From: Collimonas humicola
GTDB taxonomy: Bacteria; Pseudomonadota; Gammaproteobacteria; Burkholderiales; Burkholderiaceae_D
Length of the DNA: 64,000 nt
Assembly: GCF_018304945.1 (NCBI RefSeq)
Contig: NZ_JAGQEE010000006.1
Coordinates: 1-64,000 of the forward strand
Direction of reading: 5' to 3'
The position numbers were made by a program, and so were the translations under genes. Positions 1 through 64,000 of the stretch are shown in pieces. Below the pieces are notes generated by a model. The model saw only the letters and a program-made list of their open reading frames with translations. It searched no databases and was not told the DNA's origin. Positions within the stretch are counted from its first letter, which is position 1. Each line of letters starts with the position of its first letter.

Positions 1-1
1 T

Positions 2-3000
2 TACGAGGGAGGGCTGATTGGTGCGGCGGAAAAAATAGCGAAGGAGATTGTGGGGGAGGCTCCCTGGCTCGCACTGGGTGCAGGCAGCAGAGAGGCAATG
101 AAAGCGTATGTCAGTGCATCGCTCGATGCCGCGCTGGAAGAAAAGGGAGAGGAAGCTGCTACGTCAGTCAGTGACGAGGGCCCTACAGCGACACACGGAG
201 AAACGCTCAGACCGTTGAATGCCAGAGAGGAGCTGTCGCGTATGGCGGCCGACTCTTCTGACCCGAAGCTTCGGGCACTCGCTGCGCGCTTGCTGAGACA
301 GCCTGGCGTTGAGGATATTCGGCTGTGGCAGTCGAATCTCAACGACCGTAGCTTTTATGACCTGTCCGGCCGCTGGATAAAACTGAGCGCTGATGCGTCG
401 GACTGGGAAAAGATGCACGAAATGACCCACAGTCTGACCGCACATAAATTGCGGTACGGACTGAAGAACCCGTCGTCAGAGCTGGGGCAACAGGTCGCGC
501 AGCTCGATACCCTGCGCAAGAAAGCAAAGGACGCTTATAAGGGTACTGATAAAAATACTTTGTATTACCTGAAAGACATGGATGAGTTCGTGGCCGGGCT
601 GTACTCCGGCAACAGCGACTTCATCGACCATCTGAGCGCCATAGATACAGAAGGCAGGAGTCTGTTGTCGCTGGTGATGGAGGCCATTTGTCTGATACTG
701 GGTCTTACCACGGAGCACGAGACTGCCCTGACCCGGGCAATGGGATTGACCGATAAGGTAATGGGTACACCACTGGCTACAGCAGACGAAAGGGAAGAGG
801 GGAAATTATACCTCATTTCAGGCCCCTCGTCGGGAACCACAAGCTTTAAAAACACTGCCTCTGCCCGGAGTAGACCCTCTGCTCCTGCCAAGAAAATATC
901 TTCCGAGCCGCCGACCAGGGCAAGTGCCGCCAACTGGACCACCTTTGATGGTAATAAAATATCCGGTGCATCGCGTGATGAATTGGTCGGATGGCTTGCC
1001 GGCCTCACTCGGTATTCAAGAGGTCAATGGTTTTCCTCGCGTAGCTTTGCAAATGATTTTGACACAGATCTTAAAATTTATCTTGCTGAACAATATTTTA
1101 TTTATGATGAAATGATTTCAGGATCTGATTATTTTAAGTGGGTGAGCGATTTTAAGAAATGGCCCGTTAATTTTCAGAGAGACAATAGAGTGGTGGGTCT
1201 GCTTCGTGACCCCAGGTCGCCGGCTGATTTTCCATCAGGAAAGGGATTTTTATTCACCCTTAAGGATAAACAAGGGAATGTTTTATTTTCTAAAACATAT
1301 TTCCCACAAGGAAGTGGCAATGATATCAACAGCGACGGGGTGTGGCATAAAAATATTCTTGAACAAATAGAAGCTGATATGAATACCCTTCCGGAGGATA
1401 AACGTATTAGCATTTCTCATATAACAAGTAGTTATAATAGTACTCAGCCTGTTATTGAATCAGGTGCCATACCTAAGAATGGTCGTAATATATTTGTCGC
1501 CGGACAAAATAGCCTGGTTTCAACTGCAAATTTTGAGTTCGTGAATGCAACTGATAACACTATAACAGCTCCGGTAAGAAATGAAGCGCTTGGCGAGGAT
1601 GCATCGGGTGCTGAAGGAGGTGCTCAGCAGCAGGCGCCGCAAGTGAGTTCCCCGGACGGGTCTGGTAAAAAAGTGGTAGAAAAAACGCATATTCAGGGGA
1701 CAAAAATCTGGGAGTCTGATAATCAGCAGACATTTTCCTTACAAGGAGAAAGAGATCTGGTTGCTGGTGAAAAAATACTGGTATCAGTTACAGATGGACA
1801 GGGCCTTGTGGAGTATACGGAAATTACCATTCCTGCTGAGAATCTCGATAAGAGTAAATGGCCGACTTATGTTGCCTCAAAAATAAACAGCGTCATGGAA
1901 CGCGCTCGGGTAGGGGATATTGATAGTCAGAATCCGACAGCGCCCATTGGCCTGAAAACTGCTGGTGGTAACTATTTGTGGACCACGAACGGTGAAGTTG
2001 CGGAATGGCAAGTCGTCAAAGGAGGAACAGCTGCGGCTCTGCCAGCACGGAATAACGTGCAATGGCGAGTTCCAGCCAGTGGCACCGGGGCGACAACTCC
2101 ATCCAGATTGGCTTTTCCGCGCCCGCCATACTCTGATGAGCGACTGGTTGTTTGGGTTGAAGATAAAAATAGCGGTACATTAATTGAGAGGCTGGAGGTC
2201 CCAGCTATTCAAGACCCAGATGGAGAGAAATTGGGTGACGAAATTAATAAGCGTGCCAGTCATCTTCGGGTTGGTGAACTGTCTCAGGGAAAGATTGTCC
2301 CCTCGAATTACGTCGAGGATAATATTTTCTGGGTGGATGATGAGAATTATGTCGTCAAGTATGCCCTGGTTCCTGTAGAGACCCTTGATAAAAACTTGCA
2401 ATTACAACAGCGTCATCAACTCCTGAGTCGGATCCACAAAAATCCTGCAGAAACTCGAGCGTTTTTTGCTTATGGAAAGCATCATCCATACACTGCATTG
2501 GATCGTGCTGAAATAAATAGATTGCTAACAATGAGCGATAACGACCGGCCTGGAGAAATTTCACAAATAGAAACAGAATTAAGAAGCCCTGATCTTTCGA
2601 CCCAGCAGATGCTTAATAATGAGTTGTGGATTGATGAAGAGAAAAATTTTATTAATGATATTGTTACATTTAGAACCAGCAAGCCATTGTCGGCGGGTTC
2701 GCCTGCAGAGGATACCTCTTTTGCCAAAGCTAAAACAGATGCCCTTCGTTATTTCTTGAATAAATACCCGAATCTGGCGGGGGGAACTGGCATTTCATCA
2801 ACTACAACCGACCAGCATCAATTACTGGAGGCAGTGAATTCCATTTATAAAAATATGACTATTGAGCAACAAAATGATTTTGTTTTCGCTACTGCATTGA
2901 ATTGGAAGCTTGCAACGGACTCCAGTTTTCAAAACCAGATTTCTACCCTGACGACGGGAACGACTCTTGATTTATTCGCACTCCGCGAGGAAGTGATTAC

Positions 3001-5833
3001 GGATTATGAGACCGCAGTCTCGAAACATATATTCGGTAACGCAGATTCAATCACCGATAACTTTAAATCTCGCGAAGAATCTGGAACGGATGAAAAATAT
3101 TTCAAGCAGTATGCTGATTACATTAAAAATAATCTTGATGATGTGGCTAAAAGGACGTCCCAGCTGCTGGGAAGTCAATCTGGTATCAATAGCTTTGATA
3201 TGAATCGCTCGGTCAGTAAAAGTGTGAAAATAAATATGAAGGTGCCGGTTTATGTCGAAAACAAATCCTCTTATAGCTACGAGAGAGTAGAAAGGAATCA
3301 CCCTGCGACTGGTGATATTCATTTATTTAAGACCGATAGCGGACGTTATTTTATCTACAGTTCAGTAGGCGGATCGGTATTCCTGAAAGAAGTGAAGGAT
3401 ACCTTTACTGAAACTGAATTGGAGAACATGCTAAATGGGACAATTGATCCCCAATCGGGGATAAAACTGGAGAGCCTGTTCCGTGAAGAAATCTCACTGG
3501 ATGATGTCAGCACTCAAGGTGGATATGAATCATTTAATAAAACTAAGAGACCTGGTGAATCAAGCCGAGGTAAGTATAATTTCAGTGCAACAATTGAAAG
3601 TAATGGTAATTTAAAAACAAAGCTAGATACTTTGAACTCAGCCTACCTTCGCAGCACAGTAGCTCAACATAGGGAACAGAATTTTAAGCTGAATAGTTGG
3701 GAAAAATTTCGTGATGCGATAATCCCTTTTTATAAGCGCTGGAGCCGCTCCTCTAAAGATCCGACTTATAAACACAGCGATGAAGATTCGTATAACGATT
3801 TAATGAGTTTATTTGGATTATTCTCTGTTGGTGCTGCGGGCCGTACTGGCCTAGCAAGAGCTGGCAGGGCAACGTCAGGCGTACTTCGTAACGGCAGGCC
3901 CGCTAGTGCGCGAGCCATGCAGGCAATGATTGGTCGGGGCGCACAGGCCGCTGCGCCTGGGCTTCGTGAAGCGCTAAAGGGAATGGCAACACAGCTAGCC
4001 AGTGAAGCGTTTCCTCCACTGGATTTGGTCAGAGCGGCTCGTGCGGGTGTCGGGTATACACGACGCGCATTCACGAGAACTGGTAATATCAATGGGCTTC
4101 AGAGTATGGCTGAGGGGAGCCAATCCATTCTGAGTAATACGCCATTCAGGCCTCAAAACAGTGTTAATGTCGACCTATCCGACGCACAACGCTATCAGCC
4201 ATTTGGTTATAATTCTGTCAATGCCCCGAAAAATTTATTTACAAAAGACGGAAAAATATATCTTAGAAGGAACGATGGAATTTTCGAACTGGACGCAAGG
4301 CATGGAGGCAGAACGTTAAGAGTTCGAGTACCTGGCCAGCCATCTCATACTGGCCCAGAAATAATACATACAAACCAGGGCTTTATAAGGAAGGAGCCCA
4401 GTGGGCTAGGGGGAGGGAGGAGTTGGGCAGGATCGCGTATACCACTGGGTGATATGCGCGGCAAACCCATTCGGGGTACTCTCGGACGTGATCTCTACGG
4501 TCAGGATAATCCGCTTTCAAAACCTCGATCGGATGGGAGTAAAACAGGTCCATGGCCAGGTGCGGGTGGAACGATGCCCGAGGATATGCCAATTAAAGAA
4601 ATACCGCGAGTAACGGAAGAGCCGTGGGAAGGCGCACGTGGAACGATGTCCGGGGGTACGGAAGGCCAAGGGAGAAGTGGAGGATCACACACTAGAGGTT
4701 TGCTTAACGCTAATCATCAGCATCCTAGAAGGTTGGGAACTAATCCAATTCTCAGAGATGGGACAGAACAAATTATTCATACGCGGACAACTTATTCGGG
4801 CGTAAAACAGGAAGTCACCAGGAAGTATGTCGGTAGGGATGTCATAGTGTACTCCGTTAAAGGGGACCCGGCTGGAAAGGTCGAGGTGAGCGCTCATGGC
4901 GGATTTTACCCTCATACGAATACAATGCGAGTACGTCAGGGAGAAACCATAGAATTTCGGGCCCCTCATGGCGATGAGTTAATCGATGCTGGTGTCGGCG
5001 TGCCAAATACTGGTGCAAGGCCACATTCAGTCGTGACGGCGCGATCCACTCGCATAGATTGGAATCAACGCTCAAATCCTAGGTCCCCTGGTAGCTCACA
5101 CCCTCCACCTGTAACTGAATATAATGCGCGGGGGACCTCCCAACAAGGACGAGTTCGGAATTATAAATTGATGCATTACGAGAATGACACTGAGGCTGGT
5201 ATTGCAGGGGCTTTAACTCATAATCGAACGCTGGTTGGGCAAGGAGCACCGGGCGTGACGAAATACGATATCGTAACGATCAGAAATCGCTGGTATAGCG
5301 AAGTAAACGAACCGACTTTTGAAAGCGTAATTAAGACACTGAAGACACTCCCTAATCCCCCCACCACATTTACTGCTAATTTCTGTCGATCCAATTATCT
5401 TCGGGCATTTCCTGGTAGCACTCGTACTGGACTTGCGCCGGGTAAATATGCGGTCCGCGGACAGAGACGCACCTACGACATTAGTAGTGGTCCACCGTAT
5501 AAGTTGTTGTCCAGCACTCCAATTGTAACGCTTATTAGAATACCATCCGCCACACATGAACCATTGGGGGATGAAAGTGTGGAGATTGACCTGGATGAAT
5601 ATACTCTCATTGAGGAGAGTGAAGATGACATGATGAACACCACCACTCAAGGCTCCCTTTCCGATCTTTTGAATGATGAAAGTGGGGAGATTGATTTGGA
5701 TGACTATGCCCTCATTGAGGATAGTGAAAATTCACCCTCTCAGTTTAGCACATCATCCTCTCAGTTGAGTACATCATCCTCTCAGTTGAGTACATCATCC
5801 TCTCAGTTGGATAATGGTTCACCTAATATATAA
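2..5833 (+). CDS. Very large toxin/effector-like protein, 5' end outside window
   Basis: The frame is open from the first base, so the GTG at 50 is probably internal and the gene starts upstream. More than 1,900 residues are visible. HEMTH (nt 416-430) is a HExxH zinc-protease signature, and a downstream DEFVAG (nt 581-598) offers an acidic third ligand, as in zincin domains of large phage or toxin proteins. Three degenerate repeats follow (about nt 1240-1520, 1765-1990, 2125-2355), each a beta-rich V.V.D..G core, then an IN/IE helix and an N-[I/Y]-[F/W] strand. A Gly/Ala/Arg-rich, moderately hydrophobic helical stretch lies at about 3800-4090. The region at about 4830-5400 (VSAHGG, then YDIVTI and NFCRS) resembles the Stv putative-adhesin domain at the ends of bacterial toxins. 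The tail has two acidic repeats and a Ser/Thr-rich repeat. Base composition is visibly AT-richer than all later genes. Toxin function is inferred; export route and target are unknown. Confidence 0.6.
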   Translation, partial: YEGGLIGAAEKIAKEIVGEAPWLALGAGSREAMKAYVSASLDAALEEKGEEAATSVSDEGPTATHGETLRPLNAREELSRMAADSSDPKLRALAARLLRQPGVEDIRLWQSNLNDRSFYDLSGRWIKLSADASDWEKMHEMTHSLTAHKLRYGLKNPSSELGQQVAQLDTLRKKAKDAYKGTDKNTLYYLKDMDEFVAGLYSGNSDFIDHLSAIDTEGRSLLSLVMEAICLILGLTTEHETALTRAMGLTDKVMGTPLATADEREEGKLYLISGPSSGTTSFKNTASARSRPSAPAKKISSEPPTRASAANWTTFDGNKISGASRDELVGWLAGLTRYSRGQWFSSRSFANDFDTDLKIYLAEQYFIYDEMISGSDYFKWVSDFKKWPVNFQRDNRVVGLLRDPRSPADFPSGKGFLFTLKDKQGNVLFSKTYFPQGSGNDINSDGVWHKNILEQIEADMNTLPEDKRISISHITSSYNSTQPVIESGAIPKNGRNIFVAGQNSLVSTANFEFVNATDNTITAPVRNEALGEDASGAEGGAQQQAPQVSSPDGSGKKVVEKTHIQGTKIWESDNQQTFSLQGERDLVAGEKILVSVTDGQGLVEYTEITIPAENLDKSKWPTYVASKINSVMERARVGDIDSQNPTAPIGLKTAGGNYLWTTNGEVAEWQVVKGGTAAALPARNNVQWRVPASGTGATTPSRLAFPRPPYSDERLVVWVEDKNSGTLIERLEVPAIQDPDGEKLGDEINKRASHLRVGELSQGKIVPSNYVEDNIFWVDDENYVVKYALVPVETLDKNLQLQQRHQLLSRIHKNPAETRAFFAYGKHHPYTALDRAEINRLLTMSDNDRPGEISQIETELRSPDLSTQQMLNNELWIDEEKNFINDIVTFRTSKPLSAGSPAEDTSFAKAKTDALRYFLNKYPNLAGGTGISSTTTDQHQLLEAVNSIYKNMTIEQQNDFVFATALNWKLATDSSFQNQISTLTTGTTLDLFALREEVITDYETAVSKHIFGNADSITDNFKSREESGTDEKYFKQYADYIKNNLDDVAKRTSQLLGSQSGINSFDMNRSVSKSVKINMKVPVYVENKSSYSYERVERNHPATGDIHLFKTDSGRYFIYSSVGGSVFLKEVKDTFTETELENMLNGTIDPQSGIKLESLFREEISLDDVSTQGGYESFNKTKRPGESSRGKYNFSATIESNGNLKTKLDTLNSAYLRSTVAQHREQNFKLNSWEKFRDAIIPFYKRWSRSSKDPTYKHSDEDSYNDLMSLFGLFSVGAAGRTGLARAGRATSGVLRNGRPASARAMQAMIGRGAQAAAPGLREALKGMATQLASEAFPPLDLVRAARAGVGYTRRAFTRTGNINGLQSMAEGSQSILSNTPFRPQNSVNVDLSDAQRYQPFGYNSVNAPKNLFTKDGKIYLRRNDGIFELDARHGGRTLRVRVPGQPSHTGPEIIHTNQGFIRKEPSGLGGGRSWAGSRIPLGDMRGKPIRGTLGRDLYGQDNPLSKPRSDGSKTGPWPGAGGTMPEDMPIKEIPRVTEEPWEGARGTMSGGTEGQGRSGGSHTRGLLNANHQHPRRLGTNPILRDGTEQIIHTRTTYSGVKQEVTRKYVGRDVIVYSVKGDPAGKVEVSAHGGFYPHTNTMRVRQGETIEFRAPHGDELIDAGVGVPNTGARPHSVVTARSTRIDWNQRSNPRSPGSSHPPPVTEYNARGTSQQGRVRNYKLMHYENDTEAGIAGALTHNRTLVGQGAPGVTKYDIVTIRNRWYSEVNEPTFESVIKTLKTLPNPPTTFTANFCRSNYLRAFPGSTRTGLAPGKYAVRGQRRTYDISSGPPYKLLSSTPIVTLIRIPSATHEPLGDESVEIDLDEYTLIEESEDDMMNTTTQGSLSDLLNDESGEIDLDDYALIEDSENSPSQFSTSSSQLSTSSSQLSTSSSQLDNGSPNI
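5736..5812 (+). repeat. 21-bp tandem repeat at the 3' end of the toxin-like gene
   Basis: Three 21-bp units (5736-5756, 5757-5777, 5778-5798) and a 14-bp partial copy encode an STSSSQL heptad repeated in frame. The last two full units are identical and the first differs at two bases, so the expansion looks recent. The coding sequence ends 21 bases later. Confidence 0.85.
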
Positions 5834-5857
5834 TTCGAAAACTTGGACAGAGAACAA

Positions 5858-6073
5858 ATGCTAAGCAATGAGGCCCGCTCCACAGGTCAAGATGACACCG
5901 TAGATGTGACGAGCAATTTTTCGATGATTGAAAGAGTCTTACTCGCTACGGGTACAGATCGGGAATCGCGCTCCGCCCTATTGCCACCATATTTTTCCGC
6001 AGGTCTTAAAAACAAACTGACCGAGCCAACGTTCCTGTCAGCATTCCGACGTGCCCGTCGGCCTGGAGCATGA
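5858..6073 (+). CDS. Small hypothetical protein downstream of the toxin-like gene
   Basis: A 71-residue reading frame begins 24 bases after the toxin stop. A TTG at 5843 would add five residues, but the ATG at 5858 has the slightly better purine-rich upstream sequence. The product is polar, with no signal peptide or membrane segment, and ends in an Arg-rich stretch. I do not recognise a family. Its position just behind a toxin-like gene would suit an immunity or accessory protein, but nothing in the sequence shows that. It could equally be a decayed end of the island. Confidence 0.3.
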   Translation: MLSNEARSTGQDDTVDVTSNFSMIERVLLATGTDRESRSALLPPYFSAGLKNKLTEPTFLSAFRRARRPGA

Positions 6074-6402
6074 CGGGGTAATCCCCCGGGGCGACTATCT
6101 AGTTTGAATTCAGGAAAATGGCAGCCCCGCTCGGAAGTTGTTAACATAGAAACGTTGCTATGACCCGAAACCTGTTTGGAATTATATTATTTTGGCATTA
6201 GCAGAACCGGCGGGCTTCTCATCATGTTCAAGGCCCAATGTTATATCGTTTGTCTTATTTAGAATTGTAAGTCCTTGTTTTGGTTGAGATCTCATTCAAG
6301 ACTTTATTCTGACGAAATAATGGGAGGGAATTTTGGGGCGGGGCAAGGAAGCCGCCCGCGGTCTTTGAAGCAAAGGCCGCAGGCAGTGTAAAACGGCTGT
6401 TT
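6074..6402. other. Gene-free stretch between the toxin island and the chromosomal backbone
   Basis: About 330 bases with no credible ORF. The left part is AT-rich like the toxin gene; the right part returns to high G+C. A G-U-containing hairpin with GCGGTCTTTG and CAAAGGCCGC arms (6358-6381) lies just past the stop of the minus-strand fusion gene and may help end its transcript. No tRNA, attachment-site duplication or transposase remnant was seen, so the island boundary is not defined. Confidence 0.5.
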
Positions 6403-8469
6403 TCAGGCTGCCTTGGGATAGTCCAGCCTCAGCACCGGATTGCCCAGGGCAAGGCCGCCGCTGACGTGCCAGGCGTTCCGGTAGCCGAGCCGGCGCAGGC
6501 AAGCGACGGCTTTGTCGCTGCGGTTGCCGCTGCGGCAGAAAAACACCAGAGGCACGGGAGCGCCACGCAGCCATAGACTCAGATGAGAGGCAAGGCGGCT
6601 GAGCGGCACATGCAGGACCGTTTGGCCGGGCGCCGAAGTCATTCCTGCCGCATGTTCATAAGCTTCGCGCACGTCAACCAGCAGTGCCCCCGGATGGGCG
6701 GCAAGGAATTGCGCAAGTGCGGCAGCTTCCAGGTGCATGCCGCTGGCGCTTTCTTCATGCGCAGGGTTTTGCTCCGCGCGCAGGCTGGTGCACAGCCGGC
6801 CGGTTTCATCGCGCGCCGGGCATAACAGCGTGTCCGGCTCGATCAGCGTGGACTCGATCGCCGCCGCCGGCAATTCGCCGATGAAGGCAAAATGCGGCGC
6901 AAACGGTTCTTCTCCGGCGCTTCCCAGCAAATAGGCCTGGTGCTCACCCTGCCTCTTGCACAGGAATTTCCGTTCACCCAGTCTCAGCTCGGAACTGCCC
7001 GGTGCCGGCCAGCCAAAGGCATCGTTGCCAGCGCCAGGTCCGGCATCGCTGCCCAGGGCCCGGGCCAGTTCGCAGCGGGCGCTGTCCTGCATTGGCAGTG
7101 CCTTGGTGCTGAGAATGGCGCGCAGCTGATAACCGTGGTTGCGCACATAAGCGGTCAGCCGCGGCGCCAGCAATGCCGACGGATCGATGATGACGCAGCT
7201 GCGGCTGGCGTCATCCGCCACCAGCCAGGCATTGGCGCCGTCCAGGTTGAAGCGGACTACCGGGTCGGCGGCAGCCGATGGCGCGGCGGCAGCGCCCTGG
7301 CGCCAGGCGAGGCCGCAATGTTCGATGCGCGCGCAGGCAGCGCTGATGAAGGCATCGTCGGCAAGCGGTCCGAACGACATGCGGATCGCGGAACTGCTGC
7401 GCCAGAGCGGCAGCTGCATCGCGTCCAGCACATAGCTGGGGGCGCTCTTGGCGGCGGAGCAGGCGCTGCCCGAGCTGACCCGCAGCTGGGCGGCGTCGAA
7501 CAGGTCCAGCAATTCCTTGCTGGCCAGCCCCGGCACGGAGAAGTTGAGCGTGGTCGGCAGGGTCTTTTCCAGCGGCTGATTGAACACGATGTCGGGAAAG
7601 GCAAGCCGCAGGCTGGCGATCAGGCGTGCACGGAAGCCATGCAGCTGCTGGTGGCTGCGGAAGGTGACGCCGTCTTCCAGGGCGCCCAGGACCGCACCGA
7701 GGGCGGCGATGCCAGCCATGTTTTCGGTGCCGGAGCGTTGTCCGGATTCCTGGCCTCCGCCCATGATCAATGGCGTGAAAGGCGCTCCCGGCCGGACGTA
7801 CAGCATGCCTACGCCTTTTGGCGCATACAGCTTGTGTCCGGAAAACGTCGCATAGTCGATGCGTGTCGCCGCCAAGTCCAGCTGCATCTTGCCCAGCGCC
7901 TGGACACAGTCGACCAGCCAGTAAGCGTCGCTGCCGCTTTGCTGCAATATGGCTTCGATCTGGGCCAGCTCGGAGATGACACCGGTTTCATTGTTGGCAG
8001 CCATGGTGCATACCAGCGCAGCATCGCCGGCCAGCAGGCGCAGGGCTTCGAGGTCATGCTGGCCATCCTGGTCGACCGGCAGTTTCTTCAATTCCAGGTT
8101 CAATCCCAGCAAACGATTCCAGTGCATCAGGCTTTCCGGCACGGCCTTGTGCTCCGTGGCGCCGTAGAGCAAAAACTTGCCGATGCGCTGGCCGGCCGAC
8201 TGCCGTTCACGCAAGGCGCACAGCGCGGACAGCACCGCGGTCTGGATGCCCTCGGTAGCGCCGCTGTTGAACATCAGGCGGCCGTCGCCGGCGCCGAGCA
8301 GGCGCGCGGCGCGCTGGCGCACCTGGCTCATCAGGGTCTTGGCCCGGATGCCGGTGGCATGGCTGCTGCTTGGGTTGCCAAAGCATTCTTTCATCGCCCG
8401 GGCGGCTGCGTCAATCGCGGCGGGCAGGACTGCTGTGGTGGCGTTGGCATCGAGATATATTTCAGTCAT
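6403..8469 (-). CDS. Cysteine desulfurase / degenerate metallo-beta-lactamase / rhodanese fusion
   Basis: A 688-residue protein with three sulfur-related parts. Residues 1-385 are a class V aminotransferase fold of the NifS/IscS type: the PLP lysine is in SGHK (K213) and the persulfide-forming cysteine in SSGSACS (C337). Residues 405-570 follow the outline of an ETHE1-like persulfide dioxygenase (ID at 428-429, AILST at 451-455, LLCPARDETG at 548-557), but the zinc/iron histidines are gone: the usual THxHxDH reads TKALPMQD, and PxHDY reads PARDE. Residues 580-688 are a rhodanese with active-site loop CRSGNR (C645). The likely role is taking sulfur from cysteine and passing it along the chain to the rhodanese. 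It is divergent from a DecR-like regulator. The domain calls at both ends are strong; the middle one is by pattern. Confidence 0.85.
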   Translation of the reverse strand: MTEIYLDANATTAVLPAAIDAAARAMKECFGNPSSSHATGIRAKTLMSQVRQRAARLLGAGDGRLMFNSGATEGIQTAVLSALCALRERQSAGQRIGKFLLYGATEHKAVPESLMHWNRLLGLNLELKKLPVDQDGQHDLEALRLLAGDAALVCTMAANNETGVISELAQIEAILQQSGSDAYWLVDCVQALGKMQLDLAATRIDYATFSGHKLYAPKGVGMLYVRPGAPFTPLIMGGGQESGQRSGTENMAGIAALGAVLGALEDGVTFRSHQQLHGFRARLIASLRLAFPDIVFNQPLEKTLPTTLNFSVPGLASKELLDLFDAAQLRVSSGSACSAAKSAPSYVLDAMQLPLWRSSSAIRMSFGPLADDAFISAACARIEHCGLAWRQGAAAAPSAAADPVVRFNLDGANAWLVADDASRSCVIIDPSALLAPRLTAYVRNHGYQLRAILSTKALPMQDSARCELARALGSDAGPGAGNDAFGWPAPGSSELRLGERKFLCKRQGEHQAYLLGSAGEEPFAPHFAFIGELPAAAIESTLIEPDTLLCPARDETGRLCTSLRAEQNPAHEESASGMHLEAAALAQFLAAHPGALLVDVREAYEHAAGMTSAPGQTVLHVPLSRLASHLSLWLRGAPVPLVFFCRSGNRSDKAVACLRRLGYRNAWHVSGGLALGNPVLRLDYPKAA

Positions 8470-8592
8470 CGTTTTTCATCGGACAGTAAGCTTGTCAATA
8501 GTCTACTGTTTCCGATGAATGAAGACATTCTAAAAATACCGGAATTTTGCTAAAATGGAGAATATTTATACCTATATATATTACAAAACAGC
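8470..8592. promoter_or_regulatory. Divergent promoter region of the desulfurase fusion and Lrp-type regulator
   Basis: A 123-base AT-rich spacer between two divergent starts. It contains a symmetrical A/T-rich run around 8562-8583, the kind of sequence Lrp/AsnC proteins prefer. No exact operator can be assigned by eye. Confidence 0.5.
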
Positions 8593-9072
8593 ATGAACAC
8601 ACTTGATAAGTTTGATCACGCCATTCTGGCGGCGCTGCAGATCGATGGCAGCCTGTCCGTCGCCGCACTCAGCGAAAAGATCGACCTGTCCAGCACGCCA
8701 TGCTGGAAACGCCTGAAACGGCTGGAAGAAGAGGGCTATATCGAGCGCCGCGTCGCCATCGTCAACCGCGAGAAGATCGGTTTGCCGGTGACAGTGTTCG
8801 TCAGCGTGCGCACCGGCCAGCACGACGAGAAATGGCTGTCGAAGTTCGCGGCGGCGGTGATGGCCTTGCCGGAAGTCCAGGAATTCCACCGTATGAGCGG
8901 CGATGTCGATTATTTATTGAAAGTCGTCACGACGGACATCCAGGGGTATGACGCCATTTACAAAAAATTGATCAAGATCACGCAGTTGCATAGCGTGTCA
9001 TCGGCATTCTCGATGGAACAGATCAAATCCACCACGGCGCTGCCGCTGGGGCTGGTAGCGAAGACCGGATGA
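8593..9072 (+). CDS. Lrp/AsnC family regulator, DecR (YbaO/CyuR)-like
   Basis: A 159-residue regulator with an N-terminal winged helix (residues 4-62; TPCWKRLKRLEEEGYI is the recognition region) and a C-terminal RAM/AsnC ligand-binding domain. From memory the sequence follows E. coli YbaO (DecR/CyuR), the cysteine-responsive activator of cysteine detoxification, unusually closely: TPCWKRLKRLE, EKIGL, GDVDYLLKV, and the end SSAFSMEQIKSTTALPL. It is divergent from the cysteine desulfurase fusion, which is its most likely target. That pairing supports cysteine or sulfide as the signal, by inference. Confidence 0.85.
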   Translation: MNTLDKFDHAILAALQIDGSLSVAALSEKIDLSSTPCWKRLKRLEEEGYIERRVAIVNREKIGLPVTVFVSVRTGQHDEKWLSKFAAAVMALPEVQEFHRMSGDVDYLLKVVTTDIQGYDAIYKKLIKITQLHSVSSAFSMEQIKSTTALPLGLVAKTG

Positions 9073-9125
9073 CCGGATTGCGGTGAATCCGGCCTTTGCC
9101 TGCCGCAGCTTGAACGCGCCGGCCG

Positions 9126-10808
9126 TCAAGGCATTTGCAGGGGAATCGACATTTCGTGGCGGAACAGATTGCCCGGATCGATTTTCTGTTTCAGCGCAAC
9201 CAGGAACTGCGCCTTGTCCATGTAGTACAGGGCAGGCCATTGCGGATCGACCCTGGTGTGTGCCGGGTCGCTGTATTTCATGTCGATATCGGGATAATTG
9301 ATGTAGCAGCCTTGCCAGTCGCGCGAAGGGTAGGGCTTGCCGGAGCCGGCTTCGGGCGTATAAGCCAGGATGTAGGCATGGTACAGGCGGCTTAGCCAGG
9401 CCATGTGGAATTCATCGTCGGCGGCATCGGTCCAGTAGGTCTGGAACTGGCTTTTCAAGATCGACTCCCGCTGCGGTACGCAGGTTTCATGGCTGCCCAT
9501 GAATGCATTGACGGCGCCGCCATACGAGTCGATCTGCACCAGCGAGGCGTTGAGCCGCGGATCGTTGCCGTAGACGTACAGCACTTCCCACAGCTGGTCG
9601 CTGCCGGCGACCGGCGCCGCCAGCGTCGGCTTGACCTGATAGCTCGATTTGTACTTGCCGCGGCGGTTGTCGCCGGAGCCGTTGAACATCTGCGTCAGCG
9701 CAATCCAGTCCATGCGGCGCGCATTGCTGATGGCATCCTGGACGCGCATATCCATGCCTGCATTCTTGTGGCGTTTCGGCGCGATATTCGGTTCCATGAA
9801 GGCATCGTTGAGGCGCGCGGGCAGTCCGGGGATATGGGTCATGGCGTTGACAAAATCGATGAACGGACCGTCCTTGCCGTTGCCGACATTGCCGTCGACG
9901 TCGGTGTACTGGATCACCAGGCCGATATTGCCGGCTGCCCGCGCATTCAGCTTGAACAGGGTGAACAGGCCGCCGTTGCCGTTGTGCGGCGCATTCCACT
10001 CGCTGTCGTGCCGCGCGAACCATTCGCCATAAGTATCCAGCAAGCGTTTCAGCGCGCTGGCGCCGCCGGCTTGCTGGAGGTCGTCCCAGGCATAGCTCAA
10101 GGCGAGGAAGTAAGCTTCTTTCGGCGCTTCCGGCAAATCCTTGAAGTAATAGTTCAGGATGATGCCGAAGTTGCCGCCGCCGGCGCCGCGGCAGGCAATG
10201 AACAGGTCGCGCTCGACGCCGTCGGAGGCCAGGTTCACGTGCCTCGCTGTCAGCCCTGTGCCTGTGCTGTCGGGCACCAGGATATCCACGCCCGCGAGCC
10301 AGTCGACGGTCAGGCCATGCAGGCGCGACAGCAAGCCGTAGCCGCCGCCGACGATGTGGCCGCCGGAACCGACCGAATAGCAGGTGCCGCCCGGCAGCGT
10401 CTTGCCGGTGCGCTTGTACAGGTCGACATAAGCGTCCCAGTTTTGATTGCCGGCGGACACCCTGAATTTGTACCGGGCCGGATTGGCCGGCAGGACCTGG
10501 GACGCCAGGTCTTCGTTGCGGGAGTAATCCATGCCGGTCATCAGGCCGACGTCGATGATGGCTAGTTTTTCGCCTGCGGATAATTTGTTGGAGACGAAGC
10601 CCTCGTAGCAATGGCCGCCGCTGCGCACCGTGATGCGATTGCCGTTTTTGAGCGCAGCATTGGCAGCCTGCAAGGTTTCCTGCCAGGTCTTGCACACGTA
10701 AATGCTGCCGGCGCCCGCATCGGGAGCGGCAGGGAAGCGCAGATTGAAGCCCTTCTGCAAGGCCTCGTGGCGGCGATCTTCATTGGTTACCTGTACAAAA
10801 TCAGACAT
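9126..10808 (-). CDS. FAD-binding oxidase of the berberine-bridge/GOOX (AA7-like) type
   Basis: A 560-residue flavoprotein. The N-terminal FAD_binding_4 domain carries RSGGHCYEG near residue 65, with the His that bonds 8-alpha-histidyl FAD. GGTCYSVGSGGHIVGGG near residue 140 has the Cys that gives bicovalent flavin attachment in glucooligosaccharide and chitooligosaccharide oxidases. A berberine-like C-terminal segment ends with a GCYINYPD stretch and the NLFRHEMSIP tail. Such enzymes oxidise sugars or alcohols and make H2O2. No Sec signal peptide is visible, so it may be cytoplasmic. It lies 106 bases downstream of the LPMO gene on the same strand. Substrate unknown. Confidence 0.82.
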   Translation of the reverse strand: MSDFVQVTNEDRRHEALQKGFNLRFPAAPDAGAGSIYVCKTWQETLQAANAALKNGNRITVRSGGHCYEGFVSNKLSAGEKLAIIDVGLMTGMDYSRNEDLASQVLPANPARYKFRVSAGNQNWDAYVDLYKRTGKTLPGGTCYSVGSGGHIVGGGYGLLSRLHGLTVDWLAGVDILVPDSTGTGLTARHVNLASDGVERDLFIACRGAGGGNFGIILNYYFKDLPEAPKEAYFLALSYAWDDLQQAGGASALKRLLDTYGEWFARHDSEWNAPHNGNGGLFTLFKLNARAAGNIGLVIQYTDVDGNVGNGKDGPFIDFVNAMTHIPGLPARLNDAFMEPNIAPKRHKNAGMDMRVQDAISNARRMDWIALTQMFNGSGDNRRGKYKSSYQVKPTLAAPVAGSDQLWEVLYVYGNDPRLNASLVQIDSYGGAVNAFMGSHETCVPQRESILKSQFQTYWTDAADDEFHMAWLSRLYHAYILAYTPEAGSGKPYPSRDWQGCYINYPDIDMKYSDPAHTRVDPQWPALYYMDKAQFLVALKQKIDPGNLFRHEMSIPLQMP

Positions 10809-10914
10809 GCTTGTTCTCCGTCAGGTTGGATTGTGCTGCGAGGATTTTCATGGCTGCCGGCGGGAATGCCTGAGGCCGTGGATTCCGGCCAGCCGCCTGT
10901 GCGGATTCGCCGCC

Positions 10915-11634
10915 TTACTTTTTCGCGGCGCTGGCAACGATATTGACATCGCTGCAGTTGTAGAATCCCTCTCCGGCCGAGTCAACGCGCTGCCAACGGG
11001 TATACAGAACGCGTTTGCCCAGCGTGTCCTTGAGATCCACATTCATCTCGTAGTAACCGGCCACCGGCTTGACGTCGTCGAAGCGGCCGACTTCTTCCAG
11101 GTCGTTCCAGGTAAGGCTGGCCTTGGTCGGGTCGTAGCCCGGCTTGGAAAGATAAATCACCCAGAAACTGGGATCATGCGCCATGGTGGCCTTGAATTTC
11201 AGGCGCATCGCCTGGTTCTGGTCCTTGGTGACGGTGCTGGTATGCCAGTCAGGCGAGGGCAGGTCCATCCCGGATTTGTCGTTGCCGGGAACGCTGTTGC
11301 CGGCGGAGCACAACTGATGATCAGGGATGGCTTTTTTGACTTCCTCAAAATCGTTGTAATTCGGAATGTTCTTGGCGTATTCGTTCCATTGATTGAACTG
11401 GATTGTGGCCTGACTCTGATTGTTGTCGTGTTTTTTATACACTTCCTGATAAGCAGCCCTGCAGGCAGGATTCTTGATGCCCGAGCCGTCTGCCGGCCAG
11501 TTGAAATCCTGGGCCTTGTAGCAGTTCAGTTGCCGTGCAATGGGAAATTCCACCGCGCCATGCCTGGCCTCGGCGTGCGCGCCCAGGCAAAGCGCCTGAA
11601 AAGCCAGTCCGCAAGCGATGTGACGAATTTTCAT
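10915..11634 (-). CDS. Lytic polysaccharide monooxygenase (AA10, chitin-type), secreted
   Basis: A 239-residue secreted copper enzyme. After a signal peptide (residues 1-20, ending GAHA) comes RHGAVEFPIARQLNC, the AA10 N-terminus with the first histidine of the copper brace. TMAHDPSFWVIY supplies the second histidine, and paired cysteines recur through the domain. The family cleaves crystalline chitin or cellulose oxidatively. Oddly, the ordinary signal-peptidase site (AHA or AEA) leaves one to three residues before the His that must be N-terminal. It has no extra carbohydrate-binding module. It reads into the FAD oxidase gene, so the two are probably co-transcribed. Confidence 0.85.
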   Translation of the reverse strand: MKIRHIACGLAFQALCLGAHAEARHGAVEFPIARQLNCYKAQDFNWPADGSGIKNPACRAAYQEVYKKHDNNQSQATIQFNQWNEYAKNIPNYNDFEEVKKAIPDHQLCSAGNSVPGNDKSGMDLPSPDWHTSTVTKDQNQAMRLKFKATMAHDPSFWVIYLSKPGYDPTKASLTWNDLEEVGRFDDVKPVAGYYEMNVDLKDTLGKRVLYTRWQRVDSAGEGFYNCSDVNIVASAAKK

Positions 11635-11861
11635 ACCGACTCCTTTTTGAGTTGAGAACGGTCATTACACTGCTTCTTTCGTTTCGGCGTCACTGTCACA
11701 GTTGGCAGGTCGGCATGAGCGCAGCAGCATTCCGCTATTGTGCAAAGGGTGATGCAAAACGCGAATGCAAGTAGAATCCAGCCTTTGCTTCAATCTGCGT
11801 TGCTGCCGGCTGCACACCTTCCCATGTTTGTTAAATTCACACTGACCGCCGAGGCCTCCGC

Positions 11862-12131
11862 ATGAGCGCGCCGGGCTTGAGCTGCCGTCCCGATTGCGGC
11901 GCCTGTTGCACGGCGCCGTCGATCTCCTCGGCCATTCCCGGCATGCCGAATGGCAAACCGGCAGGCGTGCGCTGCATTCAGCTGGATCCGGCCAACCTGT
12001 GCCGGATTTTCGGCAGCCCGGAACGGCCTGCGGTGTGCGCCAGTTTGCAGCCTGCTCCGGACATGTGCGGCAGCTCGCGCGAGCAAGCGATGCATTACCT
12101 GGCAACGCTTGAGCAATTGACAGCGGGGTAG
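11862..12131 (+). CDS. YkgJ-family cysteine-cluster protein
   Basis: An 89-residue protein with CRPDCGACC near residue 8 and further cysteines at about 38, 47, 59 and 69. This is the pattern of the YkgJ/UPF0153 family, thought to bind zinc or an iron-sulfur cluster. No membrane segment is present. The ATG follows a short C-rich leader without a strong ribosome binding site. It precedes the YceB-like lipoprotein gene by 61 bases on the same strand. The family has no settled function. Confidence 0.8.
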
Positions 12132-12192
12132 AATCGACGCGGTTGCATCTCGCTGCCGCATTTGCCTATTGCCCGAAAACAAGGAAATCTGA

Positions 12193-12765
12193 ATGAAATC
12201 AAACCGGTCTATGTCTGGCAGGGCTGTTTCCCTGCTGCTGGCCTTGTCTGCCGCACTGCTGCTGGCGTCCTGCGCCGCCTTGATAGGACCGCGCGATGTC
12301 GCTTTCCCGCTGGCCAAACTGCAGCAATCGGTGGACAAGCGCCTGCCGTTTTCGCAGCGCTACCTGGGCATTTTCGAGATTACCGCCAGCAGGGCCGTGC
12401 TCGCCCTGCCGCCTGAGCAGAACCGCCTGGCCATGAATACTGACGTCACGGTGGCGCTGCCGCTGCTGGGCAAGTCGTGGAGCGGTACGATGGCCATCTC
12501 CGGCATCCTGACCCTGGACAACCCGCACAATGCGGTAACCCTGGCCGAACCGAAACTGGACAGCCTGGCATTGAATGGCCTGGACGGCAGCTATGCCGCA
12601 CAGGTCACGCAGGTCGGCAATCTGCTGGCGCGCCAGCTGCTGGCCAGCCTGCCGCTGTATACTTTCAAGCCGGAAGACCTGCGCTATGCCGGCGTGGCGT
12701 TCATGCCGACCCGCATCGCCACCAGGCCGGAAAACCTGGTGGTTACCTTCGAACCGGTAAAATAG
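12193..12765 (+). CDS. DUF1439 (YceB-like) lipoprotein
   Basis: A 190-residue predicted lipoprotein: hydrophobic signal with lipobox LLASC near residue 28, then a single DUF1439 domain resembling E. coli YceB. These proteins have a BPI-like, lipid-binding beta fold in the periplasm. The body has the expected short alternating strands ([20 protein letters not shown] and the following region). It stands between the YkgJ-like gene and uppP on the same strand, 112 bases from uppP. Function in the envelope is plausible but not known. Confidence 0.78.
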
Positions 12766-12877
12766 TGCGCTTTCTTTAAGAAAACGTTCGTTACAGGCTT
12801 ACGGCCGCAACGGTATCATTCGTCCTGCCGCGCTATTTTCTTACTCTCTTATTACTTTCTTATCATTCCCACACTAC

Positions 12878-13735
12878 ATGGATATATTTCTCGCGTTAAA
12901 AGTCCTGATCATGGGCCTGGTCGAGGGCTTTACCGAGTTCCTGCCGATCTCGTCCACCGGTCACCTGATCCTGGCCGGCAGCCTGCTGGACTTTACCGCC
13001 GATATCGGCCGCGAGAAAGCTGAAGTATTCGAAATCGCCATCCAGGCCGGCGCCATTTTCGCGGTCTGCTGGGAATACCGCGCGCGCATTGCCGCCGTGC
13101 TGCGCGGCTTGTCCAGCGATCCCAAGGCGCGCAAGCTGGTGCTCAACCTGATCATTGCGTTCATGCCTGCTGCGATCCTGGGCCTGCTGTTCAGCAAGAT
13201 GATCAAGGAAAAGCTGTTTGCGCCGCTGCCGGTGGCGATTGCGCTGATCGTCGGCGGCTTCGTGATTCTCTGGGTCGAGCGCCGCAACAACGCCCTCGGC
13301 AAGGCCGGCAGCAGCGTCGCGCGGGTGGATTCGGTCGACGACATGACGGCGCTGGACGCCTTGAAGATCGGCTTCGCCCAGGCTTTCGCGCTGATCCCCG
13401 GCACCAGCCGCTCCGGCGCTACGATTATCGGCGGCATGATGTTTGGGCTGTCGCGCAAGGCCGCCACCGAATTTTCCTTCTTCCTGGCGATCCCGACCCT
13501 GTTTGCCGCCACCATCTATTCCCTGTATAAAGACCGCGCGCTGCTGTCGGCGAGCGATATCCCGCTGTTTTCGATCGGCACCGCGGCGGCCTTCGTTTCC
13601 GCTTTCCTGTGCGTGCGCTGGCTGCTGCGTTATATCAGCAGCCATGATTTCACCGCGTTTGCGTGGTATCGCATCGTCTTCGGCCTGGTGGTGATCGTGA
13701 CGGGTTATACCGGCTGGGTCAGCTGGGTGCATTGA
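12878..13735 (+). CDS. uppP: Undecaprenyl-diphosphatase UppP (BacA)
   Basis: A 285-residue polytopic membrane protein. The two catalytic motifs are clear: [15 protein letters not shown] near residue 17 and [10 protein letters not shown] near residue 170. UppP removes a phosphate from undecaprenyl pyrophosphate on the outer face of the inner membrane so the carrier can be reused for peptidoglycan, and overexpression classically gives bacitracin resistance. Length matches the family. There is no obvious Shine-Dalgarno before the ATG. A second UppP-family gene follows 81 bases later. Confidence 0.95.
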
Positions 13736-13816
13736 CGCCATCCGGGAAGGCAGTGCTGAACCGGTTTTTAGTACAGTAAAAAATTGTAATCATCCAATCC
13801 TGAACAGGAGAATGTT

Positions 13817-14689
13817 GTGGCAAGTGTATGTTCCGCTGGTACCGATATCGGGTTTGCATCGCTAGACTATTTACAGGTCGCGATTCTGGGCGTGATTCAG
13901 GGCATCTCTGAGTTATTGCCGATTTCTTCCACCGCGCATATGCGCATCGTGCCGGCAGTGCTGGGCTGGCATGATCCGGGCTCGGCGTTCTCGGCGGCGA
14001 TGCAGCTGGCGGCGCTGGCGGCGGTGGTGAGCTATTTCTGGCGCGATGTGCGCGAAGTCACAATGGGCAGCATCAATGCGGTGCGCCAGCGCGATTTCAG
14101 CAGTCCGTCGTTCCGTCTCGGCGTGGCGATCATCCTGGCCACCATCCCGATCGGGATTGCCGGCCTGGCGCTGTCGCACGTGCTGAACGCTTGCGGTTCG
14201 CCGCTGCGCAGCCTGAGCGTGATCGGCTATGCCTGTATCGCCATGGGCGTGCTGCTGGCGCTGGCGGAAGTCAGCTGCAAGCATCGCCGCACCGTCGGCG
14301 AAATGCGCTTGCGCGATGCGATTATCGTCGGCCTGGCGCAAGTCGGCGCCCTGATTCCAGGCGTGTCGCGCTCCGGTTCGACCCTGACAGCTGCCCTGTT
14401 CCTGAATTTCAAGCGCGAGGAAGCAGCGCGCTTCTCCTTCCTGCTCGGCTTGCCGGCGATTGCCCTGGCCGGCTTGAAAGAGCTGCTGGTGCTGTTCCAT
14501 CTGCACATGCCGCTGGAAACCTGGATGCTGCTGATTTTCGGCCTGCTGGTGGCCAGCGTTTCCGCCTTCGGCGCGATCTGGGGTTTGATGAAATTCCTGG
14601 AAAAATTCTCTACCTGGCCGTTCATCGTCTATCGCATCGCCCTCGGGATTTTCCTGCTGCTGGCGGTCAACAACGGTTTCCTAAGTTAA
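13817..14689 (+). CDS. Second UppP-family undecaprenyl-diphosphatase
   Basis: A 290-residue paralogue of the preceding protein. It keeps [15 protein letters not shown] near residue 29 and [10 protein letters not shown] near residue 182, the two halves of the UppP active site, but diverges between them and has a longer N-terminus. The GTG start has AGGAG six bases upstream; an out-of-frame ATG just before it can be set aside. It could be a second undecaprenyl-pyrophosphatase or act on another polyprenyl carrier. recQ begins 28 bases after its stop. Confidence 0.85.
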
Positions 14690-14717
14690 ATCAAGTAAAG
14701 CAAAGTCAACGTATTTA

Positions 14718-16553
14718 ATGCCAAATTCAGCACAAGCAGCATCGGCCGATCCGCAAGCATTGCATATACTGCAAACGGTCTTCGGCTATCCCTCGTTTCG
14801 TGGCCAGCAGGCTGAAATCGTCAGCCATGTAGCCAGCGGCGGGGATGCGCTGGTGCTGATGCCGACCGGCGGCGGCAAGTCGCTGTGCTATCAGATCCCG
14901 GCCCTGTTGCGCGACGGCGTCGGCGTGGTGGTGTCGCCGCTGATCGCGCTGATGCAGGACCAGGTCGATGCGCTGGCGGAAGTTGGTGTGCGCGCAGCCT
15001 TCCTCAATTCAACCCAGACCTACGAAGAAGCGGCGCAGATCGAGCGCCGCGTGCGCAACGGCGACCTCGACCTCGTCTACGTAGCGCCGGAGCGCCTGCT
15101 GACGCCGCGCTGCCTGGAGCTGCTGGAGTCGTCGAAGATCGCCCTGTTCGCCATCGACGAAGCGCATTGCGTATCCCAATGGGGGCATGATTTCCGGCCG
15201 GAATACATCAAGCTGTCGATCTTGCACGAGCGCTTTCCGCAAGTGCCGAGGATTGCGCTGACGGCCACCGCCGACCAGCAGACCCGCGAAGAAATCGCGC
15301 TGCGCCTGCAGCTGGAAGACGGGGCGCGTTTTGTTTCTTCCTTCGACCGCCCCAACATCCGCTACCAGATAGTAGAAAAAGGCAACGGCCGCAAGCAGCT
15401 GCTTGATTTCATCGAAAGCGAGCATGTCGGCGACGCCGGCATCGTGTATTGCCTGTCGCGCAAGAAGGTGGAAGAAACCGCGGAATTCCTGGTGCAGCAG
15501 GGGATCACCGCCTTGCCGTATCACGCCGGCATGGACTACGCGCAGCGCACCAAGAACCAGGGGCGTTTCCTGCGCGAAGACGGCATCGTGATGTGCGCCA
15601 CCATCGCTTTCGGCATGGGCATCGACAAGCCGGACGTGCGCTTCGTCGCCCACCTGGACCTGCCGAAAAGCATCGAGGGCTATTACCAGGAAACCGGCCG
15701 CGCCGGCCGCGATGGCGGCCCGGCCAATGCCTGGATGGCGTATGGTCTGCAGGATGTGGTGCAGCAGCGCCGCATGATCGATGAATCGGAAGCCGGCGAG
15801 ACTTTCAAGCGCGTGCTCGGCATCAAGCTGGACGCCATGCTCGGCCTCTGCGAAACCCTGCATTGCCGGCGCGTGCGGCTGCTGGACTATTTCGGCCAGA
15901 GTTCCGAACGCTGCGGCAACTGCGATACCTGTATGAATCCGCCGGTTTCCTTCGATGCTACGGTGGTGGTGCAAAAGCTGCTGTCGACCATCTACCGGGT
16001 TGACCAGCGTTTCGGCGCCATGCACGTGATGGATGTGTTGCGCGGCATCGATTCCGATAAGATCAAGCAGTGGCGCCACGATCAGCTCTCCACCTTCGGT
16101 ATCGGCAGTGACCGCAGCGAAGCGGAATGGCGCGCCATTCTGCGGCAGTCGATTGCGCTCGGCCTGATCACGGTCGACCACGAAGCCTACAGCGCGCTCA
16201 AGCTGACCGACGCCGCGCGGCCGGTGCTGAAGGGCGAGCACCCGGTGCAGCTGCGGCAATACCAGAAGCCGGTCAAGCAGAAGCGCAGCAGCGGCAAATC
16301 CAAGGGCTATGTCGAAACCGATCTGTCGGCGCAGGAGCAGGCCATCTTCGAGAAGCTGCGCTGGTGGCGGGTGGAAACCGCGCGCAAGCACAATGTGCCG
16401 GCCTATGTGATTTTCCACGACGCCACCATGCGCGAAATCGCCAAGGCGCAGCCGGCTTCGCTGGACGATCTGCGCGGCGTCAGCGGCGTCGGCGAGAAGA
16501 AGCTGGAAACCTATGGCGCAGAGATAGTCGAGCTGATTGCGGAATTCGCGTAG
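14718..16553 (+). CDS. recQ: ATP-dependent DNA helicase RecQ
   Basis: A 611-residue superfamily II 3'-5' helicase. Motif [12 protein letters not shown] lies near residue 55, motif [19 protein letters not shown] near 147, and motif [11 protein letters not shown] near 327. The RecQ zinc domain has CGNCDTC near residue 396, followed by the RQC winged helix. A C-terminal HRDC domain carries [13 protein letters not shown] near residue 590. The length equals E. coli RecQ. It acts in recombination, RecF-pathway repair and stalled-fork processing. A strong hairpin terminator follows. Confidence 0.97.
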
Positions 16554-16584
16554 TACGGCGAGCGGTCATTGCCGGGGCGGCGCA

Positions 16585-16620
16585 AAAAAAAATCCACGAC
16601 AATATTCGTGGATTTTTTTC
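16585..16620. terminator. Bidirectional rho-independent terminator
   Basis: AAATCCACG and CGTGGATTT pair around an eight-base loop, flanked by an A-run on the left and a T-run on the right. It ends recQ on the plus strand and the convergent rubredoxin reductase gene on the minus strand. Confidence 0.9.
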
Positions 16621-16645
16621 ATCTGCCGGGAAGCAAGTGAGTTGC

Positions 16646-17824
16646 TTAAGGCTTGGTCCCCAGGGCCGCCATCAAGGCTTGCCTGATCTTCGCTTCCTGC
16701 GGCGCCACGCCGAAACCAAGCATCACGCCTTGCGCATCGAAGAAGCGGCAAATGGTGGTGCCGCCATCGACTTCGGTTTCCCAGCGGCCGGTTGCCACCG
16801 CATGCGCAGGCGGTGGCACCAGCGCCAGCGGATAGCTCGGAGTCTTGACGATCACCGGCGAATGCTTGAGATCGATTTCGGTGTCTTCGCCATTCAAGGT
16901 CTTGGCGATCGCCCGCGCCGCGGTCAGGATCGGGGCGATATACGGCAGCGGGCTGGTGCGGCCTTCGCCGTCGATGCGGTATTCGGCGCAGTCGCCGAGC
17001 GCATAGACATCCGGCGCGCTGGTGCGGCCATGGGAATCGACCAGGATGCCGCGGCCGCTGGCCAGGTTTGCGGCTTGCGCCAGCGTCAGGTCCGGGCGCA
17101 GGCCGACGGCCGACAGGACCACATCGGCCACTACGCTATCGCCATTGGCCAGCGTGACTTTGAGCGCGCCGTCGGCGTGGTCGATGCTGCTGGCCGTGGT
17201 GCCCAGGCGCAGGTCGATGCCGCGCGCGGTGAGGGCGGCGTGCAAGCCTTGCGACAGCGGCGGCGCAGCCAGGGCTGCCAAAGGCAGGCTGTTGGGATCG
17301 ATCAGCATCACCTGGTGGCCGTGGGCGGCGAGGTCGTCGGCGAATTCACAGCCGATCAGGCCGGCGCCGAGGATGACCACGCGCGCCGATGCCTGCACGT
17401 CCGGCAGCAGCTTCTCGCGGAAGGTGGCGTAATCGTCGATATGGTTGACCGACAGCACGCGCTCGGCGGCGTCGCCGGCGATGCCCAGCCGGATCGCTTG
17501 CGCGCCGACCGCGATCACCAGCTGCTCGTATTCGAAAGCGCCGCTGCTGGTGTCCACCACCTTGGCTATCGTATCGATATGCTTGACCCGGGTCTTGGTC
17601 ATGATATTGGCGCCGACCTGTTCCGCCATGGCTACCGCGCTGTGCGAGATCAGCTGGGCCGCCAGTTTCTTTTGCGCGAAAGCATTCGACAGCATCGGCT
17701 TGGAATAGAAACCGCCATCGTCGGCAGTGATGATGAGCAGGGCGGCAGTCTTGTTCAGCTTGCGCACTTCACGTGCCAGCGTATAAGCAGCCATGCCGGC
17801 GCCGATGATGATAATGGGTTTCAT
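16646..17824 (-). CDS. NAD(P)H-dependent rubredoxin reductase
   Basis: A 392-residue pyridine-nucleotide-disulfide oxidoreductase-like flavoprotein. The FAD Rossmann motif IIIIGAGMAAYTLA is at residue 4; the NAD(P) motif VVILGAGLIGCEFADDL is near residue 150; the second FAD contact APDVYALGDCAEY is near residue 285. The sequence matches rubredoxin/flavorubredoxin reductases more than ferredoxin reductases. It is the last gene of an operon with rubredoxin and rubrerythrin, so it should pass electrons from NAD(P)H to rubredoxin. The function call rests partly on this context. Confidence 0.88.
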   Translation of the reverse strand: MKPIIIIGAGMAAYTLAREVRKLNKTAALLIITADDGGFYSKPMLSNAFAQKKLAAQLISHSAVAMAEQVGANIMTKTRVKHIDTIAKVVDTSSGAFEYEQLVIAVGAQAIRLGIAGDAAERVLSVNHIDDYATFREKLLPDVQASARVVILGAGLIGCEFADDLAAHGHQVMLIDPNSLPLAALAAPPLSQGLHAALTARGIDLRLGTTASSIDHADGALKVTLANGDSVVADVVLSAVGLRPDLTLAQAANLASGRGILVDSHGRTSAPDVYALGDCAEYRIDGEGRTSPLPYIAPILTAARAIAKTLNGEDTEIDLKHSPVIVKTPSYPLALVPPPAHAVATGRWETEVDGGTTICRFFDAQGVMLGFGVAPQEAKIRQALMAALGTKP

Positions 17825-17935
17825 GGATGTCCTGGGAATGATAGCGGTGAAGATTCAGCGGTGGAATGTGGTTGAGGGTGTCTTGCCGGCGGCCGCAGAC
17901 GCTTGCGCTGCGGCCGCTGATTCTACAACATATGC

Positions 17936-18100
17936 TTAGATTTCAACCATTTCAAAGTCGGCCTTGGCGACGCCGCAATCCGGGCATTCCCAGGTCGCCG
18001 GCACGTCTTCCCACTTGGTGCCGGCGGCGATGCCGTCTTCCGGCCAGCCGGCCGCTTCGTCATAGATCAGGCCGCAAACGATGCATTGGTAAGTTTTCAT
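17936..18100 (-). CDS. Rubredoxin
   Basis: A 54-residue reading frame, read by hand because it is short. It starts [15 protein letters not shown] and contains [14 protein letters not shown], giving two CxxCG knuckles that bind a single iron. Size and aromatic positions are standard for rubredoxin. It sits between rubrerythrin and the reductase on the same strand, 111 bases from the reductase start and 89 bases after the rubrerythrin stop. It is the likely electron carrier between them. Confidence 0.95.
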
Positions 18101-18189
18101 GTTGTTTCCTATTTGTGTGTGTTGTGTCGGTTTTCCGTCCCGGCGGCGTTTTGCCCCGCCGCCAGGCTGCTTATATGGGTTACGCGGAG

Positions 18190-18675
18190 TTACGCAGCGT
18201 TCAATGCATCCAGCGCTTGCTGGTAATGATTGGCATGGCGCTCTTCCACCTTGGCCAGGGCGGCGAAACGCTTGGCCGCCTTTTCCAGGGTGCGCTTGAA
18301 ATTCTCTGCATGCTCTTTCGATTCGGCAATCTGCTCGTCGTATTCGGCGACCGCGGCCTGGTTGCCTTCTTCAACCGCCAGGTGGCGGAATTTCGGATAC
18401 ATCTCAGTGTATTCGTAAGTCTCGCCTTCAATCGCGATTTCCAGCGATTTGGCCGGCGTCAGCTGTGCTTTCGGATACAGCAGGTCGAGATGGCCGAAGG
18501 CGTGCATGACTTCCTGGTCCGCTGTATCTTCAAAAATCCTGGCGACGTCATCGGCGCCGGCTTCGCGCGCCAGCTTGGCGAAATAGCGGTATTTTATATG
18601 GGCCATGGATTCACCGGCAAAGGCGGCTTCCAGATTTTCGATAGTGACTGATTTGTTGCTGTCTTGGTTTGCCAT
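18190..18675 (-). CDS. Rubrerythrin lacking its rubredoxin domain
   Basis: A 161-residue ferritin-like di-iron protein. Iron ligands are in [14 protein letters not shown] (E and the following helix), [20 protein letters not shown] and VEERHANHY. Classical rubrerythrin carries a C-terminal rubredoxin domain with two CxxC motifs; here the chain stops after the four-helix bundle and the rubredoxin is a separate gene directly downstream. The protein should reduce peroxide using electrons from NAD(P)H through the reductase and rubredoxin. First gene of the three-gene operon. Confidence 0.93.
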
Positions 18676-18851
18676 GGTGTGCTCTCTCTCAGTTGTTCCG
18701 GGAAGGGTGTTTTGTTGATTACCGTGAGACAGATGATAGATTTTATTTATTGAAATTGGAAATTGAATATCTTAATAGCTATGATAGATTGTGTCGTTTT
18801 GATATCGAGCGATTTTTATGGGCATGCATCTATGTGAAATTGCTATTCACC

Positions 18852-18866
18852 ATGCGAAATTCGCAT
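18852..18866. promoter_or_regulatory. Palindromic site upstream of maeB, candidate operator
   Basis: ATGCGAA-A-TTCGCAT is a perfect inverted repeat with seven-base arms around one base, 65 bases before the maeB start. The surrounding 18700-18900 stretch is AT-rich and gene-free and also carries the divergent rubrerythrin promoter. The binding protein is unknown. Confidence 0.45.
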
Positions 18867-18931
18867 AGCTGGTTGCGGGCAGTCTGATAAAATCAAGGAC
18901 TTTCACTTGTTACACTTGGGGACAGAGGCAT

Positions 18932-21244
18932 ATGGATTCGATGATCGATAAAAAAGAAGAGCTCCGCCAACAATTACGCCAAGCGGCGCTTGAATATCAC
19001 GAGTTTCCGACCCCCGGGAAAATCAGCGTAACTCCTACCAAATTGCTTACCAACCAGCGCGATCTGGCGCTGGCCTACTCGCCGGGCGTGGCCGCGGCCT
19101 GTGAAGAAATCGTGGCCGATCCGGCCAATGCCTTCCGCTACACAGCGCGCGGCAACCTGGTGGCGGTCATCACCAACGGCACTGCCGTGCTGGGCCTGGG
19201 CAATATCGGGCCGCTGGCATCCAAGCCGGTGATGGAAGGCAAGGGCGTGCTGTTCAAGAAATTCGCCGGCATCGACGTCTTCGATATCGAGATCAACGAA
19301 CACGATCCGGAAAAGCTGTGCGACATCATCGCCTCGCTGGAACCGACTTTCGGCGGCATCAACCTGGAAGACATCAAGGCCCCTGAATGCTTCGAGATCG
19401 AGCGCAAGCTGCGCGACCGCATGAAGATCCCGGTCTTCCACGATGACCAGCACGGCACCGCCATCATCGTCGGCGCGGCGATCCTGAACGGCCTGAAAGT
19501 GGTCGGCAAGGATATCAAGAACTGCAAGCTGGTTGTCTCCGGCGCCGGCGCTGCAGCGCTGGCCTGCCTGGACCTGATCGTCGATCTCGGCTTCCCGATT
19601 GAAAACATTTTCGTCACCGACCTGGCCGGCGTGGTCTACAAGGGCCGGGTTGAACTGATGGATCCGGACAAGGAACGCTTTGCGCGCGAGACCGATGCCC
19701 GCACCCTGGCCGAGCTGATTCCAGGCGCCGACATTTTCCTCGGCCTGTCAGCCGGCGGCGTGCTCAAGCAAGACATGGTGAAGGCGATGGGGCCGCGGCC
19801 GCTGGTGCTGGCGCTGGCCAATCCGACCCCGGAAATCCTGCCGGAAGAAGTCAAGGCAGTGCGCGACGACGCCGTCATGGCGACCGGCCGTTCGGATTAT
19901 CCGAACCAGGTCAACAACGTGCTGTGCTTCCCTTACATTTTCCGCGGCGCCCTCGATTGCGGCGCCACCACCATCACGCGCGAGATGGAAATCGCTGTGG
20001 TGCACGCGATCGCTGAACTGGCGCAAGCCGAGCAGTCGGACATCGTCGCCACCACTTACGGCATCACCAACCTGTCGTTCGGCCCCGAATACATCATTCC
20101 GAAGCCGTTCGATCCGCGCCTGATGATCAAGATCGCGCCGGCAGTGGCCAAGGCTGCAGTGGCCTCGGGTGTCGCCAGCCGGCCGATCCAGGACATGGAA
20201 GCCTACATCGACAAGCTGCAGCAATTCGTCTATCGCAGCGGCACCTTCATGCGGCCATTGTTCCAGATCGCCAAGAAGACCCCGGCCGAGAAGAAACGCA
20301 TCGTCTACGCCGAAGGCGAAGAAGAACGCGTCCTGCGCGCGGTGCAGGTGGTGGTCGACGAAAACCTGGCGCGTCCGATCCTGGTCGGACGTCCGGCGGT
20401 GCTGCAGCAGCGCATCGAACGTTTCGGCCTGCGCCTGAAAGCGGATGTCGATTTTGAAGTGATCAACCCGGATTTCGACGAACGCTACCGCGATTACTGG
20501 CAGACCTTCCTGGCCATGACCAAGCGCCAGGGCGTGACCGAGCAGTACGCCAAGCTGGAAATGCGCCGCCGCCACACGCTGATCGGTTCGATGGCGATCC
20601 ACAAGGGCCACGCCGACGGCATGATCTGCGGTACCTATGGCACCACCAGCCTGCATCTGAACTACATCGACAAAGTCCTCGGCCGGCGCGAAGGCGTCAA
20701 TGTTTACGCGGCGATGAATGCCCTGATCCTGGCGGACCGCCAATTGGTGCTGGTCGATACCCACGTCAATGAAGAACCGACGGCCGAACAGCTGGCCGAG
20801 ATCACGATCCTGGCCGCGGAAGAGATGCTGCGTTTCGGCATCAAGCCGCGCGCGGCCCTGCTGTCTCATTCCAACTTCGGTTCCAGCAACAGTGCTTCGG
20901 CGCAGAAGATGCGCAATGCGCTGGCGATCATCAAGGAACTGGCGCCAGAGCTGGAAGTCGACGGCGAAATGCATGGCGACACCGCGCTTAACATCGAGCT
21001 GCGGCGTCAATTGATGCCGGACTCGACCTTGACGGGTGACGCCAACCTGCTGGTGATGCCGAATATCGATGCCGCCAATATCGCTTACAACCTGCTCAAG
21101 AACACCTGCGGCAACGGTGTCGCGGTCGGCCCGATCCTGCTGGGCTGCGCCAAGCCGGTGCACATCCTGACGCCGTCGGCGACCGTACGCCGCATCGTCA
21201 ACATGACCGCCTTGTGCGTGGTGGATGCGATCTCGGTGCGTTAA
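18932..21244 (+). CDS. maeB: NADP-dependent malic enzyme MaeB
   Basis: A 770-residue two-domain protein. The malic enzyme part (residues 1-430) has [13 protein letters not shown], the catalytic [11 protein letters not shown] and the NAD(P) motif [14 protein letters not shown]. The C-terminal part (about 440-770) is a phosphotransacetylase-like domain ([19 protein letters not shown], then SNFGSSNS), typical of the large MaeB form, where it acts in acetyl-CoA regulation. It makes pyruvate, CO2 and NADPH from malate. Length matches E. coli MaeB. It is monocistronic, with a palindrome upstream and a strong terminator downstream. Confidence 0.96.
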
Positions 21245-21271
21245 GATCCGAATCAGCAGCAAGAAACGAAA

Positions 21272-21320
21272 GGCCCCGTTTTACCGCCGGATCATCGGCG
21301 GAAAAACGGGGCTTTTTTTT
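21272..21320 (+). terminator. Rho-independent terminator of maeB
   Basis: GCCCCGTTTT pairs with AAAACGGGGC, with an inner CCGCCG/CGGCGG stem, followed by eight T's. Its position 28 bases after the stop is typical. Confidence 0.95.
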
Positions 21321-21420
21321 ATCGCGGCAGCCATGGCGTGCTTTTTTCTTGTTCATCACAGAGCGGGTAAAAACGTGTAACGTAGCGAAAACGGCTGCAC
21401 GATCATTATCAGGAGACGCG

Positions 21421-23073
21421 ATGACCGATTTTCAGCAAAGCCCGCTGATGGGGCAGATGATGAGCCAGCCCTTGCTCATCTCCAGCATTATCCAGCACGC
21501 CGACCGCCATTTCGGCGCCAATGAAATCGTTTCGCGGCGGGTGGAAGGAGACCTGCATCGCTATACCTATAGTGATTGCCACGGCCGCGCGCGCCGGCTC
21601 GCCAATGCCCTCGCCGGCCTCGGCGTCAGGATGGGCGAGCGGGTCGCCACGCTGGCCTGGAACGGCTACCGCCACATGGAAACCTATTACGCCGTCTCCG
21701 GCGCCGGTGCGGTGCTGCATACCATCAATCCGCGCCTGCATCCGGATCTGATCGGCTATATCGCTAACCATGCGGAAGACCAGTACCTGTTCTTCGATAC
21801 CTGCTTCCTGCCGCTGGTGGAAGCGGTGGCGCCGCTCAGCAAAACCATCAAAGGTTATGTCGCGCTGTGCGCCCGCGAGCACATGCCGCAGGACAGCAAG
21901 CTGCCCAATTTGCTGTGCTACGAAGAGCTGCTGGCTGCCAGCTCGGACGATTATCAGTGGCCGCAGTTCGATGAAAATTCCGCTTCCAGTCTGTGCTACA
22001 CCTCCGGCACCACCGGCAATCCCAAAGGCGCCTTGTATTCGCATCGTTCGACGGTGCTGCATTCCCTGGCATCGGTTATGCCGGACACCATGAACATTTC
22101 CGGCCGCGACGCCGTGCTGCCGATCGTGCCGATGTTTCATGTGAACGCCTGGGGCTTGCCGTACGCGGTGCCGCTGACCGGCGCCAAGATGGTGTTTCCC
22201 GGACCGGGGCTGGACGGCAAATCCCTGTATGAATTGTTCGAGCAGGAGCAGGTCACCATTTCCGCCGGCGTGCCGACAGTCTGGCTCGGCCTGCTCAACC
22301 ATATGGAGCAAAACCAGCTGCGCTTCTCCAGCTTCAGGCGCACCATCATCGGCGGTTCCGCCTGTCCGCCGGCGATGATGAAAAGCTTGCGCCATCGCTA
22401 CGGCGTGGAGGTGGTGCATGCCTGGGGCATGACCGAGATGTCGCCGCTGGGCACCACCGGCTGCCTGCAGACAAAACATCTTTCCTTGCCGCTGGAGCAG
22501 CAGGAACTGTTGCTGCAAAAGCAGGGCCACGCCATCTACGGCGTCGACATGAAAATTGTCGACGACCTGGGCAAGGAACTGCCCTGGAATGGCGTCACTT
22601 ACGGCAATCTGCTGGTCAAAGGCCCGTGGATCGTCGCCGGCTATTTCAAGAACGAGGGCGGCGAGGTGCTGCAGGACGGCTGGTTTCCCACCGGCGACGT
22701 CGCCACCATCGACGGCGACGGCTACATGCAGATCACCGACCGCAGCAAGGACGTGATCAAGTCCGGCGGCGAATGGATCAGCAGCATCGCCTTGGAAAAC
22801 ATCGCGATGGCGCATCCGGCGGTACAGATGGCGGCTTGCATCGGGATCTTTCATCCGAAGTGGGATGAACGGCCCTTGCTGGTGGTGGTGCGCAAGCCCG
22901 GCATGGAAGTCAGCGGCGCCGAGCTGCTGGCATTTTTCGAAGGCAAGATCGCCAAATGGTGGACCCCGGATGACGTCGCCTTTGTCGAGGCCTTGCCGAT
23001 CGGCGCCACCGGCAAGCTGTTGAAAAACAAGCTGCGCGAGCAGTTCAAGGCTTATACCTTGCCGACCGCCTGA
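21421..23073 (+). CDS. AMP-dependent acyl-CoA synthetase (medium/long-chain fatty acid or related acid)
   Basis: A 550-residue ANL-superfamily ligase. The AMP-binding P-loop [17 protein letters not shown] lies near residue 195, the A5 motif [11 protein letters not shown] near 337, and the C-terminal hinge [16 protein letters not shown] near 440. A catalytic lysine is in [13 protein letters not shown] near 530. I start it at the ATG at 21421, preceded by AGGAG; a longer frame upstream would run through the maeB terminator. The chain resembles AlkK and the 3-methylmercaptopropionate-CoA ligase DmdB, so the substrate is open. No linked beta-oxidation genes are present. Confidence 0.88.
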
Positions 23074-23099
23074 GCCGCGGGCCTGCCGTCCAGGCGTGC

Positions 23100-24014
23100 T
23101 TATTCAAACTCGTTTGGCTGCTTCCATGGCACGCGTGCGGTCTGTACCTTGATGGCGGCGCGGCCGCAATGATCCGGATGGTCGTCGAAAAACATATGCG
23201 GCCTGAACGCCGCCAGCACATCCGATTTGACGATGCCGCCCATGAAGAAGGTTTCATCGATCGCCACGTCCCAGGCGCGCAGGGTGCGGATCACCCGTTC
23301 GTGGGCCGGCGAGGAACGCGCGGTGACCAGCGCTGTGCGGATCGGCGCCGCGTGGCCATCCGGATTCTTGAAATTGTTCTGGATATAGGACAGCGCCAGC
23401 AGCAGCCGCGCAAACGGCCCTTGCGGCAAGGGCAGCAGGGCGTTTTCCCGCTCATGCCTTTCAAATGCCTCGATTCCTTCGCTCTGGTAAATCTTTTCCG
23501 ATTCATCTGAAAAAATCACGGCGTCGCCATCGAAGGCGATCCGGATCTGGTCCAGCTCCTCCATGGCATTGTCAGGCATCTGGTACAGCAGCGCGGCTGC
23601 CGTGCCTGAGTTGACTGCAGCCTGCACGTCGTCCTCATGGAGCGACAGGAACAGGCTGACATTGAAGGCCTGCAGATAGGGCGCCAGCGAAGCGCCGCCG
23701 GACAGCACCGCACGCGTGATGTCGAGCTGGTAGTGTTTGATCGAATTGAAGATGCGCATCGAGGTTTCGCTGGAATTGCGCGACATCACGACCACTTCGA
23801 CGAAACGCTGGCCGGTCAGCTGGTTCAGTTTCAACAAAGCTTTTACCAGGGCAAAACCGGCTCCCGGCTTGAGAACCTGGTTTTCATTGAGCAGCTGGTG
23901 ACGGCGATAGGCTTCCAATCCTTCCTGGCGGAAGATGGCTTCCTCGATTTCCAGGTCGAACAGTGCGCGGGATGAAATTCCCACTACCAGTAAATTTTCC
24001 AGGGATTGAGGCAT
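23100..24014 (-). CDS. 5'-nucleotidase (cytosolic NT5C1-like, PF06189 type)
   Basis: A 304-residue soluble protein, read from the ATG at 24014. The motifs are LLVVGISSRALFDLE at the N-terminus, RNSSETSMRIFNSI near residue 85, IAFDGDAVIFSDESE near 165 and FFDDHPDHC near 275. These match the family related to vertebrate cytosolic 5'-nucleotidase I, with HAD-type DxD chemistry, which dephosphorylates nucleoside monophosphates. It converges on the acyl-CoA synthetase gene, with 26 bases between their stop codons. The substrate preference cannot be read from sequence. Confidence 0.85.
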   Translation of the reverse strand: MPQSLENLLVVGISSRALFDLEIEEAIFRQEGLEAYRRHQLLNENQVLKPGAGFALVKALLKLNQLTGQRFVEVVVMSRNSSETSMRIFNSIKHYQLDITRAVLSGGASLAPYLQAFNVSLFLSLHEDDVQAAVNSGTAAALLYQMPDNAMEELDQIRIAFDGDAVIFSDESEKIYQSEGIEAFERHERENALLPLPQGPFARLLLALSYIQNNFKNPDGHAAPIRTALVTARSSPAHERVIRTLRAWDVAIDETFFMGGIVKSDVLAAFRPHMFFDDHPDHCGRAAIKVQTARVPWKQPNEFE

Positions 24015-24374
24015 GGATGGGCGGTCTTCAGGTGAATATCGACAGCGCTCATTATAGGCTGAGGTGGCTGCGTTCCCGCAGGCGCCGGGCAAGTGGCGTT
24101 TTTGCCATTTTTTCCGTTGGCGGCGGGATCGATGTTCCCGGGCGTTACGTTACATGTTACGTATCGCGGAAGGGGAAGAGTTCCCCGGAATGAATATTTT
24201 GGAAAGTTTTTATATTTGTGTGAGTCATTGATTTTTAAGGATTTTTTCTATTTTTCAAAGATTTTTGATGACCTGCGGCACCAGCCTGATTGAGCAACTT
24301 TCCGGCTGGCACGTTCTTTGCGGAAAGACGGTAGGCATAGCTGTTATCTGAGTCATCAAAAAGGGAGATAGATC
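24015..24374. other. Gene-free promoter region upstream of the repeat lipoprotein
   Basis: About 360 bases without a gene. The middle (24180-24270) is strongly AT-rich. It holds the leader of the 5'-nucleotidase on one side and a sigma-54-type promoter close to the lipoprotein gene on the other. Confidence 0.7.
24306..24321 (+). promoter_or_regulatory. Sigma-54 (-24/-12) promoter
   Basis: CTGGCACGTTCTTTGC matches the sigma-54 consensus YTGGCACG-N4-TTGC with no mismatch in the conserved blocks and the correct spacing. A start about 12 bases downstream would give a leader of roughly 40 bases to the lipoprotein ATG at 24375. The AT-rich stretch upstream could hold enhancer or IHF sites. A sigma-54 activator is encoded at 40962-42335. 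Confidence 0.85.
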
Positions 24375-25940
24375 ATGAAAGCATCGAAACAAACCGGATT
24401 GCTCACGGCATCCTTGTTACTGACGGTACTGCTCACGGGATGCGGCGGCAGCGGCGGTCTGCAGCTGGGCGGCGGTAAAGGTACCACTGCAAGCACCGGC
24501 ATCAGCGGCACCACGCCGACCGCCCCAACTACACCAACCGCGCCAACCACACCAGTGACGCCGGTCACGCCAGTCACGCCAGTCACACCGACTGCCAGCG
24601 CCGCCAACCTGGTGTCGAATCTCGGCACCACCGTGTCATCCGTAGGCACAGCGGTTGATGGCGCGGGCAATACCGTAATCAGCCAGCTGCCGCTGGTAAG
24701 CCCCTCCACCAAGGCGGCATTGAGCGGCGTGGTCGATAATGCCAGCGGCATCGTTACCGTACTCGGCGGCGGCTTGGCCAACGGCCTGGGTCAGATCGGC
24801 ACGGCACAAGATCCGGTTGGCATCACTGTCGGCAGCACTGGCGGCGTCGTCGCCCAGGTCGGCGCTACCGTGAACAGTGCCGGCCAGGCCGTCTCCAGTC
24901 TCGGCAGCAGCGGACCGCTTAGCGTCCTGGCGCCGGTCACTACGCCGGTGGGAGGGCTGATCAGCACTGTCGGCAACACCGTTTCCGGCACCGTCGCGCC
25001 TATCGTCACCACTGCATTGACTACCGGCCCGGTGCAGCAGTTGACGCAGACGGCCAGCACGGCGATTGTGCCGCTGACCAGCACTGCCGCCACCTTGCTG
25101 CAAACAACCGGCAACGCGACGGCGCTCAACCAGCCGGCTAATTTGTTGCTGGGCGTGGTCGGCAATACCGTCGCCAGCGTCGGCGGCGGCCTGACCGGTT
25201 CCGGCGTCCCGGTCGTCAGCAACCTCGGTCCTGTGCTGACCAATACCGGCAATCTGGTGGGCGGCCTGTCGACCAACGGCATTACCGGCACCGGCCAGCC
25301 GCTGCTGGGAAACAAAACCGGCGGCATCCTGCAACCTGCTGACAACGCAGCGATGAGCGCTCTCGTCGGTCCGCTGGCGCCGGTTGTCGGCGTCGTGAAC
25401 AACCTGACCGGCAGCCTTAGCGGCGCAGCCGGCGCCGGCAGTCCGCTGGCTCCAGTTACAGGCCTGCTGGGTGGCTTGACCGGCGCAGTCGGCAGCTCCG
25501 GCGGCAGCGGTCCGCTGGCTCCGGTTACAGGCTTGCTGGGTGGCTTGACCGGCGCAGTCGGCAGCTCCGGCGGCAGTGGTCCGTTGGCGCCGGTCACCGG
25601 CTTGCTGGGCGGTTTGACCGGCGCAGTCGGCAGCTCCGGTGGGAGTGGTCCTCTGGCTCCGGTTACAAGTTTGCTGGGCGGCGTGAGCGGTGCAGCCGGT
25701 AGCGGTGGAGGCAGCGGTCCTCTGGCTCCTGTGACCGGTTTATTGAGCGGTTTGGGCGGTACGGTTTCCGCGGGCGCCGGTGGCAGTGCGGGCGGCAGCG
25801 CAGCAAGCCCATTGGCCCCGGTGCTTAATCTGGTTGCCGGCTTGACCGGCGGGGTGGCAGCAGGCACCGGCGGCACTGGCGGCAGCGCCCAGGCCGGCGG
25901 CGTAGTGGGTGGCTTGCTGGGCGTCACAGGCAAAAAATAA
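24375..25940 (+). CDS. Repeat-rich Gly/Thr/Val lipoprotein of unknown function
   Basis: A 521-residue predicted lipoprotein: signal with lipobox LLTGC (Cys about residue 22), a Gly-rich patch, then a Thr-Pro linker (TAPTTPVTPVTP). The body is low-complexity, rich in Gly, Val, Thr, Ser and Leu, without aromatic residues. The C-terminal third holds 23-residue repeats with the core GPLAPVTGLLGGLTGAVGSS. Proteins like this are sometimes auto-annotated as collagen-like, but there is no Gly-X-Y periodicity. A surface or matrix role is likely. It is under a sigma-54 promoter, ends in a strong terminator, and is next to a TpsB-type outer-membrane transporter. Confidence 0.75.
   Translation: MKASKQTGLLTASLLLTVLLTGCGGSGGLQLGGGKGTTASTGISGTTPTAPTTPTAPTTPVTPVTPVTPVTPTASAANLVSNLGTTVSSVGTAVDGAGNTVISQLPLVSPSTKAALSGVVDNASGIVTVLGGGLANGLGQIGTAQDPVGITVGSTGGVVAQVGATVNSAGQAVSSLGSSGPLSVLAPVTTPVGGLISTVGNTVSGTVAPIVTTALTTGPVQQLTQTASTAIVPLTSTAATLLQTTGNATALNQPANLLLGVVGNTVASVGGGLTGSGVPVVSNLGPVLTNTGNLVGGLSTNGITGTGQPLLGNKTGGILQPADNAAMSALVGPLAPVVGVVNNLTGSLSGAAGAGSPLAPVTGLLGGLTGAVGSSGGSGPLAPVTGLLGGLTGAVGSSGGSGPLAPVTGLLGGLTGAVGSSGGSGPLAPVTSLLGGVSGAAGSGGGSGPLAPVTGLLSGLGGTVSAGAGGSAGGSAASPLAPVLNLVAGLTGGVAAGTGGTGGSAQAGGVVGGLLGVTGKK
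25437..25800 (+). repeat. 69-bp (23-residue) tandem repeats in the lipoprotein gene
   Basis: Three nearly identical 69-bp units, then two to three diverged ones, each encode (G/S)PLAPVTGLLGGLTGAVGSS. Differences between units are mostly synonymous, so the protein repeat is conserved while the DNA drifts. Confidence 0.85.
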
Positions 25941-25957
25941 ATGCCGGTAGCGATACG

Positions 25958-25990
25958 CAAAAAGCCTTGGTTTTTACCAAGGCTTTTTGT
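25958..25990 (+). terminator. Rho-independent terminator of the repeat lipoprotein gene
   Basis: AAAAAGCCTTGG and CCAAGGCTTTTT form a perfect 12-base stem with a short T-rich loop, 18 bases after the stop. It separates the lipoprotein transcript from the TpsB gene. Confidence 0.93.
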
Positions 25991-26167
25991 TTGCTGGAGA
26001 GGCCAGGCCGTCAAGTCCTGTTGGAACGAGGCGGCGGTGCGCTGCTGAATAAAATAGTTGCACCCAGTGAATTATTGCCGTACTTTAACAGTGACTTCAG
26101 GTCGTGCCTTACCGACTGCGATGAATAGACAGGTTTGCCTTCGATAACGAACGAGAGCCGTAGCCGC

Positions 26168-27886
26168 ATGCAACTATTTAAATCGAAGTGCTCCCGCCGC
26201 GCCGGACTGATCCTGACCGGCAGCGCCTATTGGCTGATGACGATGACTGTTTTGCCTGTACATGCCGACTCGCGCAGTCCGCTGCAAGGTAATCCGACCG
26301 ACACCTTGCCCAAGGCCGAAGCCCCACCCAGCCCGACAGTGACCATCAATGTGCAGACCCAGCCGGTTGATCCGGCCATGCAGAAACTGCTGGCAAGTCA
26401 TCTGACGCCATCGCGTTTCCAGATCGCCGGGATCAAGACCTTGCCGTTCGAAGAAATCGCCGCGCTGTTCGCGCCAATGGCCAATCGCGACACCACCGTG
26501 GCGGAATTGCTGGCGGCTGCCAACAAGGTCACGCAGATGTACCAGGATCGCGGCTACCCGCTTTCCTTCGCCTTCATCCCGGCCCAGACTTTCGAAAATA
26601 ATGTGGTCGTGGTCACGGTGGTGGAAGGCTATGTCAGCAACGTCAAGGTCGAAGGCAATCCGGGCGGCGGCGAAGAGCGCCTGAAACTGATCGCCGAACA
26701 GCTGCAGCAGGACCGGCCCTTGCGGCGCGCCACTTTCGAACGCGTTGCCGGCATTCTCAGTTTGCAGCCAGGGGTCAAGATTGTCGCCAACGTGGCGCCG
26801 CCGACCACCACCGACGGCGCCGCCGACATGGTGCTGACGGTGAAGCGGAATCCGGTAACCGTGGGCGTCGGCGCCGATTACCGGCAGCCCGGGATACGCG
26901 GCCTGCTGACCGCCAGCAGCAACGGCCTGACGCCGCTGGGCGAGCAGGTGACGGTGAGCACGCTGCAGCCGAGCGGCGAACAGCATGAGAAATACTATGC
27001 CTTGAATTATGTCCAGCCGGTCGGCACTGACGGCTTGCTGGCCAAAGCGAACTGGTCTGACTATCGTGCGCAGCCACAAAATGCCGCCTTGTCATCGGTC
27101 GATTACCTGAATCAATATCAAACCAAGACCACGCGCGTTGGTGCGTCTCTCAGCTATCCGGTGATCCTGGATAACACGCATAGCTTGACCGTTGCCGGCG
27201 GCGCTTACTCGGCCGAAAACAGCCAGGTGTTTACCCGTTCGGTGCCGGCGACGCCGATGACCTTGGAACTGAGTTCGCAGGTGCGGGTATTGAGCGCGGA
27301 AGCGTCGTGGACCGATGTCAAGACAGGACCGGACAAGTTACAGCAGACGCGTCAGTTGAATGTCGGTGTCTATAAGGCCTTAAGCTCGCTCGGTACCAGA
27401 AGCGAGAAGAGCAATGTCGATCTGGGCTTTACCAAAGTCACCCTGCAAGCGGCACAGTCAAACCAGCTGCCCGGCGGCTTCGGCGTCGCGGTAGCTGCCA
27501 GCACCCAGTACAGCAGCAACATCCTGCCGACATCGGAGCAGATTGGTTTTGGCGGGAAATTATTCGGCCTGGCTTATCCGGCGGGTGAGTTGGCCGGCGA
27601 TAAAGGCTGGGGGGTATCGGCGGAAATCAATCGTCTGTTTCCCATGGGTTACACCTACCTGAAAACAGTGCAACCGTATTTTCTGGTGGACCATTCGCGA
27701 GTGTATTCCAATGCAGGTCCTTTGAGTCATGACACTTTAGGCTCTGTTGCGCTGGGGGTACGTTTTTCAGATGGTCATTACTACACTCTGGACCTGTCGA
27801 TAGCCAAGCCGGTGGCCGATATTCCTGTCAACTCCAGTTCACGGTCGCCGCGTATCAATGCGGCTTATTCGTATCAGATGGATTGA
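26168..27886 (+). CDS. ShlB/FhaC/HecB-type (TpsB) outer-membrane transporter
   Basis: A 572-residue Omp85-superfamily protein, taken from the ATG at 26168 because it gives a signal peptide (MQLFK..., ending about VHADS); a TTG 33 bases upstream is possible. Residues about 65-210 form POTRA modules (FQIAGIKTLPFEE, YQDRGYPLSFAFIP, VVEGYVSNVKVEGN). The remainder is a beta-barrel with alternating strands and the C-terminal YSYQMD. Two-partner secretion transporters export a partner with a TPS domain, but no tpsA gene is adjacent. Its neighbour is the repeat lipoprotein, separated by a terminator. Confidence 0.85.
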   Translation: MQLFKSKCSRRAGLILTGSAYWLMTMTVLPVHADSRSPLQGNPTDTLPKAEAPPSPTVTINVQTQPVDPAMQKLLASHLTPSRFQIAGIKTLPFEEIAALFAPMANRDTTVAELLAAANKVTQMYQDRGYPLSFAFIPAQTFENNVVVVTVVEGYVSNVKVEGNPGGGEERLKLIAEQLQQDRPLRRATFERVAGILSLQPGVKIVANVAPPTTTDGAADMVLTVKRNPVTVGVGADYRQPGIRGLLTASSNGLTPLGEQVTVSTLQPSGEQHEKYYALNYVQPVGTDGLLAKANWSDYRAQPQNAALSSVDYLNQYQTKTTRVGASLSYPVILDNTHSLTVAGGAYSAENSQVFTRSVPATPMTLELSSQVRVLSAEASWTDVKTGPDKLQQTRQLNVGVYKALSSLGTRSEKSNVDLGFTKVTLQAAQSNQLPGGFGVAVAASTQYSSNILPTSEQIGFGGKLFGLAYPAGELAGDKGWGVSAEINRLFPMGYTYLKTVQPYFLVDHSRVYSNAGPLSHDTLGSVALGVRFSDGHYYTLDLSIAKPVADIPVNSSSRSPRINAAYSYQMD

Positions 27887-28435
27887 ATGCCGATGCATGA
27901 GGGCATGACCGCTTCCTGACCGGGACCCGTCATGCAGATTTTTAGTTGCCATGAGTCATTGGATGACTCCCTTTCCGTGCAAATGAATGTCCAGCAACTG
28001 TTACGCAAACACTAGCAAATCTGCGGCTTCGAAGCGTTTGTTGCATCCCTTTCAATCGATTGAAGGACCGGGGATCGCTCTGCGTTTTTATCCCAATTAA
28101 AGCTATGGAAAGTACGCGCCGATAGTCATTTTCGAGTTACTTATGGGAAATTTTTACTTGCTTAGATGCAAGCATTTTTTTCATAATGTAAAACAATATT
28201 TCAAAACAAAATCGCAGTTTACCTATGAAAATTTCACTAGAGGAATAACTCTATTAATATGTTTCTTAAGGGAAAAATTTATCTTGAGGTAATTTTTAAT
28301 CAGGGCTATGCTGATACCGCGTAGTCCGAAATCAGGTCTCGCGATTTGGGGGTAGAACGTGAGTCTATTTCCCTGCAGATTGCGATACAGCAGGCTACTT
28401 CTTTGATGCGATGAGTGTTTCTTTGGGAGATCACA
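27887..28435. other. 549-base gene-free, AT-rich leader region of the Tad locus
   Basis: No credible ORF on either strand. The part at 28110-28310 is much richer in A/T than the flanks, with several T- and A-runs. A weak CTTGC/GCAAG hairpin followed by T's is near 28157-28180. I could not find a convincing sigma-54 box or sigma-70 pair close to the pilin gene. It probably holds the pilin promoter and regulator sites. Confidence 0.55.
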
Positions 28436-28624
28436 ATGAACGTCAAATTAATGAAATTTCTTCGCGATGAAGATGGCGTTACGGCTATTGAATATGGCCT
28501 GATTGCCGGGCTGGTGGCTGTAGCACTAGTTGTTGCGGTCGGCGCAATGACTAACGGGTTGGGTAGCATATTCACTGACCTCGGCACCAAACTAACAAAC
28601 CTCGGCACCAAGATTGGCACCTAA
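28436..28624 (+). CDS. flp: Flp/Fap-type major pilin
   Basis: A 62-residue prepilin with a GGGAG ribosome binding site. MNVKLMKFLRDEDGVTAIEYGLIAG has the Flp processing site: cleavage after the G of DEDG, with E+5 and Y+6 in VTAIEYGLIA. A hydrophobic helix follows, then a short tail with a repeated (D)LGTKLTNLGTK pattern. The tight adherence pilus is built from this subunit. It is the first gene of the Tad cluster and is followed by the prepilin peptidase. Confidence 0.96.
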   Translation: MNVKLMKFLRDEDGVTAIEYGLIAGLVAVALVVAVGAMTNGLGSIFTDLGTKLTNLGTKIGT

Positions 28625-28695
28625 GACGACTGCATGCAGATTCAGTGCGACGGACCGTTCAGTTGTTCTCAAAGGATAGTTGAACGGAATGGAAA

Positions 28696-29238
28696 ATGCT
28701 GAGCACGAATTTTTTCCTGTTGATCCTGTTCCTGCTGTTTTGCGGCGCGATATTTTCGTACGACTATTTATTCCGGCGAGTTCCAAACGTATTTTTATTA
28801 ATTGCTATCGCTTTGCAGTTGTGCTGCCTGCTGGTGCTGGATAGCGGACTAAACGGGACAGGATGGTTATCTGCTCTATCGGGCTTTGCAGCTGGCTTGG
28901 TTTTTTTTCTGCCCTTGTATGTACTGCGCGCGATGGCAGCCGGAGACGTTAAGTTTTTTGCAGTACTCGGCTTGTTGAGCGGACCTCAGGCATTGCTGCC
29001 AGTCTTCTTGATTGCGTCGGGGATGGCATTTCTGCACGCGTTGTTATTGTATGCCTCGCGTATGGGACTAGCGCCTGGCTTACAGCTGGTTGCAATGCGC
29101 ATGGCGCGCCGGGCGTGGTATCAACGGATACTGGGAAAGCGCGGCAATCGTGTCGGCATTCCTTATGCGGCGTATCTGGCTTTGGCAGCGGCACTGATCT
29201 GTATTCGCAACTCTGGAGCGGTGCCGGGTTTTACTTGA
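28696..29238 (+). CDS. tadV: A24 prepilin peptidase TadV/CpaA
   Basis: A 180-residue polytopic membrane aspartyl protease. Catalytic aspartates are expected in FSYDYLFRRVPN (residue about 24) and in AAGDVKFFAVLG (about 83), which fit the D...(F)GxGD layout of the family. It lacks the cytoplasmic zinc-binding domain of PilD, as small Tad-type peptidases do. It would trim Flp and the TadE/TadG-type pseudopilins. Sits 72 bases after flp. Confidence 0.9.
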   Translation: MLSTNFFLLILFLLFCGAIFSYDYLFRRVPNVFLLIAIALQLCCLLVLDSGLNGTGWLSALSGFAAGLVFFLPLYVLRAMAAGDVKFFAVLGLLSGPQALLPVFLIASGMAFLHALLLYASRMGLAPGLQLVAMRMARRAWYQRILGKRGNRVGIPYAAYLALAAALICIRNSGAVPGFT

Positions 29239-29317
29239 ATGCTTCACGCATGCCGGCGTGACAAGTGGCGGTGATGTGCTGATCGGTTTTGCTTGACTGT
29301 AAAGATCGGGAGCAGGG

Positions 29318-29803
29318 ATGTATAAGAAATATAAATACAAGGCCCGTCCGGATATCGGAAAAGGAGCCTGGACCCACGCGCAGCGGGGCGTGGCAGCCAT
29401 AGAATTTGCACTGGTGTTCCCGGTATTTTTCATGCTGATGTACGGGATCATTACATATGTCTTGATCTTCCTTGCTCAACAATCTCTGGCGCTGGCGGCA
29501 GAAGAAGGTGCGCGGGCTGCGTTGCGTTATACAACGGCGGATCGCGGCACAATCGCGTGCTCTACCGCGACCCAACTGGTTAGCTGGCTGGGCAGCGGCA
29601 CCGGCGGTGCCCCGCTTGCAACTTGCACGCCGACCGGACCGGTTACCTGCGCTCTTCCTGCTGGCACCACAGCACAGTGCATCACTGTCAAAGTCTCTTA
29701 TCCGTATGGTACGCAGCCGTTAGTGCCGTTATTGCTGGGATCGTTAATGAGTGTTGCGGTGCCTACCACATTAGCGAGTTCAGCCACGGTTCAAATAAAT
29801 TGA
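29318..29803 (+). CDS. tadE: TadE-family pseudopilin
   Basis: A 161-residue protein with the TadE signature near the N-terminus: QRGVAAIEFALVFPVFFMLMYGI, a prepilin-type cleavage site (G, then AIEFAL) and one membrane helix. The C-terminal part is periplasmic with several Cys (CSTA, CTPTG, CALP, QCIT), which could form disulfides. Minor pilins of this kind are needed for Tad pilus biogenesis. It lies between tadV and the cpaB homologue. Confidence 0.9.
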   Translation: MYKKYKYKARPDIGKGAWTHAQRGVAAIEFALVFPVFFMLMYGIITYVLIFLAQQSLALAAEEGARAALRYTTADRGTIACSTATQLVSWLGSGTGGAPLATCTPTGPVTCALPAGTTAQCITVKVSYPYGTQPLVPLLLGSLMSVAVPTTLASSATVQIN

Positions 29804-29955
29804 GCAGCGGCTCCATGCGTCTGAGTTTTTCGAGAGCATCTGCATATTTATCGACCGCGAATCATTGAGCCAATGGCTTAACCCTGGTTGTTTGGAATTT
29901 GACTTGGAAACCACTTGAACAATATCTTCGTTCGGATAGGCATCGGGTACGCGCT

Positions 29956-30963
29956 ATGAATAACCTGACAAAAATTGTTGCAGCGATATTGGTTGTGGCG
30001 GCGCTCGGGCTGGCGTTTGTGGCATGGTGGCTGGGTAGCCGGCCGCCGCCGACTATTGTCGCTGCGCCGGCGGTAGCCGCCAAGTCATCGAAACAGTACG
30101 AGGTGATAGTCGCCGCTCGCGCACTGGAGGCCGGCAAGGCAATCACCACCAGCGATATCAGCCTGGTGACCTTGCCGATCAATCCGGCCGGCGCATACGA
30201 CCAGGCCAGTTCAGTGGTCGGCAAGGTGCCGCTGATCGACATAGGGATCGGCACGCCCATCACGGAGAGCGGCCTGGCTAGCGGCCTGTCTATAAAACTG
30301 GCGGATGGCGAGCGGGCAGTGGCGATTCCCGTCGATGAAATTGTCGGGGCTGGAAACCGGGTTCAGGCAGGCGACTACGTGGATGTCTTCTTTAGCCTCA
30401 AGCAAGCCCAAGACATAGCCACGACACAGTCGCGCCTGTTGCTGTCGCGTGTACATGTACTGTCATACGGCGCCGCCGTGATTGGCACTGCTACCGGCGG
30501 AGGCAGCGCGGGAGCGGCGCCAAGTCAGCAGGCGCAGCAGGCGGGGCAAGTTGCGACCGTGCAGCCGCAAGCGCAGCAAGCTCCCCGTACTGCCGTATTG
30601 GCGACCCCGGTAGCTGATGTAAACCGGCTGCTGCTTGCAACCCAAAATGGCAAGCTGACGCTGGCCTTGCGCAATCCCAGCGATGAAACAATTTCCGATG
30701 TGGCCCTGTTCCCGCAACCTCCCGCTGTACTGACGGGGAAAAGAGAGCTGACGCGCGATCAACAGGATGCGCTGAAGCAGCCTGACAATCTGGCTTTCGC
30801 CGGCATGGAAATGACTGGACTGGCCGGAGATGCTAAGTCTCCAAGCCGCAAGCCGCCGACAAATAATGTCATGGCCGCCAGGCCGCCAGTCGGAGAGCCG
30901 GCGCGTGGCGCCGGCACGGTCGAGGTGATTCGCGGTACGCAGCGAGAGTCGGTGGCTTTCTGA
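29956..30963 (+). CDS. cpaB: Flp pilus assembly protein CpaB/RcpC
   Basis: A 335-residue inner-membrane-anchored periplasmic protein. I use the ATG at 29956, which places the membrane anchor (IVAAILVVAALGLAFVAWW) directly at the N-terminus; an upstream TTG at 29899 would put charged residues first. An SAF-type domain follows (VIVAARALEAGKAITTSDI..., VAIPVDEIVGAGNRVQAGDYVDVFF). A Gln/Ala-rich linker sits at about residue 195. The family contacts the secretin and helps control pilus glycan or secretion. Confidence 0.9.
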   Translation: MNNLTKIVAAILVVAALGLAFVAWWLGSRPPPTIVAAPAVAAKSSKQYEVIVAARALEAGKAITTSDISLVTLPINPAGAYDQASSVVGKVPLIDIGIGTPITESGLASGLSIKLADGERAVAIPVDEIVGAGNRVQAGDYVDVFFSLKQAQDIATTQSRLLLSRVHVLSYGAAVIGTATGGGSAGAAPSQQAQQAGQVATVQPQAQQAPRTAVLATPVADVNRLLLATQNGKLTLALRNPSDETISDVALFPQPPAVLTGKRELTRDQQDALKQPDNLAFAGMEMTGLAGDAKSPSRKPPTNNVMAARPPVGEPARGAGTVEVIRGTQRESVAF

Positions 30964-31019
30964 CATCGCGACGGTTTTCAATGACTGGCTAATATCAATA
31001 ACTGGATAACCTGCAACTC

Positions 31020-32321
31020 ATGAAAATTCAAGACTTACTTCTACCCTTGTTCTTGAGTACGACTGCCATGCCAGCCATGGCAATTACCGCGGCTACCGAT
31101 ATTTCGCTGGGCATGCATGAACAGCAAAACCTGCCGGTAGCCGGTATGCTGGAACGCATCGCCATTGCCGATCCGGAAGTGGCCGATGTGATGATGGTGC
31201 GCGGTTCCAGCGGTAGGAGCGGCAGCGTCATTCTAGTGGGGAAAAAGGCGGGTAGCACCACCGTGACGGCATGGGCCAAAGGGTTGCCTGCCAAGACATG
31301 GAAGGTGCAGGTGCAGGGCGATTTGCAGGCGACGCTGGCGGGCCAGCCCGGCGCCGATGTCCAGGTACGCGGCGCCACGGCCGTGATCAGCGGCCAGGCG
31401 CCGTCGCTGCTGGCGCATGTCAGCAGCAGTGCGGTCGCGGCAGACGCTGCGGGCAAAGGCAAGGTCCTGGATATTTCTACTATTGACAGTGGCAACGTGG
31501 TGCAGATAGATGTCAAGATTGTTGAGTTCAGTAAATCGGTACTGAAGGAAATCGGTTTTGACTTCGGACTTCTCGTCAACCGCGGCAATTTCAGCTTTAA
31601 CCTAAGCAGCAATCTAGCGTCCAATGGGCTATCGACGACCTCGTCGGCATTTAACCTGCTCACCAGGTTTAGCCGCGGCAGCTATAGCCTGACCAACAAT
31701 CTGCGCCTGATTGAAGGCAACGGCATGGCGCGCGTGCTGGCCGAGCCGTCGTTGACCGCTCTGTCCGGCCAGAGCGCGAGTTTCCTGGCCGGTGGGGAAT
31801 TGCCGATTCCGCAGTCCGGCGGGCTCGGCACCACCACCATAGCCTACAAGCCTTTCGGCATTGGCCTGACGGTGTCTCCGACCATACTGGAAAAGGGCAG
31901 GATCGCCTTGAAAGTAGCGCCAGAAGCCAGCGACGTCGATTACAGTAAAACTGTTACGGCCGACGGCGTATCGGTGCCTGCCATTACTACCAGGCGGGCA
32001 GACACCACCGTGGAGCTGGGCGACGGCGAAAGTTTCATTATCGGCGGCCTGGTGTCGCGCACCACGCAGTCCAACGTCAACAAAATACCGCTGCTGGGAG
32101 ACTTGCCGATTATCGGCAGTTTCTTCCGCAATATGAGCTACTCCCAGGCCGACAAGGAATTGGTGATCATCGTCACCCCTCACGTGGTGCGGCCGATCGC
32201 GAAAGGTGTGCCGTTGCCGTTGCCGGGTGATAACGAACGCCGCAACACGGCCGGCACTGCGTGGGGAAGTTATTTATTAGGCGGAGCAAGCCGGGACGAG
32301 TTGCCGGGGTTTTCGAAATAG
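31020..32321 (+). CDS. cpaC: Tad pilus secretin CpaC/RcpA
   Basis: A 433-residue type II/III secretin family protein. Signal peptide at residues 1-22; a BON-like/N-terminal pilus domain (LGMHEQQNLPVAGMLERIAIADPEVADV) follows; then the secretin barrel with VLAEPSLTALSGQSASFLAGGELPIP near 240 and ESFIIGGLVSRTTQSNVNKIPLLGDLPIIGSLF-like features to about 370. It should form the outer-membrane channel for the pilus. It lies between cpaB and tadZ on one strand. Confidence 0.93.
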   Translation: MKIQDLLLPLFLSTTAMPAMAITAATDISLGMHEQQNLPVAGMLERIAIADPEVADVMMVRGSSGRSGSVILVGKKAGSTTVTAWAKGLPAKTWKVQVQGDLQATLAGQPGADVQVRGATAVISGQAPSLLAHVSSSAVAADAAGKGKVLDISTIDSGNVVQIDVKIVEFSKSVLKEIGFDFGLLVNRGNFSFNLSSNLASNGLSTTSSAFNLLTRFSRGSYSLTNNLRLIEGNGMARVLAEPSLTALSGQSASFLAGGELPIPQSGGLGTTTIAYKPFGIGLTVSPTILEKGRIALKVAPEASDVDYSKTVTADGVSVPAITTRRADTTVELGDGESFIIGGLVSRTTQSNVNKIPLLGDLPIIGSFFRNMSYSQADKELVIIVTPHVVRPIAKGVPLPLPGDNERRNTAGTAWGSYLLGGASRDELPGFSK

Positions 32322-32343
32322 ACGACAGCCATTTTTGGATTAC

Positions 32344-33648
32344 ATGATGAACGCTCGTAACAAAGCATTGAATGAACTGACGTCGCTGAGCCGCTTTGTC
32401 TTCTGCTCGCGCAACAGCGCGCAGGCGGAATGGCTGAGCGGGGCCCTCGGGAAATGGGGCTCCTTGTTGCAGGAAAAGGCCGATGTGGCCGAGTTGCTGT
32501 CGCGCATAGCCGAGCTCAATCCTTTGCTGGTCCTGCTGGACTTTTCCGGCGTCGAACATGCGCATGAACATGGAGGAGTGCTTTCGCTCGATTCGCTGGG
32601 CGGCATTGCGCACGCGATTGAACTTGCGCGGGCGTTCAATAAAACCCTTCCGGCCTTGCCGCTGGTGGCTGTCGGTTCCTTGGCGTTTCCTGAAGGTGCG
32701 GTGGCAGCATTGCGCGCCGGCGTCAGCGATTTCATTGACGTCAGCGCTTCCGAGGACGAAGCCAGGGAAGTGGTGCAGCGCGTGCTGGCAAAGGCGGCGG
32801 CTCGCAACCCGGCGCCGGTAAAGCGCGGCCAGCTGGTGACCTTGCTCGGCGTTCGATCCGGCATAGGCACCAGCACCCTGGCGGCGCATCTGGCGGACAT
32901 GATCCAGCAACGCAATGGCGATCGTGGCGGTAAGCGGGGCGCCGCCGATAGCCGGGTGGCGCTGCTCGATCTTGGCTTGCCTGCCGGCGACGGCAAGCTG
33001 TACCTGAGCGCCAGCGGCAATTTCGATTTCGCCGAAGCCGTACGCAACCTGCGTCGTTTCGACGAAACACTGGTGCATACCGCGTTGCCGCGCAGTCCCG
33101 GCGGCGTTACCGTGATTTCACTGCCGCATAGCCTGAGCGAGATGCGCACCGTATCGCATCACGATGCGCTGGCCTTGCTGGATCGCCTGCGCCTGTATTT
33201 CGATGTGCTGATCGCCGACCTGGGCGGCTTCACCAACCACGAATTCATCGCCAACCTGACCGGCGCCGCCGATCAGGTCTGGCTGGTGACCGATCAGAGC
33301 GTCGGCGCGCTGGTGTCGCTGGCGGGCACCTTGCAAGAATTGAATGGCCGCCATCCCGATGACGGCAAGCGGCATCTGGTGGTGAACCGCTACGACGACC
33401 GCTTCGGCATGGGCGCCAGTCAGATTGCAGAACGCTTCAAGCTGCCCTTGCTCGCCACTTTGCCTGAGCGCACGCTGAAGCTGACCGCCAGCGCCAATCG
33501 CGGCAAGCTGTTGCATGAAGTCGCCCCTCACGATTCTTATGTGCGTGCGGTTGACGGCTTGATAGACGGCCTGCTTAACCATGCCGAGACTGTGCCGCAC
33601 AAGCTGGGAGTCGGGCGCTGGCTGCCGAAAATCCTTTTGCGGAAATAG
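32344..33648 (+). CDS. tadZ: TadZ/CpaE-like pilus localisation ATPase-fold protein
   Basis: A 434-residue protein. The N-terminal half is a receiver-like fold (residues 20-140) with LLVLLDFSGVEH; the C-terminal half is a MinD/ParA-like fold with VVNRYDDRFGM and IADLGGFTNHEF. The P-loop reads LLGVRSGIGTSTLAAHL, so both lysines of a deviant Walker A (KGGxGKT) are lost, which fits the atypical ATPase of the TadZ family. It is thought to place the pilus machine at a pole. I start at the ATG at 32344. Confidence 0.88.
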   Translation: MMNARNKALNELTSLSRFVFCSRNSAQAEWLSGALGKWGSLLQEKADVAELLSRIAELNPLLVLLDFSGVEHAHEHGGVLSLDSLGGIAHAIELARAFNKTLPALPLVAVGSLAFPEGAVAALRAGVSDFIDVSASEDEAREVVQRVLAKAAARNPAPVKRGQLVTLLGVRSGIGTSTLAAHLADMIQQRNGDRGGKRGAADSRVALLDLGLPAGDGKLYLSASGNFDFAEAVRNLRRFDETLVHTALPRSPGGVTVISLPHSLSEMRTVSHHDALALLDRLRLYFDVLIADLGGFTNHEFIANLTGAADQVWLVTDQSVGALVSLAGTLQELNGRHPDDGKRHLVVNRYDDRFGMGASQIAERFKLPLLATLPERTLKLTASANRGKLLHEVAPHDSYVRAVDGLIDGLLNHAETVPHKLGVGRWLPKILLRK

Positions 33649-33767
33649 ACAGGTAATTTGAATTGATTCAAGCGTGATTTAGACCGATCTGCGCCGGTGT
33701 TTGAAAACCTGTTAAGGCAACAGGATAGGGAAACAGCGGCCCCTGATGAAAGACGGGAGATATAAAC

Positions 33768-35123
33768 GTGAGCAACCAGATTGAATTTGCGGACGACGAC
33801 CAGACCTTCTCGAATACCCAGGAATTCCAGGATATCAAGACGGCGGCTTACGATCATCTGCTGACGCGGATCGAGGAACTTGGGGCGGAGTTCGGCCGCT
33901 GGTCGCGCAGCGCGATCCAGCAATTCGTCAATCTGGATGTCGACGGCTTCGTGCGCCTGCAGCGCATCCCTCTGAATGAATCGGAAGTGCGGCAGATCGC
34001 CGATGCCCTGACCAAGGAGTTGGCGGGACTGGGGCCGCTGGAGGACTTGCTGGCGGATATGACGGTTGAAGATATCCTGATCAACGGCTACAACGATGTG
34101 TTTGTATCGCGCCACGGCGTCTTGCAGCGCGAGACCTTGCGGTTTACCGATAATGCGCACTTGCTGCGCATCGTCAGGCGGATCCTGGCGCCGCTGGGGC
34201 GCCGTCTGGACGAATCGAATCCGATGGTTGATGCGCGCCTGCCGGACGGCGGCCGCCTGAACGTGGTGATCGAGCCGCTGTCGGTGGATGGTCCGATGGT
34301 GTCGATCCGAAAATTCCGCAAGGAGCCGCTCAAGCCTACCGATCTGCTCAATCTGGGCACCATGAATGACGAGATTTATTCTTTGCTGGATAACGCGGTC
34401 AAGGCGCGCTGCAATATCCTGGTGTCGGGCGGCACCAGCTCCGGAAAGACATCCCTGCTCAATGCGCTGGCCTTTTTCATTCCGGAAAAGGAGCGCGTCG
34501 TCACGGTGGAAGATACTGCTGAACTGTCGCTCAACCATCCGCATGTGGTGCGATTGGAGTCGCGTCTTGGCGGCTTTGAGGGCGCCGGCGCGGTCAGCAT
34601 CCGCGATCTGATCCGCAACAGCCTGCGCATGCGTCCCGACCGCATCATCGTCGGTGAAGTACGCGGCGCCGAAGTGCTGGAAATGCTGCAGGCAATGAAT
34701 ACCGGCCACGACGGTTCGATGGGCACGATCCACGCAAATACGCCGCGCGAGTGTCTGTACCGGATTGAAATGCTGGCCGGATTTGCCGGCTTTCAAGGCA
34801 GCGAAAGCAGCCTCAGGCGGCAGATCGCCGGCGCGCTTGATTTCATCGTGCAAATCGGCCGGCTCTCCAACGGCCGCCGCCGCATCGTCTCGATTACCGA
34901 AGTGACCGGCATGGGGGACAACATCATCACCTTGCAAGAACTGTATCGGCACGAAAGTTTCATCGGCCCGGATGGCGAAGAAGCCGATCGCTGGGTGTCG
35001 CTGGGAATCTTCCCGCATGCGCCCAAGCTGCAGCGGCAACGCCAGCTCGGGCAGCAAAGCAGCGGCAGTCCGAATACCGGCGGCCCCGGCAACAGCAGCG
35101 GCGGCCTTTCAGGGAGGCGCTAG
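33768..35123 (+). CDS. tadA: Tad secretion ATPase TadA/CpaF
   Basis: A 451-residue type II/IV secretion ATPase. Walker A SGGTSSGKTSLLNALA lies near residue 222, an Asp box VVTVEDTAEL near 248, Walker B RPDRIIVGEVRG near 290, and the His box GSMGTIHANTPRE near 320. The GTG start has GGGAG upstream. The C-terminal tail is Gly/Ser-rich and dispensable-looking. It powers pilus extension and possibly retraction. tadB starts two bases after its stop. Confidence 0.96.
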   Translation: MSNQIEFADDDQTFSNTQEFQDIKTAAYDHLLTRIEELGAEFGRWSRSAIQQFVNLDVDGFVRLQRIPLNESEVRQIADALTKELAGLGPLEDLLADMTVEDILINGYNDVFVSRHGVLQRETLRFTDNAHLLRIVRRILAPLGRRLDESNPMVDARLPDGGRLNVVIEPLSVDGPMVSIRKFRKEPLKPTDLLNLGTMNDEIYSLLDNAVKARCNILVSGGTSSGKTSLLNALAFFIPEKERVVTVEDTAELSLNHPHVVRLESRLGGFEGAGAVSIRDLIRNSLRMRPDRIIVGEVRGAEVLEMLQAMNTGHDGSMGTIHANTPRECLYRIEMLAGFAGFQGSESSLRRQIAGALDFIVQIGRLSNGRRRIVSITEVTGMGDNIITLQELYRHESFIGPDGEEADRWVSLGIFPHAPKLQRQRQLGQQSSGSPNTGGPGNSSGGLSGRR

Positions 35124-35125
35124 CC

Positions 35126-36055
35126 ATGCATATCGTGCTCTGGCTGCTTGCTGCCGCCCTGCTGCTGACCGGCAGCGGGCTATGGCTGTGGCAGCGTGCG
35201 CAGCAGCGCAGCCAGCAGGATGTCAGCGCCGCGTTCGTGAATCGGCAGATTCTGGGCATGCAGCAGGTCCAGCAGCCGGAGCAGAAGCAAGACGAAGCCG
35301 CGCCGCAGCTGCAGCTGTCGATAGAAACCATGCGCAATTTCTTCCTGCGCGCTGGAATCCAGCATCCCAGCGGCAGGCTATATGCCCAATTGATTGGGCC
35401 TGGAATAGCTCTGACATTGCTGGCATTGATATTGGGAGGCTGGTTGTCGGCGTTGGGCACGCTGCTGCTGTACTGCATGCTGGTGGTTTTTTATTTCTGG
35501 CTGAGGACTTCGAAACAGAAGAGCACCATGTTGCGGCAGCTGCCAGGATTTCTGGACACGCTGGTGCGCCTGGTCACGATAGGCAACAGTATCGGCGCCG
35601 CTTTTCAAACCGGCATACTCAGTACGGAAGGACCGTTGCGGGTAGTCCTGGATCGAGCCAACCGGCAGGTGCAAGCCGGCGTCGACCTGGAACACGCATT
35701 GCGTCAGCAGGCGGTGATTTATCGCTTCAAGGAACTGGACCTGGTGGGAGCGGTAATCGGTGTTTCTGCACGCTTTGGCGGCCGTTCCGATCTGGTTCTG
35801 GAGCGCATGGCCGCCTTCATGCGCGACCTGGAACATGCGCAGAACGAGTTGGTTTCGTTATCTGCCGAAATTCGCCTGTCGGCATGGATCATGGGTATCT
35901 TGCCGATAGCGATCGGGATTTTCCTGATCATTTTCAACAATAATATGTTCGCCGGCATGTGGCACGATCCGGTGGGGAAAAAAATGCTGATCGTTGCGGT
36001 CGTGCTTGAAGCAATTGGCGGCTATAGCTTGTATCGGTTGGCGAAAACGGTGTAG
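35126..36055 (+). CDS. tadB: Tad inner-membrane platform protein TadB
   Basis: A 309-residue type II secretion F-domain protein with membrane segments near residues 5-20, 92-130, 250-275 and 283-300. The conserved core (LPGFLDTLVRLVTIGNSIGAAFQ, about 140) and the FGGRSDLVLERMA stretch (about 215) fit TadB. It pairs with TadC as the platform driven by TadA. Immediately follows tadA. Confidence 0.92.
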   Translation: MHIVLWLLAAALLLTGSGLWLWQRAQQRSQQDVSAAFVNRQILGMQQVQQPEQKQDEAAPQLQLSIETMRNFFLRAGIQHPSGRLYAQLIGPGIALTLLALILGGWLSALGTLLLYCMLVVFYFWLRTSKQKSTMLRQLPGFLDTLVRLVTIGNSIGAAFQTGILSTEGPLRVVLDRANRQVQAGVDLEHALRQQAVIYRFKELDLVGAVIGVSARFGGRSDLVLERMAAFMRDLEHAQNELVSLSAEIRLSAWIMGILPIAIGIFLIIFNNNMFAGMWHDPVGKKMLIVAVVLEAIGGYSLYRLAKTV

Positions 36056-36094
36056 TGAAACAATTGACGGCGATGCGACCCAGACTGGAATAAC

Positions 36095-37051
36095 GTGGAT
36101 ACCACTCAGCATACCTTGATTATCCTGGCAGTCATATTGCTGGCAGCTGCCTTGCTGCTCGTTGGTGTGGCGCTGCTGGCAAGAGCCTGGCGGCTGCAGC
36201 GTAATCAGGACACGATCGACGAGAAAATCTCCTCTCGCGAGCGGCCTGCTGCGGCGGTGGATGTCCGCGGTGCGCCGTCTGGCTGGCGCGATCGTCTGGT
36301 TGCGATCAGCGCCAGTTGGCTGGAAACGCCAATAGGGCGGCAATTGGTGGCGGAGGAAGACCGGCATTTGCTGGACCAGTGCAACGTCAATGATGTACGA
36401 GGTAAATCGCTGTTTTTTGCTGCGCGGGTGGTGCTGGCGACCATCTTGCCGCTGCTTGGCGTCATATTGATAGATCGGGGAGGGCTGGTGCGGCTGGTGG
36501 TGACGCTTTTTTTCGGCATCGCCCTCGGCTACATGCTGCCTAAATGGATAATGTTGAGAGTGGCCCGCAAGCGCCAGCGCCAGGCGGCGGAGGAGCTGCC
36601 TTTGCTGATTGATTTGCTGCGCCTGCTGCAGGGCGTTGGATTGTCGGTCGATCAGAGCCTGCATGTCATTGAAAACGAATTCAGAAGCGTCTTGCAAGTG
36701 CTGGGTGAAGAGTTGGCCATAGCTGGCCGTCAATACAGCACCGGGCGCAGCCGGGAGCAATCGATGCGGCGCTTTTCCACGGTGTTCGACAACGAGGATT
36801 TGCATGCGGTTTCGCGTCTTCTGGTGCAGGTGGAACATCATGGCGGCGCGGTGCAGGAACCGCTCAAGCAGTTCAGCGAACGGATTCGCGAGCAGCGAAA
36901 ATTGGACATGCGGGAGAAAGTAGGGAAATTGACGGTCAAGATGACAGGGGTCATGGTGCTGACCTTGTTACCGGGCCTGTTGGTGATTACTGGCGGCGTG
37001 GGTTTCCTGGCTGTGATCCGCGCCTTGTCGAGAATGGGAGCGGGAACATGA
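36095..37051 (+). CDS. tadC: Tad inner-membrane platform protein TadC
   Basis: A 318-residue F-domain protein with an N-terminal membrane helix, two central helices (about 110-150) and a C-terminal pair. ELPLLIDLLRLLQGVGLSVDQSL (about 168) and the EPLKQFSERIREQRKLDMREK helix (about 255) are typical of TadC. The GTG start at 36095 is near the spacing expected from tadB. The stop overlaps the tadD start by four bases (ATGA), so the two are probably translationally coupled. Confidence 0.9.
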   Translation: MDTTQHTLIILAVILLAAALLLVGVALLARAWRLQRNQDTIDEKISSRERPAAAVDVRGAPSGWRDRLVAISASWLETPIGRQLVAEEDRHLLDQCNVNDVRGKSLFFAARVVLATILPLLGVILIDRGGLVRLVVTLFFGIALGYMLPKWIMLRVARKRQRQAAEELPLLIDLLRLLQGVGLSVDQSLHVIENEFRSVLQVLGEELAIAGRQYSTGRSREQSMRRFSTVFDNEDLHAVSRLLVQVEHHGGAVQEPLKQFSERIREQRKLDMREKVGKLTVKMTGVMVLTLLPGLLVITGGVGFLAVIRALSRMGAGT

Positions 37052-37950
37052 TGAGTTTTGAGATGCTGCCGGATGCGGGAACACGCGGACAGTGGCAATG
37101 CACCAGGACGGCATGGCTTTTGCCGTTGGCTTTGCTGCTTGCCGCGACAGTTCTGGCCGGATGCGCCAGCAATTCGGCAAAGGTCTATGCGCAGCAAAAC
37201 GAAGCGGCGCAGTTGCGCCAGCAAGCCGAGGAAAAAGCGCCGACGCCTGACAACAAAGGCATGTACCTGGGTTTGATCCGGCAAATGCAGGAGCAGGGCA
37301 TGTACTTTGCGTCGCTGGCCCATATCGATGCCTATGAACAGCAAAATGGCAGCAGCCCTGATGTACAACGCCTGCGCGCCGATGCATTGCGTGAAACCCG
37401 GCAGACCGCAGCCGCGGATGCGAGCTACCGCAAGCTGCTGGGATCCGCGGAAGCGGCTGCAGCCTGGCACGGCCTGGGTTTGCTGGCGGCCCAAAGCGGG
37501 GATTATCCGGCTGCCGTCACCGCAATGCGGGAAGCAGCGAAACGCGAGCCGACCAACCCTGTGATGCTGGGCGATCTTGGCTATGCCTTGCTGCGCAGCG
37601 GCGATATCGCCGGCGCCCGGGTGCCCTTGGCGCAGGCGGCGGAACTGGCGCCGGACAATCGCAAGATGATAGGCAACCTGGCGCTGTTCCTGCTGGTCTC
37701 GGGAGATCCGGAAAAAGCGCGCGCCGTCATGGACAAGGGCGCCTTGTCGGCAGACATCCGGGCCAAGGTGTATAGCCTGGCGGCGGAAATCGGCCAGCGG
37801 CAGCCAGCGGTAGTTGCGCTGCAAGCCGGCGAGGCGGCTAAGCCGGGGATGAATAGCGCAGTCGTCCCCGCCGGCAAAAACAAAGGCCAGGTATCGCTGC
37901 CCGCGACGCCATTCCAGTCGATGCTGGACCGGTTCGGCAACGGCGGCTAG
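37048..37950 (+). CDS. tadD: TadD-type TPR lipoprotein
   Basis: A 300-residue predicted lipoprotein with lipobox VLAGC (Cys about residue 38) after a long, charged N-terminal stretch. The rest is tetratricopeptide-like: repeated A...G......A......A patterns, clearest at GLGLLAAQSGDYPAAVTAMREA and LGYALLRSGDIAGARVPLAQA. TadD assists secretin assembly in other Tad systems. It overlaps tadC. Confidence 0.88.
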   Translation: MMSFEMLPDAGTRGQWQCTRTAWLLPLALLLAATVLAGCASNSAKVYAQQNEAAQLRQQAEEKAPTPDNKGMYLGLIRQMQEQGMYFASLAHIDAYEQQNGSSPDVQRLRADALRETRQTAAADASYRKLLGSAEAAAAWHGLGLLAAQSGDYPAAVTAMREAAKREPTNPVMLGDLGYALLRSGDIAGARVPLAQAAELAPDNRKMIGNLALFLLVSGDPEKARAVMDKGALSADIRAKVYSLAAEIGQRQPAVVALQAGEAAKPGMNSAVVPAGKNKGQVSLPATPFQSMLDRFGNGG

Positions 37951-38000
37951 GCGCCAGACGGTTTTTCCATGCAATTTAATTATCGTTGACGAGGCAGATC

Positions 38001-38456
38001 ATGGAAGTGCGAGCAATTTTCCGGCAGCATATCTTGCTTATTGGCGCATTGCTGCTGATGGCAAGCAGTATTTCCGAGGCGTCTGCGCAGAGCATGACAC
38101 CGCTTACCGGCAAGTTGCTGCAAGAGCCCGTGGCTGCGACGCCGAGTCCATCCGTGCCGTCGGCGACGCCTGCTGGGGCCGCTGCATCGACAGCCGTTCA
38201 AGTGGCGGCAGCGAATACCCAGGCTGCGGCGCAGCCGCAGGCCCATCAGACGCCCGTGGAGCGCGAGTCCAGGATACGCGTCGGCGATGTCACGCGCACT
38301 TTATTGCAGGCGCAAGCCGACGGTCGTGTCGCCGGTCCTCGTTTGCCCATGCTAGGCGCAACCGCCGACCTCAGCTGGCAGCGTTACCTGGATAGTTTCA
38401 AGCACTCATTGCCAGAGCGTTTTGAAAATACGGTATCGAAGAGCACATCAAACTAA
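38001..38456 (+). CDS. DUF3613 protein, Tad locus accessory
   Basis: A 151-residue exported protein. The ATG at 38001 has GAGG seven bases upstream; a TTG 15 bases earlier is less likely. A signal peptide (residues 1-30) is followed by an Ala/Pro/Thr-rich spacer and a conserved C-terminal block (ESRIRVGDVTRTLLQAQADG, then LPMLGATADLSWQRYLDSF). This is the DUF3613 pattern, recurrent in Tad clusters of Burkholderiales. Periplasmic and uncharacterised. Confidence 0.75.
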   Translation: MEVRAIFRQHILLIGALLLMASSISEASAQSMTPLTGKLLQEPVAATPSPSVPSATPAGAAASTAVQVAAANTQAAAQPQAHQTPVERESRIRVGDVTRTLLQAQADGRVAGPRLPMLGATADLSWQRYLDSFKHSLPERFENTVSKSTSN

Positions 38457-38501
38457 TCAATACGGACTGCGACAAGCGACACTAAACCGGGCCAACCTAT
38501 C

Positions 38502-40589
38502 ATGTCCCTATTCCTGAGCGACGCTGCAGCGCAGATTCCTGCTCCATCCTGGCGGCGGGACGGCGGGCGCCGCGCTCGTGGATCAGTCGCGGTGATGGCA
38601 GCAATTTTCCTGTCGCTCGTGGTGATATTGCTGTCTTCGATTGACATCGGTTACATGTTTTACATGAAGCGGGATTTGCAAAAGGCCGCTGACCTGGCTG
38701 CGCTGGCAGGAGCCCAGCAATTGGTCAGTACGCCGCTGGCCGGCAGTCCGACGACTTGTAGTGCGACCGATGCGCCCGTACTGGCTGCGATCGGCAATGC
38801 TCAGATCAACGGCTTTTCGACGATAGCGCCGAATCCGATGGCAAATGCAATTACTGTGACCTGCGGAAGATGGGATCCTGCGGCCAATGCATCCTTGGCG
38901 CCCAGCTTTTTTTCCGCGCCGGCCGCGGGGGCGAGCTTGAATGCTGTCCAGGTCGCTCTGACGCAGAATGTCCCGGCGTTTTTTGGATTGGGATCACGCA
39001 CACTGAATGCCCAGGCAATTGCATCGTCCAGCGATCCCTATGCGGCATTTTCGATCGGGTCGAATCTGCTGACAGTGAACAGTAGCGGGGCGGTGCCAGT
39101 CTTTCTGTCGGCGCTGGGGCTCAATCTTTCAGGGACATCGCTAGTCACCTATAACGGTTTGGCCAACGTCTCGATGACACCGAATGGCTTATTGCAGGCG
39201 CTGGGCTTTCAAATCCCCCTGCATGCAAGCGTCGGCACCATTACGACACTACTGAATGCGAATACCTCAGGTTGCAGCAATGGCGTATGCACGCTGCAGG
39301 CGCTGCTTGGCGCCGTATCCGTTGTGGGAAGCCAGCAAAACCTGATCAGCGCACTTGGCCTGACCGCCGGGCAACTCAGTTTGCCTGTGCGCCTGCTGTC
39401 GATTCCCCCCAACCCGGACGGCACCGGCGGGCAGGGCGGACTGTTTACCATGATTAACGCCGCGGATGGCCAATCGGCCTTGAATCTGAATCTCAGCGCA
39501 CTCGATATTGTCAGCACCGCTATCGCCGTCGGCAACGGTTATCACGCCGTATCCGGAACAGTCTCTGTGCCCAACGTATTGAATACCCGGATTGGCATCG
39601 TGGAGCCGCCATCGATCGGCATTGGAGGCGTCGGCACTACCGCTTTTACTTCCCAGGTCCGGCTCTATACCCGTATCCAGGCTAATTTACAGCCGCTGCT
39701 CAGTATTGATTTGCCTCTCATCGTTGACGTTGTCAATGGCCTGGGCAAGATAGAGAGAATGTGCAATATCGCTGACAGAGATCCCAGTGGCAATGACAGA
39801 GCTGTCATTTCAGTGAATGCGCCGATACTGAGCGTATGCGCGGGCCAGTTCAATGGGACTGTCGATGGCAGTACCGCTTTTTCAACGAATGGGGCCTGCA
39901 GCAAGAATCTGACCGCTTATCCGAATATGGTCACCGTGCTTGGCATGCATTTGATTAATACTCCAATTGCCATCGACGGTTTGCCGAATTCGAGTCCTGG
40001 GCAGCCGATGGTCAAAGGGCAGACAGTGACATATGGCGCTAATAATTTAGCAATTGGCACTACCCTGAGCAATGTGTTCAATGCTCTGGTCGGGGCTTTA
40101 ACCAACAGTTTGCTGGGAAACCAGAGCACCGGCGCTACTGTCAATAATACCAATCTGGCGAGCAATCTATTGTCGATCACGAACCAAAATTTGGCCGTGG
40201 CGCAGAGCACGGTCACCAGCGGTTTGACTGCGCTGAATACACTTGCCGCCAATCCGGTTGCCGGTCTTGTTAACAGTTTGGGAGGATTGGTCGGCAATGT
40301 ACTTTCCAGCGTCGGGCAACTTGTCAGCGGCCTTCTATGCCTTGGAAACAGCCAATGCATCTTGTCAACGCAATTGGCAGGAAGCCAGAATAGCGGCGGC
40401 ACCAGTGTGTCAAATGCGCTTGTCTCGCTGCTGGGTATCGTGGTCAATCTGCTGCAGCCCATCTTGAATACCTTAGGCAGCGCCCTGGCGACGCTTTTGA
40501 ACAATATCGTCGGCGTCCAGCTGGGTACGGTCGACGTCAAACTGATAGATTTGAATTGCGGCGGCGCCAGCGTCAAGCTGGTTTATTAA
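38502..40589 (+). CDS. tadG: TadG-like pilus assembly protein
   Basis: A 695-residue protein with the Tad-type N-terminus: a basic cytoplasmic start, RARGSVAVMAAIFLSLVVILLSSIDIGYMFYMKRDLQKAADLAA with a prepilin-like site and helix, then a long exported region. The latter is rich in Asn, Gly, Leu and Val with little charge, and has cysteines at CSNGVC (about residue 263) and CLGNSQC (about 615). No MIDAS-type VWA motif is evident, unlike some TadG proteins. Probably a minor pilin or adhesive tip component. Fifth base after its stop begins the DUF4282 gene. Confidence 0.82.
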   Translation: MSLFLSDAAAQIPAPSWRRDGGRRARGSVAVMAAIFLSLVVILLSSIDIGYMFYMKRDLQKAADLAALAGAQQLVSTPLAGSPTTCSATDAPVLAAIGNAQINGFSTIAPNPMANAITVTCGRWDPAANASLAPSFFSAPAAGASLNAVQVALTQNVPAFFGLGSRTLNAQAIASSSDPYAAFSIGSNLLTVNSSGAVPVFLSALGLNLSGTSLVTYNGLANVSMTPNGLLQALGFQIPLHASVGTITTLLNANTSGCSNGVCTLQALLGAVSVVGSQQNLISALGLTAGQLSLPVRLLSIPPNPDGTGGQGGLFTMINAADGQSALNLNLSALDIVSTAIAVGNGYHAVSGTVSVPNVLNTRIGIVEPPSIGIGGVGTTAFTSQVRLYTRIQANLQPLLSIDLPLIVDVVNGLGKIERMCNIADRDPSGNDRAVISVNAPILSVCAGQFNGTVDGSTAFSTNGACSKNLTAYPNMVTVLGMHLINTPIAIDGLPNSSPGQPMVKGQTVTYGANNLAIGTTLSNVFNALVGALTNSLLGNQSTGATVNNTNLASNLLSITNQNLAVAQSTVTSGLTALNTLAANPVAGLVNSLGGLVGNVLSSVGQLVSGLLCLGNSQCILSTQLAGSQNSGGTSVSNALVSLLGIVVNLLQPILNTLGSALATLLNNIVGVQLGTVDVKLIDLNCGGASVKLVY

Positions 40590-40593
40590 TCAA

Positions 40594-40956
40594 ATGGATA
40601 TGCAAAATAATTTCACTATGACGAACAAGTATCGCGGAGCGGCCAGGCTGTTTTATTTGCTGGGATTCGAGCGCCTCATCGCACCTGTCCTGATCAAACT
40701 CATCTACTGGGTCGGGCTGGCGCTGATCCTGATCGCAGGCGCCACCGGTTTCGTCAATGCCAGCGGCGAAGGTATTGGCCGCATGCTGCTGACCCTGTTT
40801 GCATTGCTGTTGTCCCTGTTGATCTGGCGCCTGGTCAGCGAACTCTGGATCCTGGCATTCAATATTTACGAACGACTGGTTGAAATCCGCGACCTGATGG
40901 CGCGCCAGACACAAACGCCGGCGGTGATCCAGCCGGCACTGCGCGACGGTGACTGA
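40594..40956 (+). CDS. DUF4282 membrane protein in the Tad cluster
   Basis: A 120-residue protein with two hydrophobic segments ([21 protein letters not shown] and [20 protein letters not shown]) and the conserved [14 protein letters not shown] after them. That layout is DUF4282. It is packed between tadG and the sigma-54 activator gene with gaps of four and five bases, so it is part of the same transcript. No function known. Confidence 0.78.
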
Positions 40957-40961
40957 AAGAT

Positions 40962-42335
40962 ATGACCATGCAAAACAAGCCTTTGCAAGAAAGCCTCGAT
41001 ATCTACATATGGGAAGGCAATTCGGATATTGCCGATCGCATCTCGCTGTGCCTGGCGAGTTTCGATATCGAGGTGATCCGTGCCGACGGCATGCCGGTAA
41101 CGCGCGACCAGGTGTCGTCGCGGCCTTCGATAGCCGTGATTTCGGTGACCGTGATCGAGCAATCCGAGTTTTCCGCCGACGCCTGGCAGAAATCGCATGG
41201 CATGCCGGTGATCTGGGTGGCGGAGGTGGGGCGGGCGGCCAATCCGCGCGTCTATCCGGTCGAGTATTCGCATATCCTGATGCTGGATTTCACTTGCGCC
41301 GAATTGCGCAAGCTGGTGTTCCGCCTGGCCTCCGAGCTGCATGCCAACGCCGATGCGGATCGGATGCCGCAGCCGCTGATCGCGCAATCGGAATCGATGA
41401 AGACGCTGGTGGCGGAAGCCGAAGCGTTTGCCGATTGCGAATCAAGCGTGCTGATCATGGGCGAGACCGGCGTCGGCAAGGAGCGCATCGCCCAGTTGCT
41501 GCATCAGCGCCATGGGCGCTACCGGCACGGGCCGTTCGTCGCGGTCAACTGCGGCGCCATTCCGGACGGCTTGTTCGAGTCGCTGTTTTTCGGCCATGCC
41601 AAAGGCGCGTTCACCGGCGCCTTGCTGGCCCACAAAGGTTACTTTGAACAGGCCGACGGCGGCACCCTGTTCCTCGATGAAATCGGCGACTTGCCCCTGT
41701 ATCAGCAGGTCAAGCTGCTGCGCGTGCTGGAGCAGAGCACCGTGACCCGGCTGGGTTCGCAAACCGAGGTCAAGCTGGATTTCCGGCTGGTGGCGGCGAC
41801 CAATCGCAACCTGCGCGAGCAGGTGCAGCAGGACATGTTCCGCGCCGACCTGTATTACCGGCTGGCGGTGATCGAGCTGCGGGTGCCGAATCTGGAAGAG
41901 CGCGGCAGCGCCGACAAGATCGCGATTTTCAACACCTTGCTGGCGCAGACCTATGAAGACATTCCGCAGCCGCCTGAATGGCTGCTGGAGCTGGTCGCCG
42001 CGGCAAAATTCGCCGGCAATGTGCGCGAGCTGCGCAATGTCGCCGAGCGGGTCGGCATTATCTATCGCCAGCTGGGCGTATGGGACCGGGCACGCATCGA
42101 CCGTGTGTTCGATACGCTGGGCACGATGGAGCGGCTGGTGGAGGGCAATGACCTGAGCGCGGTCCGCAAGAAATGGGATATGGCGGAACGCAGCCGTATC
42201 CTGTCGGTGCTGGACGCCAACGGCTGGCGCCGCCAGGACACCGCGCACGCGCTCGGCATCAGCCGCAAGGTGCTGTGGGAAAAAATGCGCAAGTTCCAGA
42301 TCGCCGATACCGAGGCGATCGGCGAGGCTGAATAG
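40962..42335 (+). CDS. Sigma-54-dependent activator at the end of the Tad cluster
   Basis: A 457-residue enhancer-binding protein. The AAA+ domain has Walker A GETGVGKE (about residue 168), the sigma-54 contact GAFTGA (about 218), Walker [12 protein letters not shown] (about 237) and the arginine finger region FRADLYYRL (about 294). A Fis-type helix-turn-helix closes the chain ([19 protein letters not shown]). The N-terminal 120 residues resemble a receiver fold but lack the usual phospho-acceptor Asp ([10 protein letters not shown]). So it may respond to something other than a kinase. Likely targets are this pilus locus or the sigma-54 promoter at 24306. Confidence 0.9.
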
Positions 42336-42570
42336 GGGAGCGGGAGGCAGACCGGCCGCGACGGCGAGTCGAGCGCCGGCTTTTCTTTGTTTGGACGCTA
42401 TTTTGAACTTTGTCCATGGGGCAATGCGCCTGATGCTGATGGTAAAATAGGCAACAATAGTGTTTTACGTAAAAACAATGCCCAGCAACAATAAAATTGC
42501 AGATAAAATTGACTGCATGGTGCATGCTCATGTCGACAATAAAACTTAATGTTAGCGAAGGAATCAGGGG

Positions 42571-43263
42571 ATGAAAGTAACTGTACGCAATGCGGTTCGC
42601 GGTTTAGGACTGGGATTGTTCTTTGCCGGCTTGTCGCTTAACGCATTGGCGCAACCCTCTGCTACAGTCAGCCCGGCGCCGGCAACTGTTGCTCCTACTC
42701 CGGCCGCCAGCGCTAAAGCGGCTCCAAGCGGCAACAGCACCATCTCTGAACTGCAGCAGCTGATGCAAAGCCAGGGCGTGAGCGAATTGCGTACCACCTA
42801 CAACGGCAATTACGGTTCCAGCCTGCTGTTCAAGCCTGACAACCGTACTTATTACATCGCCTTGTTCCAGCAGAAAAATTTCTGGCGCGTGGTCAAGACC
42901 ACCTCCGACATCCAGGCTGAGCAGATCTACAAGAGCTTCGTCGGCCAGACCGAAAAGCTGGCGGCGATAGACATCCGCCGGATCCAGCTGGAAGCCGAGA
43001 AACAATACACCGAACAACAGATCGCCAGCCAGGAAACGCGCCTCGGCGCGCTGCAGAACGATCTGGTCGTGCAGCAGCAGCAGGAACAGAATGTGAATGC
43101 GCAACAGGAACAGGCGCGCCAGCAAACGCAAGTGCTGAGCAGCAAACAGCAGGCCGCGCGCAACGAATTGCGCGCCTTGCAAAACCGTATCCGTGTGCTG
43201 GAATCGCAGCAGACCGTCATGGATAACAGCGGCTTCAGCAGCGATAAGGCCGTCAGCAAGTAA
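42571..43263 (+). CDS. DUF2968 coiled-coil exported protein
   Basis: A 230-residue exported protein. Signal peptide to about residue 28 (LNALAQP), an Ala/Pro spacer, a small globular region (SELRTTYNGNYGSSLLFKPDNRTYYIALFQQKNFWRV), then a long Gln/Glu-rich coiled coil (residues about 125-215). The pattern is DUF2968, found mainly in Burkholderiales and not characterised. It stands alone between the Tad cluster and the lysE gene. Confidence 0.75.
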   Translation: MKVTVRNAVRGLGLGLFFAGLSLNALAQPSATVSPAPATVAPTPAASAKAAPSGNSTISELQQLMQSQGVSELRTTYNGNYGSSLLFKPDNRTYYIALFQQKNFWRVVKTTSDIQAEQIYKSFVGQTEKLAAIDIRRIQLEAEKQYTEQQIASQETRLGALQNDLVVQQQQEQNVNAQQEQARQQTQVLSSKQQAARNELRALQNRIRVLESQQTVMDNSGFSSDKAVSK

Positions 43264-43283
43264 GACGTGATGGCTTGAATTTC

Positions 43284-43307
43284 GCGCCAGGCGATTGTTC
43301 CTGGCGC
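43284..43307 (+). terminator. Hairpin after the DUF2968 gene
   Basis: GCGCCAGG and CCTGGCGC form a perfect eight-base stem with an eight-base loop, 21 bases after the stop. No T-run follows directly, so termination may be weak or rho-assisted. Confidence 0.55.
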
Positions 43308-43413
43308 CGGCTTGCAAATGAATCGGGACGCGTAAATTGACGTGTTCCGATTTTTTTTGCCTGCAGCAGGCCTTAAATGCGGCGATTGCTCATCCCAGGC
43401 GTTGCACCGCGGC

Positions 43414-44031
43414 TCATCCGGCGATGCGTACCAGCTGCCATCCGGCAAAGCCGAGCAGGATGCAGCCGCCAATCCGGTTGATCAAGGCCATGGCGCCCGG
43501 CTCTATCTTGTGACGCACCGTGGCCACGCCGCAGGCCAGCAGCAGCCACCAGAACGCCGATCCGCAAAATACCCCGAGCACCATGATCGCCGCCGCGCTT
43601 GGCGCGTTTGCCGCGGGGCCGGCGATGGCGGCGAATACTGCGATGAAGGAGAGGATGGTCATGGGGTTGGCCAAGGTCAGTATGAACACTGAAACGAAGG
43701 CTTTGCCGGCGAAGATGCCGTTGCTTGCGCTGGCGGCGCCGGCAGGCGGCGCGGCGCGCAGAAGCTTGATTCCCATCCAGCCGAGAAACAAGGCGCCGAA
43801 AAGCGCCAGCGGTGTCGTCAGTGTGACGAAATAATTGGTCACTGTGGCCAGTCCGAAGGCGCCGATAGCGCCATAGGCGGCATCTGCAGTGGCCGCGCCC
43901 AGGCCGCTGGCGAAACCGATGCGCGGTCCGTGCGCGATGGTGCGCTGGATGCACAGCAGGCCGACCGGTCCCACCGGGGCGGCAATCGACAGGCCGATCA
44001 GGGCCGCCTTCAAAAATAAGCCAATATCCAC
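43414..44031 (-). CDS. LysE/RhtB-family amino acid exporter
   Basis: A 205-residue membrane protein with about six hydrophobic segments. The N-terminal AAPVGPVGLLCIQRTIAHGPRIGFASGLGAA is the LysE/RhtB signature. The family exports amino acids such as lysine, arginine, homoserine or threonine. It is divergent from an Lrp/AsnC regulator, a common arrangement in which the regulator senses the exported amino acid. Confidence 0.9.
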   Translation of the reverse strand: MDIGLFLKAALIGLSIAAPVGPVGLLCIQRTIAHGPRIGFASGLGAATADAAYGAIGAFGLATVTNYFVTLTTPLALFGALFLGWMGIKLLRAAPPAGAASASNGIFAGKAFVSVFILTLANPMTILSFIAVFAAIAGPAANAPSAAAIMVLGVFCGSAFWWLLLACGVATVRHKIEPGAMALINRIGGCILLGFAGWQLVRIAG

Positions 44032-44164
44032 TTTCGATCCTTTGCAAGAGGGACTCCGGAAGGGAAATTATCTCAAGATCGTCATTGCCGCTGAATAAGC
44101 AAAATCAGGCGGAGCTGCTATATTGCCTTTATTATTCTCGCCAAACCTACCTTTCTCCTTAATT

Positions 44165-44617
44165 ATGGAAATTGACGCCAAAGGCTGGAAAATCCTGGCC
44201 GCGATCCAGCGCGACGGCCGCATTTCGCTGAAAGCGCTTGCCGACCATTGCGGCCTGTCGCTGCCGGCTACATCGGAGCGGCTCAAACGGCTGGAGGAAG
44301 CAGGGATCGTTAGCGGCTATCGCGCCGTGGTCAATGCGGAAGCGGTCGGCTACGGTGTCATGGCGGTGATCGGCATCACCACCGCGCAGCCGGACAAGGC
44401 ACGCCTGATCGCGCAGCTGCAGTCCATGCCGGAAGTGCTCGAATGCCTGCATGTGACAGGGCAGGATTCGTTTCTGCTGCGCGTGGCCGCCAAGGATATC
44501 CGCCATCTTGAGCGTTTCGTCGGCAGCATCAACCATTATGGTGAAACGCGGACTTCGATTGTCATGTCGGCGCCGATCGAGCAGCGTTCGATTGCACAAT
44601 TTCCTGCCGAATTGTGA
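44165..44617 (+). CDS. Lrp/AsnC family transcriptional regulator
   Basis: A 150-residue regulator starting at the ATG at 44165 (MEIDAKGWKILAAIQRDGRIS), the usual start of the winged-helix domain; an in-frame extension upstream lacks conservation. The helix-turn-helix includes LSLPATSERLKRLEEAGIVSGY; the C-terminal RAM domain includes VLECLHVTGQDSFLLRVAA. It is divergent from lysE with a 133-base spacer and likely controls it in response to an amino acid. Confidence 0.9.
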   Translation: MEIDAKGWKILAAIQRDGRISLKALADHCGLSLPATSERLKRLEEAGIVSGYRAVVNAEAVGYGVMAVIGITTAQPDKARLIAQLQSMPEVLECLHVTGQDSFLLRVAAKDIRHLERFVGSINHYGETRTSIVMSAPIEQRSIAQFPAEL

Positions 44618-45087
44618 AATGAAATTTCGCCTGCCGTCCTGGCGCAAGCCGACGGAAACAAGGCGCGCATGGCGCGAGGCGGCGCTTTGCAGCCATCCAG
44701 ATGCATACGCACGGCAAGCCTGGGATGTTATATATGCAAGACCCCAAAAAAGAAATGGGCTATGTCCCGTTTTGGACATAACCCATTCCGACTGTTACCT
44801 TTCAAGAGGTAGGTTTACTTTACATTCATCGCGCCGCTTGCGTCAACTGTATAAATTCACAGCCTGATGATGCAGGCAAAGCGGGCACTCCTTCGCTCTC
44901 GCGTATAGCTCCATGCCGATTGCAGGTACGGCGTTGCTCATGGCGCCGATGTCGTCGCGCGCCCCGGGGATAATTAAAAATGGCCCCTTTTTTCGTTTGG
45001 ACGGGCATCTAGGTAAGGCCGTGTTGAAAACAACGCATCAGGCAATGCGTTGTTCGACGCGTTTTACACTTTGACCTGGAGGCGCCT
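44618..45087. other. Gene-free 470-base region with a strong inverted repeat
   Basis: No credible ORF. AATGGGcTATGTCC (44754-44767) pairs with GGACATAaCCCATT (44773-44787... arms of 13 of 14 bases) around a six-base loop. A T-run follows the stem only when read on the minus strand, where no upstream gene is known; it might also end the lrp transcript. The rest contains the leader of the metzincin lipoprotein gene with GGAGG before its GTG. Confidence 0.6.
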
Positions 45088-47247
45088 GTGCTTGATAAGA
45101 ATGCGTTACGAACACGTCGGCTAAAGAAAGCCGCATCGAATTTGGCAATCGTCATTTCCGGCACGCTGCTGCTTGCTTGCAGCGACGGCGGTCCGGGCTT
45201 GCAGGGCGCGGTTTCTTCGGCCGCGGCACTGCAGCCGCAAGCCAGGCCGTCGACCATTACGCCCTCAACCACGGTCGCTGCGCAGCCGGCCGCGACGCCG
45301 GCAACTACAACCCCAGCGGCTGCAAGGCCGATAGCGCCGATCCCGGCAGTTACAACGCCTGTCGCTACGACGCCAATCCCGCCAACCACGACAACGCCCG
45401 CAGTTACCGCGTCTCCCGCCGCCGCCAAGCCCGGTCTGTATATCAGCGAAGTAGCGGCCAACTACCGTCGCACGGATGGCGTCAGCTGGATGGAAGTTTT
45501 CAATAATTCGCCGCAAGCGATCCATCTGAGCGACTATCGCCTGCGCGCCACCGGCTGGAATATCGCCACGCAAGATATCAGTACGACGCCGATGAATTTC
45601 GATTTGCCGAAGGTGGATATTCCCGCCGGCGGCTATTTCGTCATCGCCGGGAAATTCATGCCGTTCCTGACGAATACGGATAAGTCGGCCTATGTCTCCA
45701 CGACTGTCGTCGCCAACGGCAGCAGCAAGACCTATCTGCCTTACTGGAGCGATACGGAAGGCTTTGTCGAACTGCTGACAGCCAGCGACGACAAGACAGC
45801 GGATTTCGTCCGCTTTGGCACTTCTGCGGTAACCCCGCAGACCACATCGGCATGGAGCGGCGCCAATGTAGCGGCGTTTCCCGCCAAGCCCGATTACGTG
45901 ACGGTAGCCACGCCCGATCCGCTGGACAGTTACGATGGTTCGATCGTACGGCTGAGCAGCAGTTTCACGGCCAGCGGCAGCAAGAGCGACTGGAGCAGGG
46001 TGGCGTTTTCGACGCCGGGCGGACCGAATGACGTGCCGGCCAATGCGATCGACAGCGACAAGGATGGCATCCCCGATTCCGCCAAAGTCCAGGGCGGGAC
46101 ATTCGGCGGCATGGATTTGTACAGCCTCGGCGCGCGCAAGGGCCAGCGCGATATTTTCATTCACGTCAACTACATGAGCAGCGCTACCGACATTGCGGTG
46201 ACGCCGCAGAAGAATGCCTTGCAAATGGTGGTCGATGCGTTCAGTACGCATAACATCAAGATTCACTTCGATGTCGGCAATCTGTTCAGCAGCTCGGTTT
46301 CTCCGGCCAGCTTTAATCTGTCGGGAGACGTCAGCCATAAAGTCGCCTTTGAGAAGTGCACGCAGATCCTTTCTTCGACCGCCACGTCCAATTCCGACTT
46401 CACGCCCGATGCCGGCTGTTCCAGCATCTACAAGTATTCGAGCGGATCGTTCGATGTCCGCCGCAAGCCGGTGTACCGCTTCATGCAGATGGCCAGCTCG
46501 CAGCTTGCCAGCGGCGCCGGCGGCTCGTCCGGCATCGCCGAGCTGCCTGGAAATAAATTCCTGGTGACGCTGGGCGGCTCCGGCTTTGCGCCGAATAACG
46601 CCAGGCTGCAGACCATCCTGGTCAATTTCCAGGGCGGCACCATCATGCATGAATTCGGCCACACCCTGGGATTGCATCACGGCGGCTTCGAGGACCAGAA
46701 CTACAAGCCGAACTATTTCAGCATCATGAACTACATGTACCAGCTCAACGGCCTGCCGGCCAATGCGAGCGGCGGCAACCCGCTGCAACGCTACTACTAC
46801 ACCTTCAACAACGATTTCAATTCATCGGTCCCGGGCCATGCCACGGCAGGCTCCTACAGGCTCTGCGATCTTCCTGAAGGGCCTTGCAATGCGGTGTTCA
46901 AGATTGACTATTCCAACGGCTCGGGCAAGAGCCTGGATGAAGCCAACCTGCTGGAAGCCGATAACATCGGCCGCGGCAGCGTGAATGGCGCCTATCTGGA
47001 CTGGAACCTGAACGGCATGCAGGATCCGGCGAGCTATGCCTATGACTACATCAACGGCCGGACTGTGATGCGGGACAATGACGACTGGAGCAAGCTGGTC
47101 CTGGCGGCCAATCCTCATCAAGTCGCCACGGCAGGCGTGGAAGCCAAGGCGGGCGTGCGCCTGGACGAACTCAGGAAACGTGGCATGATCGCCCTGGAGC
47201 AGCCGCCATCCGTGCATTTGCTGAAAGAACTCACCAGCCTGAAATAA
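45088..47247 (+). CDS. Lipoprotein with lamin-tail domain and metzincin-type protease domain
   Basis: A 719-residue predicted lipoprotein; the GTG start is preceded by GGAGG. Lipobox LLLAC is near residue 31, followed by a long Ala/Pro/Thr linker. Residues about 110-240 form a lamin-tail domain (LYISEVAANYRR, WMEVFNNSPQAIHLSDYRL, IPAGGYFVIAG). A calcium-loop-like DSDKDGIPD is near 325. The C-terminal half has HEFGHTLGLHHGG (nt 46648-46686), the HExxHxxGxxH zinc site of metzincins, and a Met-turn candidate SIMNYMY. So it is likely a surface-anchored metalloprotease. I know of no characterised relative. The next gene starts five bases later. Confidence 0.82.
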   Translation: MLDKNALRTRRLKKAASNLAIVISGTLLLACSDGGPGLQGAVSSAAALQPQARPSTITPSTTVAAQPAATPATTTPAAARPIAPIPAVTTPVATTPIPPTTTTPAVTASPAAAKPGLYISEVAANYRRTDGVSWMEVFNNSPQAIHLSDYRLRATGWNIATQDISTTPMNFDLPKVDIPAGGYFVIAGKFMPFLTNTDKSAYVSTTVVANGSSKTYLPYWSDTEGFVELLTASDDKTADFVRFGTSAVTPQTTSAWSGANVAAFPAKPDYVTVATPDPLDSYDGSIVRLSSSFTASGSKSDWSRVAFSTPGGPNDVPANAIDSDKDGIPDSAKVQGGTFGGMDLYSLGARKGQRDIFIHVNYMSSATDIAVTPQKNALQMVVDAFSTHNIKIHFDVGNLFSSSVSPASFNLSGDVSHKVAFEKCTQILSSTATSNSDFTPDAGCSSIYKYSSGSFDVRRKPVYRFMQMASSQLASGAGGSSGIAELPGNKFLVTLGGSGFAPNNARLQTILVNFQGGTIMHEFGHTLGLHHGGFEDQNYKPNYFSIMNYMYQLNGLPANASGGNPLQRYYYTFNNDFNSSVPGHATAGSYRLCDLPEGPCNAVFKIDYSNGSGKSLDEANLLEADNIGRGSVNGAYLDWNLNGMQDPASYAYDYINGRTVMRDNDDWSKLVLAANPHQVATAGVEAKAGVRLDELRKRGMIALEQPPSVHLLKELTSLK

Positions 47248-47252
47248 GCAGC

Positions 47253-47852
47253 ATGAAAATAACGATCGCCATGCATCACTTCGGCCTGCTGCTATCGGCT
47301 GCGGCTCTGGCGGCTTGCGCCTGCCAGAGCGTGGCCAGCGATCGCCTGCGGTTCGATGGCATGCCGCCGGAGAGTACGGAAACACTGCTGGAACATGCCG
47401 CGGTGAGTCCGGCCGGCCGGCTGACGCTCGATCTTGGCCCGCAAGGGCAGGTGACCATCTCGCCCTGGCCACGCGCCTTGCCCGGGCAGCTGCAGGCGCA
47501 GTACGTCACGCTGAGGCAAATTGCGCATCCGGCCGGTCCGGTTCAGTCGATGCTGTTGCGTGCAGCGGAAGGCAAGGAGCCATGGCTGACGCTGGTGGCC
47601 AACGGTGGATTGAACTGGGGGCTGCTGCCCGGCATCCGTCTGCGTGGAGCTGCCGGCGGCGGCGTCAGGATCACCGGCTTGAAAAACGATATCTCTGTGG
47701 CGGCAGGCCAGGCCGTCAAGTTCCAGGATGCCGCCATGCACTGCTGGCAGTTCAGTCTGCTTGCCGTGCGCCAGCCGCAAGGAATGCAGGGGATCTCTCA
47801 GGAAGGCGAGCCGCGCGCCGACTGGTATCTGCGCGCAGATACTGAATGTTGA
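47253..47852 (+). CDS. Hypothetical exported protein downstream of the metzincin lipoprotein
   Basis: A 199-residue protein with a signal and possible lipobox (LAACAC, residue about 21). The mature part is small-residue-rich with predicted beta strands, a Trp-Pro containing centre and one pair of cysteines (MHCWQF and the final DTEC). I do not recognise a family. The five-base gap to the protease gene indicates co-transcription, so it may be a chaperone, inhibitor or partner; that is inference. Confidence 0.65.
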   Translation: MKITIAMHHFGLLLSAAALAACACQSVASDRLRFDGMPPESTETLLEHAAVSPAGRLTLDLGPQGQVTISPWPRALPGQLQAQYVTLRQIAHPAGPVQSMLLRAAEGKEPWLTLVANGGLNWGLLPGIRLRGAAGGGVRITGLKNDISVAAGQAVKFQDAAMHCWQFSLLAVRQPQGMQGISQEGEPRADWYLRADTEC

Positions 47853-47934
47853 GGAAGCGGTGCGGCAAACCTGTTGATCAATATGATGCGGCGTCCATCT
47901 CCGAAAGTGCGCCTCGCGCCGGAATCCCTATTTT

Positions 47935-48192
47935 TCAAGCTACCGCCACGTCGCCCGCCAGCGCCGTATCTTCCTTGTGTTTGGTCGCAATCTGGAGCCA
48001 TGTGTCGTCAATATTGAACGCCAGCTTGCGCTGCTGTTCGAGGAAAGCTGCGGCGTCTGCCGCCGAATGGCGGGCCAGGCTTTGATAACGCGCCACCTCC
48101 GGCTGGTTGCGATAGCTGGTAGACACCGGCGCATCGTCCCGGGTGACGCTTCTTAGCAGAAGCCGTTCTGTCGCCAGCGGCAATATATCCAT
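47935..48192 (-). pseudogene. Truncated GNAT (RimJ/RimL-type) acetyltransferase
   Basis: 85 residues that match only the N-terminal half of a GNAT acetyltransferase: TERLLLRSVTRDDAPVSTSYRNQPEVARYQS, then DTWLQIATKHKEDTALAGDVAVA. Intact members are about 170 residues and continue with the acetyl-CoA-binding Q/RxxGxG/A loop, which is missing because the frame stops after VAVA. So the catalytic half is lost and the gene is most likely broken. A promoter-like ECF motif lies 60 bases upstream on the same strand. Confidence 0.7.
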
Positions 48193-48252
48193 TCTGTTGT
48201 ATCTCCCAGTTCATCGCGTAACGGCTTCTCGGCCTGCTTCCTTGTTTCGCCG

Positions 48253-48282
48253 GTATACATGCGCGCGCTTCGTTTTATTCCC
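48253..48282 (-). promoter_or_regulatory. ECF-type promoter motif, copy B
   Basis: On the minus strand GGGAATAAA (48282-48274), 15 bases, then GTATAC (48258-48253). Spacing and -10-like block are identical to copy A and close to the copies before the sigma operon. It points toward the truncated GNAT gene. Confidence 0.55.
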
Positions 48283-48524
48283 TGCCATGAGGCGCTGGCA
48301 GAAAAATATAGTGAGAATAATTTCCGGCCACAAGCAGTTATACAAGTGACGACACGCACCACTGTTTCCAGAACAGGAAACGTAGATAGCCCCCACAGCG
48401 CAAAAGAGATGCAACGGTGCAGTGCCGCCCCAGTTAGCGCCAGATAACACCCTGGCGTTCATTTGATAGGCAAACCAAGGCTATTCCCGGTTTGTCATGT
48501 ATTGCGACCTTATAGGAGAGCATC

Positions 48525-48662
48525 ATGAAATTCGCAAAAACCATTCTCGCCATTGGCGTCACGCTCCTCACTCTTGCCGCTGCCGGATGCGCACAGATGG
48601 ATCCCATGAATACGGCCCCTGGCATGGCGGCAGATCAGGGCAACATTTACTCCGGACAGTGA
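48525..48662 (+). CDS. Small (45-residue) predicted lipoprotein
   Basis: Read by hand because of its length. GGAGAG precedes the ATG by six bases. MKFAKTILAIGVTLLTLAAAGC is a full lipoprotein signal with lipobox AAGC (Cys22), followed by only 23 residues, AQMDPMNTAPGMAADQGN to the end. Its size recalls entericidin-like small lipoproteins, but the mature part has no recognised motif. It is on the same strand as the ECF sigma operon, 380 bases upstream of it, and may belong to the same stress function. Confidence 0.65.
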   Translation: MKFAKTILAIGVTLLTLAAAGCAQMDPMNTAPGMAADQGNIYSGQ

Positions 48663-48878
48663 CGCGAGCTGCAACAGTCCGTTGGCACGGTCCGAGGACG
48701 GCTGCCCGGTTATTTTTCCTGACAGCCGTGATCCCATTCATATGATTATTCGTCGGAGGCAAACCATGGGCCCCATCCGCGCCATGAAGTACGGTCAATG
48801 CTTGAGCGCCGGCAGCGTGCCCGTCGCCGCTGCTGCATTGGTGCGCTGCCGCAAGCCAAGCGGCGTGAGGATCTCCGC

Positions 48879-48908
48879 GTATACCGCCGAACTCTCCGTT
48901 TTATTCCC
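48879..48908 (-). promoter_or_regulatory. ECF-type promoter motif, copy A
   Basis: On the minus strand GGGAATAAA (48908-48900), 15 bases, then GTATAC (48884-48879). It diverges from copy C, 30 bases away. No minus-strand gene is evident downstream, so it may drive an RNA antisense to the small lipoprotein gene or be silent. Confidence 0.5.
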
Positions 48909-48938
48909 GGATTTGTCGCGGCAATTGAAAAATATCGC

Positions 48939-48968
48939 GGGAATAAATCCGGGTCGCTGACGGTTATG
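48939..48968 (+). promoter_or_regulatory. ECF-type promoter motif, copy C, upstream of the sigma operon
   Basis: GGGAATAAA (48939-48947), 15 bases, then GTTATG (48963-48968). The GGAAT-type -35 block is characteristic of many ECF sigma factors. It precedes the short ORF and sigma gene by about 75 bases, so the sigma factor probably activates its own operon. Confidence 0.65.
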
Positions 48969-49043
48969 GGTATGTGAGCGTCGGCATTTGCGCCGCTCGG
49001 ATGCTGCAAGCATCTCCCGACCGGACGGGCAATGGAGGAACTC

Positions 49044-49136
49044 ATGAAAAACGAACGCAAGACCCCCCCATATGATTGGCGCAGCTGTCGCCAAAGAGAC
49101 AAGGCGCAATTCAGGGAAAGCGGGAGATCATCGTGA
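49044..49136 (+). CDS. 30-codon ORF overlapping the sigma factor start, candidate leader peptide
   Basis: GGAGG five bases before an ATG opens a frame of 30 codons (MKNERKTPPYDWRSCRQRDK...). Its TGA stop (49134-49136) overlaps the GTG of the sigma gene (49133) in GTGA. The product is basic and hydrophilic and has one Cys. The strong ribosome binding site and the stop-start overlap suggest translational coupling. Alternatively the sigma factor starts upstream and this frame is chance. Confidence 0.4.
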   Translation: MKNERKTPPYDWRSCRQRDKAQFRESGRSS

Positions 49137-49762
49137 TCGCGGCCGACAAGTCGCGCCGGTTCGAAGAGCTGGCGTTGCCGCATCTGGACGCGGCCTACAA
49201 CCTGGCACGCTGGCTGACCGGCAGCGCCAGCGATGCCGACGACGTCGTGCAGGATGCTTACCTGCGCGCCTTCCGGTTCTTCGATAGTTTCCACGGCGAC
49301 AATGCGCGCGCCTGGCTGCTTGCGATCGTTCGGAACACCTGGTTTACCGAATGGCGCAGGCGGAGCGAGGCAGCTGACGACGCACCCTATGACGACGCAC
49401 TGCACGACGACGAGCGACTCCCGGGATGGGTCGACGAGATCGGCAGCGATCCCGAAGCGCTCGCCGTGCGGCGCGACGATGTGGACTTGATTCATCGTGC
49501 GCTCGGCGCATTGCCGGTCGAATATCGCGAGGTGCTGGTCCTGCGCGAGTTGGAAGACATGAGCTACCGCGACATTGCGACTGTCGCCGGCGTGCCGATC
49601 GGCACCGTGATGTCGCGGCTGGCGCGTGGCCGGGGCCTGCTTTGTGCGGCAGTGCGCAAGGCGCAGGGGGCGATGCCTTCGGAGCTTGCGCCCGTGCACG
49701 GCAAGACAGACGGCAACCTGCTCAGGATGCCTGCGCCGGGTTCACAAAAAGGAGTGAAGTAA
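49133..49762 (+). CDS. ECF-family RNA polymerase sigma factor
   Basis: A 209-residue sigma-70 family protein. Region 2 is LARWLTGSASDADDVVQDAYLRAFRFFDSF with the following RNTWFTEWRRR (about residues 25-75); region 4 is LPVEYREVLVLRELEDMSYRDIATVAGVPIGTVMSRLARGR (about 120-165). I use the GTG at 49133, which has GGGAG upstream and fits the usual ECF start; an in-frame ATG at 49076 gives 19 more residues. Its stop TAA overlaps the anti-sigma ATG by one base. Copies of a GGAAT-type promoter motif flank this gene. Confidence 0.9.
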   Translation: MIAADKSRRFEELALPHLDAAYNLARWLTGSASDADDVVQDAYLRAFRFFDSFHGDNARAWLLAIVRNTWFTEWRRRSEAADDAPYDDALHDDERLPGWVDEIGSDPEALAVRRDDVDLIHRALGALPVEYREVLVLRELEDMSYRDIATVAGVPIGTVMSRLARGRGLLCAAVRKAQGAMPSELAPVHGKTDGNLLRMPAPGSQKGVK

Positions 49763-50454
49763 TGGACAAGAAAGAAACCTTAAGTTCGCTGGGCAGTGTG
49801 CTGCGCGACGGATCGCTCTATCATCGCGCGCCACCTCATCTGCGCGCGCGCGTGCTCGCCGAGCTGCCGCGCGAGTCTACCCGCCGGACTGTCTTTGCAT
49901 GGAGCGGCTTCACGACGGATGGCGTGCGGGCGTGGCTGAACGGGGGTGTTACCGGGATCGCGGTCTGTGCGCTGGCGTTGAGTGCGGCCACCTTGATCCA
50001 GCGGCCAACGCCAACCGGCTCAATCGGCCAGGAGATTGTGTCGAGCCACGTGCGCGCGTTGTTGTCGCAGCACCCGATCGACGTTGTGTCGACCGATCAG
50101 CACACTGTCAAGCCGTGGTTCAATGGCAAGCTCGACTATACGCCGCCGGTCGTCGATCTCGCCGCGCAAGGTTTTCCGCTTGTCGGCGGACGAACCGATT
50201 ATGTGGGTCATCGCACCGTCGCGGTGCTGATCTATCGCTACCAGAAGCACCCCATCGACCTGTACGTATTTCCCGATGCCGGCGGTATGCCTGCTTCCGC
50301 CGCACGGGCCTCGGACGGCTATGCGATGGCTCACTGGCAGCGCAACGGCATGACTTACTGGGCCATCACCGATGCCCAATCTACCCACCTGCGCGCGTTC
50401 GAGCAAGCGATGCAGGCAGAGGAAGATCACGACGAAAACCCGTTGCGGGAATAA
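49762..50454 (+). CDS. Anti-sigma factor, single-pass membrane protein
   Basis: A 230-residue protein starting at the ATG that overlaps the sigma stop (TAATG). A short cytoplasmic N-terminus with no zinc HxxxCxxC motif, one membrane segment (GGVTGIAVCALALSAATLI, about residues 58-78), and a periplasmic part of about 150 residues. The periplasmic part contains VVDLAAQGFPLVGGRTDYV and YQKHPIDLYVFPDAG and ends in an acidic tail. Position and topology fit an anti-sigma factor that senses an envelope signal. Cognate inhibitor role is inferred. Confidence 0.82.
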   Translation: MDKKETLSSLGSVLRDGSLYHRAPPHLRARVLAELPRESTRRTVFAWSGFTTDGVRAWLNGGVTGIAVCALALSAATLIQRPTPTGSIGQEIVSSHVRALLSQHPIDVVSTDQHTVKPWFNGKLDYTPPVVDLAAQGFPLVGGRTDYVGHRTVAVLIYRYQKHPIDLYVFPDAGGMPASAARASDGYAMAHWQRNGMTYWAITDAQSTHLRAFEQAMQAEEDHDENPLRE

Positions 50455-50466
50455 ATCGAGACTGAC

Positions 50467-50496
50467 GGGAATATTTTCCTCTCATTCCGAGTTATA
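50467..50496 (+). promoter_or_regulatory. ECF-type promoter motif, copy D, upstream of the redox operon
   Basis: GGGAATATT (50467-50475), 15 bases, then GTTATA (50491-50496), 65 bases before the cytochrome c ATG. A second GGGAATAAA (50447-50455) overlaps the end of the anti-sigma gene but lacks a good -10 partner. The match to copy C argues that the redox genes are in the sigma regulon. Confidence 0.65.
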
Positions 50497-50561
50497 CCGT
50501 TTACAAGAACGGATTGCATTGATCGGACGCCAGCAAACTTGAAAATCGAAAGGACTTCAAC

Positions 50562-50951
50562 ATGAAACAAAATCGCTTATTCCTTGGCCTGGGCCTAGCC
50601 ATGCTGATGGGCTTCAGCGGCCCCGCAACCGCTGCCGGCGATGCGATACGCGGCCAGGAGCTCTACCAAGCCATGTGCATGTCTTGTCACTCGATTGACT
50701 ATAACGGCGTTGGCCCGGCACACAAGGGCCTGTTTGGCAGGAAGGCCGGCAGTCACGCTGATTACCTTTATTCGCCAGCTGTGAAGGCATCGAGCATTGT
50801 CTGGACCGACAAGACGCTGGATAAATGGCTGTCAAATCCCGAGAAACTGATTCCCGGGCAAAAAATGGGTTTCATGGTGCCGGCCGCAAAAGATCGCGCT
50901 GACTTGATTGCCTATTTGAAGAAGGAGGCGGGACGAGAAGAGAAGCCCTGA
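50562..50951 (+). CDS. Periplasmic class I cytochrome c
   Basis: A 129-residue exported cytochrome. Signal peptide to about residue 25 (ATAAGDA). Heme is attached at CMSCH (residues about 39-43), after the helix GQELYQAM; the sixth ligand Met lies in QKMGFMVPAA (about 105). Overall the pattern is cytochrome c2/c550-like (VGPAHKGLFGRKAG). First gene of a five-gene redox operon, just after an ECF-type promoter. It should accept or deliver electrons in the periplasm. Confidence 0.92.
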   Translation: MKQNRLFLGLGLAMLMGFSGPATAAGDAIRGQELYQAMCMSCHSIDYNGVGPAHKGLFGRKAGSHADYLYSPAVKASSIVWTDKTLDKWLSNPEKLIPGQKMGFMVPAAKDRADLIAYLKKEAGREEKP

Positions 50952-51029
50952 GCACTCGACCGGCCTGTTGAACACTTGTTCCGCAACAGCCTGCCATGCA
51001 GCTATTCCAACCATTTGAAGGAGAACATC

Positions 51030-51929
51030 ATGATTGATCGCAGAAGTTTCATGAAACTGACCGCTGTCGGCGGCGGCGCGGTATTTATTTCCGGGCTATA
51101 TGGCCAGGTGCAAGCTGCAGCCACCGACAAGGCGGCATCCGCTTACGACGATTTCTATTTCGTTCAGTTGTCCGACGTTCATTGGGGGTATAGCGGCGCA
51201 GCCAATCCAGATGCGCTCAATACATTCAAGAAAACGGTGGCAACTGTCAATGCACTTGAAGTGCAACCAGACTTTATTATCTTTACCGGGGATCTGACCC
51301 ACACGACGGATGATCCGAAGGAACGTCGGAAACGCATGGCCGAGTTCAAAGAGATTGCTGCCGGATTAAAGGTGAAAACGGTGCGTTTTATCCCGGGAGA
51401 GCATGACGCTTCGCTCGATAACGGCGCGGCCTTCAAGGAAAATTTTGGCCCGTCGAATTACGTGTTCGATCATAAGGGAGTGCATTTCATCGCTTTGGAT
51501 AACGTTTCCGATCCCGGCGCAAGCATTGGAGATGCCCAACTGGACTGGCTTAAAAACGATCTTGCCAAACAAGCGAAAGATGCGCGGATTGTCGTCTTCA
51601 CACATCGGCCCCTGTTCGATCTGGTACCTAAATGGGATTGGTCCACCCGCGATGGCGATAAAGCAATTGCGTTACTGACGCCATACAGCAATGTCACGGT
51701 GTTCTATGGCCACATTCACCAGGAGCATCACCACATGACGGGGCAGATCGCGCACCACGCCGCCAAGTCGCTCATTTTCCCGTTGCCTGCGCCAGGCTCG
51801 CAAGATAAGCGTACCCCCTTGCCGTGGGATGCCGCTGCGCCGAATAAAGGACTCGGTTTTCGCGAGGTGGAAGCTGAACGCAAGGATAGTGAATACAAGA
51901 TCGTTGAATTGCCTGTGACAAGGACATAA
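51030..51929 (+). CDS. Tat-exported calcineurin-like metallophosphoesterase
   Basis: A 299-residue protein with a twin-arginine signal (DRRSFMKLTAVGGGAVFISG). Metal-binding motifs of the calcineurin fold are QLSDVHWG (D..H), FTGDLTH (GD), GEHD in place of GNHD, FTHRP and FYGHIHQEHHH (GHxH). The Asn of GNHD being Glu is unusual. It is the second gene of the operon, 78 bases after cytochrome c. Substrate unknown; such proteins may dephosphorylate nucleotides or lipids, but the redox setting leaves this open. Confidence 0.88.
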   Translation: MIDRRSFMKLTAVGGGAVFISGLYGQVQAAATDKAASAYDDFYFVQLSDVHWGYSGAANPDALNTFKKTVATVNALEVQPDFIIFTGDLTHTTDDPKERRKRMAEFKEIAAGLKVKTVRFIPGEHDASLDNGAAFKENFGPSNYVFDHKGVHFIALDNVSDPGASIGDAQLDWLKNDLAKQAKDARIVVFTHRPLFDLVPKWDWSTRDGDKAIALLTPYSNVTVFYGHIHQEHHHMTGQIAHHAAKSLIFPLPAPGSQDKRTPLPWDAAAPNKGLGFREVEAERKDSEYKIVELPVTRT

Positions 51930-51932
51930 GCC

Positions 51933-52316
51933 ATGAATCATTCAAGAAGGCAGATATGTTTAAGTGCCGCCTACGGCATCGGGGCGCTTCTATCGGGGGC
52001 GGCCATCAACGCGCGGGGGCAGGCAAAGACGGCTGCGAAAGAAAGGGTAGTCAAAATCCAGGCCAAGAAATTCGTCTACACGCCGAACCAGATTATCCTG
52101 AAAAAGGGCGAGCCAGTCGTGCTTGAGTTCACCTCCGTGGATTTCGTGCATGGATTCAAGATACCGGACATGAATATCCGCGCCGACCTGCCGCCAGGCA
52201 AGGTCACTCAAGTCAGGCTGACACCTGACAAGGCCGGTGAATACGATTTTTTATGCGACAATTTCTGTGGCAGCGGCCATGAGGAAATGAGTGGAAAAAT
52301 AACCGTAATAGATTGA
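51933..52316 (+). CDS. Cupredoxin with a CuA-like copper site
   Basis: A 127-residue exported protein with a Tat-like start (SRRQICLSAAYG) and one cupredoxin domain. The copper ligands appear as VHGFKIP (His) and FLCDNFCGSGHEEM, which is the C-x3-C-x3-H-x2-M layout of the binuclear CuA site in cytochrome oxidase subunit II and nitrous oxide reductase. No other oxidase subunit is encoded nearby. Starts three bases after the metallophosphoesterase stop. Confidence 0.88.
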   Translation: MNHSRRQICLSAAYGIGALLSGAAINARGQAKTAAKERVVKIQAKKFVYTPNQIILKKGEPVVLEFTSVDFVHGFKIPDMNIRADLPPGKVTQVRLTPDKAGEYDFLCDNFCGSGHEEMSGKITVID

Positions 52317-52346
52317 TACATTTTCTGTCTTGATCGGAGGCCCCAG

Positions 52347-53045
52347 ATGAACCAGCAGAAACGCGCAGGCGCGAAAGTCCAAATTTCGACGAACGGCCCG
52401 TATATCGTCTCGGGCGATGTGCCTCTCAGTAAGGAGATCATCGGCGCAAACGAAGATGGCGAGTCGGTAAAGTGGGAGCAGGAACAGAAATATCCATCTC
52501 AGGGGCAGTACGCGCTGTGCCGCTGCGGCCATAGCGCGAACAAGCCGTTTTGCGACGGCTCGCATGCGAAAGCTGGATTTGACGGCACCGAAACCGCGAG
52601 CCGCCAGCCGTATCTCAAGCAGGCCAAAGTAATGCAAGGCCCGACGATGTCATTGACTGACGTCGAGAGCTTGTGCGCGTTCGCGCGCTTTTGCGATCCG
52701 CATGGCGGGGTGTGGAATCTCGTCAGCGCAACGGACGACCCTGCAGCGAGTAAGCAGTTCGTCAGCCAGGCTTGCGACTGCCCTTCGGGGCGTCTGGTGG
52801 CTTGGGACAAGCAGACCGGCAAACCGATCGAGCCGATGTATGAGCCATCCATATGCCTGATCGAAGACCCTGCCAAGGGGTGCTCCGGGCCGCTATGGCT
52901 GCGCGGCGGAGTGCAATTGATCGGGGGCGATGGTTTCGAATACGAAGTACGCAACCGCGTGACCTTGTGCCGCTGTGGTGCGTCGCAGAACAAGCCTTTC
53001 TGCGACGGCACGCATGCGTCGATCGGGTTCAGCGACAAGAACTGA
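52347..53045 (+). CDS. Double-CDGSH iron-sulfur protein
   Basis: A 232-residue soluble protein with two CDGSH-type 2Fe-2S sites: CRCGHSANKPFCDGSH near residue 58 and CRCGASQNKPFCDGTH near residue 210. Between them is a Cys-containing region (LCAFARFCDPHGG, SQACDCPSGR, SICLIEDPAKGCSGP) that resembles the iron-binding zinc-finger/mono-cluster module seen in bacterial CDGSH fusions. No signal peptide, so it is cytoplasmic. It is in the redox operon, 30 bases after the cupredoxin. Confidence 0.9.
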   Translation: MNQQKRAGAKVQISTNGPYIVSGDVPLSKEIIGANEDGESVKWEQEQKYPSQGQYALCRCGHSANKPFCDGSHAKAGFDGTETASRQPYLKQAKVMQGPTMSLTDVESLCAFARFCDPHGGVWNLVSATDDPAASKQFVSQACDCPSGRLVAWDKQTGKPIEPMYEPSICLIEDPAKGCSGPLWLRGGVQLIGGDGFEYEVRNRVTLCRCGASQNKPFCDGTHASIGFSDKN

Positions 53046-53054
53046 GTCGACATC

Positions 53055-53642
53055 ATGTTTAATAGAACACTGGGCGACAATCCTTCTCCCGCCAGGCAGA
53101 CCGTTCTCAGTCGAGTACGTATTGTGCTACCACTGGCGCTCGTCGCATTCGTCGCAATCACCGTCGGTTTTGTGGCAAGCAAGACCGTCAGGCAACCCTA
53201 CGAAACTCCCTTTTTTCACCTCTTCTTCAGCGATACCCTGCATATGAAGGCATGGCTGATAACAGCGTCGCTGTTGCTGGCATTGGGCCAGTTGCTGACG
53301 GCGTCGCGTATCTATGAAGTGCTGCGCTTCCCGCCGAAGGGGCGCTTCTACCATGTGGTGCATCGCTGGTCTGGGCGTACGGCCATCCTGCTGACGCTGC
53401 CTGTGGCCTATCACTGCATCTTCCTGCTCGGCTTCGGGACATACGATACCCGCGCCTACATTCACTCATTACTGGGATCATTTCTCTACGGGACCGTTCT
53501 CGCCAAGGTTCTCATAGTCCGCTCAAACGGCTTTCGTGGCTGGGTGCTGCCACTCGCGGGAAGTGCGCTGTTCTCCATTCTCCTGGGACTGTGGCTTACT
53601 TCTGCATTCTGGTACTTCAGTACCTTTGGCACTGGCATATAA
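53055..53642 (+). CDS. His-rich polytopic membrane protein (DUF6529-like, possible cytochrome b)
   Basis: A 195-residue protein with about five membrane segments. Histidines sit in or beside them: FFHLFF, TLHMKAW, VVHRWSGR, VAYHCIF and IHSLLGSF. Their spacing would allow two b hemes, as in small cytochrome b-like or ferric-reductase-like proteins. From memory it resembles DUF6529. It is the last gene of the operon, nine bases after the CDGSH gene. Heme binding is inferred. Confidence 0.65.
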   Translation: MFNRTLGDNPSPARQTVLSRVRIVLPLALVAFVAITVGFVASKTVRQPYETPFFHLFFSDTLHMKAWLITASLLLALGQLLTASRIYEVLRFPPKGRFYHVVHRWSGRTAILLTLPVAYHCIFLLGFGTYDTRAYIHSLLGSFLYGTVLAKVLIVRSNGFRGWVLPLAGSALFSILLGLWLTSAFWYFSTFGTGI

Positions 53643-53737
53643 AATCCCGCGACGGATACGGTATCAGGCAGCATCTCTATCCAGCAACGACAACCCTCTC
53701 GCTAAGGAACGAAGCAGATGAGCATAGATTCAATTGC

Positions 53738-55159
53738 TTAGCGCGCTACTTCCTTAAGATAGGTATTGCGGGCAGCAAATGCGGTGGGCGTGAAATCGGT
53801 AAATACGCCGTCAACGCCGGCTCGGTAAAATGCCAGGTATTCTGCCGTTGGATCCCCCTTATAAGCGCCTGCCAGGTATTTCGCTTCGTTGCGGAAGGTG
53901 AATATATGAACGAACAAACCGGCTTTATGAGCGTCGCTGATCAGGCTGGTTGGCTTGATGGTGTCGACCTCGGCCAAGCTGGCTTTGGACGACGAATCCT
54001 GGGCTGGAGCAGCGGTGAGCGACATTGCCTGCGGCTTCCACGGACCGATGCCGTCGGCGTAGGTTTTGACCTCCGCCAATCCTGCCGGCGTAAGCATCGC
54101 ACCGAAGGAGCGCGGGTCGCCCGCTACGGTCCAGCTATATGGGCGGCCGCTGACGAACGTGTTGGGTTTGTCAGTGATGAAAATGGTTTCGCCGGTCTTG
54201 AAGTTCATGCCGTTTCCATCGACTAGCTGAACCGCTTTGGATTTCAGGCCGATAGAGCGCAGGTATTTCAAGCTGGCCGGGTCAAAGCTTTGCACAAAGA
54301 CCGGGGCATCCTTGCGATTGAGATCGTTGTCTTTGAGGGCTTTGAGGAAAGCCTCCTCAAACGGATGGCTGCCCGGTGCGCCGCAACCGTTTGCAATGGC
54401 CTGGGCATTATTCCAGATCGGATTTTTGCTTTCTGGATAGGTCGTAATGACGCGGCCAGTAGCCGCGCTTTTTGCTCTTGCAATGTCGATCACTTCCTGA
54501 AAGCTCAGAATCGGCAACTTGCCGTTAAGCTCGGTTGGGCGCTGGTCGCGGGCATCGTAAGTGGTGCCGCCTATCCATTGCCTCAGTTCGGCCATTGTGA
54601 AATCGCTGATTGACCAGTCGTTGGTATGGTCTTCGCCATCAACGACCAATGATTTCAATACCGATTTTGGATCGTTGGGATCGGTCAAGTCACTCAGGTA
54701 CTGTGCTGGACCATTTTCTGTTGTGGCCGGATATCCGGCATTGATCAATACGCCTGGAACAGTGCGCTTACGGCTTGCAACATTGGCATTCGTCTTTGCG
54801 ACTTCGCTGATGTTGGTGTTGTCGCTCAACCAGGGGTTGTGGCGCGCCACCAATACGCAGTCTTTGGTCATGTGCAGATCCAGTTCGAGCGAATCTGCGC
54901 CAGCATCGGCTGCATTCTCGTAAGAAGCCCGGGTTTCTTCCGGATACAGTCCCGGCAGGCCGCGATGCCCGATAACCAAGGGGGGCGCACCGTCAAGGGT
55001 TTTGAACGAAGCAGATGCGGCCGACCCGGCGCCAGGGAAACTCCCGTTCATATTGCTGCAAGCGCCCACTAGCAGGCCGCATCCGAGTAGGGTAAAGCGG
55101 GCAAGGAGTTTTGTGACAAGCGGCGGAGCCAGGCGAGTGTGCATGTGTCGTCTCTTCAA
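53738..55159 (-). CDS. Glycerophosphodiester phosphodiesterase lipoprotein
   Basis: A 473-residue exported GDPD. Signal with lipobox VGACS (Cys about residue 34). Catalytic residues: GHRGLPGLYPEET (HRG and E), DSLELDLHMTKD (ExD) and LVARHNPWL (His). A TIM-barrel follows to VDGVFTDFTP at the C-terminus. It hydrolyses glycerophosphodiesters to glycerol-3-phosphate and an alcohol in the periplasm. Larger than the 330-residue GlpQ because of insertions near residues 130-200. ATG at 55144 is an alternative start. Convergent with the redox operon. Confidence 0.9.
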   Translation of the reverse strand: MKRRHMHTRLAPPLVTKLLARFTLLGCGLLVGACSNMNGSFPGAGSAASASFKTLDGAPPLVIGHRGLPGLYPEETRASYENAADAGADSLELDLHMTKDCVLVARHNPWLSDNTNISEVAKTNANVASRKRTVPGVLINAGYPATTENGPAQYLSDLTDPNDPKSVLKSLVVDGEDHTNDWSISDFTMAELRQWIGGTTYDARDQRPTELNGKLPILSFQEVIDIARAKSAATGRVITTYPESKNPIWNNAQAIANGCGAPGSHPFEEAFLKALKDNDLNRKDAPVFVQSFDPASLKYLRSIGLKSKAVQLVDGNGMNFKTGETIFITDKPNTFVSGRPYSWTVAGDPRSFGAMLTPAGLAEVKTYADGIGPWKPQAMSLTAAPAQDSSSKASLAEVDTIKPTSLISDAHKAGLFVHIFTFRNEAKYLAGAYKGDPTAEYLAFYRAGVDGVFTDFTPTAFAARNTYLKEVAR

Positions 55160-55290
55160 GATGGTAGGGAACGGCTAGCAACCGATAGTAGCCTAAGCAC
55201 ATGACAAAATCATGACGATGCAAGTGCGGCCGTCGAGCCTGGTTTCGAGCAGATCCTGTGGGAAAAAACGGGATGAGGGCGCAAATAGAA

Positions 55291-55316
55291 AAGGGCCAGC
55301 ATGTAGCTGACCCTTA
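55291..55316 (-). terminator. Rho-independent terminator after tRNA-Asn
   Basis: On the minus strand AAGGGTCAGC and GCTGGCCCTT pair with one mismatch, followed by a short T-run. It lies directly past the CCA end of tRNA-Asn. Confidence 0.8.
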
Positions 55317-55323
55317 TGTATCC

Positions 55324-55399
55324 TGGCTCCCCGACCTGGACTCGAACCAGGGACCTGCGGATTAACAGTCCGTCGCTCTACCAACTGAGCTATCAGGGA
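55324..55399 (-). tRNA. tRNA-Asn (anticodon GTT)
   Basis: 76 bases including encoded CCA. On the minus strand the acceptor TCCCTGA pairs with TCGGGGA (G-U allowed), the D-arm is GCTCAGTTGGTAGAGC, the anticodon loop CTGTTAA gives GTT, and the T-arm contains GGTTCGAGTCC. Full cloverleaf. Confidence 0.97.
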
Positions 55400-55451
55400 A
55401 TTGGGCAACTAATTTTCTTGCAGGGGAAAATACCAGATTGCCGGAACAATG

Positions 55452-55480
55452 AAAAAAGGCCCTCAAGTCTGAGAGCCTTA
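55452..55480 (-). terminator. Rho-independent terminator or spacer hairpin after tRNA-Leu
   Basis: On the minus strand AAGGCTCTC and GAGGGCCTT pair with one mismatch around a six-base loop, followed by a T-run. It separates the two tRNA genes. Confidence 0.8.
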
Positions 55481-55487
55481 TATTCAT

Positions 55488-55574
55488 TGGTGCCGAGAGC
55501 CGGAATCGAACCGGCACGCTGTCTCCAGCGCGGGATTTTGAGTCCCGTGCGTCTACCTATTCCGCCATCTCGGC
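55488..55574 (-). tRNA. tRNA-Leu (anticodon CAA)
   Basis: 87 bases with encoded CCA and a long variable arm, as expected for a class II tRNA. Acceptor GCCGAGA pairs with TCTCGGC; the anticodon stem CGGGA/TCCCG holds loop CTCAAAA, giving CAA, which reads TTG codons. T-arm GGTTCGAATCC. Confidence 0.97.
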
Positions 55575-55686
55575 AACGCGTCCGCTATTATGACTTAATT
55601 CCGCGGTGCGATCAATAGCCTTTGTATATGAACCTGTTGTCCCCGGAATATCCCGCCTACCGCCGATATTCCCTTGGCAACAGGCC

Positions 55687-57408
55687 TTAATTGGCGGTGC
55701 GCTGGTAGAGGCGGAAACGTTCATCCCTGTCGGAGGGCCGGCGGCCGGTCCACAGCAGTTTCCAGTTGCCCTTGAACTCGCGCCAGATCGCATCGTCGGA
55801 CTTGACCGAGATATTGTCCTGGTAGAGCAGGAAATCGCAGTGCGGCTGACCGTATTCGCCGAATGGGATGTCGCCGAAATAGGCGAACGATGCGCGCTGC
55901 GCCGGGCCGACGTTGGTGTCGACGCACTGCTTGACGGTCGGCAGATGCTGGTCGATCTGCGCGGCGACGCCGGCATAGCTCTTGCTGTAATTGATCCACG
56001 GTAGCCACAATGTAGTGAGCAGCAGCCAGCACAGGATCACGCCGCCGGACGACAGCACCACGGCGCGCCACAGTACCGAGGGGCGGCGCGACAGGCGCCA
56101 GTTCACCAGCAAAATCCAGAATACCGAACCGAGGATGGCGATCGCCAGCGCTATCAGGTTGAACTCAGGCTTGAAGCCGGGCGCCAGCTTGTAGACGTTC
56201 TTGGCGAGCTGCGCCGGCCAGCCGCTTTCCTTGGCGATCCAGGCCAGCCAGATGAAGGCGGCGCAGGCGGTCAGGGTCATCACCGAGAACCAGTCGACAG
56301 CATTGATGGCGCCGCGCTTCATGGTCGGCAGGCCGAAGGCGGCCAGGATCACCAGTGCCGGCAGCAAGGGCAGCAAGATGCCTTCTTCCGGATGCGGATT
56401 GAGCAGCAGCACTATCGTCAGGCTGATGAAAAATGCCAGCGGCAAGGCGATATGCAGCGTCGAACGCTGTTCGCGCCAGGCGTATACGGCCCAGCCGGCG
56501 AACGGCCAGGCCGGCCAGGCAAACCAGATGCCGTATTTAAAGTAATACGACAGGGCGGTCCAGGTCGGCCAGCTCAGTTGCTGCAGATTGAACGCTTCCC
56601 AGGCGACGCTGCGGTCGACGCCGTGCGGCAGCAGGGCGCAGCTTGCCGCCAGCCAGATGCCGCCGACGAGCAGCGTCACCGGCAAGGTCACCAGCAGCAA
56701 GTCTTTGATGATCGCTTTTTCCCGTATCAGGGCCAGCGTCAGCAGTCCGCACAGCAGGGCAAGCGGCAGCACCCAGCCGCGCGTCAGGATCAGCAAGCCG
56801 AAGGCCAGGCCGAGCAAGGCGGCGCTACGGATATTGCGCGCTTCAAACAGGCGCACCGCGATATAGATGGAAAACGCTACCAGCGAAACCTGCAGGCTCT
56901 TGGCGGTGGCTTCGTGGCTATGCGATAGCAGGCCCAGGCAGCCCAGGTAGATCAGGAAAGCGCCGTCGGCCAGGGTCCGGCCGAAGTCGAGCGGTTCAGG
57001 CTGGCCGCCAAAGGCCAGCCGCAGCGGCTGCGCTTCGGTGCGCCGGCCCAGCAGGTAGGTGGCGTACCAGACCGAGAGCGACCCGACCAGAAAAAACGTC
57101 ACGGTGGAGAGGCGGGCCGCCAGCGGATCGCTGAGCAGCCAGCCGAACAGTTTGATGAACAGCGCGCCTATCCAGTAGGTCAGCGGGCTTTCAGCCGGCA
57201 TCGGCAAGCCGACGATGTTCGGCGCGAGCCAATCGGCCAGGCCGCCGTGGGCCATGGTCCAGGCGATGCCGAAACTGGAAGCATCTTCATTTTTCCAGGG
57301 ATCGCGCCCGATCAGGCCCGGCAGGATATACAACAATCCCAGTGCCCACAGCCCCCAGCGCGGCAGTGCGCTGGTGGCGGAAGCAGGGAGGCGGACGGGC
57401 TTCATCAC
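55687..57408 (-). CDS. GT39/ArnT-type membrane glycosyltransferase
   Basis: A 573-residue polytopic protein with about eleven hydrophobic segments. The first periplasmic loop holds RDPWKNEDASSF, the acidic motif of PMT/ArnT glycosyltransferases that use polyprenyl-phosphate sugars, followed by AESPLTYWIGALF. The C-terminal soluble part (about 460-573) has the aromatic/charged pattern of this family. It could glycosylate lipid A, a protein or a polysaccharide. Alternative start MKPV at residue 2. Sits 112 bases from tRNA-Leu. Confidence 0.82.
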   Translation of the reverse strand: MMKPVRLPASATSALPRWGLWALGLLYILPGLIGRDPWKNEDASSFGIAWTMAHGGLADWLAPNIVGLPMPAESPLTYWIGALFIKLFGWLLSDPLAARLSTVTFFLVGSLSVWYATYLLGRRTEAQPLRLAFGGQPEPLDFGRTLADGAFLIYLGCLGLLSHSHEATAKSLQVSLVAFSIYIAVRLFEARNIRSAALLGLAFGLLILTRGWVLPLALLCGLLTLALIREKAIIKDLLLVTLPVTLLVGGIWLAASCALLPHGVDRSVAWEAFNLQQLSWPTWTALSYYFKYGIWFAWPAWPFAGWAVYAWREQRSTLHIALPLAFFISLTIVLLLNPHPEEGILLPLLPALVILAAFGLPTMKRGAINAVDWFSVMTLTACAAFIWLAWIAKESGWPAQLAKNVYKLAPGFKPEFNLIALAIAILGSVFWILLVNWRLSRRPSVLWRAVVLSSGGVILCWLLLTTLWLPWINYSKSYAGVAAQIDQHLPTVKQCVDTNVGPAQRASFAYFGDIPFGEYGQPHCDFLLYQDNISVKSDDAIWREFKGNWKLLWTGRRPSDRDERFRLYQRTAN

Positions 57409-57582
57409 AATGGTGTTTGATCAATGTTGAATTGCTGGGTATTGTGCCGGATAGCAGGGTACTTCGCTATTGCTGAGAGTAATTTTTGTTCTTGATGTTC
57501 TCAAGCGTACATACAATTATTTACTATTTATCAAAGCGTTAGCTGTTGCAGGGGACAGCCGTCGCGAATCCTGATAAATAAA

Positions 57583-57607
57583 AAAAGGCAGCCGCAGCTG
57601 CCTTTTT
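57583..57607. terminator. Rho-independent terminator of rpmE2
   Basis: GGCAGC and GCTGCC form a tight stem with a four-base loop, with an A-run on the left and a T-run on the right, so it can act in both directions. It follows rpmE2 by 15 bases on the minus strand. Confidence 0.92.
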
Positions 57608-57622
57608 GAACAAACGGTCGAA

Positions 57623-57892
57623 TTATTGATTCGCGATCGCTGTTTTGGAACCGACAGTACCGAATTTCTTGCGGAACTTGTCAACGCGGCCGGCGGTGTC
57701 GACGATCTTGTGCTGACCGGTGTAGAACGGATGCGATTCCGAGGAAACTTCAATCTTCACCAGAGGGTATTCTTTACCTTCGTGGGTGATGTTTTCGCGA
57801 GTCTGGATGGTCGAACGTGTGATGAACTTGAAATCGTTCGACACGTCGTGGAACAGAACTTCGCGGTAATTTGGGTGAATGCCGTCTTTCAT
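57623..57892 (-). CDS. rpmE2: Ribosomal protein bL31, zinc-independent type B
   Basis: An 89-residue protein from the ATG at 57892: [19 protein letters not shown], then [24 protein letters not shown]. It lacks the CxxC zinc ribbon of the primary bL31 and has the 80-90 residue length of the type B paralogue. Type B is usually made under zinc limitation by Zur, though in many Burkholderiales it is the only L31. No Zur box could be seen. Confidence 0.95.
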
Positions 57893-58124
57893 AATTGCCT
57901 CAATTGAGTGGTAGCCAATCAATCACTTCGTCGGTCGTCTTGCTTCTTGACCCGATTGTCGATCACTTGCCGGGGGTGGAAAACCGCAAATTATACAATA
58001 AATCCCGCCGGGATTTGGAAAAAATGAATGAAATCAGTGCCTTGGGCATGTAAAACAGCAGCGCTTCCTTCGCTTCCCGTGCTGTGGGAACCCCGGGCGG
58101 ACAAAGCGTCCACCCTCGTCAGAC
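57893..58124. other. Intergenic region upstream of rpmE2
   Basis: About 230 bases with no gene. The segment next to rpmE2 (57985-58030) is AT-rich and probably contains its promoter. The rest is G+C-rich with short imperfect inverted repeats after the MFS stop, such as GGACAAAGCGTCC near 58098-58110. Confidence 0.5.
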
Positions 58125-59417
58125 CTAGGCTTTGACCGCGACAGGCGTTTGATTGCCGCTTTTACGATACAAATACAATGTTGCAATCAAGCCACATATT
58201 GCCGCTGCGGTCATCCACATGCCCGGCGCGCCCTTGTCGCCGGTGTATTCGATCAGGCCGGTAGCGATGGCCGGGGTGAAACCGCCGAAAATGGCCGTCG
58301 CCAGGCTATACGCCAGCGAAAAGCCGACGGTGCGCACTTCGACCGGCATGATTTCAGTCAGGGCCACTACCATCGCGCCGTTATAGCTGGCGTACAGGAA
58401 GGACAGCCACAGCTCGACCATCAGCATCTTCTGGAAAGTCGGATCGGCCACCAGCCACGACATGGCCGGATAAGCGGTCAGGATGGTGAGGACGGTAAAC
58501 AGGATCAGCAGCGGCTTGCGGCCGATGCGGTCGGACAGCGCGCCCATCACCGGCAGCCAGATGAAGTTTGAAATGCCGATGCAAAAGGTCACCAGCAAGG
58601 CATCGGTGGTGCTCAGGTGCAGCACGCTCTTGCCGAAGGTCGGCGTGTAGACGGTAATCAGGTAGAAAGACACGGTCGTCATCGAGACCAGCATCATGCC
58701 GGCAATCACCAGGCCCCAGTTATCCACCATCGAACGCAGGATTTCGCGTACCGGCGGTTTGTGCTTGCGCGCCATGAATTCCTCGGTCTCCTGCAGCGAG
58801 CGGCGAATCACGAACAGCACCGGCACGATCAGGCAGCCGATGAAGAACGGCACGCGCCAGCCCCAGTCCGCGATCTGCGCCGGCTGCAGCCACACTTGCA
58901 GGCCGAAGCCGAGCGCCGCGGCGACGATGATCGCCACCTGCTGGCTGGCGGACTGCCAGCTGACATAGAAACCCTTGTTGCCCGGCGTCGCCATTTCCGA
59001 CAGATAGACCGAGACGCCGCCCAGTTCCACTCCGGCCGAAAAGCCTTGCAGCAGGCGCCCGATCAAGACCAGGAACGGCGCCGCATAGCCGATGGTGGCG
59101 TAGCCCGGCACGAAAGCAATCAGCATGGTGCCGAGCGCCATCAGCGCCAGCGTCGTGATCAAGCCTTTGCGGCGGCCCACCCGGTCGACATAAGCGCCGA
59201 GGATGATCGCGCCCAGCGGCCGCATCAGGAAACCGGCGCCGAAGGTCATGAAGGTCAGCATCAGCGAGGCAAACTCGTCGCCGGCCGGGAAAAATGTCTT
59301 GGAGATGTAGGTCGCGTAAAAACCGAACAGGAAGAAATCGAACATCTCCATGAAGTTACCGCTGGTAACCCGCAGAACTGTGCCGAATTTCGATTGGCTG
59401 GATTGTGTAGTCGCCAT
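58125..59417 (-). CDS. MFS transporter, metabolite:H+ symporter (MHS) family
   Basis: A 430-residue 12-helix transporter, taken from the ATG at 59417 ([10 protein letters not shown]); an ATG 39 bases earlier adds a basic stretch. Motif [14 protein letters not shown] between helices 2 and 3 is the MFS signature, and [20 protein letters not shown] with [15 protein letters not shown] matches the MHS (citrate/alpha-ketoglutarate/proline) subfamily. It is likely a carboxylate symporter, resembling citrate and tricarballylate carriers. No catabolic genes are adjacent to fix the substrate. Confidence 0.85.
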
Positions 59418-59581
59418 GATGTGCTTGCGAAAAAAGGAGGTTCGCAAGGATAGCATTTAACCGGAAGGCTTGTTTTGACTATGTAGGATGATTCTGTAGG
59501 TATCTGTTGCTTAAAAACACTATTTGCATCGATTGACTGCCGCTTCAGAGGAAGAGTGCGCTGCCGCCGTTTCGCAACGCG

Positions 59582-59616
59582 AAAAAAAATCCGGCGTGCT
59601 TGCGCAGGCCAGATTT
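59582..59616. terminator. Hairpin with T-run downstream of rho
   Basis: On the minus strand AATCTGGC and GCCGGATT pair with a wobble, followed by eight T's; the plus-strand reading also has A/T flanks. A second stem, TTCCGGTT/AACCGGAA (59624-59652), stands just before it. Together they likely end the rho transcript. Confidence 0.75.
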
Positions 59617-59664
59617 TTCGGGCTTCCGGTTACAGCTGGCTGCAACCGGAACATTCAGCCTCGA

Positions 59665-60927
59665 TCAGCCGCCGCGTCGCATCATGTCGAAGAATTCGGC
59701 GTTGTTCTTGGTTGACTTCATCTTGTCGAGGATGAACTCCATCGCTTCGATTTCATCCATGCTGTACAGCAGCTTGCGCAGCACCCAGATTTTTTGCAGC
59801 TGGTCAGGCTTGATCAGCAATTCTTCGCGGCGGGTGCCGGACTTGTTCAGGTTGATCGATGGGTAAACGCGTTTCTCGGCGAGGCGGCGTTCCAGGTGCA
59901 CTTCCATGTTGCCGGTACCCTTGAATTCTTCGTAGATCACGTCATCCATGCGGCTGCCGGTTTCGATCAGGGCGGTAGCGATGATGGTCAGCGAACCGCC
60001 TTCTTCGATGTTGCGGGCGGCGCCGAAGAAACGTTTCGGACGTTGCAGCGCGTTGGCGTCGACACCACCTGTCAGCACCTTGCCGGAGGCAGGGATCACG
60101 GTGTTGTAGGCGCGCGCCAGGCGGGTGATCGAGTCCAGCAGGATCACCACGTCTTTTTTCATTTCCACCAAGCGCTTGGCTTTTTCCAGCACCATTTCGG
60201 CGACTTGTACGTGACGTGTGGCCGGTTCGTCGAAAGTGGATGCAACCACTTCGCCGCGCACCGAGCGCTGCATTTCGGTCACTTCTTCCGGACGTTCGTC
60301 GATCAGCAGGACGATCATCACGGTGTCGGGATGGTTGGTGGTGATCGCATGCGCAATGTGCTGCAGCATGACCGATTTACCGGATTTCGGCGACGCCACC
60401 AGCAGGCCGCGCTGGCCTTTGCCGATAGGTGCGATCATGTCGATGATGCGGCCGGTGATGTTTTCTTCGCCGCGCATGTCGCGTTCCAGCGGCAGCGGCT
60501 TGTTCGGGTGCAGCGGCGTCAGGTTTTCAAACAGGATGCGGTGCTTCGACGCTTCCGGCGATTCGCCGTTGACCTTGTCGACCTTGACCAGTGCGAAATA
60601 GCGTTCGCCGTCTTTCGGCGTGCGCACTTCACCTTCGATCGAATCGCCGGTATGCAGGTTGAAGCGGCGGATTTGCGAAGGCGAGATATAAATGTCGTCG
60701 GTGGACGCCATGTAGCTGGCGTCGGGCGAGCGCAGGAAGCCAAAGCCGTCGGGCAGGACTTCGAGGGCGCCATCGCCGAAAATCTGTTCTCCTGATTTCG
60801 CGCGCTTTTTCAGGATCGCGAACATCAGTTCTTGTTTGCGCAAACGCGCTGCGTTATCGATGTCCAGGCCGATTGCCATTTCTAGCAGGGCGGAGACGTG
60901 TAACGCCTTCAATTCAGATAAATGCAT
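59665..60927 (-). CDS. rho: Transcription termination factor Rho
   Basis: A 420-residue hexameric RNA helicase. I start at [16 protein letters not shown], the conserved Rho beginning. The cold-shock-like RNA-binding domain has [15 protein letters not shown] (about residue 58). Walker A is [12 protein letters not shown] (about 178), Walker [17 protein letters not shown] (about 260), and the Q- and R-loops follow. Length matches E. coli Rho. Essential in most relatives. Lies behind trxA, with an intervening hairpin. Confidence 0.98.
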
Positions 60928-60999
60928 AGGTATGAGTGTCCCGGGATGGGAAATATTGGGTGGGGGAGGGAACTGCGTGGTGTAGTCAGTAAAACACAA

Positions 61000-61023
61000 G
61001 CGGCGATGCGGGCGCATCGCCGC
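61000..61023 (-). terminator. Strong hairpin between trxA and rho
   Basis: GCGGCGATGC and GCATCGCCGC form a perfect ten-base stem with a four-base loop, eight bases past the trxA stop. The T-run after it on the minus strand is poor (TTGTGTTTT). It may end most trxA transcripts or take part in control of rho. Confidence 0.7.
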
Positions 61024-61031
61024 GGTTCTTG

Positions 61032-61358
61032 TTATATGTTCGAATCAATGAATGCAGTCAGCTGGCCCTTGGCCAATGCGCCGACTTTTTGCGCGGCAGG
61101 AACGCCGTTCTTGAACAGGATCAGTGTCGGGATACCGCGGATGCCGTGCTTGGCCGGGACTGCCTGGTTGGAATCCACATCCAGCTTGACGATCTGCAGC
61201 TTGTCGCCGTATTCCTTGGCTACTTCTTCCAGGATAGGGGCGATCATCTTGCATGGACCGCACCACTCGGCCCAGAAATCGACCAGGACCGGTTTGTCGG
61301 ATTTGAGTACGTCTGCTTCAAAAGCTGCGTCGGATGTGTGTTTAATATGTTCGCTCAT
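61032..61358 (-). CDS. trxA: Thioredoxin 1
   Basis: A 108-residue protein of standard length with [15 protein letters not shown] around the active-site disulfide (residues about 33-36), the buried Asp of VLVDFWA, and the cis-proline in RGIPTLILF. It reduces protein disulfides and supplies ribonucleotide reductase and others. The trxA-rho order is conserved in many gamma- and betaproteobacteria. Confidence 0.98.
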
Positions 61359-61691
61359 GGTTTCCTCAGTGTGAGGGAAAAATAATCAATGTGTGCCAAG
61401 ACGACTTACCATTCCTGCTTGGTGGCTGCCTGCGGCGTTCCCTATTCTAGTGAATAAGTGGGGATGCCGTGCGCGAATTCAAGTTTCTGTGGGTGTGGTA
61501 AGAGGTATTGCGGCGGGATATTCACTAAATAATAACCGATTTTAATAAAAAGTGTGACGCATGATTTTATTTTGCAGCGATTTTTTGAGGGGCTCGCATA
61601 AAATGACAGGTAATTGTTGCAAAAAAGGGCCCCGCACCAGTGCGCCAGTTTTCGGGGCTGCCCGCATCGCCGCAACACTTCAGTGAGCCTC
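61359..61691. other. Divergent intergenic region between trxA and the nuclease gene
   Basis: About 330 bases with no credible gene. The central part (61490-61620) is AT-rich. A GCCCCG/CGGGGC pair encloses an 18-base loop (61630-61663), with a T-run when read on the minus strand; it might block antisense transcription from the nuclease gene. The trxA promoter should lie at the left end. Confidence 0.55.
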
Positions 61692-64000
61692 ATGTCCTTA
61701 AAGTCAATATTCATCGCGCCTTCCGCCAACTTCTGGCCTGCTGCAGCGAGCGCCCTGCTGGCGAGCTGCCGTGCGGGCGACGATGGCATGCGCGATTTTT
61801 CGCATTGGCGCGTCATCCTGCCGACCTTTGCCCATGCCCAGCAGCTGAAAGCCGCACTGAGCGCGCAGCTGGGCGGGACTTTCCTGCCGCCGCAATTCTT
61901 TACGCTGTCCGGTTTGCTGATGACCATGCCGCCGTTGCCGAATGTATTGCCGGCCAGCGAGCGCCTGATGCGGCTGTACGCAGAATTGCGCCAGCACGGC
62001 TGGCTGAAAAAATTATTTACCGCACGTCGCAATACCGATCTGCTGCCCTTGGCTCAAACCTTGTTAGCGCTATCAGATGAATTGACGCAGGCTATGCTGC
62101 CGTCGCTGCACGCGGGCGGCGATGGAGTCGATGGCAGCGATGGCGACGAGATCGCGCAACGCTGGCAGCATGCGTTGGAACAATTGTCGCCAGATGCGCG
62201 CAAGCTGCTGTCGGATGAAACCCAGCTGGTGTGGTCGATCTGGAAAAGCCAGCTGGATGCCGACGATGCGATCGCCGCCCGCTTCAGCCAAATGTTGCAG
62301 CTGGCCGAGAGCGCCAGCCAGCCCATGGTCTGGATCAGTTCGGTGGCGCCGGAACCGTTGGAGCAAGCCTTCCTCGATGCCTATGCGCGGCGACAGCAAG
62401 TATTGACGATCACGCTCGACTGGCGCGCTCCGGCCTTATTGCCGGTTTATGCGCTGGCTTGGCCGGAGATGGTGGAAGCCGCGGCCGGGCCGGGGGAACA
62501 TGCGACGCATGATTATGCGCTCTCCACTGAACTCGCATTGTGCGCAGCGCAGAGCGTCGAAGATGAGGCAGTGCAGGGTGCGCAAATGGTGATCGACTGG
62601 CTGCAGGCCGGCAAGAGCAATCTGGCGATCGTGGCGCAGGACCGGGTTGTGGCGCGGCGCATCCGCGCCTTGCTGGAGCGGGCGCAGATCCATGTGGCCG
62701 ATGAAACCGGCTGGAAGCTGTCGACCACCCGCGCCGCCTCAGCCATCTCGGCCTGGTTCGACGTGATTGCCGCGCGCGGCGAAACCACTGCCTTGCTCGA
62801 TTTGCTGAAGTCGCCGTTCGTTTTGAAGGCAGCGCCCACCGATCTGCTGCACGGCGAACAGGATGAGCAGGACAGCATTGCCAACAAATCGGCGCTGGTG
62901 ATGAAGATAGAACTGCTGCTGCGGCGCGCCAACGTGCTCGGAGAATGGCGTGCGGTAACCGGCGCGCTCAGCGCGGCGCCGGCCGAACAGAAGGCGGTGG
63001 CCTTGCTGGCGCAGCAGGCCGGCTTGTTCAGCGGCCGCAAGAATCTGCGCGACTGGATCGCCACCACTACTGCGGCGCTGGATACGCTGGGCATCAGCGC
63101 TGCTTTGAACGCTGATTCGGCAGGCCAGCAGATCCTGCAACTGCTGCAGAACATCGCGCCGCCGGGCAATGATCCGGGTCAAGATTATGCGGCGCTGTTT
63201 TCCTTTCCCGAATGGCGCGCGCTGGTCAACCTGCAACTCGACGACACCAGCTTCATCAGCGCCATCAACGACCGTCGGGTGGTGATGTTGCCGCTGAACG
63301 GCGCGCGCCTGCGCAGTTTCGATGCCGTGCTGATGGTCGGCGCGGACGCCGATCACCTGCCGTCGCAGCCGCAGGAAACACTGTTCTTCGCCAACACCGT
63401 ACGGCGCGAACTGGGCCTGGCGACACGCGAGAGCCGGCAGCGCCAGCAACTGCGCGACGTGGTCGAACTGCTGGCCATGAATCCGCAAGTGGTCCTGTCC
63501 TGGCAGGCGCACAAGGATGGCGAACCGAACCCGGTCAGTCCCTGGATCCAGCGCCTGCAGTTGGCGCTGGCGCGGGTTGCGGCGCCGGCATTGCCAGAGC
63601 TGCGGGCGGCGATTGCCGTGCAAAATTTGCAGCCGGCGCCATCGCGCATGCCGGCGCCGGCCGCCGCGCAATTGACGCCAGGCCGGCTGACCGCCAGCGC
63701 CTACAACAGTTTCATCGCATGTCCTTATCAGTTCTTTGCACGCCGCATGCTGGGCCTGGCCTCGCTTGACGAACTATCGGACCTGCCGGAGAAGCGCGAT
63801 TACGGCGGCTGGCTGCATGAGATCCTGGAGACCTACCACGAAGCCCTGCGGGACCAGCCGTTGCCGCTGCCGCAGCGCGAAGCCTTGCTGGCGGCCATAT
63901 CAAAAAAGCTGTTCGATGCCGTCATCAGCAAGAATGCGGCTGCGCTGGGTTATTACGCGCGTTGGCAAAAAGTGATCGCGCCGTATGTGGCCTGGGCGAA
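61692..64000 (+). CDS. PD-(D/E)XK nuclease / AddB-like protein, 3' end outside window
   Basis: The reading frame runs from the ATG at 61692 to the window end without a stop, giving at least 769 residues. The N-terminal part is a degenerate helicase-like region (VILPTFAHAQQL, later SNLAIVAQDRVVARRIRALLE and FDAVLMVGADADHLP). Near the window end LTASAYNSFIACPYQFFARRMLGL and DYGGWLHEILETYHEAL match the start of the RecB-like nuclease domain (PF12705), in which the Cys may bind an Fe-S cluster. In AddAB-type enzymes this subunit pairs with a UvrD-like helicase, which would be expected just downstream. Repair of double-strand breaks is the inferred role. Confidence 0.85.
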   Translation, partial: MSLKSIFIAPSANFWPAAASALLASCRAGDDGMRDFSHWRVILPTFAHAQQLKAALSAQLGGTFLPPQFFTLSGLLMTMPPLPNVLPASERLMRLYAELRQHGWLKKLFTARRNTDLLPLAQTLLALSDELTQAMLPSLHAGGDGVDGSDGDEIAQRWQHALEQLSPDARKLLSDETQLVWSIWKSQLDADDAIAARFSQMLQLAESASQPMVWISSVAPEPLEQAFLDAYARRQQVLTITLDWRAPALLPVYALAWPEMVEAAAGPGEHATHDYALSTELALCAAQSVEDEAVQGAQMVIDWLQAGKSNLAIVAQDRVVARRIRALLERAQIHVADETGWKLSTTRAASAISAWFDVIAARGETTALLDLLKSPFVLKAAPTDLLHGEQDEQDSIANKSALVMKIELLLRRANVLGEWRAVTGALSAAPAEQKAVALLAQQAGLFSGRKNLRDWIATTTAALDTLGISAALNADSAGQQILQLLQNIAPPGNDPGQDYAALFSFPEWRALVNLQLDDTSFISAINDRRVVMLPLNGARLRSFDAVLMVGADADHLPSQPQETLFFANTVRRELGLATRESRQRQQLRDVVELLAMNPQVVLSWQAHKDGEPNPVSPWIQRLQLALARVAAPALPELRAAIAVQNLQPAPSRMPAPAAAQLTPGRLTASAYNSFIACPYQFFARRMLGLASLDELSDLPEKRDYGGWLHEILETYHEALRDQPLPLPQREALLAAISKKLFDAVISKNAAALGYYARWQKVIAPYVAWA

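Follow-up and report, generated by a model that had tools for sequence, protein, structure and literature searches.

A block of seven genes in the genus Collimonas would, on a reading we rate at about one chance in two, encode a membrane-sensed, ECF sigma-controlled periplasmic redox response. At its center is a core of four genes, for an ECF sigma factor, an anti-sigma factor, a metallophosphoesterase (MPE), and a cupredoxin, which by its recurrence across phyla is an evolutionary unit extending far beyond Collimonas. No part of the system is more constant than the MPE, and none is odder.

Layout of the Gene Block

All seven genes are on the forward strand of the window (the whole 64,000-nucleotide stretch of DNA that was analyzed), in the order ECF sigma factor, anti-sigma factor, cytochrome c, Tat-exported MPE, CuA-type cupredoxin, double-CDGSH protein, and DUF6529 protein (Table 1). 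This agrees in order, place, and strand with a preliminary description, as do the tight spacing of the last four genes (gaps of 3, 30, and 9 bp, in that order) and the lack of a terminal oxidase gene among the seven. Six of the seven have Pfam or NCBIfam support. The block is far beyond chance: a random collection of genes is ruled out by its conservation within Collimonas together with the cross-phylum distribution of the core.

Table 1. Genes and promoter-like sites of the block, in window coordinates.
Feature	Position	Strand	Evidence
Putative 45-aa lipoprotein gene, upstream of sigma; system membership uncertain	48525..48662	+	76-98% identity, 6/6 other Collimonas compared
Divergent ECF-type promoter-like site, GGAATA-N17-GTA	48882..48907	-	Present in 6/6 other Collimonas with sigma gene
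ECF-type promoter of sigma gene, GGAATA-N17-GTTAT	48940..48967	+	Kept at -190/-193 of sigma in 6/6 Collimonas relatives
ECF sigma factor	49133..49762	+	PF04542, PF08281, PRK12533
Membrane anti-sigma factor, one TM, periplasmic C-terminal domain (predicted topology)	49762..50454	+	Overlaps sigma stop codon; hydrophobic 57-81
ECF-type promoter of redox operon, GGAATA-N17-GTTAT	50468..50495	+	-94 of cytochrome gene, 7/7 other Collimonas
Periplasmic class I cytochrome c	50562..50951	+	PF00034; single CxxCH; hydrophobic N-terminus 6-24
Tat-exported calcineurin-like MPE, GEHD for GNHD (E124)	51030..51929	+	PF00149, TIGR01409
Exported cupredoxin, complete CuA ligand set	51933..52316	+	PF13473, PF00116, CoxB/NosZ models; PDB CuA domains
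Two CDGSH 2Fe-2S motifs and Fer4_19 domain, probably cytosolic	52347..53045	+	PF09360 (two stretches), PF06902
DUF6529 membrane protein, candidate b-type cytochrome	53055..53642	+	PF20139, E 3.9e-51; conserved His; AlphaFold five helices

Sigma Factor, Anti-Sigma Factor, and Promoters

Control of the redox operon by the sigma factor is well supported by the promoter sequences, and the operon's designation as ECF-controlled in the preliminary description holds up, on promoter evidence stronger than that description could draw on: the sigma gene and the operon have a common, conserved promoter type. GGAATA-N16-18-GTTAT occurs twice in the window, where 0.02 matches would be expected. With one more G (GGGAATA-N16-18-GTTAT) there are two matches genome-wide, both in the block, one upstream of the sigma gene and the other 94 bp ahead of the cytochrome gene, although the same pattern read backwards likewise has two matches in the genome. 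The redox-operon promoter is also found, at -93, in a Janthinobacterium relic. The 34 MPE loci from clades A and B have 33 sites matching GGAATA-N16-18-GT[TC], of which 18 are at MPE or sigma gene starts (1.1 expected); four control patterns place no sites there. No strict match is found at these starts in 21 of the 34, or at the MPE loci of Rokubacteria, Streptomyces, and Mycobacteroides. In a Burkholderiaceae MAG, such sites precede both the MPE operon and a divergent DUF6529 gene; in the window, no convincing minus-strand gene was found downstream of the divergent site.

The sigma gene begins with GTG at 49133, with TTG at 49076 also possible. Its product matches PRK12533 (305.9 bits, cut-off 248), a model that names no ECF group. 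The anti-sigma protein has no Pfam or NCBIfam match, but a single hydrophobic stretch (residues 57-81 of 230), and its relatives are annotated as anti-sigma factors and encoded next to sigma genes. The nearest sigma/anti-sigma pair (80 and 62% identity) is in Cupriavidus necator, at a locus without MPE or cupredoxin, and more distant anti-sigma relatives are found beside other genes, so that the regulator family is not tied to the MPE. One Collimonas genome, OK242, has lost the sigma gene and most of the anti-sigma gene, and in C. antrihumi the sigma frame is interrupted by an in-frame stop codon (residue 98 in the alignment).

Among the closest known systems is that of Sinorhizobium meliloti RpoE4, which includes an ECF sigma factor, a membrane anti-sigma factor, GGAATA/GT promoters, autoregulation, and a small operon with cytochrome c and cupredoxin genes (PMC6180224), all in common with the window. 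Its sorT-sorU-azu2 operon encodes a sulfite oxidase, a cytochrome c, and a pseudoazurin (PMC6180224). The -35 GGAATA/-10 GT consensus given there for ECF26 promoters is found upstream of both the window sigma gene and its target operon; the promoter before the S. meliloti rpoE1 operon (GGGAATAAATCC...; PMC6180224) is nearly the same as the window's, and a lipoprotein gene lies upstream of rpoE1 (PMC6180224), as a putative one does upstream of the Collimonas sigma gene. The predicted anti-sigma topology (N-terminal domain, one transmembrane segment, periplasmic C-terminal domain) is also that of ECF26 partners.

RpoE1 and RpoE4 are responsive to sulfite compounds and activate genes for cytochrome c and a cupredoxin (PMC6180224). 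The Collimonas module could conceivably be a counterpart of the RpoE4 regulon, defending against sulfur oxyanions (sulfite or thiosulfate), with a sulfur compound as the substrate of the MPE, as of SoxB. We think this unlikely. The ECF26 likeness of the window sigma factor is one of promoter and anti-sigma layout, and the seven genes encode no sulfite oxidase, SoxYZ, or SoxB. Where the S. meliloti regulon has sulfite oxidase and pseudoazurin (PMC6180224), the window has the MPE and a CuA protein, with additional CDGSH and DUF6529 genes. Evidence from gene neighborhoods, which cuts both ways, is taken up below.

The GEHD Metallophosphoesterase

SoxB, which acts on a sulfur compound, belongs to the wider phosphoesterase superfamily. 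The window MPE matches PF00149 (53.3 bits, cut-off 21.5) and is distantly similar to Rv0805 and CpdA, sharing with such calcineurin-like enzymes the fold family and the ligand order DxH, GD, GxHD, H, GHxH; it scores far below the cut-off of the CpdA equivalog PRK11148 (50.1 bits, cut-off 225). D49, H51, D88, H192, H228, and H230 are invariant in 12 sequences. It differs from the Rv0805/CpdA type in its Tat export, in its frequent pairing with electron carriers, and in the replacement of the metal-ligand Asn of GNHD by Glu (Glu124 here, aligning with the Rv0805 Asn, N97 by count). By this motif the GEHD proteins are a distinct branch. Glu is present in all 57 members counted, a figure favored by the A2 profile, which was built from GEHD sequences and applied with a strict cut-off. 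Within the Collimonas genome itself, 10 Metallophos proteins could be resolved at this position: the two module copies have Glu, and the other eight Asn.

The remaining metal ligands are retained, as is the catalytic His-Asp, so that the MPE may simply be a hydrolase. An ordinary exported phosphodiesterase for nucleotides or lipids, with the redox proteins merely co-regulated in a general envelope-stress regulon, would fit the PF00149 match, the distant likeness to Rv0805 and CpdA, and the conserved ligands. It would account less well for the Asn-to-Glu change marking the branch, for the association of all three clades with one-electron carriers, and for the lack of other conserved stress genes around the MPE, and we consider it improbable.

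Cupredoxin and Cytochrome c

The partner of the MPE varies by clade: a CuA-type cupredoxin, a blue copper protein, or a c-type cytochrome. Cupredoxin type tracks MPE clade in all 33 cupredoxin-bearing loci. The window protein has a complete CuA ligand pattern (HGF ... C-X3-C-X3-H-X2-M; here HGF and CDNFCGSGHEEM), and in the PDB it is closest to CuA domains from subunit 2 of Thermus oxidases (E 1e-18). It shares five ligands and their sequence context with the CuA domains of cytochrome c oxidase subunit II and nitrous-oxide reductase, but is a stand-alone exported protein of 127 aa; its CoxB score is 71 against a cut-off of 147.7, and the block has no oxidase or N2O reductase gene. Also unlike those domains, 12 of 20 of the CuA-type cupredoxins examined have the first His ligand replaced by Met.

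Exchange between blue and CuA sites suggests that what is retained is the property common to both, one-electron transfer. This weighs against a copper or oxidative envelope stress response in which the cupredoxin stores or delivers copper (CuA/Sco-like, for oxidase assembly), the MPE is a metal-dependent helper, and electron transfer is secondary. Such a role seems doubtful to us, even with a copper protein as the most constant MPE partner (33 of 40 loci) and a Met substitution that would suit copper binding no less than fast electron transfer.

Conservation of the Full Set and of the Core

Collimonas is the only genus in which the full set was seen, in seven of seven other DUF6529 carriers (one, OK242, without the sigma gene), with 85-96% identity of the block proteins. 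Of 46 distinct places where the MPE was found, 40 were fetched, leaving aside the window itself and G699, G678, G720, G757, and G792. Among these 40 loci, a cupredoxin gene adjoins the MPE in 33, and the sigma/anti-sigma pair is present in 31. The six clade C loci (L181, L183, L188, L189, L190, and L192), in which no cupredoxin or sigma gene was detected, were set apart from the promoter and neighbor counts; of the 34 clade A and B loci, three are without the sigma pair. No carrier was detected beside the core MPE at L182 and L103.

The five redox genes are not one universal system: the CDGSH protein is matched in 2 of 40 genomes of the family (its own and one weak match), and in the family genomes scanned DUF6529 occurs only in its own genus. 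The preliminary description, which had envisaged a conserved gene set, stands in part: the full set is kept within Collimonas and the core recurs elsewhere, but CDGSH does not follow DUF6529. It had also listed the MPE as just one component among several. Among the best 80 of 289 DUF6529 loci, a CDGSH gene is found only in the six from Collimonas, and of the 40 other MPE loci, one (L187) has a short CDGSH gene near the core. CDGSH joins the core nearly only in Collimonas.

Neighboring genes were called crudely, from ORF length and GC position. No other family occurs in more than three of 123 neighbor proteins at the 34 clade A and B loci (of 148 listed, clade C loci and one L187 gene being omitted). 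A sulfur or copper pathway sought through these neighbors did not appear: neither sulfur nor copper-handling families recur. Some neighbors at clade C and plasmid loci do speak for these readings. For sulfur, a SoxA/TsdA-type cytochrome c adjoins the MPE in both clade C loci tested against Pfam, soxYZ and an FAD oxidoreductase are near the S. meliloti clade C MPE, and a molybdopterin oxidoreductase is near the sigma-cupredoxin-MPE genes of a Mycobacteroides plasmid. For copper, the same S. meliloti MPE has genes annotated as SCO and cytochrome oxidase in its vicinity, and an MbnH/MauG-type diheme enzyme adjoins the MPE in L189, the one locus tested for it.

DUF6529 and CDGSH Proteins

DUF6529 is a candidate heme-b membrane protein. 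It matches PF20139 (173.5 bits, gathering cut-off 23.3) and no other Pfam family. Over 50 sequences, H103 and H137 are invariant and H120 is at least 90% conserved. A five-helix AlphaFold model of middling quality (pLDDT 72.9) gave no significant Foldseek match; STEAP, cytochrome b561, and NOX-type proteins, at ranks 1, 3, 4, and 8, have a weak fold resemblance and a His pair at helix ends, but DUF6529 has only one clear bis-His pair placed for heme.

Scans of 398 genomes of the phylum and 245 of the family recovered DUF6529 in one and eight, respectively, the eight all belonging to its own genus. It accompanies the core, or most of it, in Collimonas, the Burkholderiaceae MAG, Rokubacteria, and one Streptomyces plasmid; elsewhere it is often near other electron carriers. 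Among the best 80 of 289 loci, 48 have a profiled carrier within 2.5 kb (Rieske in 33, blue copper in 9) and 32 have none, three of these with a small CxxCH frame. The actinomycete proteins encoded with Rieske genes are of the same PF20139 family (33-51% identity), often with a one-electron carrier adjacent, but the window partners are CDGSH, CuA, and cytochrome c proteins rather than Rieske.

The CDGSH protein matches PF09360 in two stretches (139.9 bits) and, having no hydrophobic stretch, is probably cytosolic.

A Possible Periplasmic Redox Response

In the sigma-controlled redox response we favor, an envelope signal would cause the anti-sigma factor to release the sigma factor. The exported GEHD protein, whose dinuclear metal site would be richer in carboxylate through Glu124, would act on a periplasmic substrate, and electrons would pass between it, or its product, and a copper carrier of its own (CuA in the window's clade, blue copper in another). 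In the Collimonas block, they might continue to cytochrome c, and DUF6529, as a heme-b protein with its H120/H137 pair near the periplasmic face, could link these periplasmic carriers to the quinone or respiratory pool of the membrane. The CDGSH protein would be a cytosolic Fe-S accessory. The electron-transfer chain across the inner membrane proposed in the preliminary description is possible, but the CDGSH protein is probably cytosolic, and of the conserved His residues of DUF6529 only a single pair is positioned for heme.

Tentatively, the GEHD proteins might form a redox branch of the MPE superfamily: exported dinuclear-metal enzymes that oxidize or reduce a periplasmic substrate and exchange electrons with a carrier particular to each clade (blue copper, CuA, or cytochrome c), sigma-switched in two of three clades, and with DUF6529 as a new heme-b membrane link in some lineages.

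Implications

Among open-license PMC papers, none was found that combines a metallophosphoesterase with CDGSH, cupredoxin, anti-sigma, blue copper, or MauG, the plastocyanin and azurin matches listed include no metallophosphoesterase, a further search led to a paper on a Bacteroides regulon, and there is no mention of DUF6529, for which the present gene context is the first functional hint found. The preliminary description likewise knew of no system with this set. If the proposal is correct, a large and well-known hydrolase superfamily holds a redox-linked branch, spanning Proteobacteria, Rokubacteria, and Actinobacteria, whose members are annotated as plain metallophosphoesterases. The core is compact, with four genes, its own regulator and promoter, and two copies in this genome, and includes a clean natural exchange of copper sites (blue, CuA, and Met-substituted CuA-like) in apparently the same role. 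It is therefore well suited to studying how electron carriers are chosen and what ECF regulators sense. The gene set may represent a novel mode of electron handling outside the inner membrane.

Gene content and conservation of the operon

The seven consecutive forward-strand genes named in the preliminary description are all present; their families and other features are listed in the table. In the PDB, the cupredoxin has its best relatives among the CuA domains of oxidase subunit 2. Within the phylum DUF6529 is rare: the 5.62 Mb C. humicola genome is the only carrier among 398 genomes. In the family it occurs in 8 of 245 genomes, all 8 among the 15 listed from Collimonas, and in a scan of named genomes the closest loci were from this genus (about 90% DUF6529 identity). 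All seven other Collimonas carriers keep the block in the same order at 85–96% identity, that of OK242 being partial: its sigma gene is absent and its anti-sigma gene reduced to its end. In C. antrihumi a single in-frame stop interrupts the sigma reading frame, at aligned residue 98. With the sigma gene lost in one strain and broken in the assembly of another, the redox genes therefore persist without an intact regulator. The CDGSH protein may be a cytosolic Fe-S accessory. Directly upstream of sigma, other Collimonas encode a lipoprotein of about 178 aa; only the first part of this gene is left here.

Features of the Collimonas humicola window and of comparison loci
Feature	Position	Strand	Assignment or content
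Lipoprotein	45088-47247		HEFGHTLGLHHG zinc-protease motif (by eye, ORF list)
45-aa lipoprotein	48525-48662		intact, conserved
Lipoprotein remnant	48682-48960		first part of ~178-aa gene
ECF-type site	48882-48907	-	divergent
ECF-type site	48940		before sigma; GGAATA-N16-18-GTTAT
ECF sigma	49133-49762	+	PRK12533
Anti-sigma	49762-50454	+	no Pfam/NCBIfam family match
ECF-type site	50468		before cytochrome gene; GGAATA-N16-18-GTTAT
Cytochrome c, class I	50562-50951	+	family match
Tat metallophosphoesterase (MPE)	51030-51929	+	family match
Cupredoxin	51933-52316	+	COX2/CoxB-type CuA ligands
CDGSH protein	52347-53045	+	two CDGSH motifs with Fer4_19
DUF6529 protein	53055-53642	+	family match
Lipoprotein	53738-55159	-	resembles glycerophosphodiester phosphodiesterase (by eye); convergent with operon
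tRNA-Asn, tRNA-Leu	55324-55574	-	1.7 kb beyond operon
Second four-gene unit, same genome (L172)	G000:C11:492500-504500
Secreted protein, about 230 aa	L043:7109-7924		start MSRLGPVYTLAAGA; upstream of DUF6529; similar places in Streptosporangiales
78-aa double-CDGSH gene	L187:3473-3709	-	about 2 kb from clade A core
Diheme enzyme, MPE, cytochrome c	L189:4861-7535		consecutive; MbnH/MauG type (tested here), GEHD, SoxA/TsdA type
Diheme enzyme, MPE, cytochrome c	L190:4369-7014		consecutive, as in L189
Decayed copy, Janthinobacterium lividum plasmid	L215:4274-6593		sigma, promoter site, shortened cytochrome, cupredoxin

Putative promoter sites

According to PMC6180224, the published consensus for ECF26 sigma factors of Sinorhizobium meliloti has GGAATA at -35 and GT at -10. 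The pattern GGAATA-N16-18-GTTAT has two matches in the 64 kb window, against 0.02 expected in shuffled sequences. Extended to GGGAATA-N16-18-GTTAT, it has two matches genome-wide, at these same two sites of the cluster; the backwards control pattern also has two, so that the genome-wide count is modest taken alone, yet both true matches fall in the cluster. The site at -94 of the cytochrome gene is conserved in 7/7 relatives, and that at -190/-193 of the sigma gene in 6/6. Control of the operon by its sigma factor, as originally proposed, is supported by these like sites and their conservation. The divergent minus-strand site is also conserved; no convincing gene was found downstream of it, and it possibly serves a short transcript or small RNA.

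Among 34 MPE loci, 18 of the 33 sites with the pattern GGAATA-N16-18-GT[TC] are at MPE or sigma starts, in 13 loci, against 1.1 expected and none for each of four control patterns; at that stringency the starts in the other 21 loci have no such site. None of these promoter sites was found at the MPE loci of Rokubacteria, Streptomyces, or Mycobacteroides. A Burkholderiaceae MAG (L027) has one site 56 bp upstream of the MPE frame and another about 60 bp upstream of a divergent DUF6529 gene, an arrangement that would give two separate transcripts from one kind of promoter. In the decayed Janthinobacterium copy, a site lies 93 bp upstream of the cytochrome remnant; its cupredoxin has one ligand Cys changed, and no MPE match was found in this copy.

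A four-gene core beyond Collimonas

Changing the query from DUF6529 to the MPE brought a wider unit into view. A profile built from 12 MPEs (A2) matched at 1e-40 in 33 of 300 Burkholderiales genomes, and it matched in 15 of 299 genomes from the phylum, the two draws overlapping in some genomes; this gave 46 distinct MPE places, of which 40 were fetched. A cupredoxin gene adjoins the MPE in 33 of these 40, and sigma and anti-sigma genes of the window's kind are found in 31. The five redox proteins had been suggested to form one electron-transfer chain; as a single conserved system this is not supported, and should give way to a core of sigma, anti-sigma, MPE, and cupredoxin with lineage-specific additions. 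Among 123 neighboring proteins, no family outside the core recurred in more than three.

The second unit in the C. humicola genome has sigma, a zinc-finger anti-sigma, a GEHD-type MPE (66% identical to that in the window), and a CuA-like cupredoxin in which Met replaces the first His. A Collimonas without DUF6529 likewise has a four-gene unit, as do two Caballeronia, one Cupriavidus, and one Burkholderia plasmid; only the MPE was seen on another Burkholderia plasmid (L103). Sigma, cupredoxin, and MPE genes are together on a Mycobacteroides plasmid. Two Streptomyces plasmids were examined: one again has these three genes together, and on the second, which carries cupredoxin, MPE, and DUF6529, no sigma was detected. 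One Rokubacteria locus has the order sigma, zinc-finger-type anti-sigma, blue cupredoxin, MPE, lipoprotein, DUF6529; a second, arranged differently, combines DUF6529 with sigma, anti-sigma, cupredoxin, and MPE, and further Rokubacteria contigs carry parts of this set. In locus L187, which has the separate small CDGSH gene, the MPE frame is interrupted by a stop.

The GEHD motif and its electron carriers

In calcineurin-type phosphoesterases a metal-ligand Asn comes from the motif GNH[DE]. This position is Glu (GEHD) in 57/57 MPEs, collected with a profile itself made from GEHD proteins. The C. humicola genome has 12 Metallophos proteins, 10 of them readable at the motif: eight have Asn, and the two with Glu are the two module copies. 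Glu124 of the window MPE aligns to an Asn of Rv0805, which by our own count we take to be N97; the PDB list for this comparison includes an N97A entry. The remaining metal ligands are conserved; the Glu may alter the chemistry of the metal site. The MPE tree has three well-supported clades, with long branches flagged: clade A, to which the window MPE belongs, has 26 rows, clade B has 24, and clade C has 7.

The carrier differs from clade to clade. Every cupredoxin found at the fetched clade A loci (20) is of the CuA type, and every one found in clade B (13) is a blue copper protein. Among the former, six carry a complete set of CuA ligands, like the window protein; 12 have Met replacing the first His (VMGF vs. 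VHGF), and two lack the Met ligand. No carrier gene was detected in L182 (clade A) or in L103 (clade B); L027 (clade B) has a cytochrome, with no cupredoxin detected. Neither cupredoxin nor sigma was found at clade C loci. In both of those tested with Pfam (L189 and L102) a SoxA/TsdA-type cytochrome c adjoins the MPE, and five more (L181, L183, L188, L190, and L192) have further CxxCH genes nearby, by motif only. A diheme enzyme of the MbnH/MauG type was identified in L189, and the L189/L190 neighborhood appears to be one more redox cluster not yet described.

In each of the three clades the GEHD branch thus goes together with one-electron carriers, although these are unrelated to one another. 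It is mainly this association of genes, not biochemistry, that suggests a redox reading for the branch; electrons would presumably pass between parts of the module.

The DUF6529 protein

Across 50 DUF6529 sequences two His residues, H103 and H137, do not vary, and a third, H120, is at least 90% conserved; H103 has no conserved His partner. The AlphaFold model (pLDDT 72.9) places H120 near the end of helix 97–127 and H137 close to where helix 132–156 begins, on the same side of the membrane, probably the periplasmic one by our reading of the positive-inside rule. This arrangement would allow one bis-His heme b, so that DUF6529 is a candidate heme protein. A Foldseek search with the model ranked STEAP and b561 proteins among the top results, none significant. 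Among the best 80 of 289 DUF6529 loci, one or more of the profiled electron carriers occur within 2.5 kb in 48 and none in 32; genes within that distance include Rieske (33), blue copper (9), MPE (11), and sigma (9). No mention of DUF6529 was found in open-licence PMC literature. In several actinomycetes among the matches listed, a secreted protein precedes DUF6529; the piece tested had no Pfam match.

Origin and possible function

The nearest pair to the window's sigma and anti-sigma is from Cupriavidus necator (80 and 62% identity) and accompanies no MPE; the next, from Caballeronia and one further genome (70–73 and 50–53%), accompany clade B enzymes. The window MPE (identity up to 71%) and cupredoxin belong to clade A. 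L027, whose MPE is in clade B, has relatives of both the window's cytochrome (54%) and its DUF6529 protein (69%), lying together. The Collimonas operon thus looks, from sequence comparison, to have been assembled from parts of related modules.

What the module most likely provides is a redox response in the periplasm, sensed at the membrane; for its substrate and trigger, the leading candidates are sulfur oxyanions and copper.
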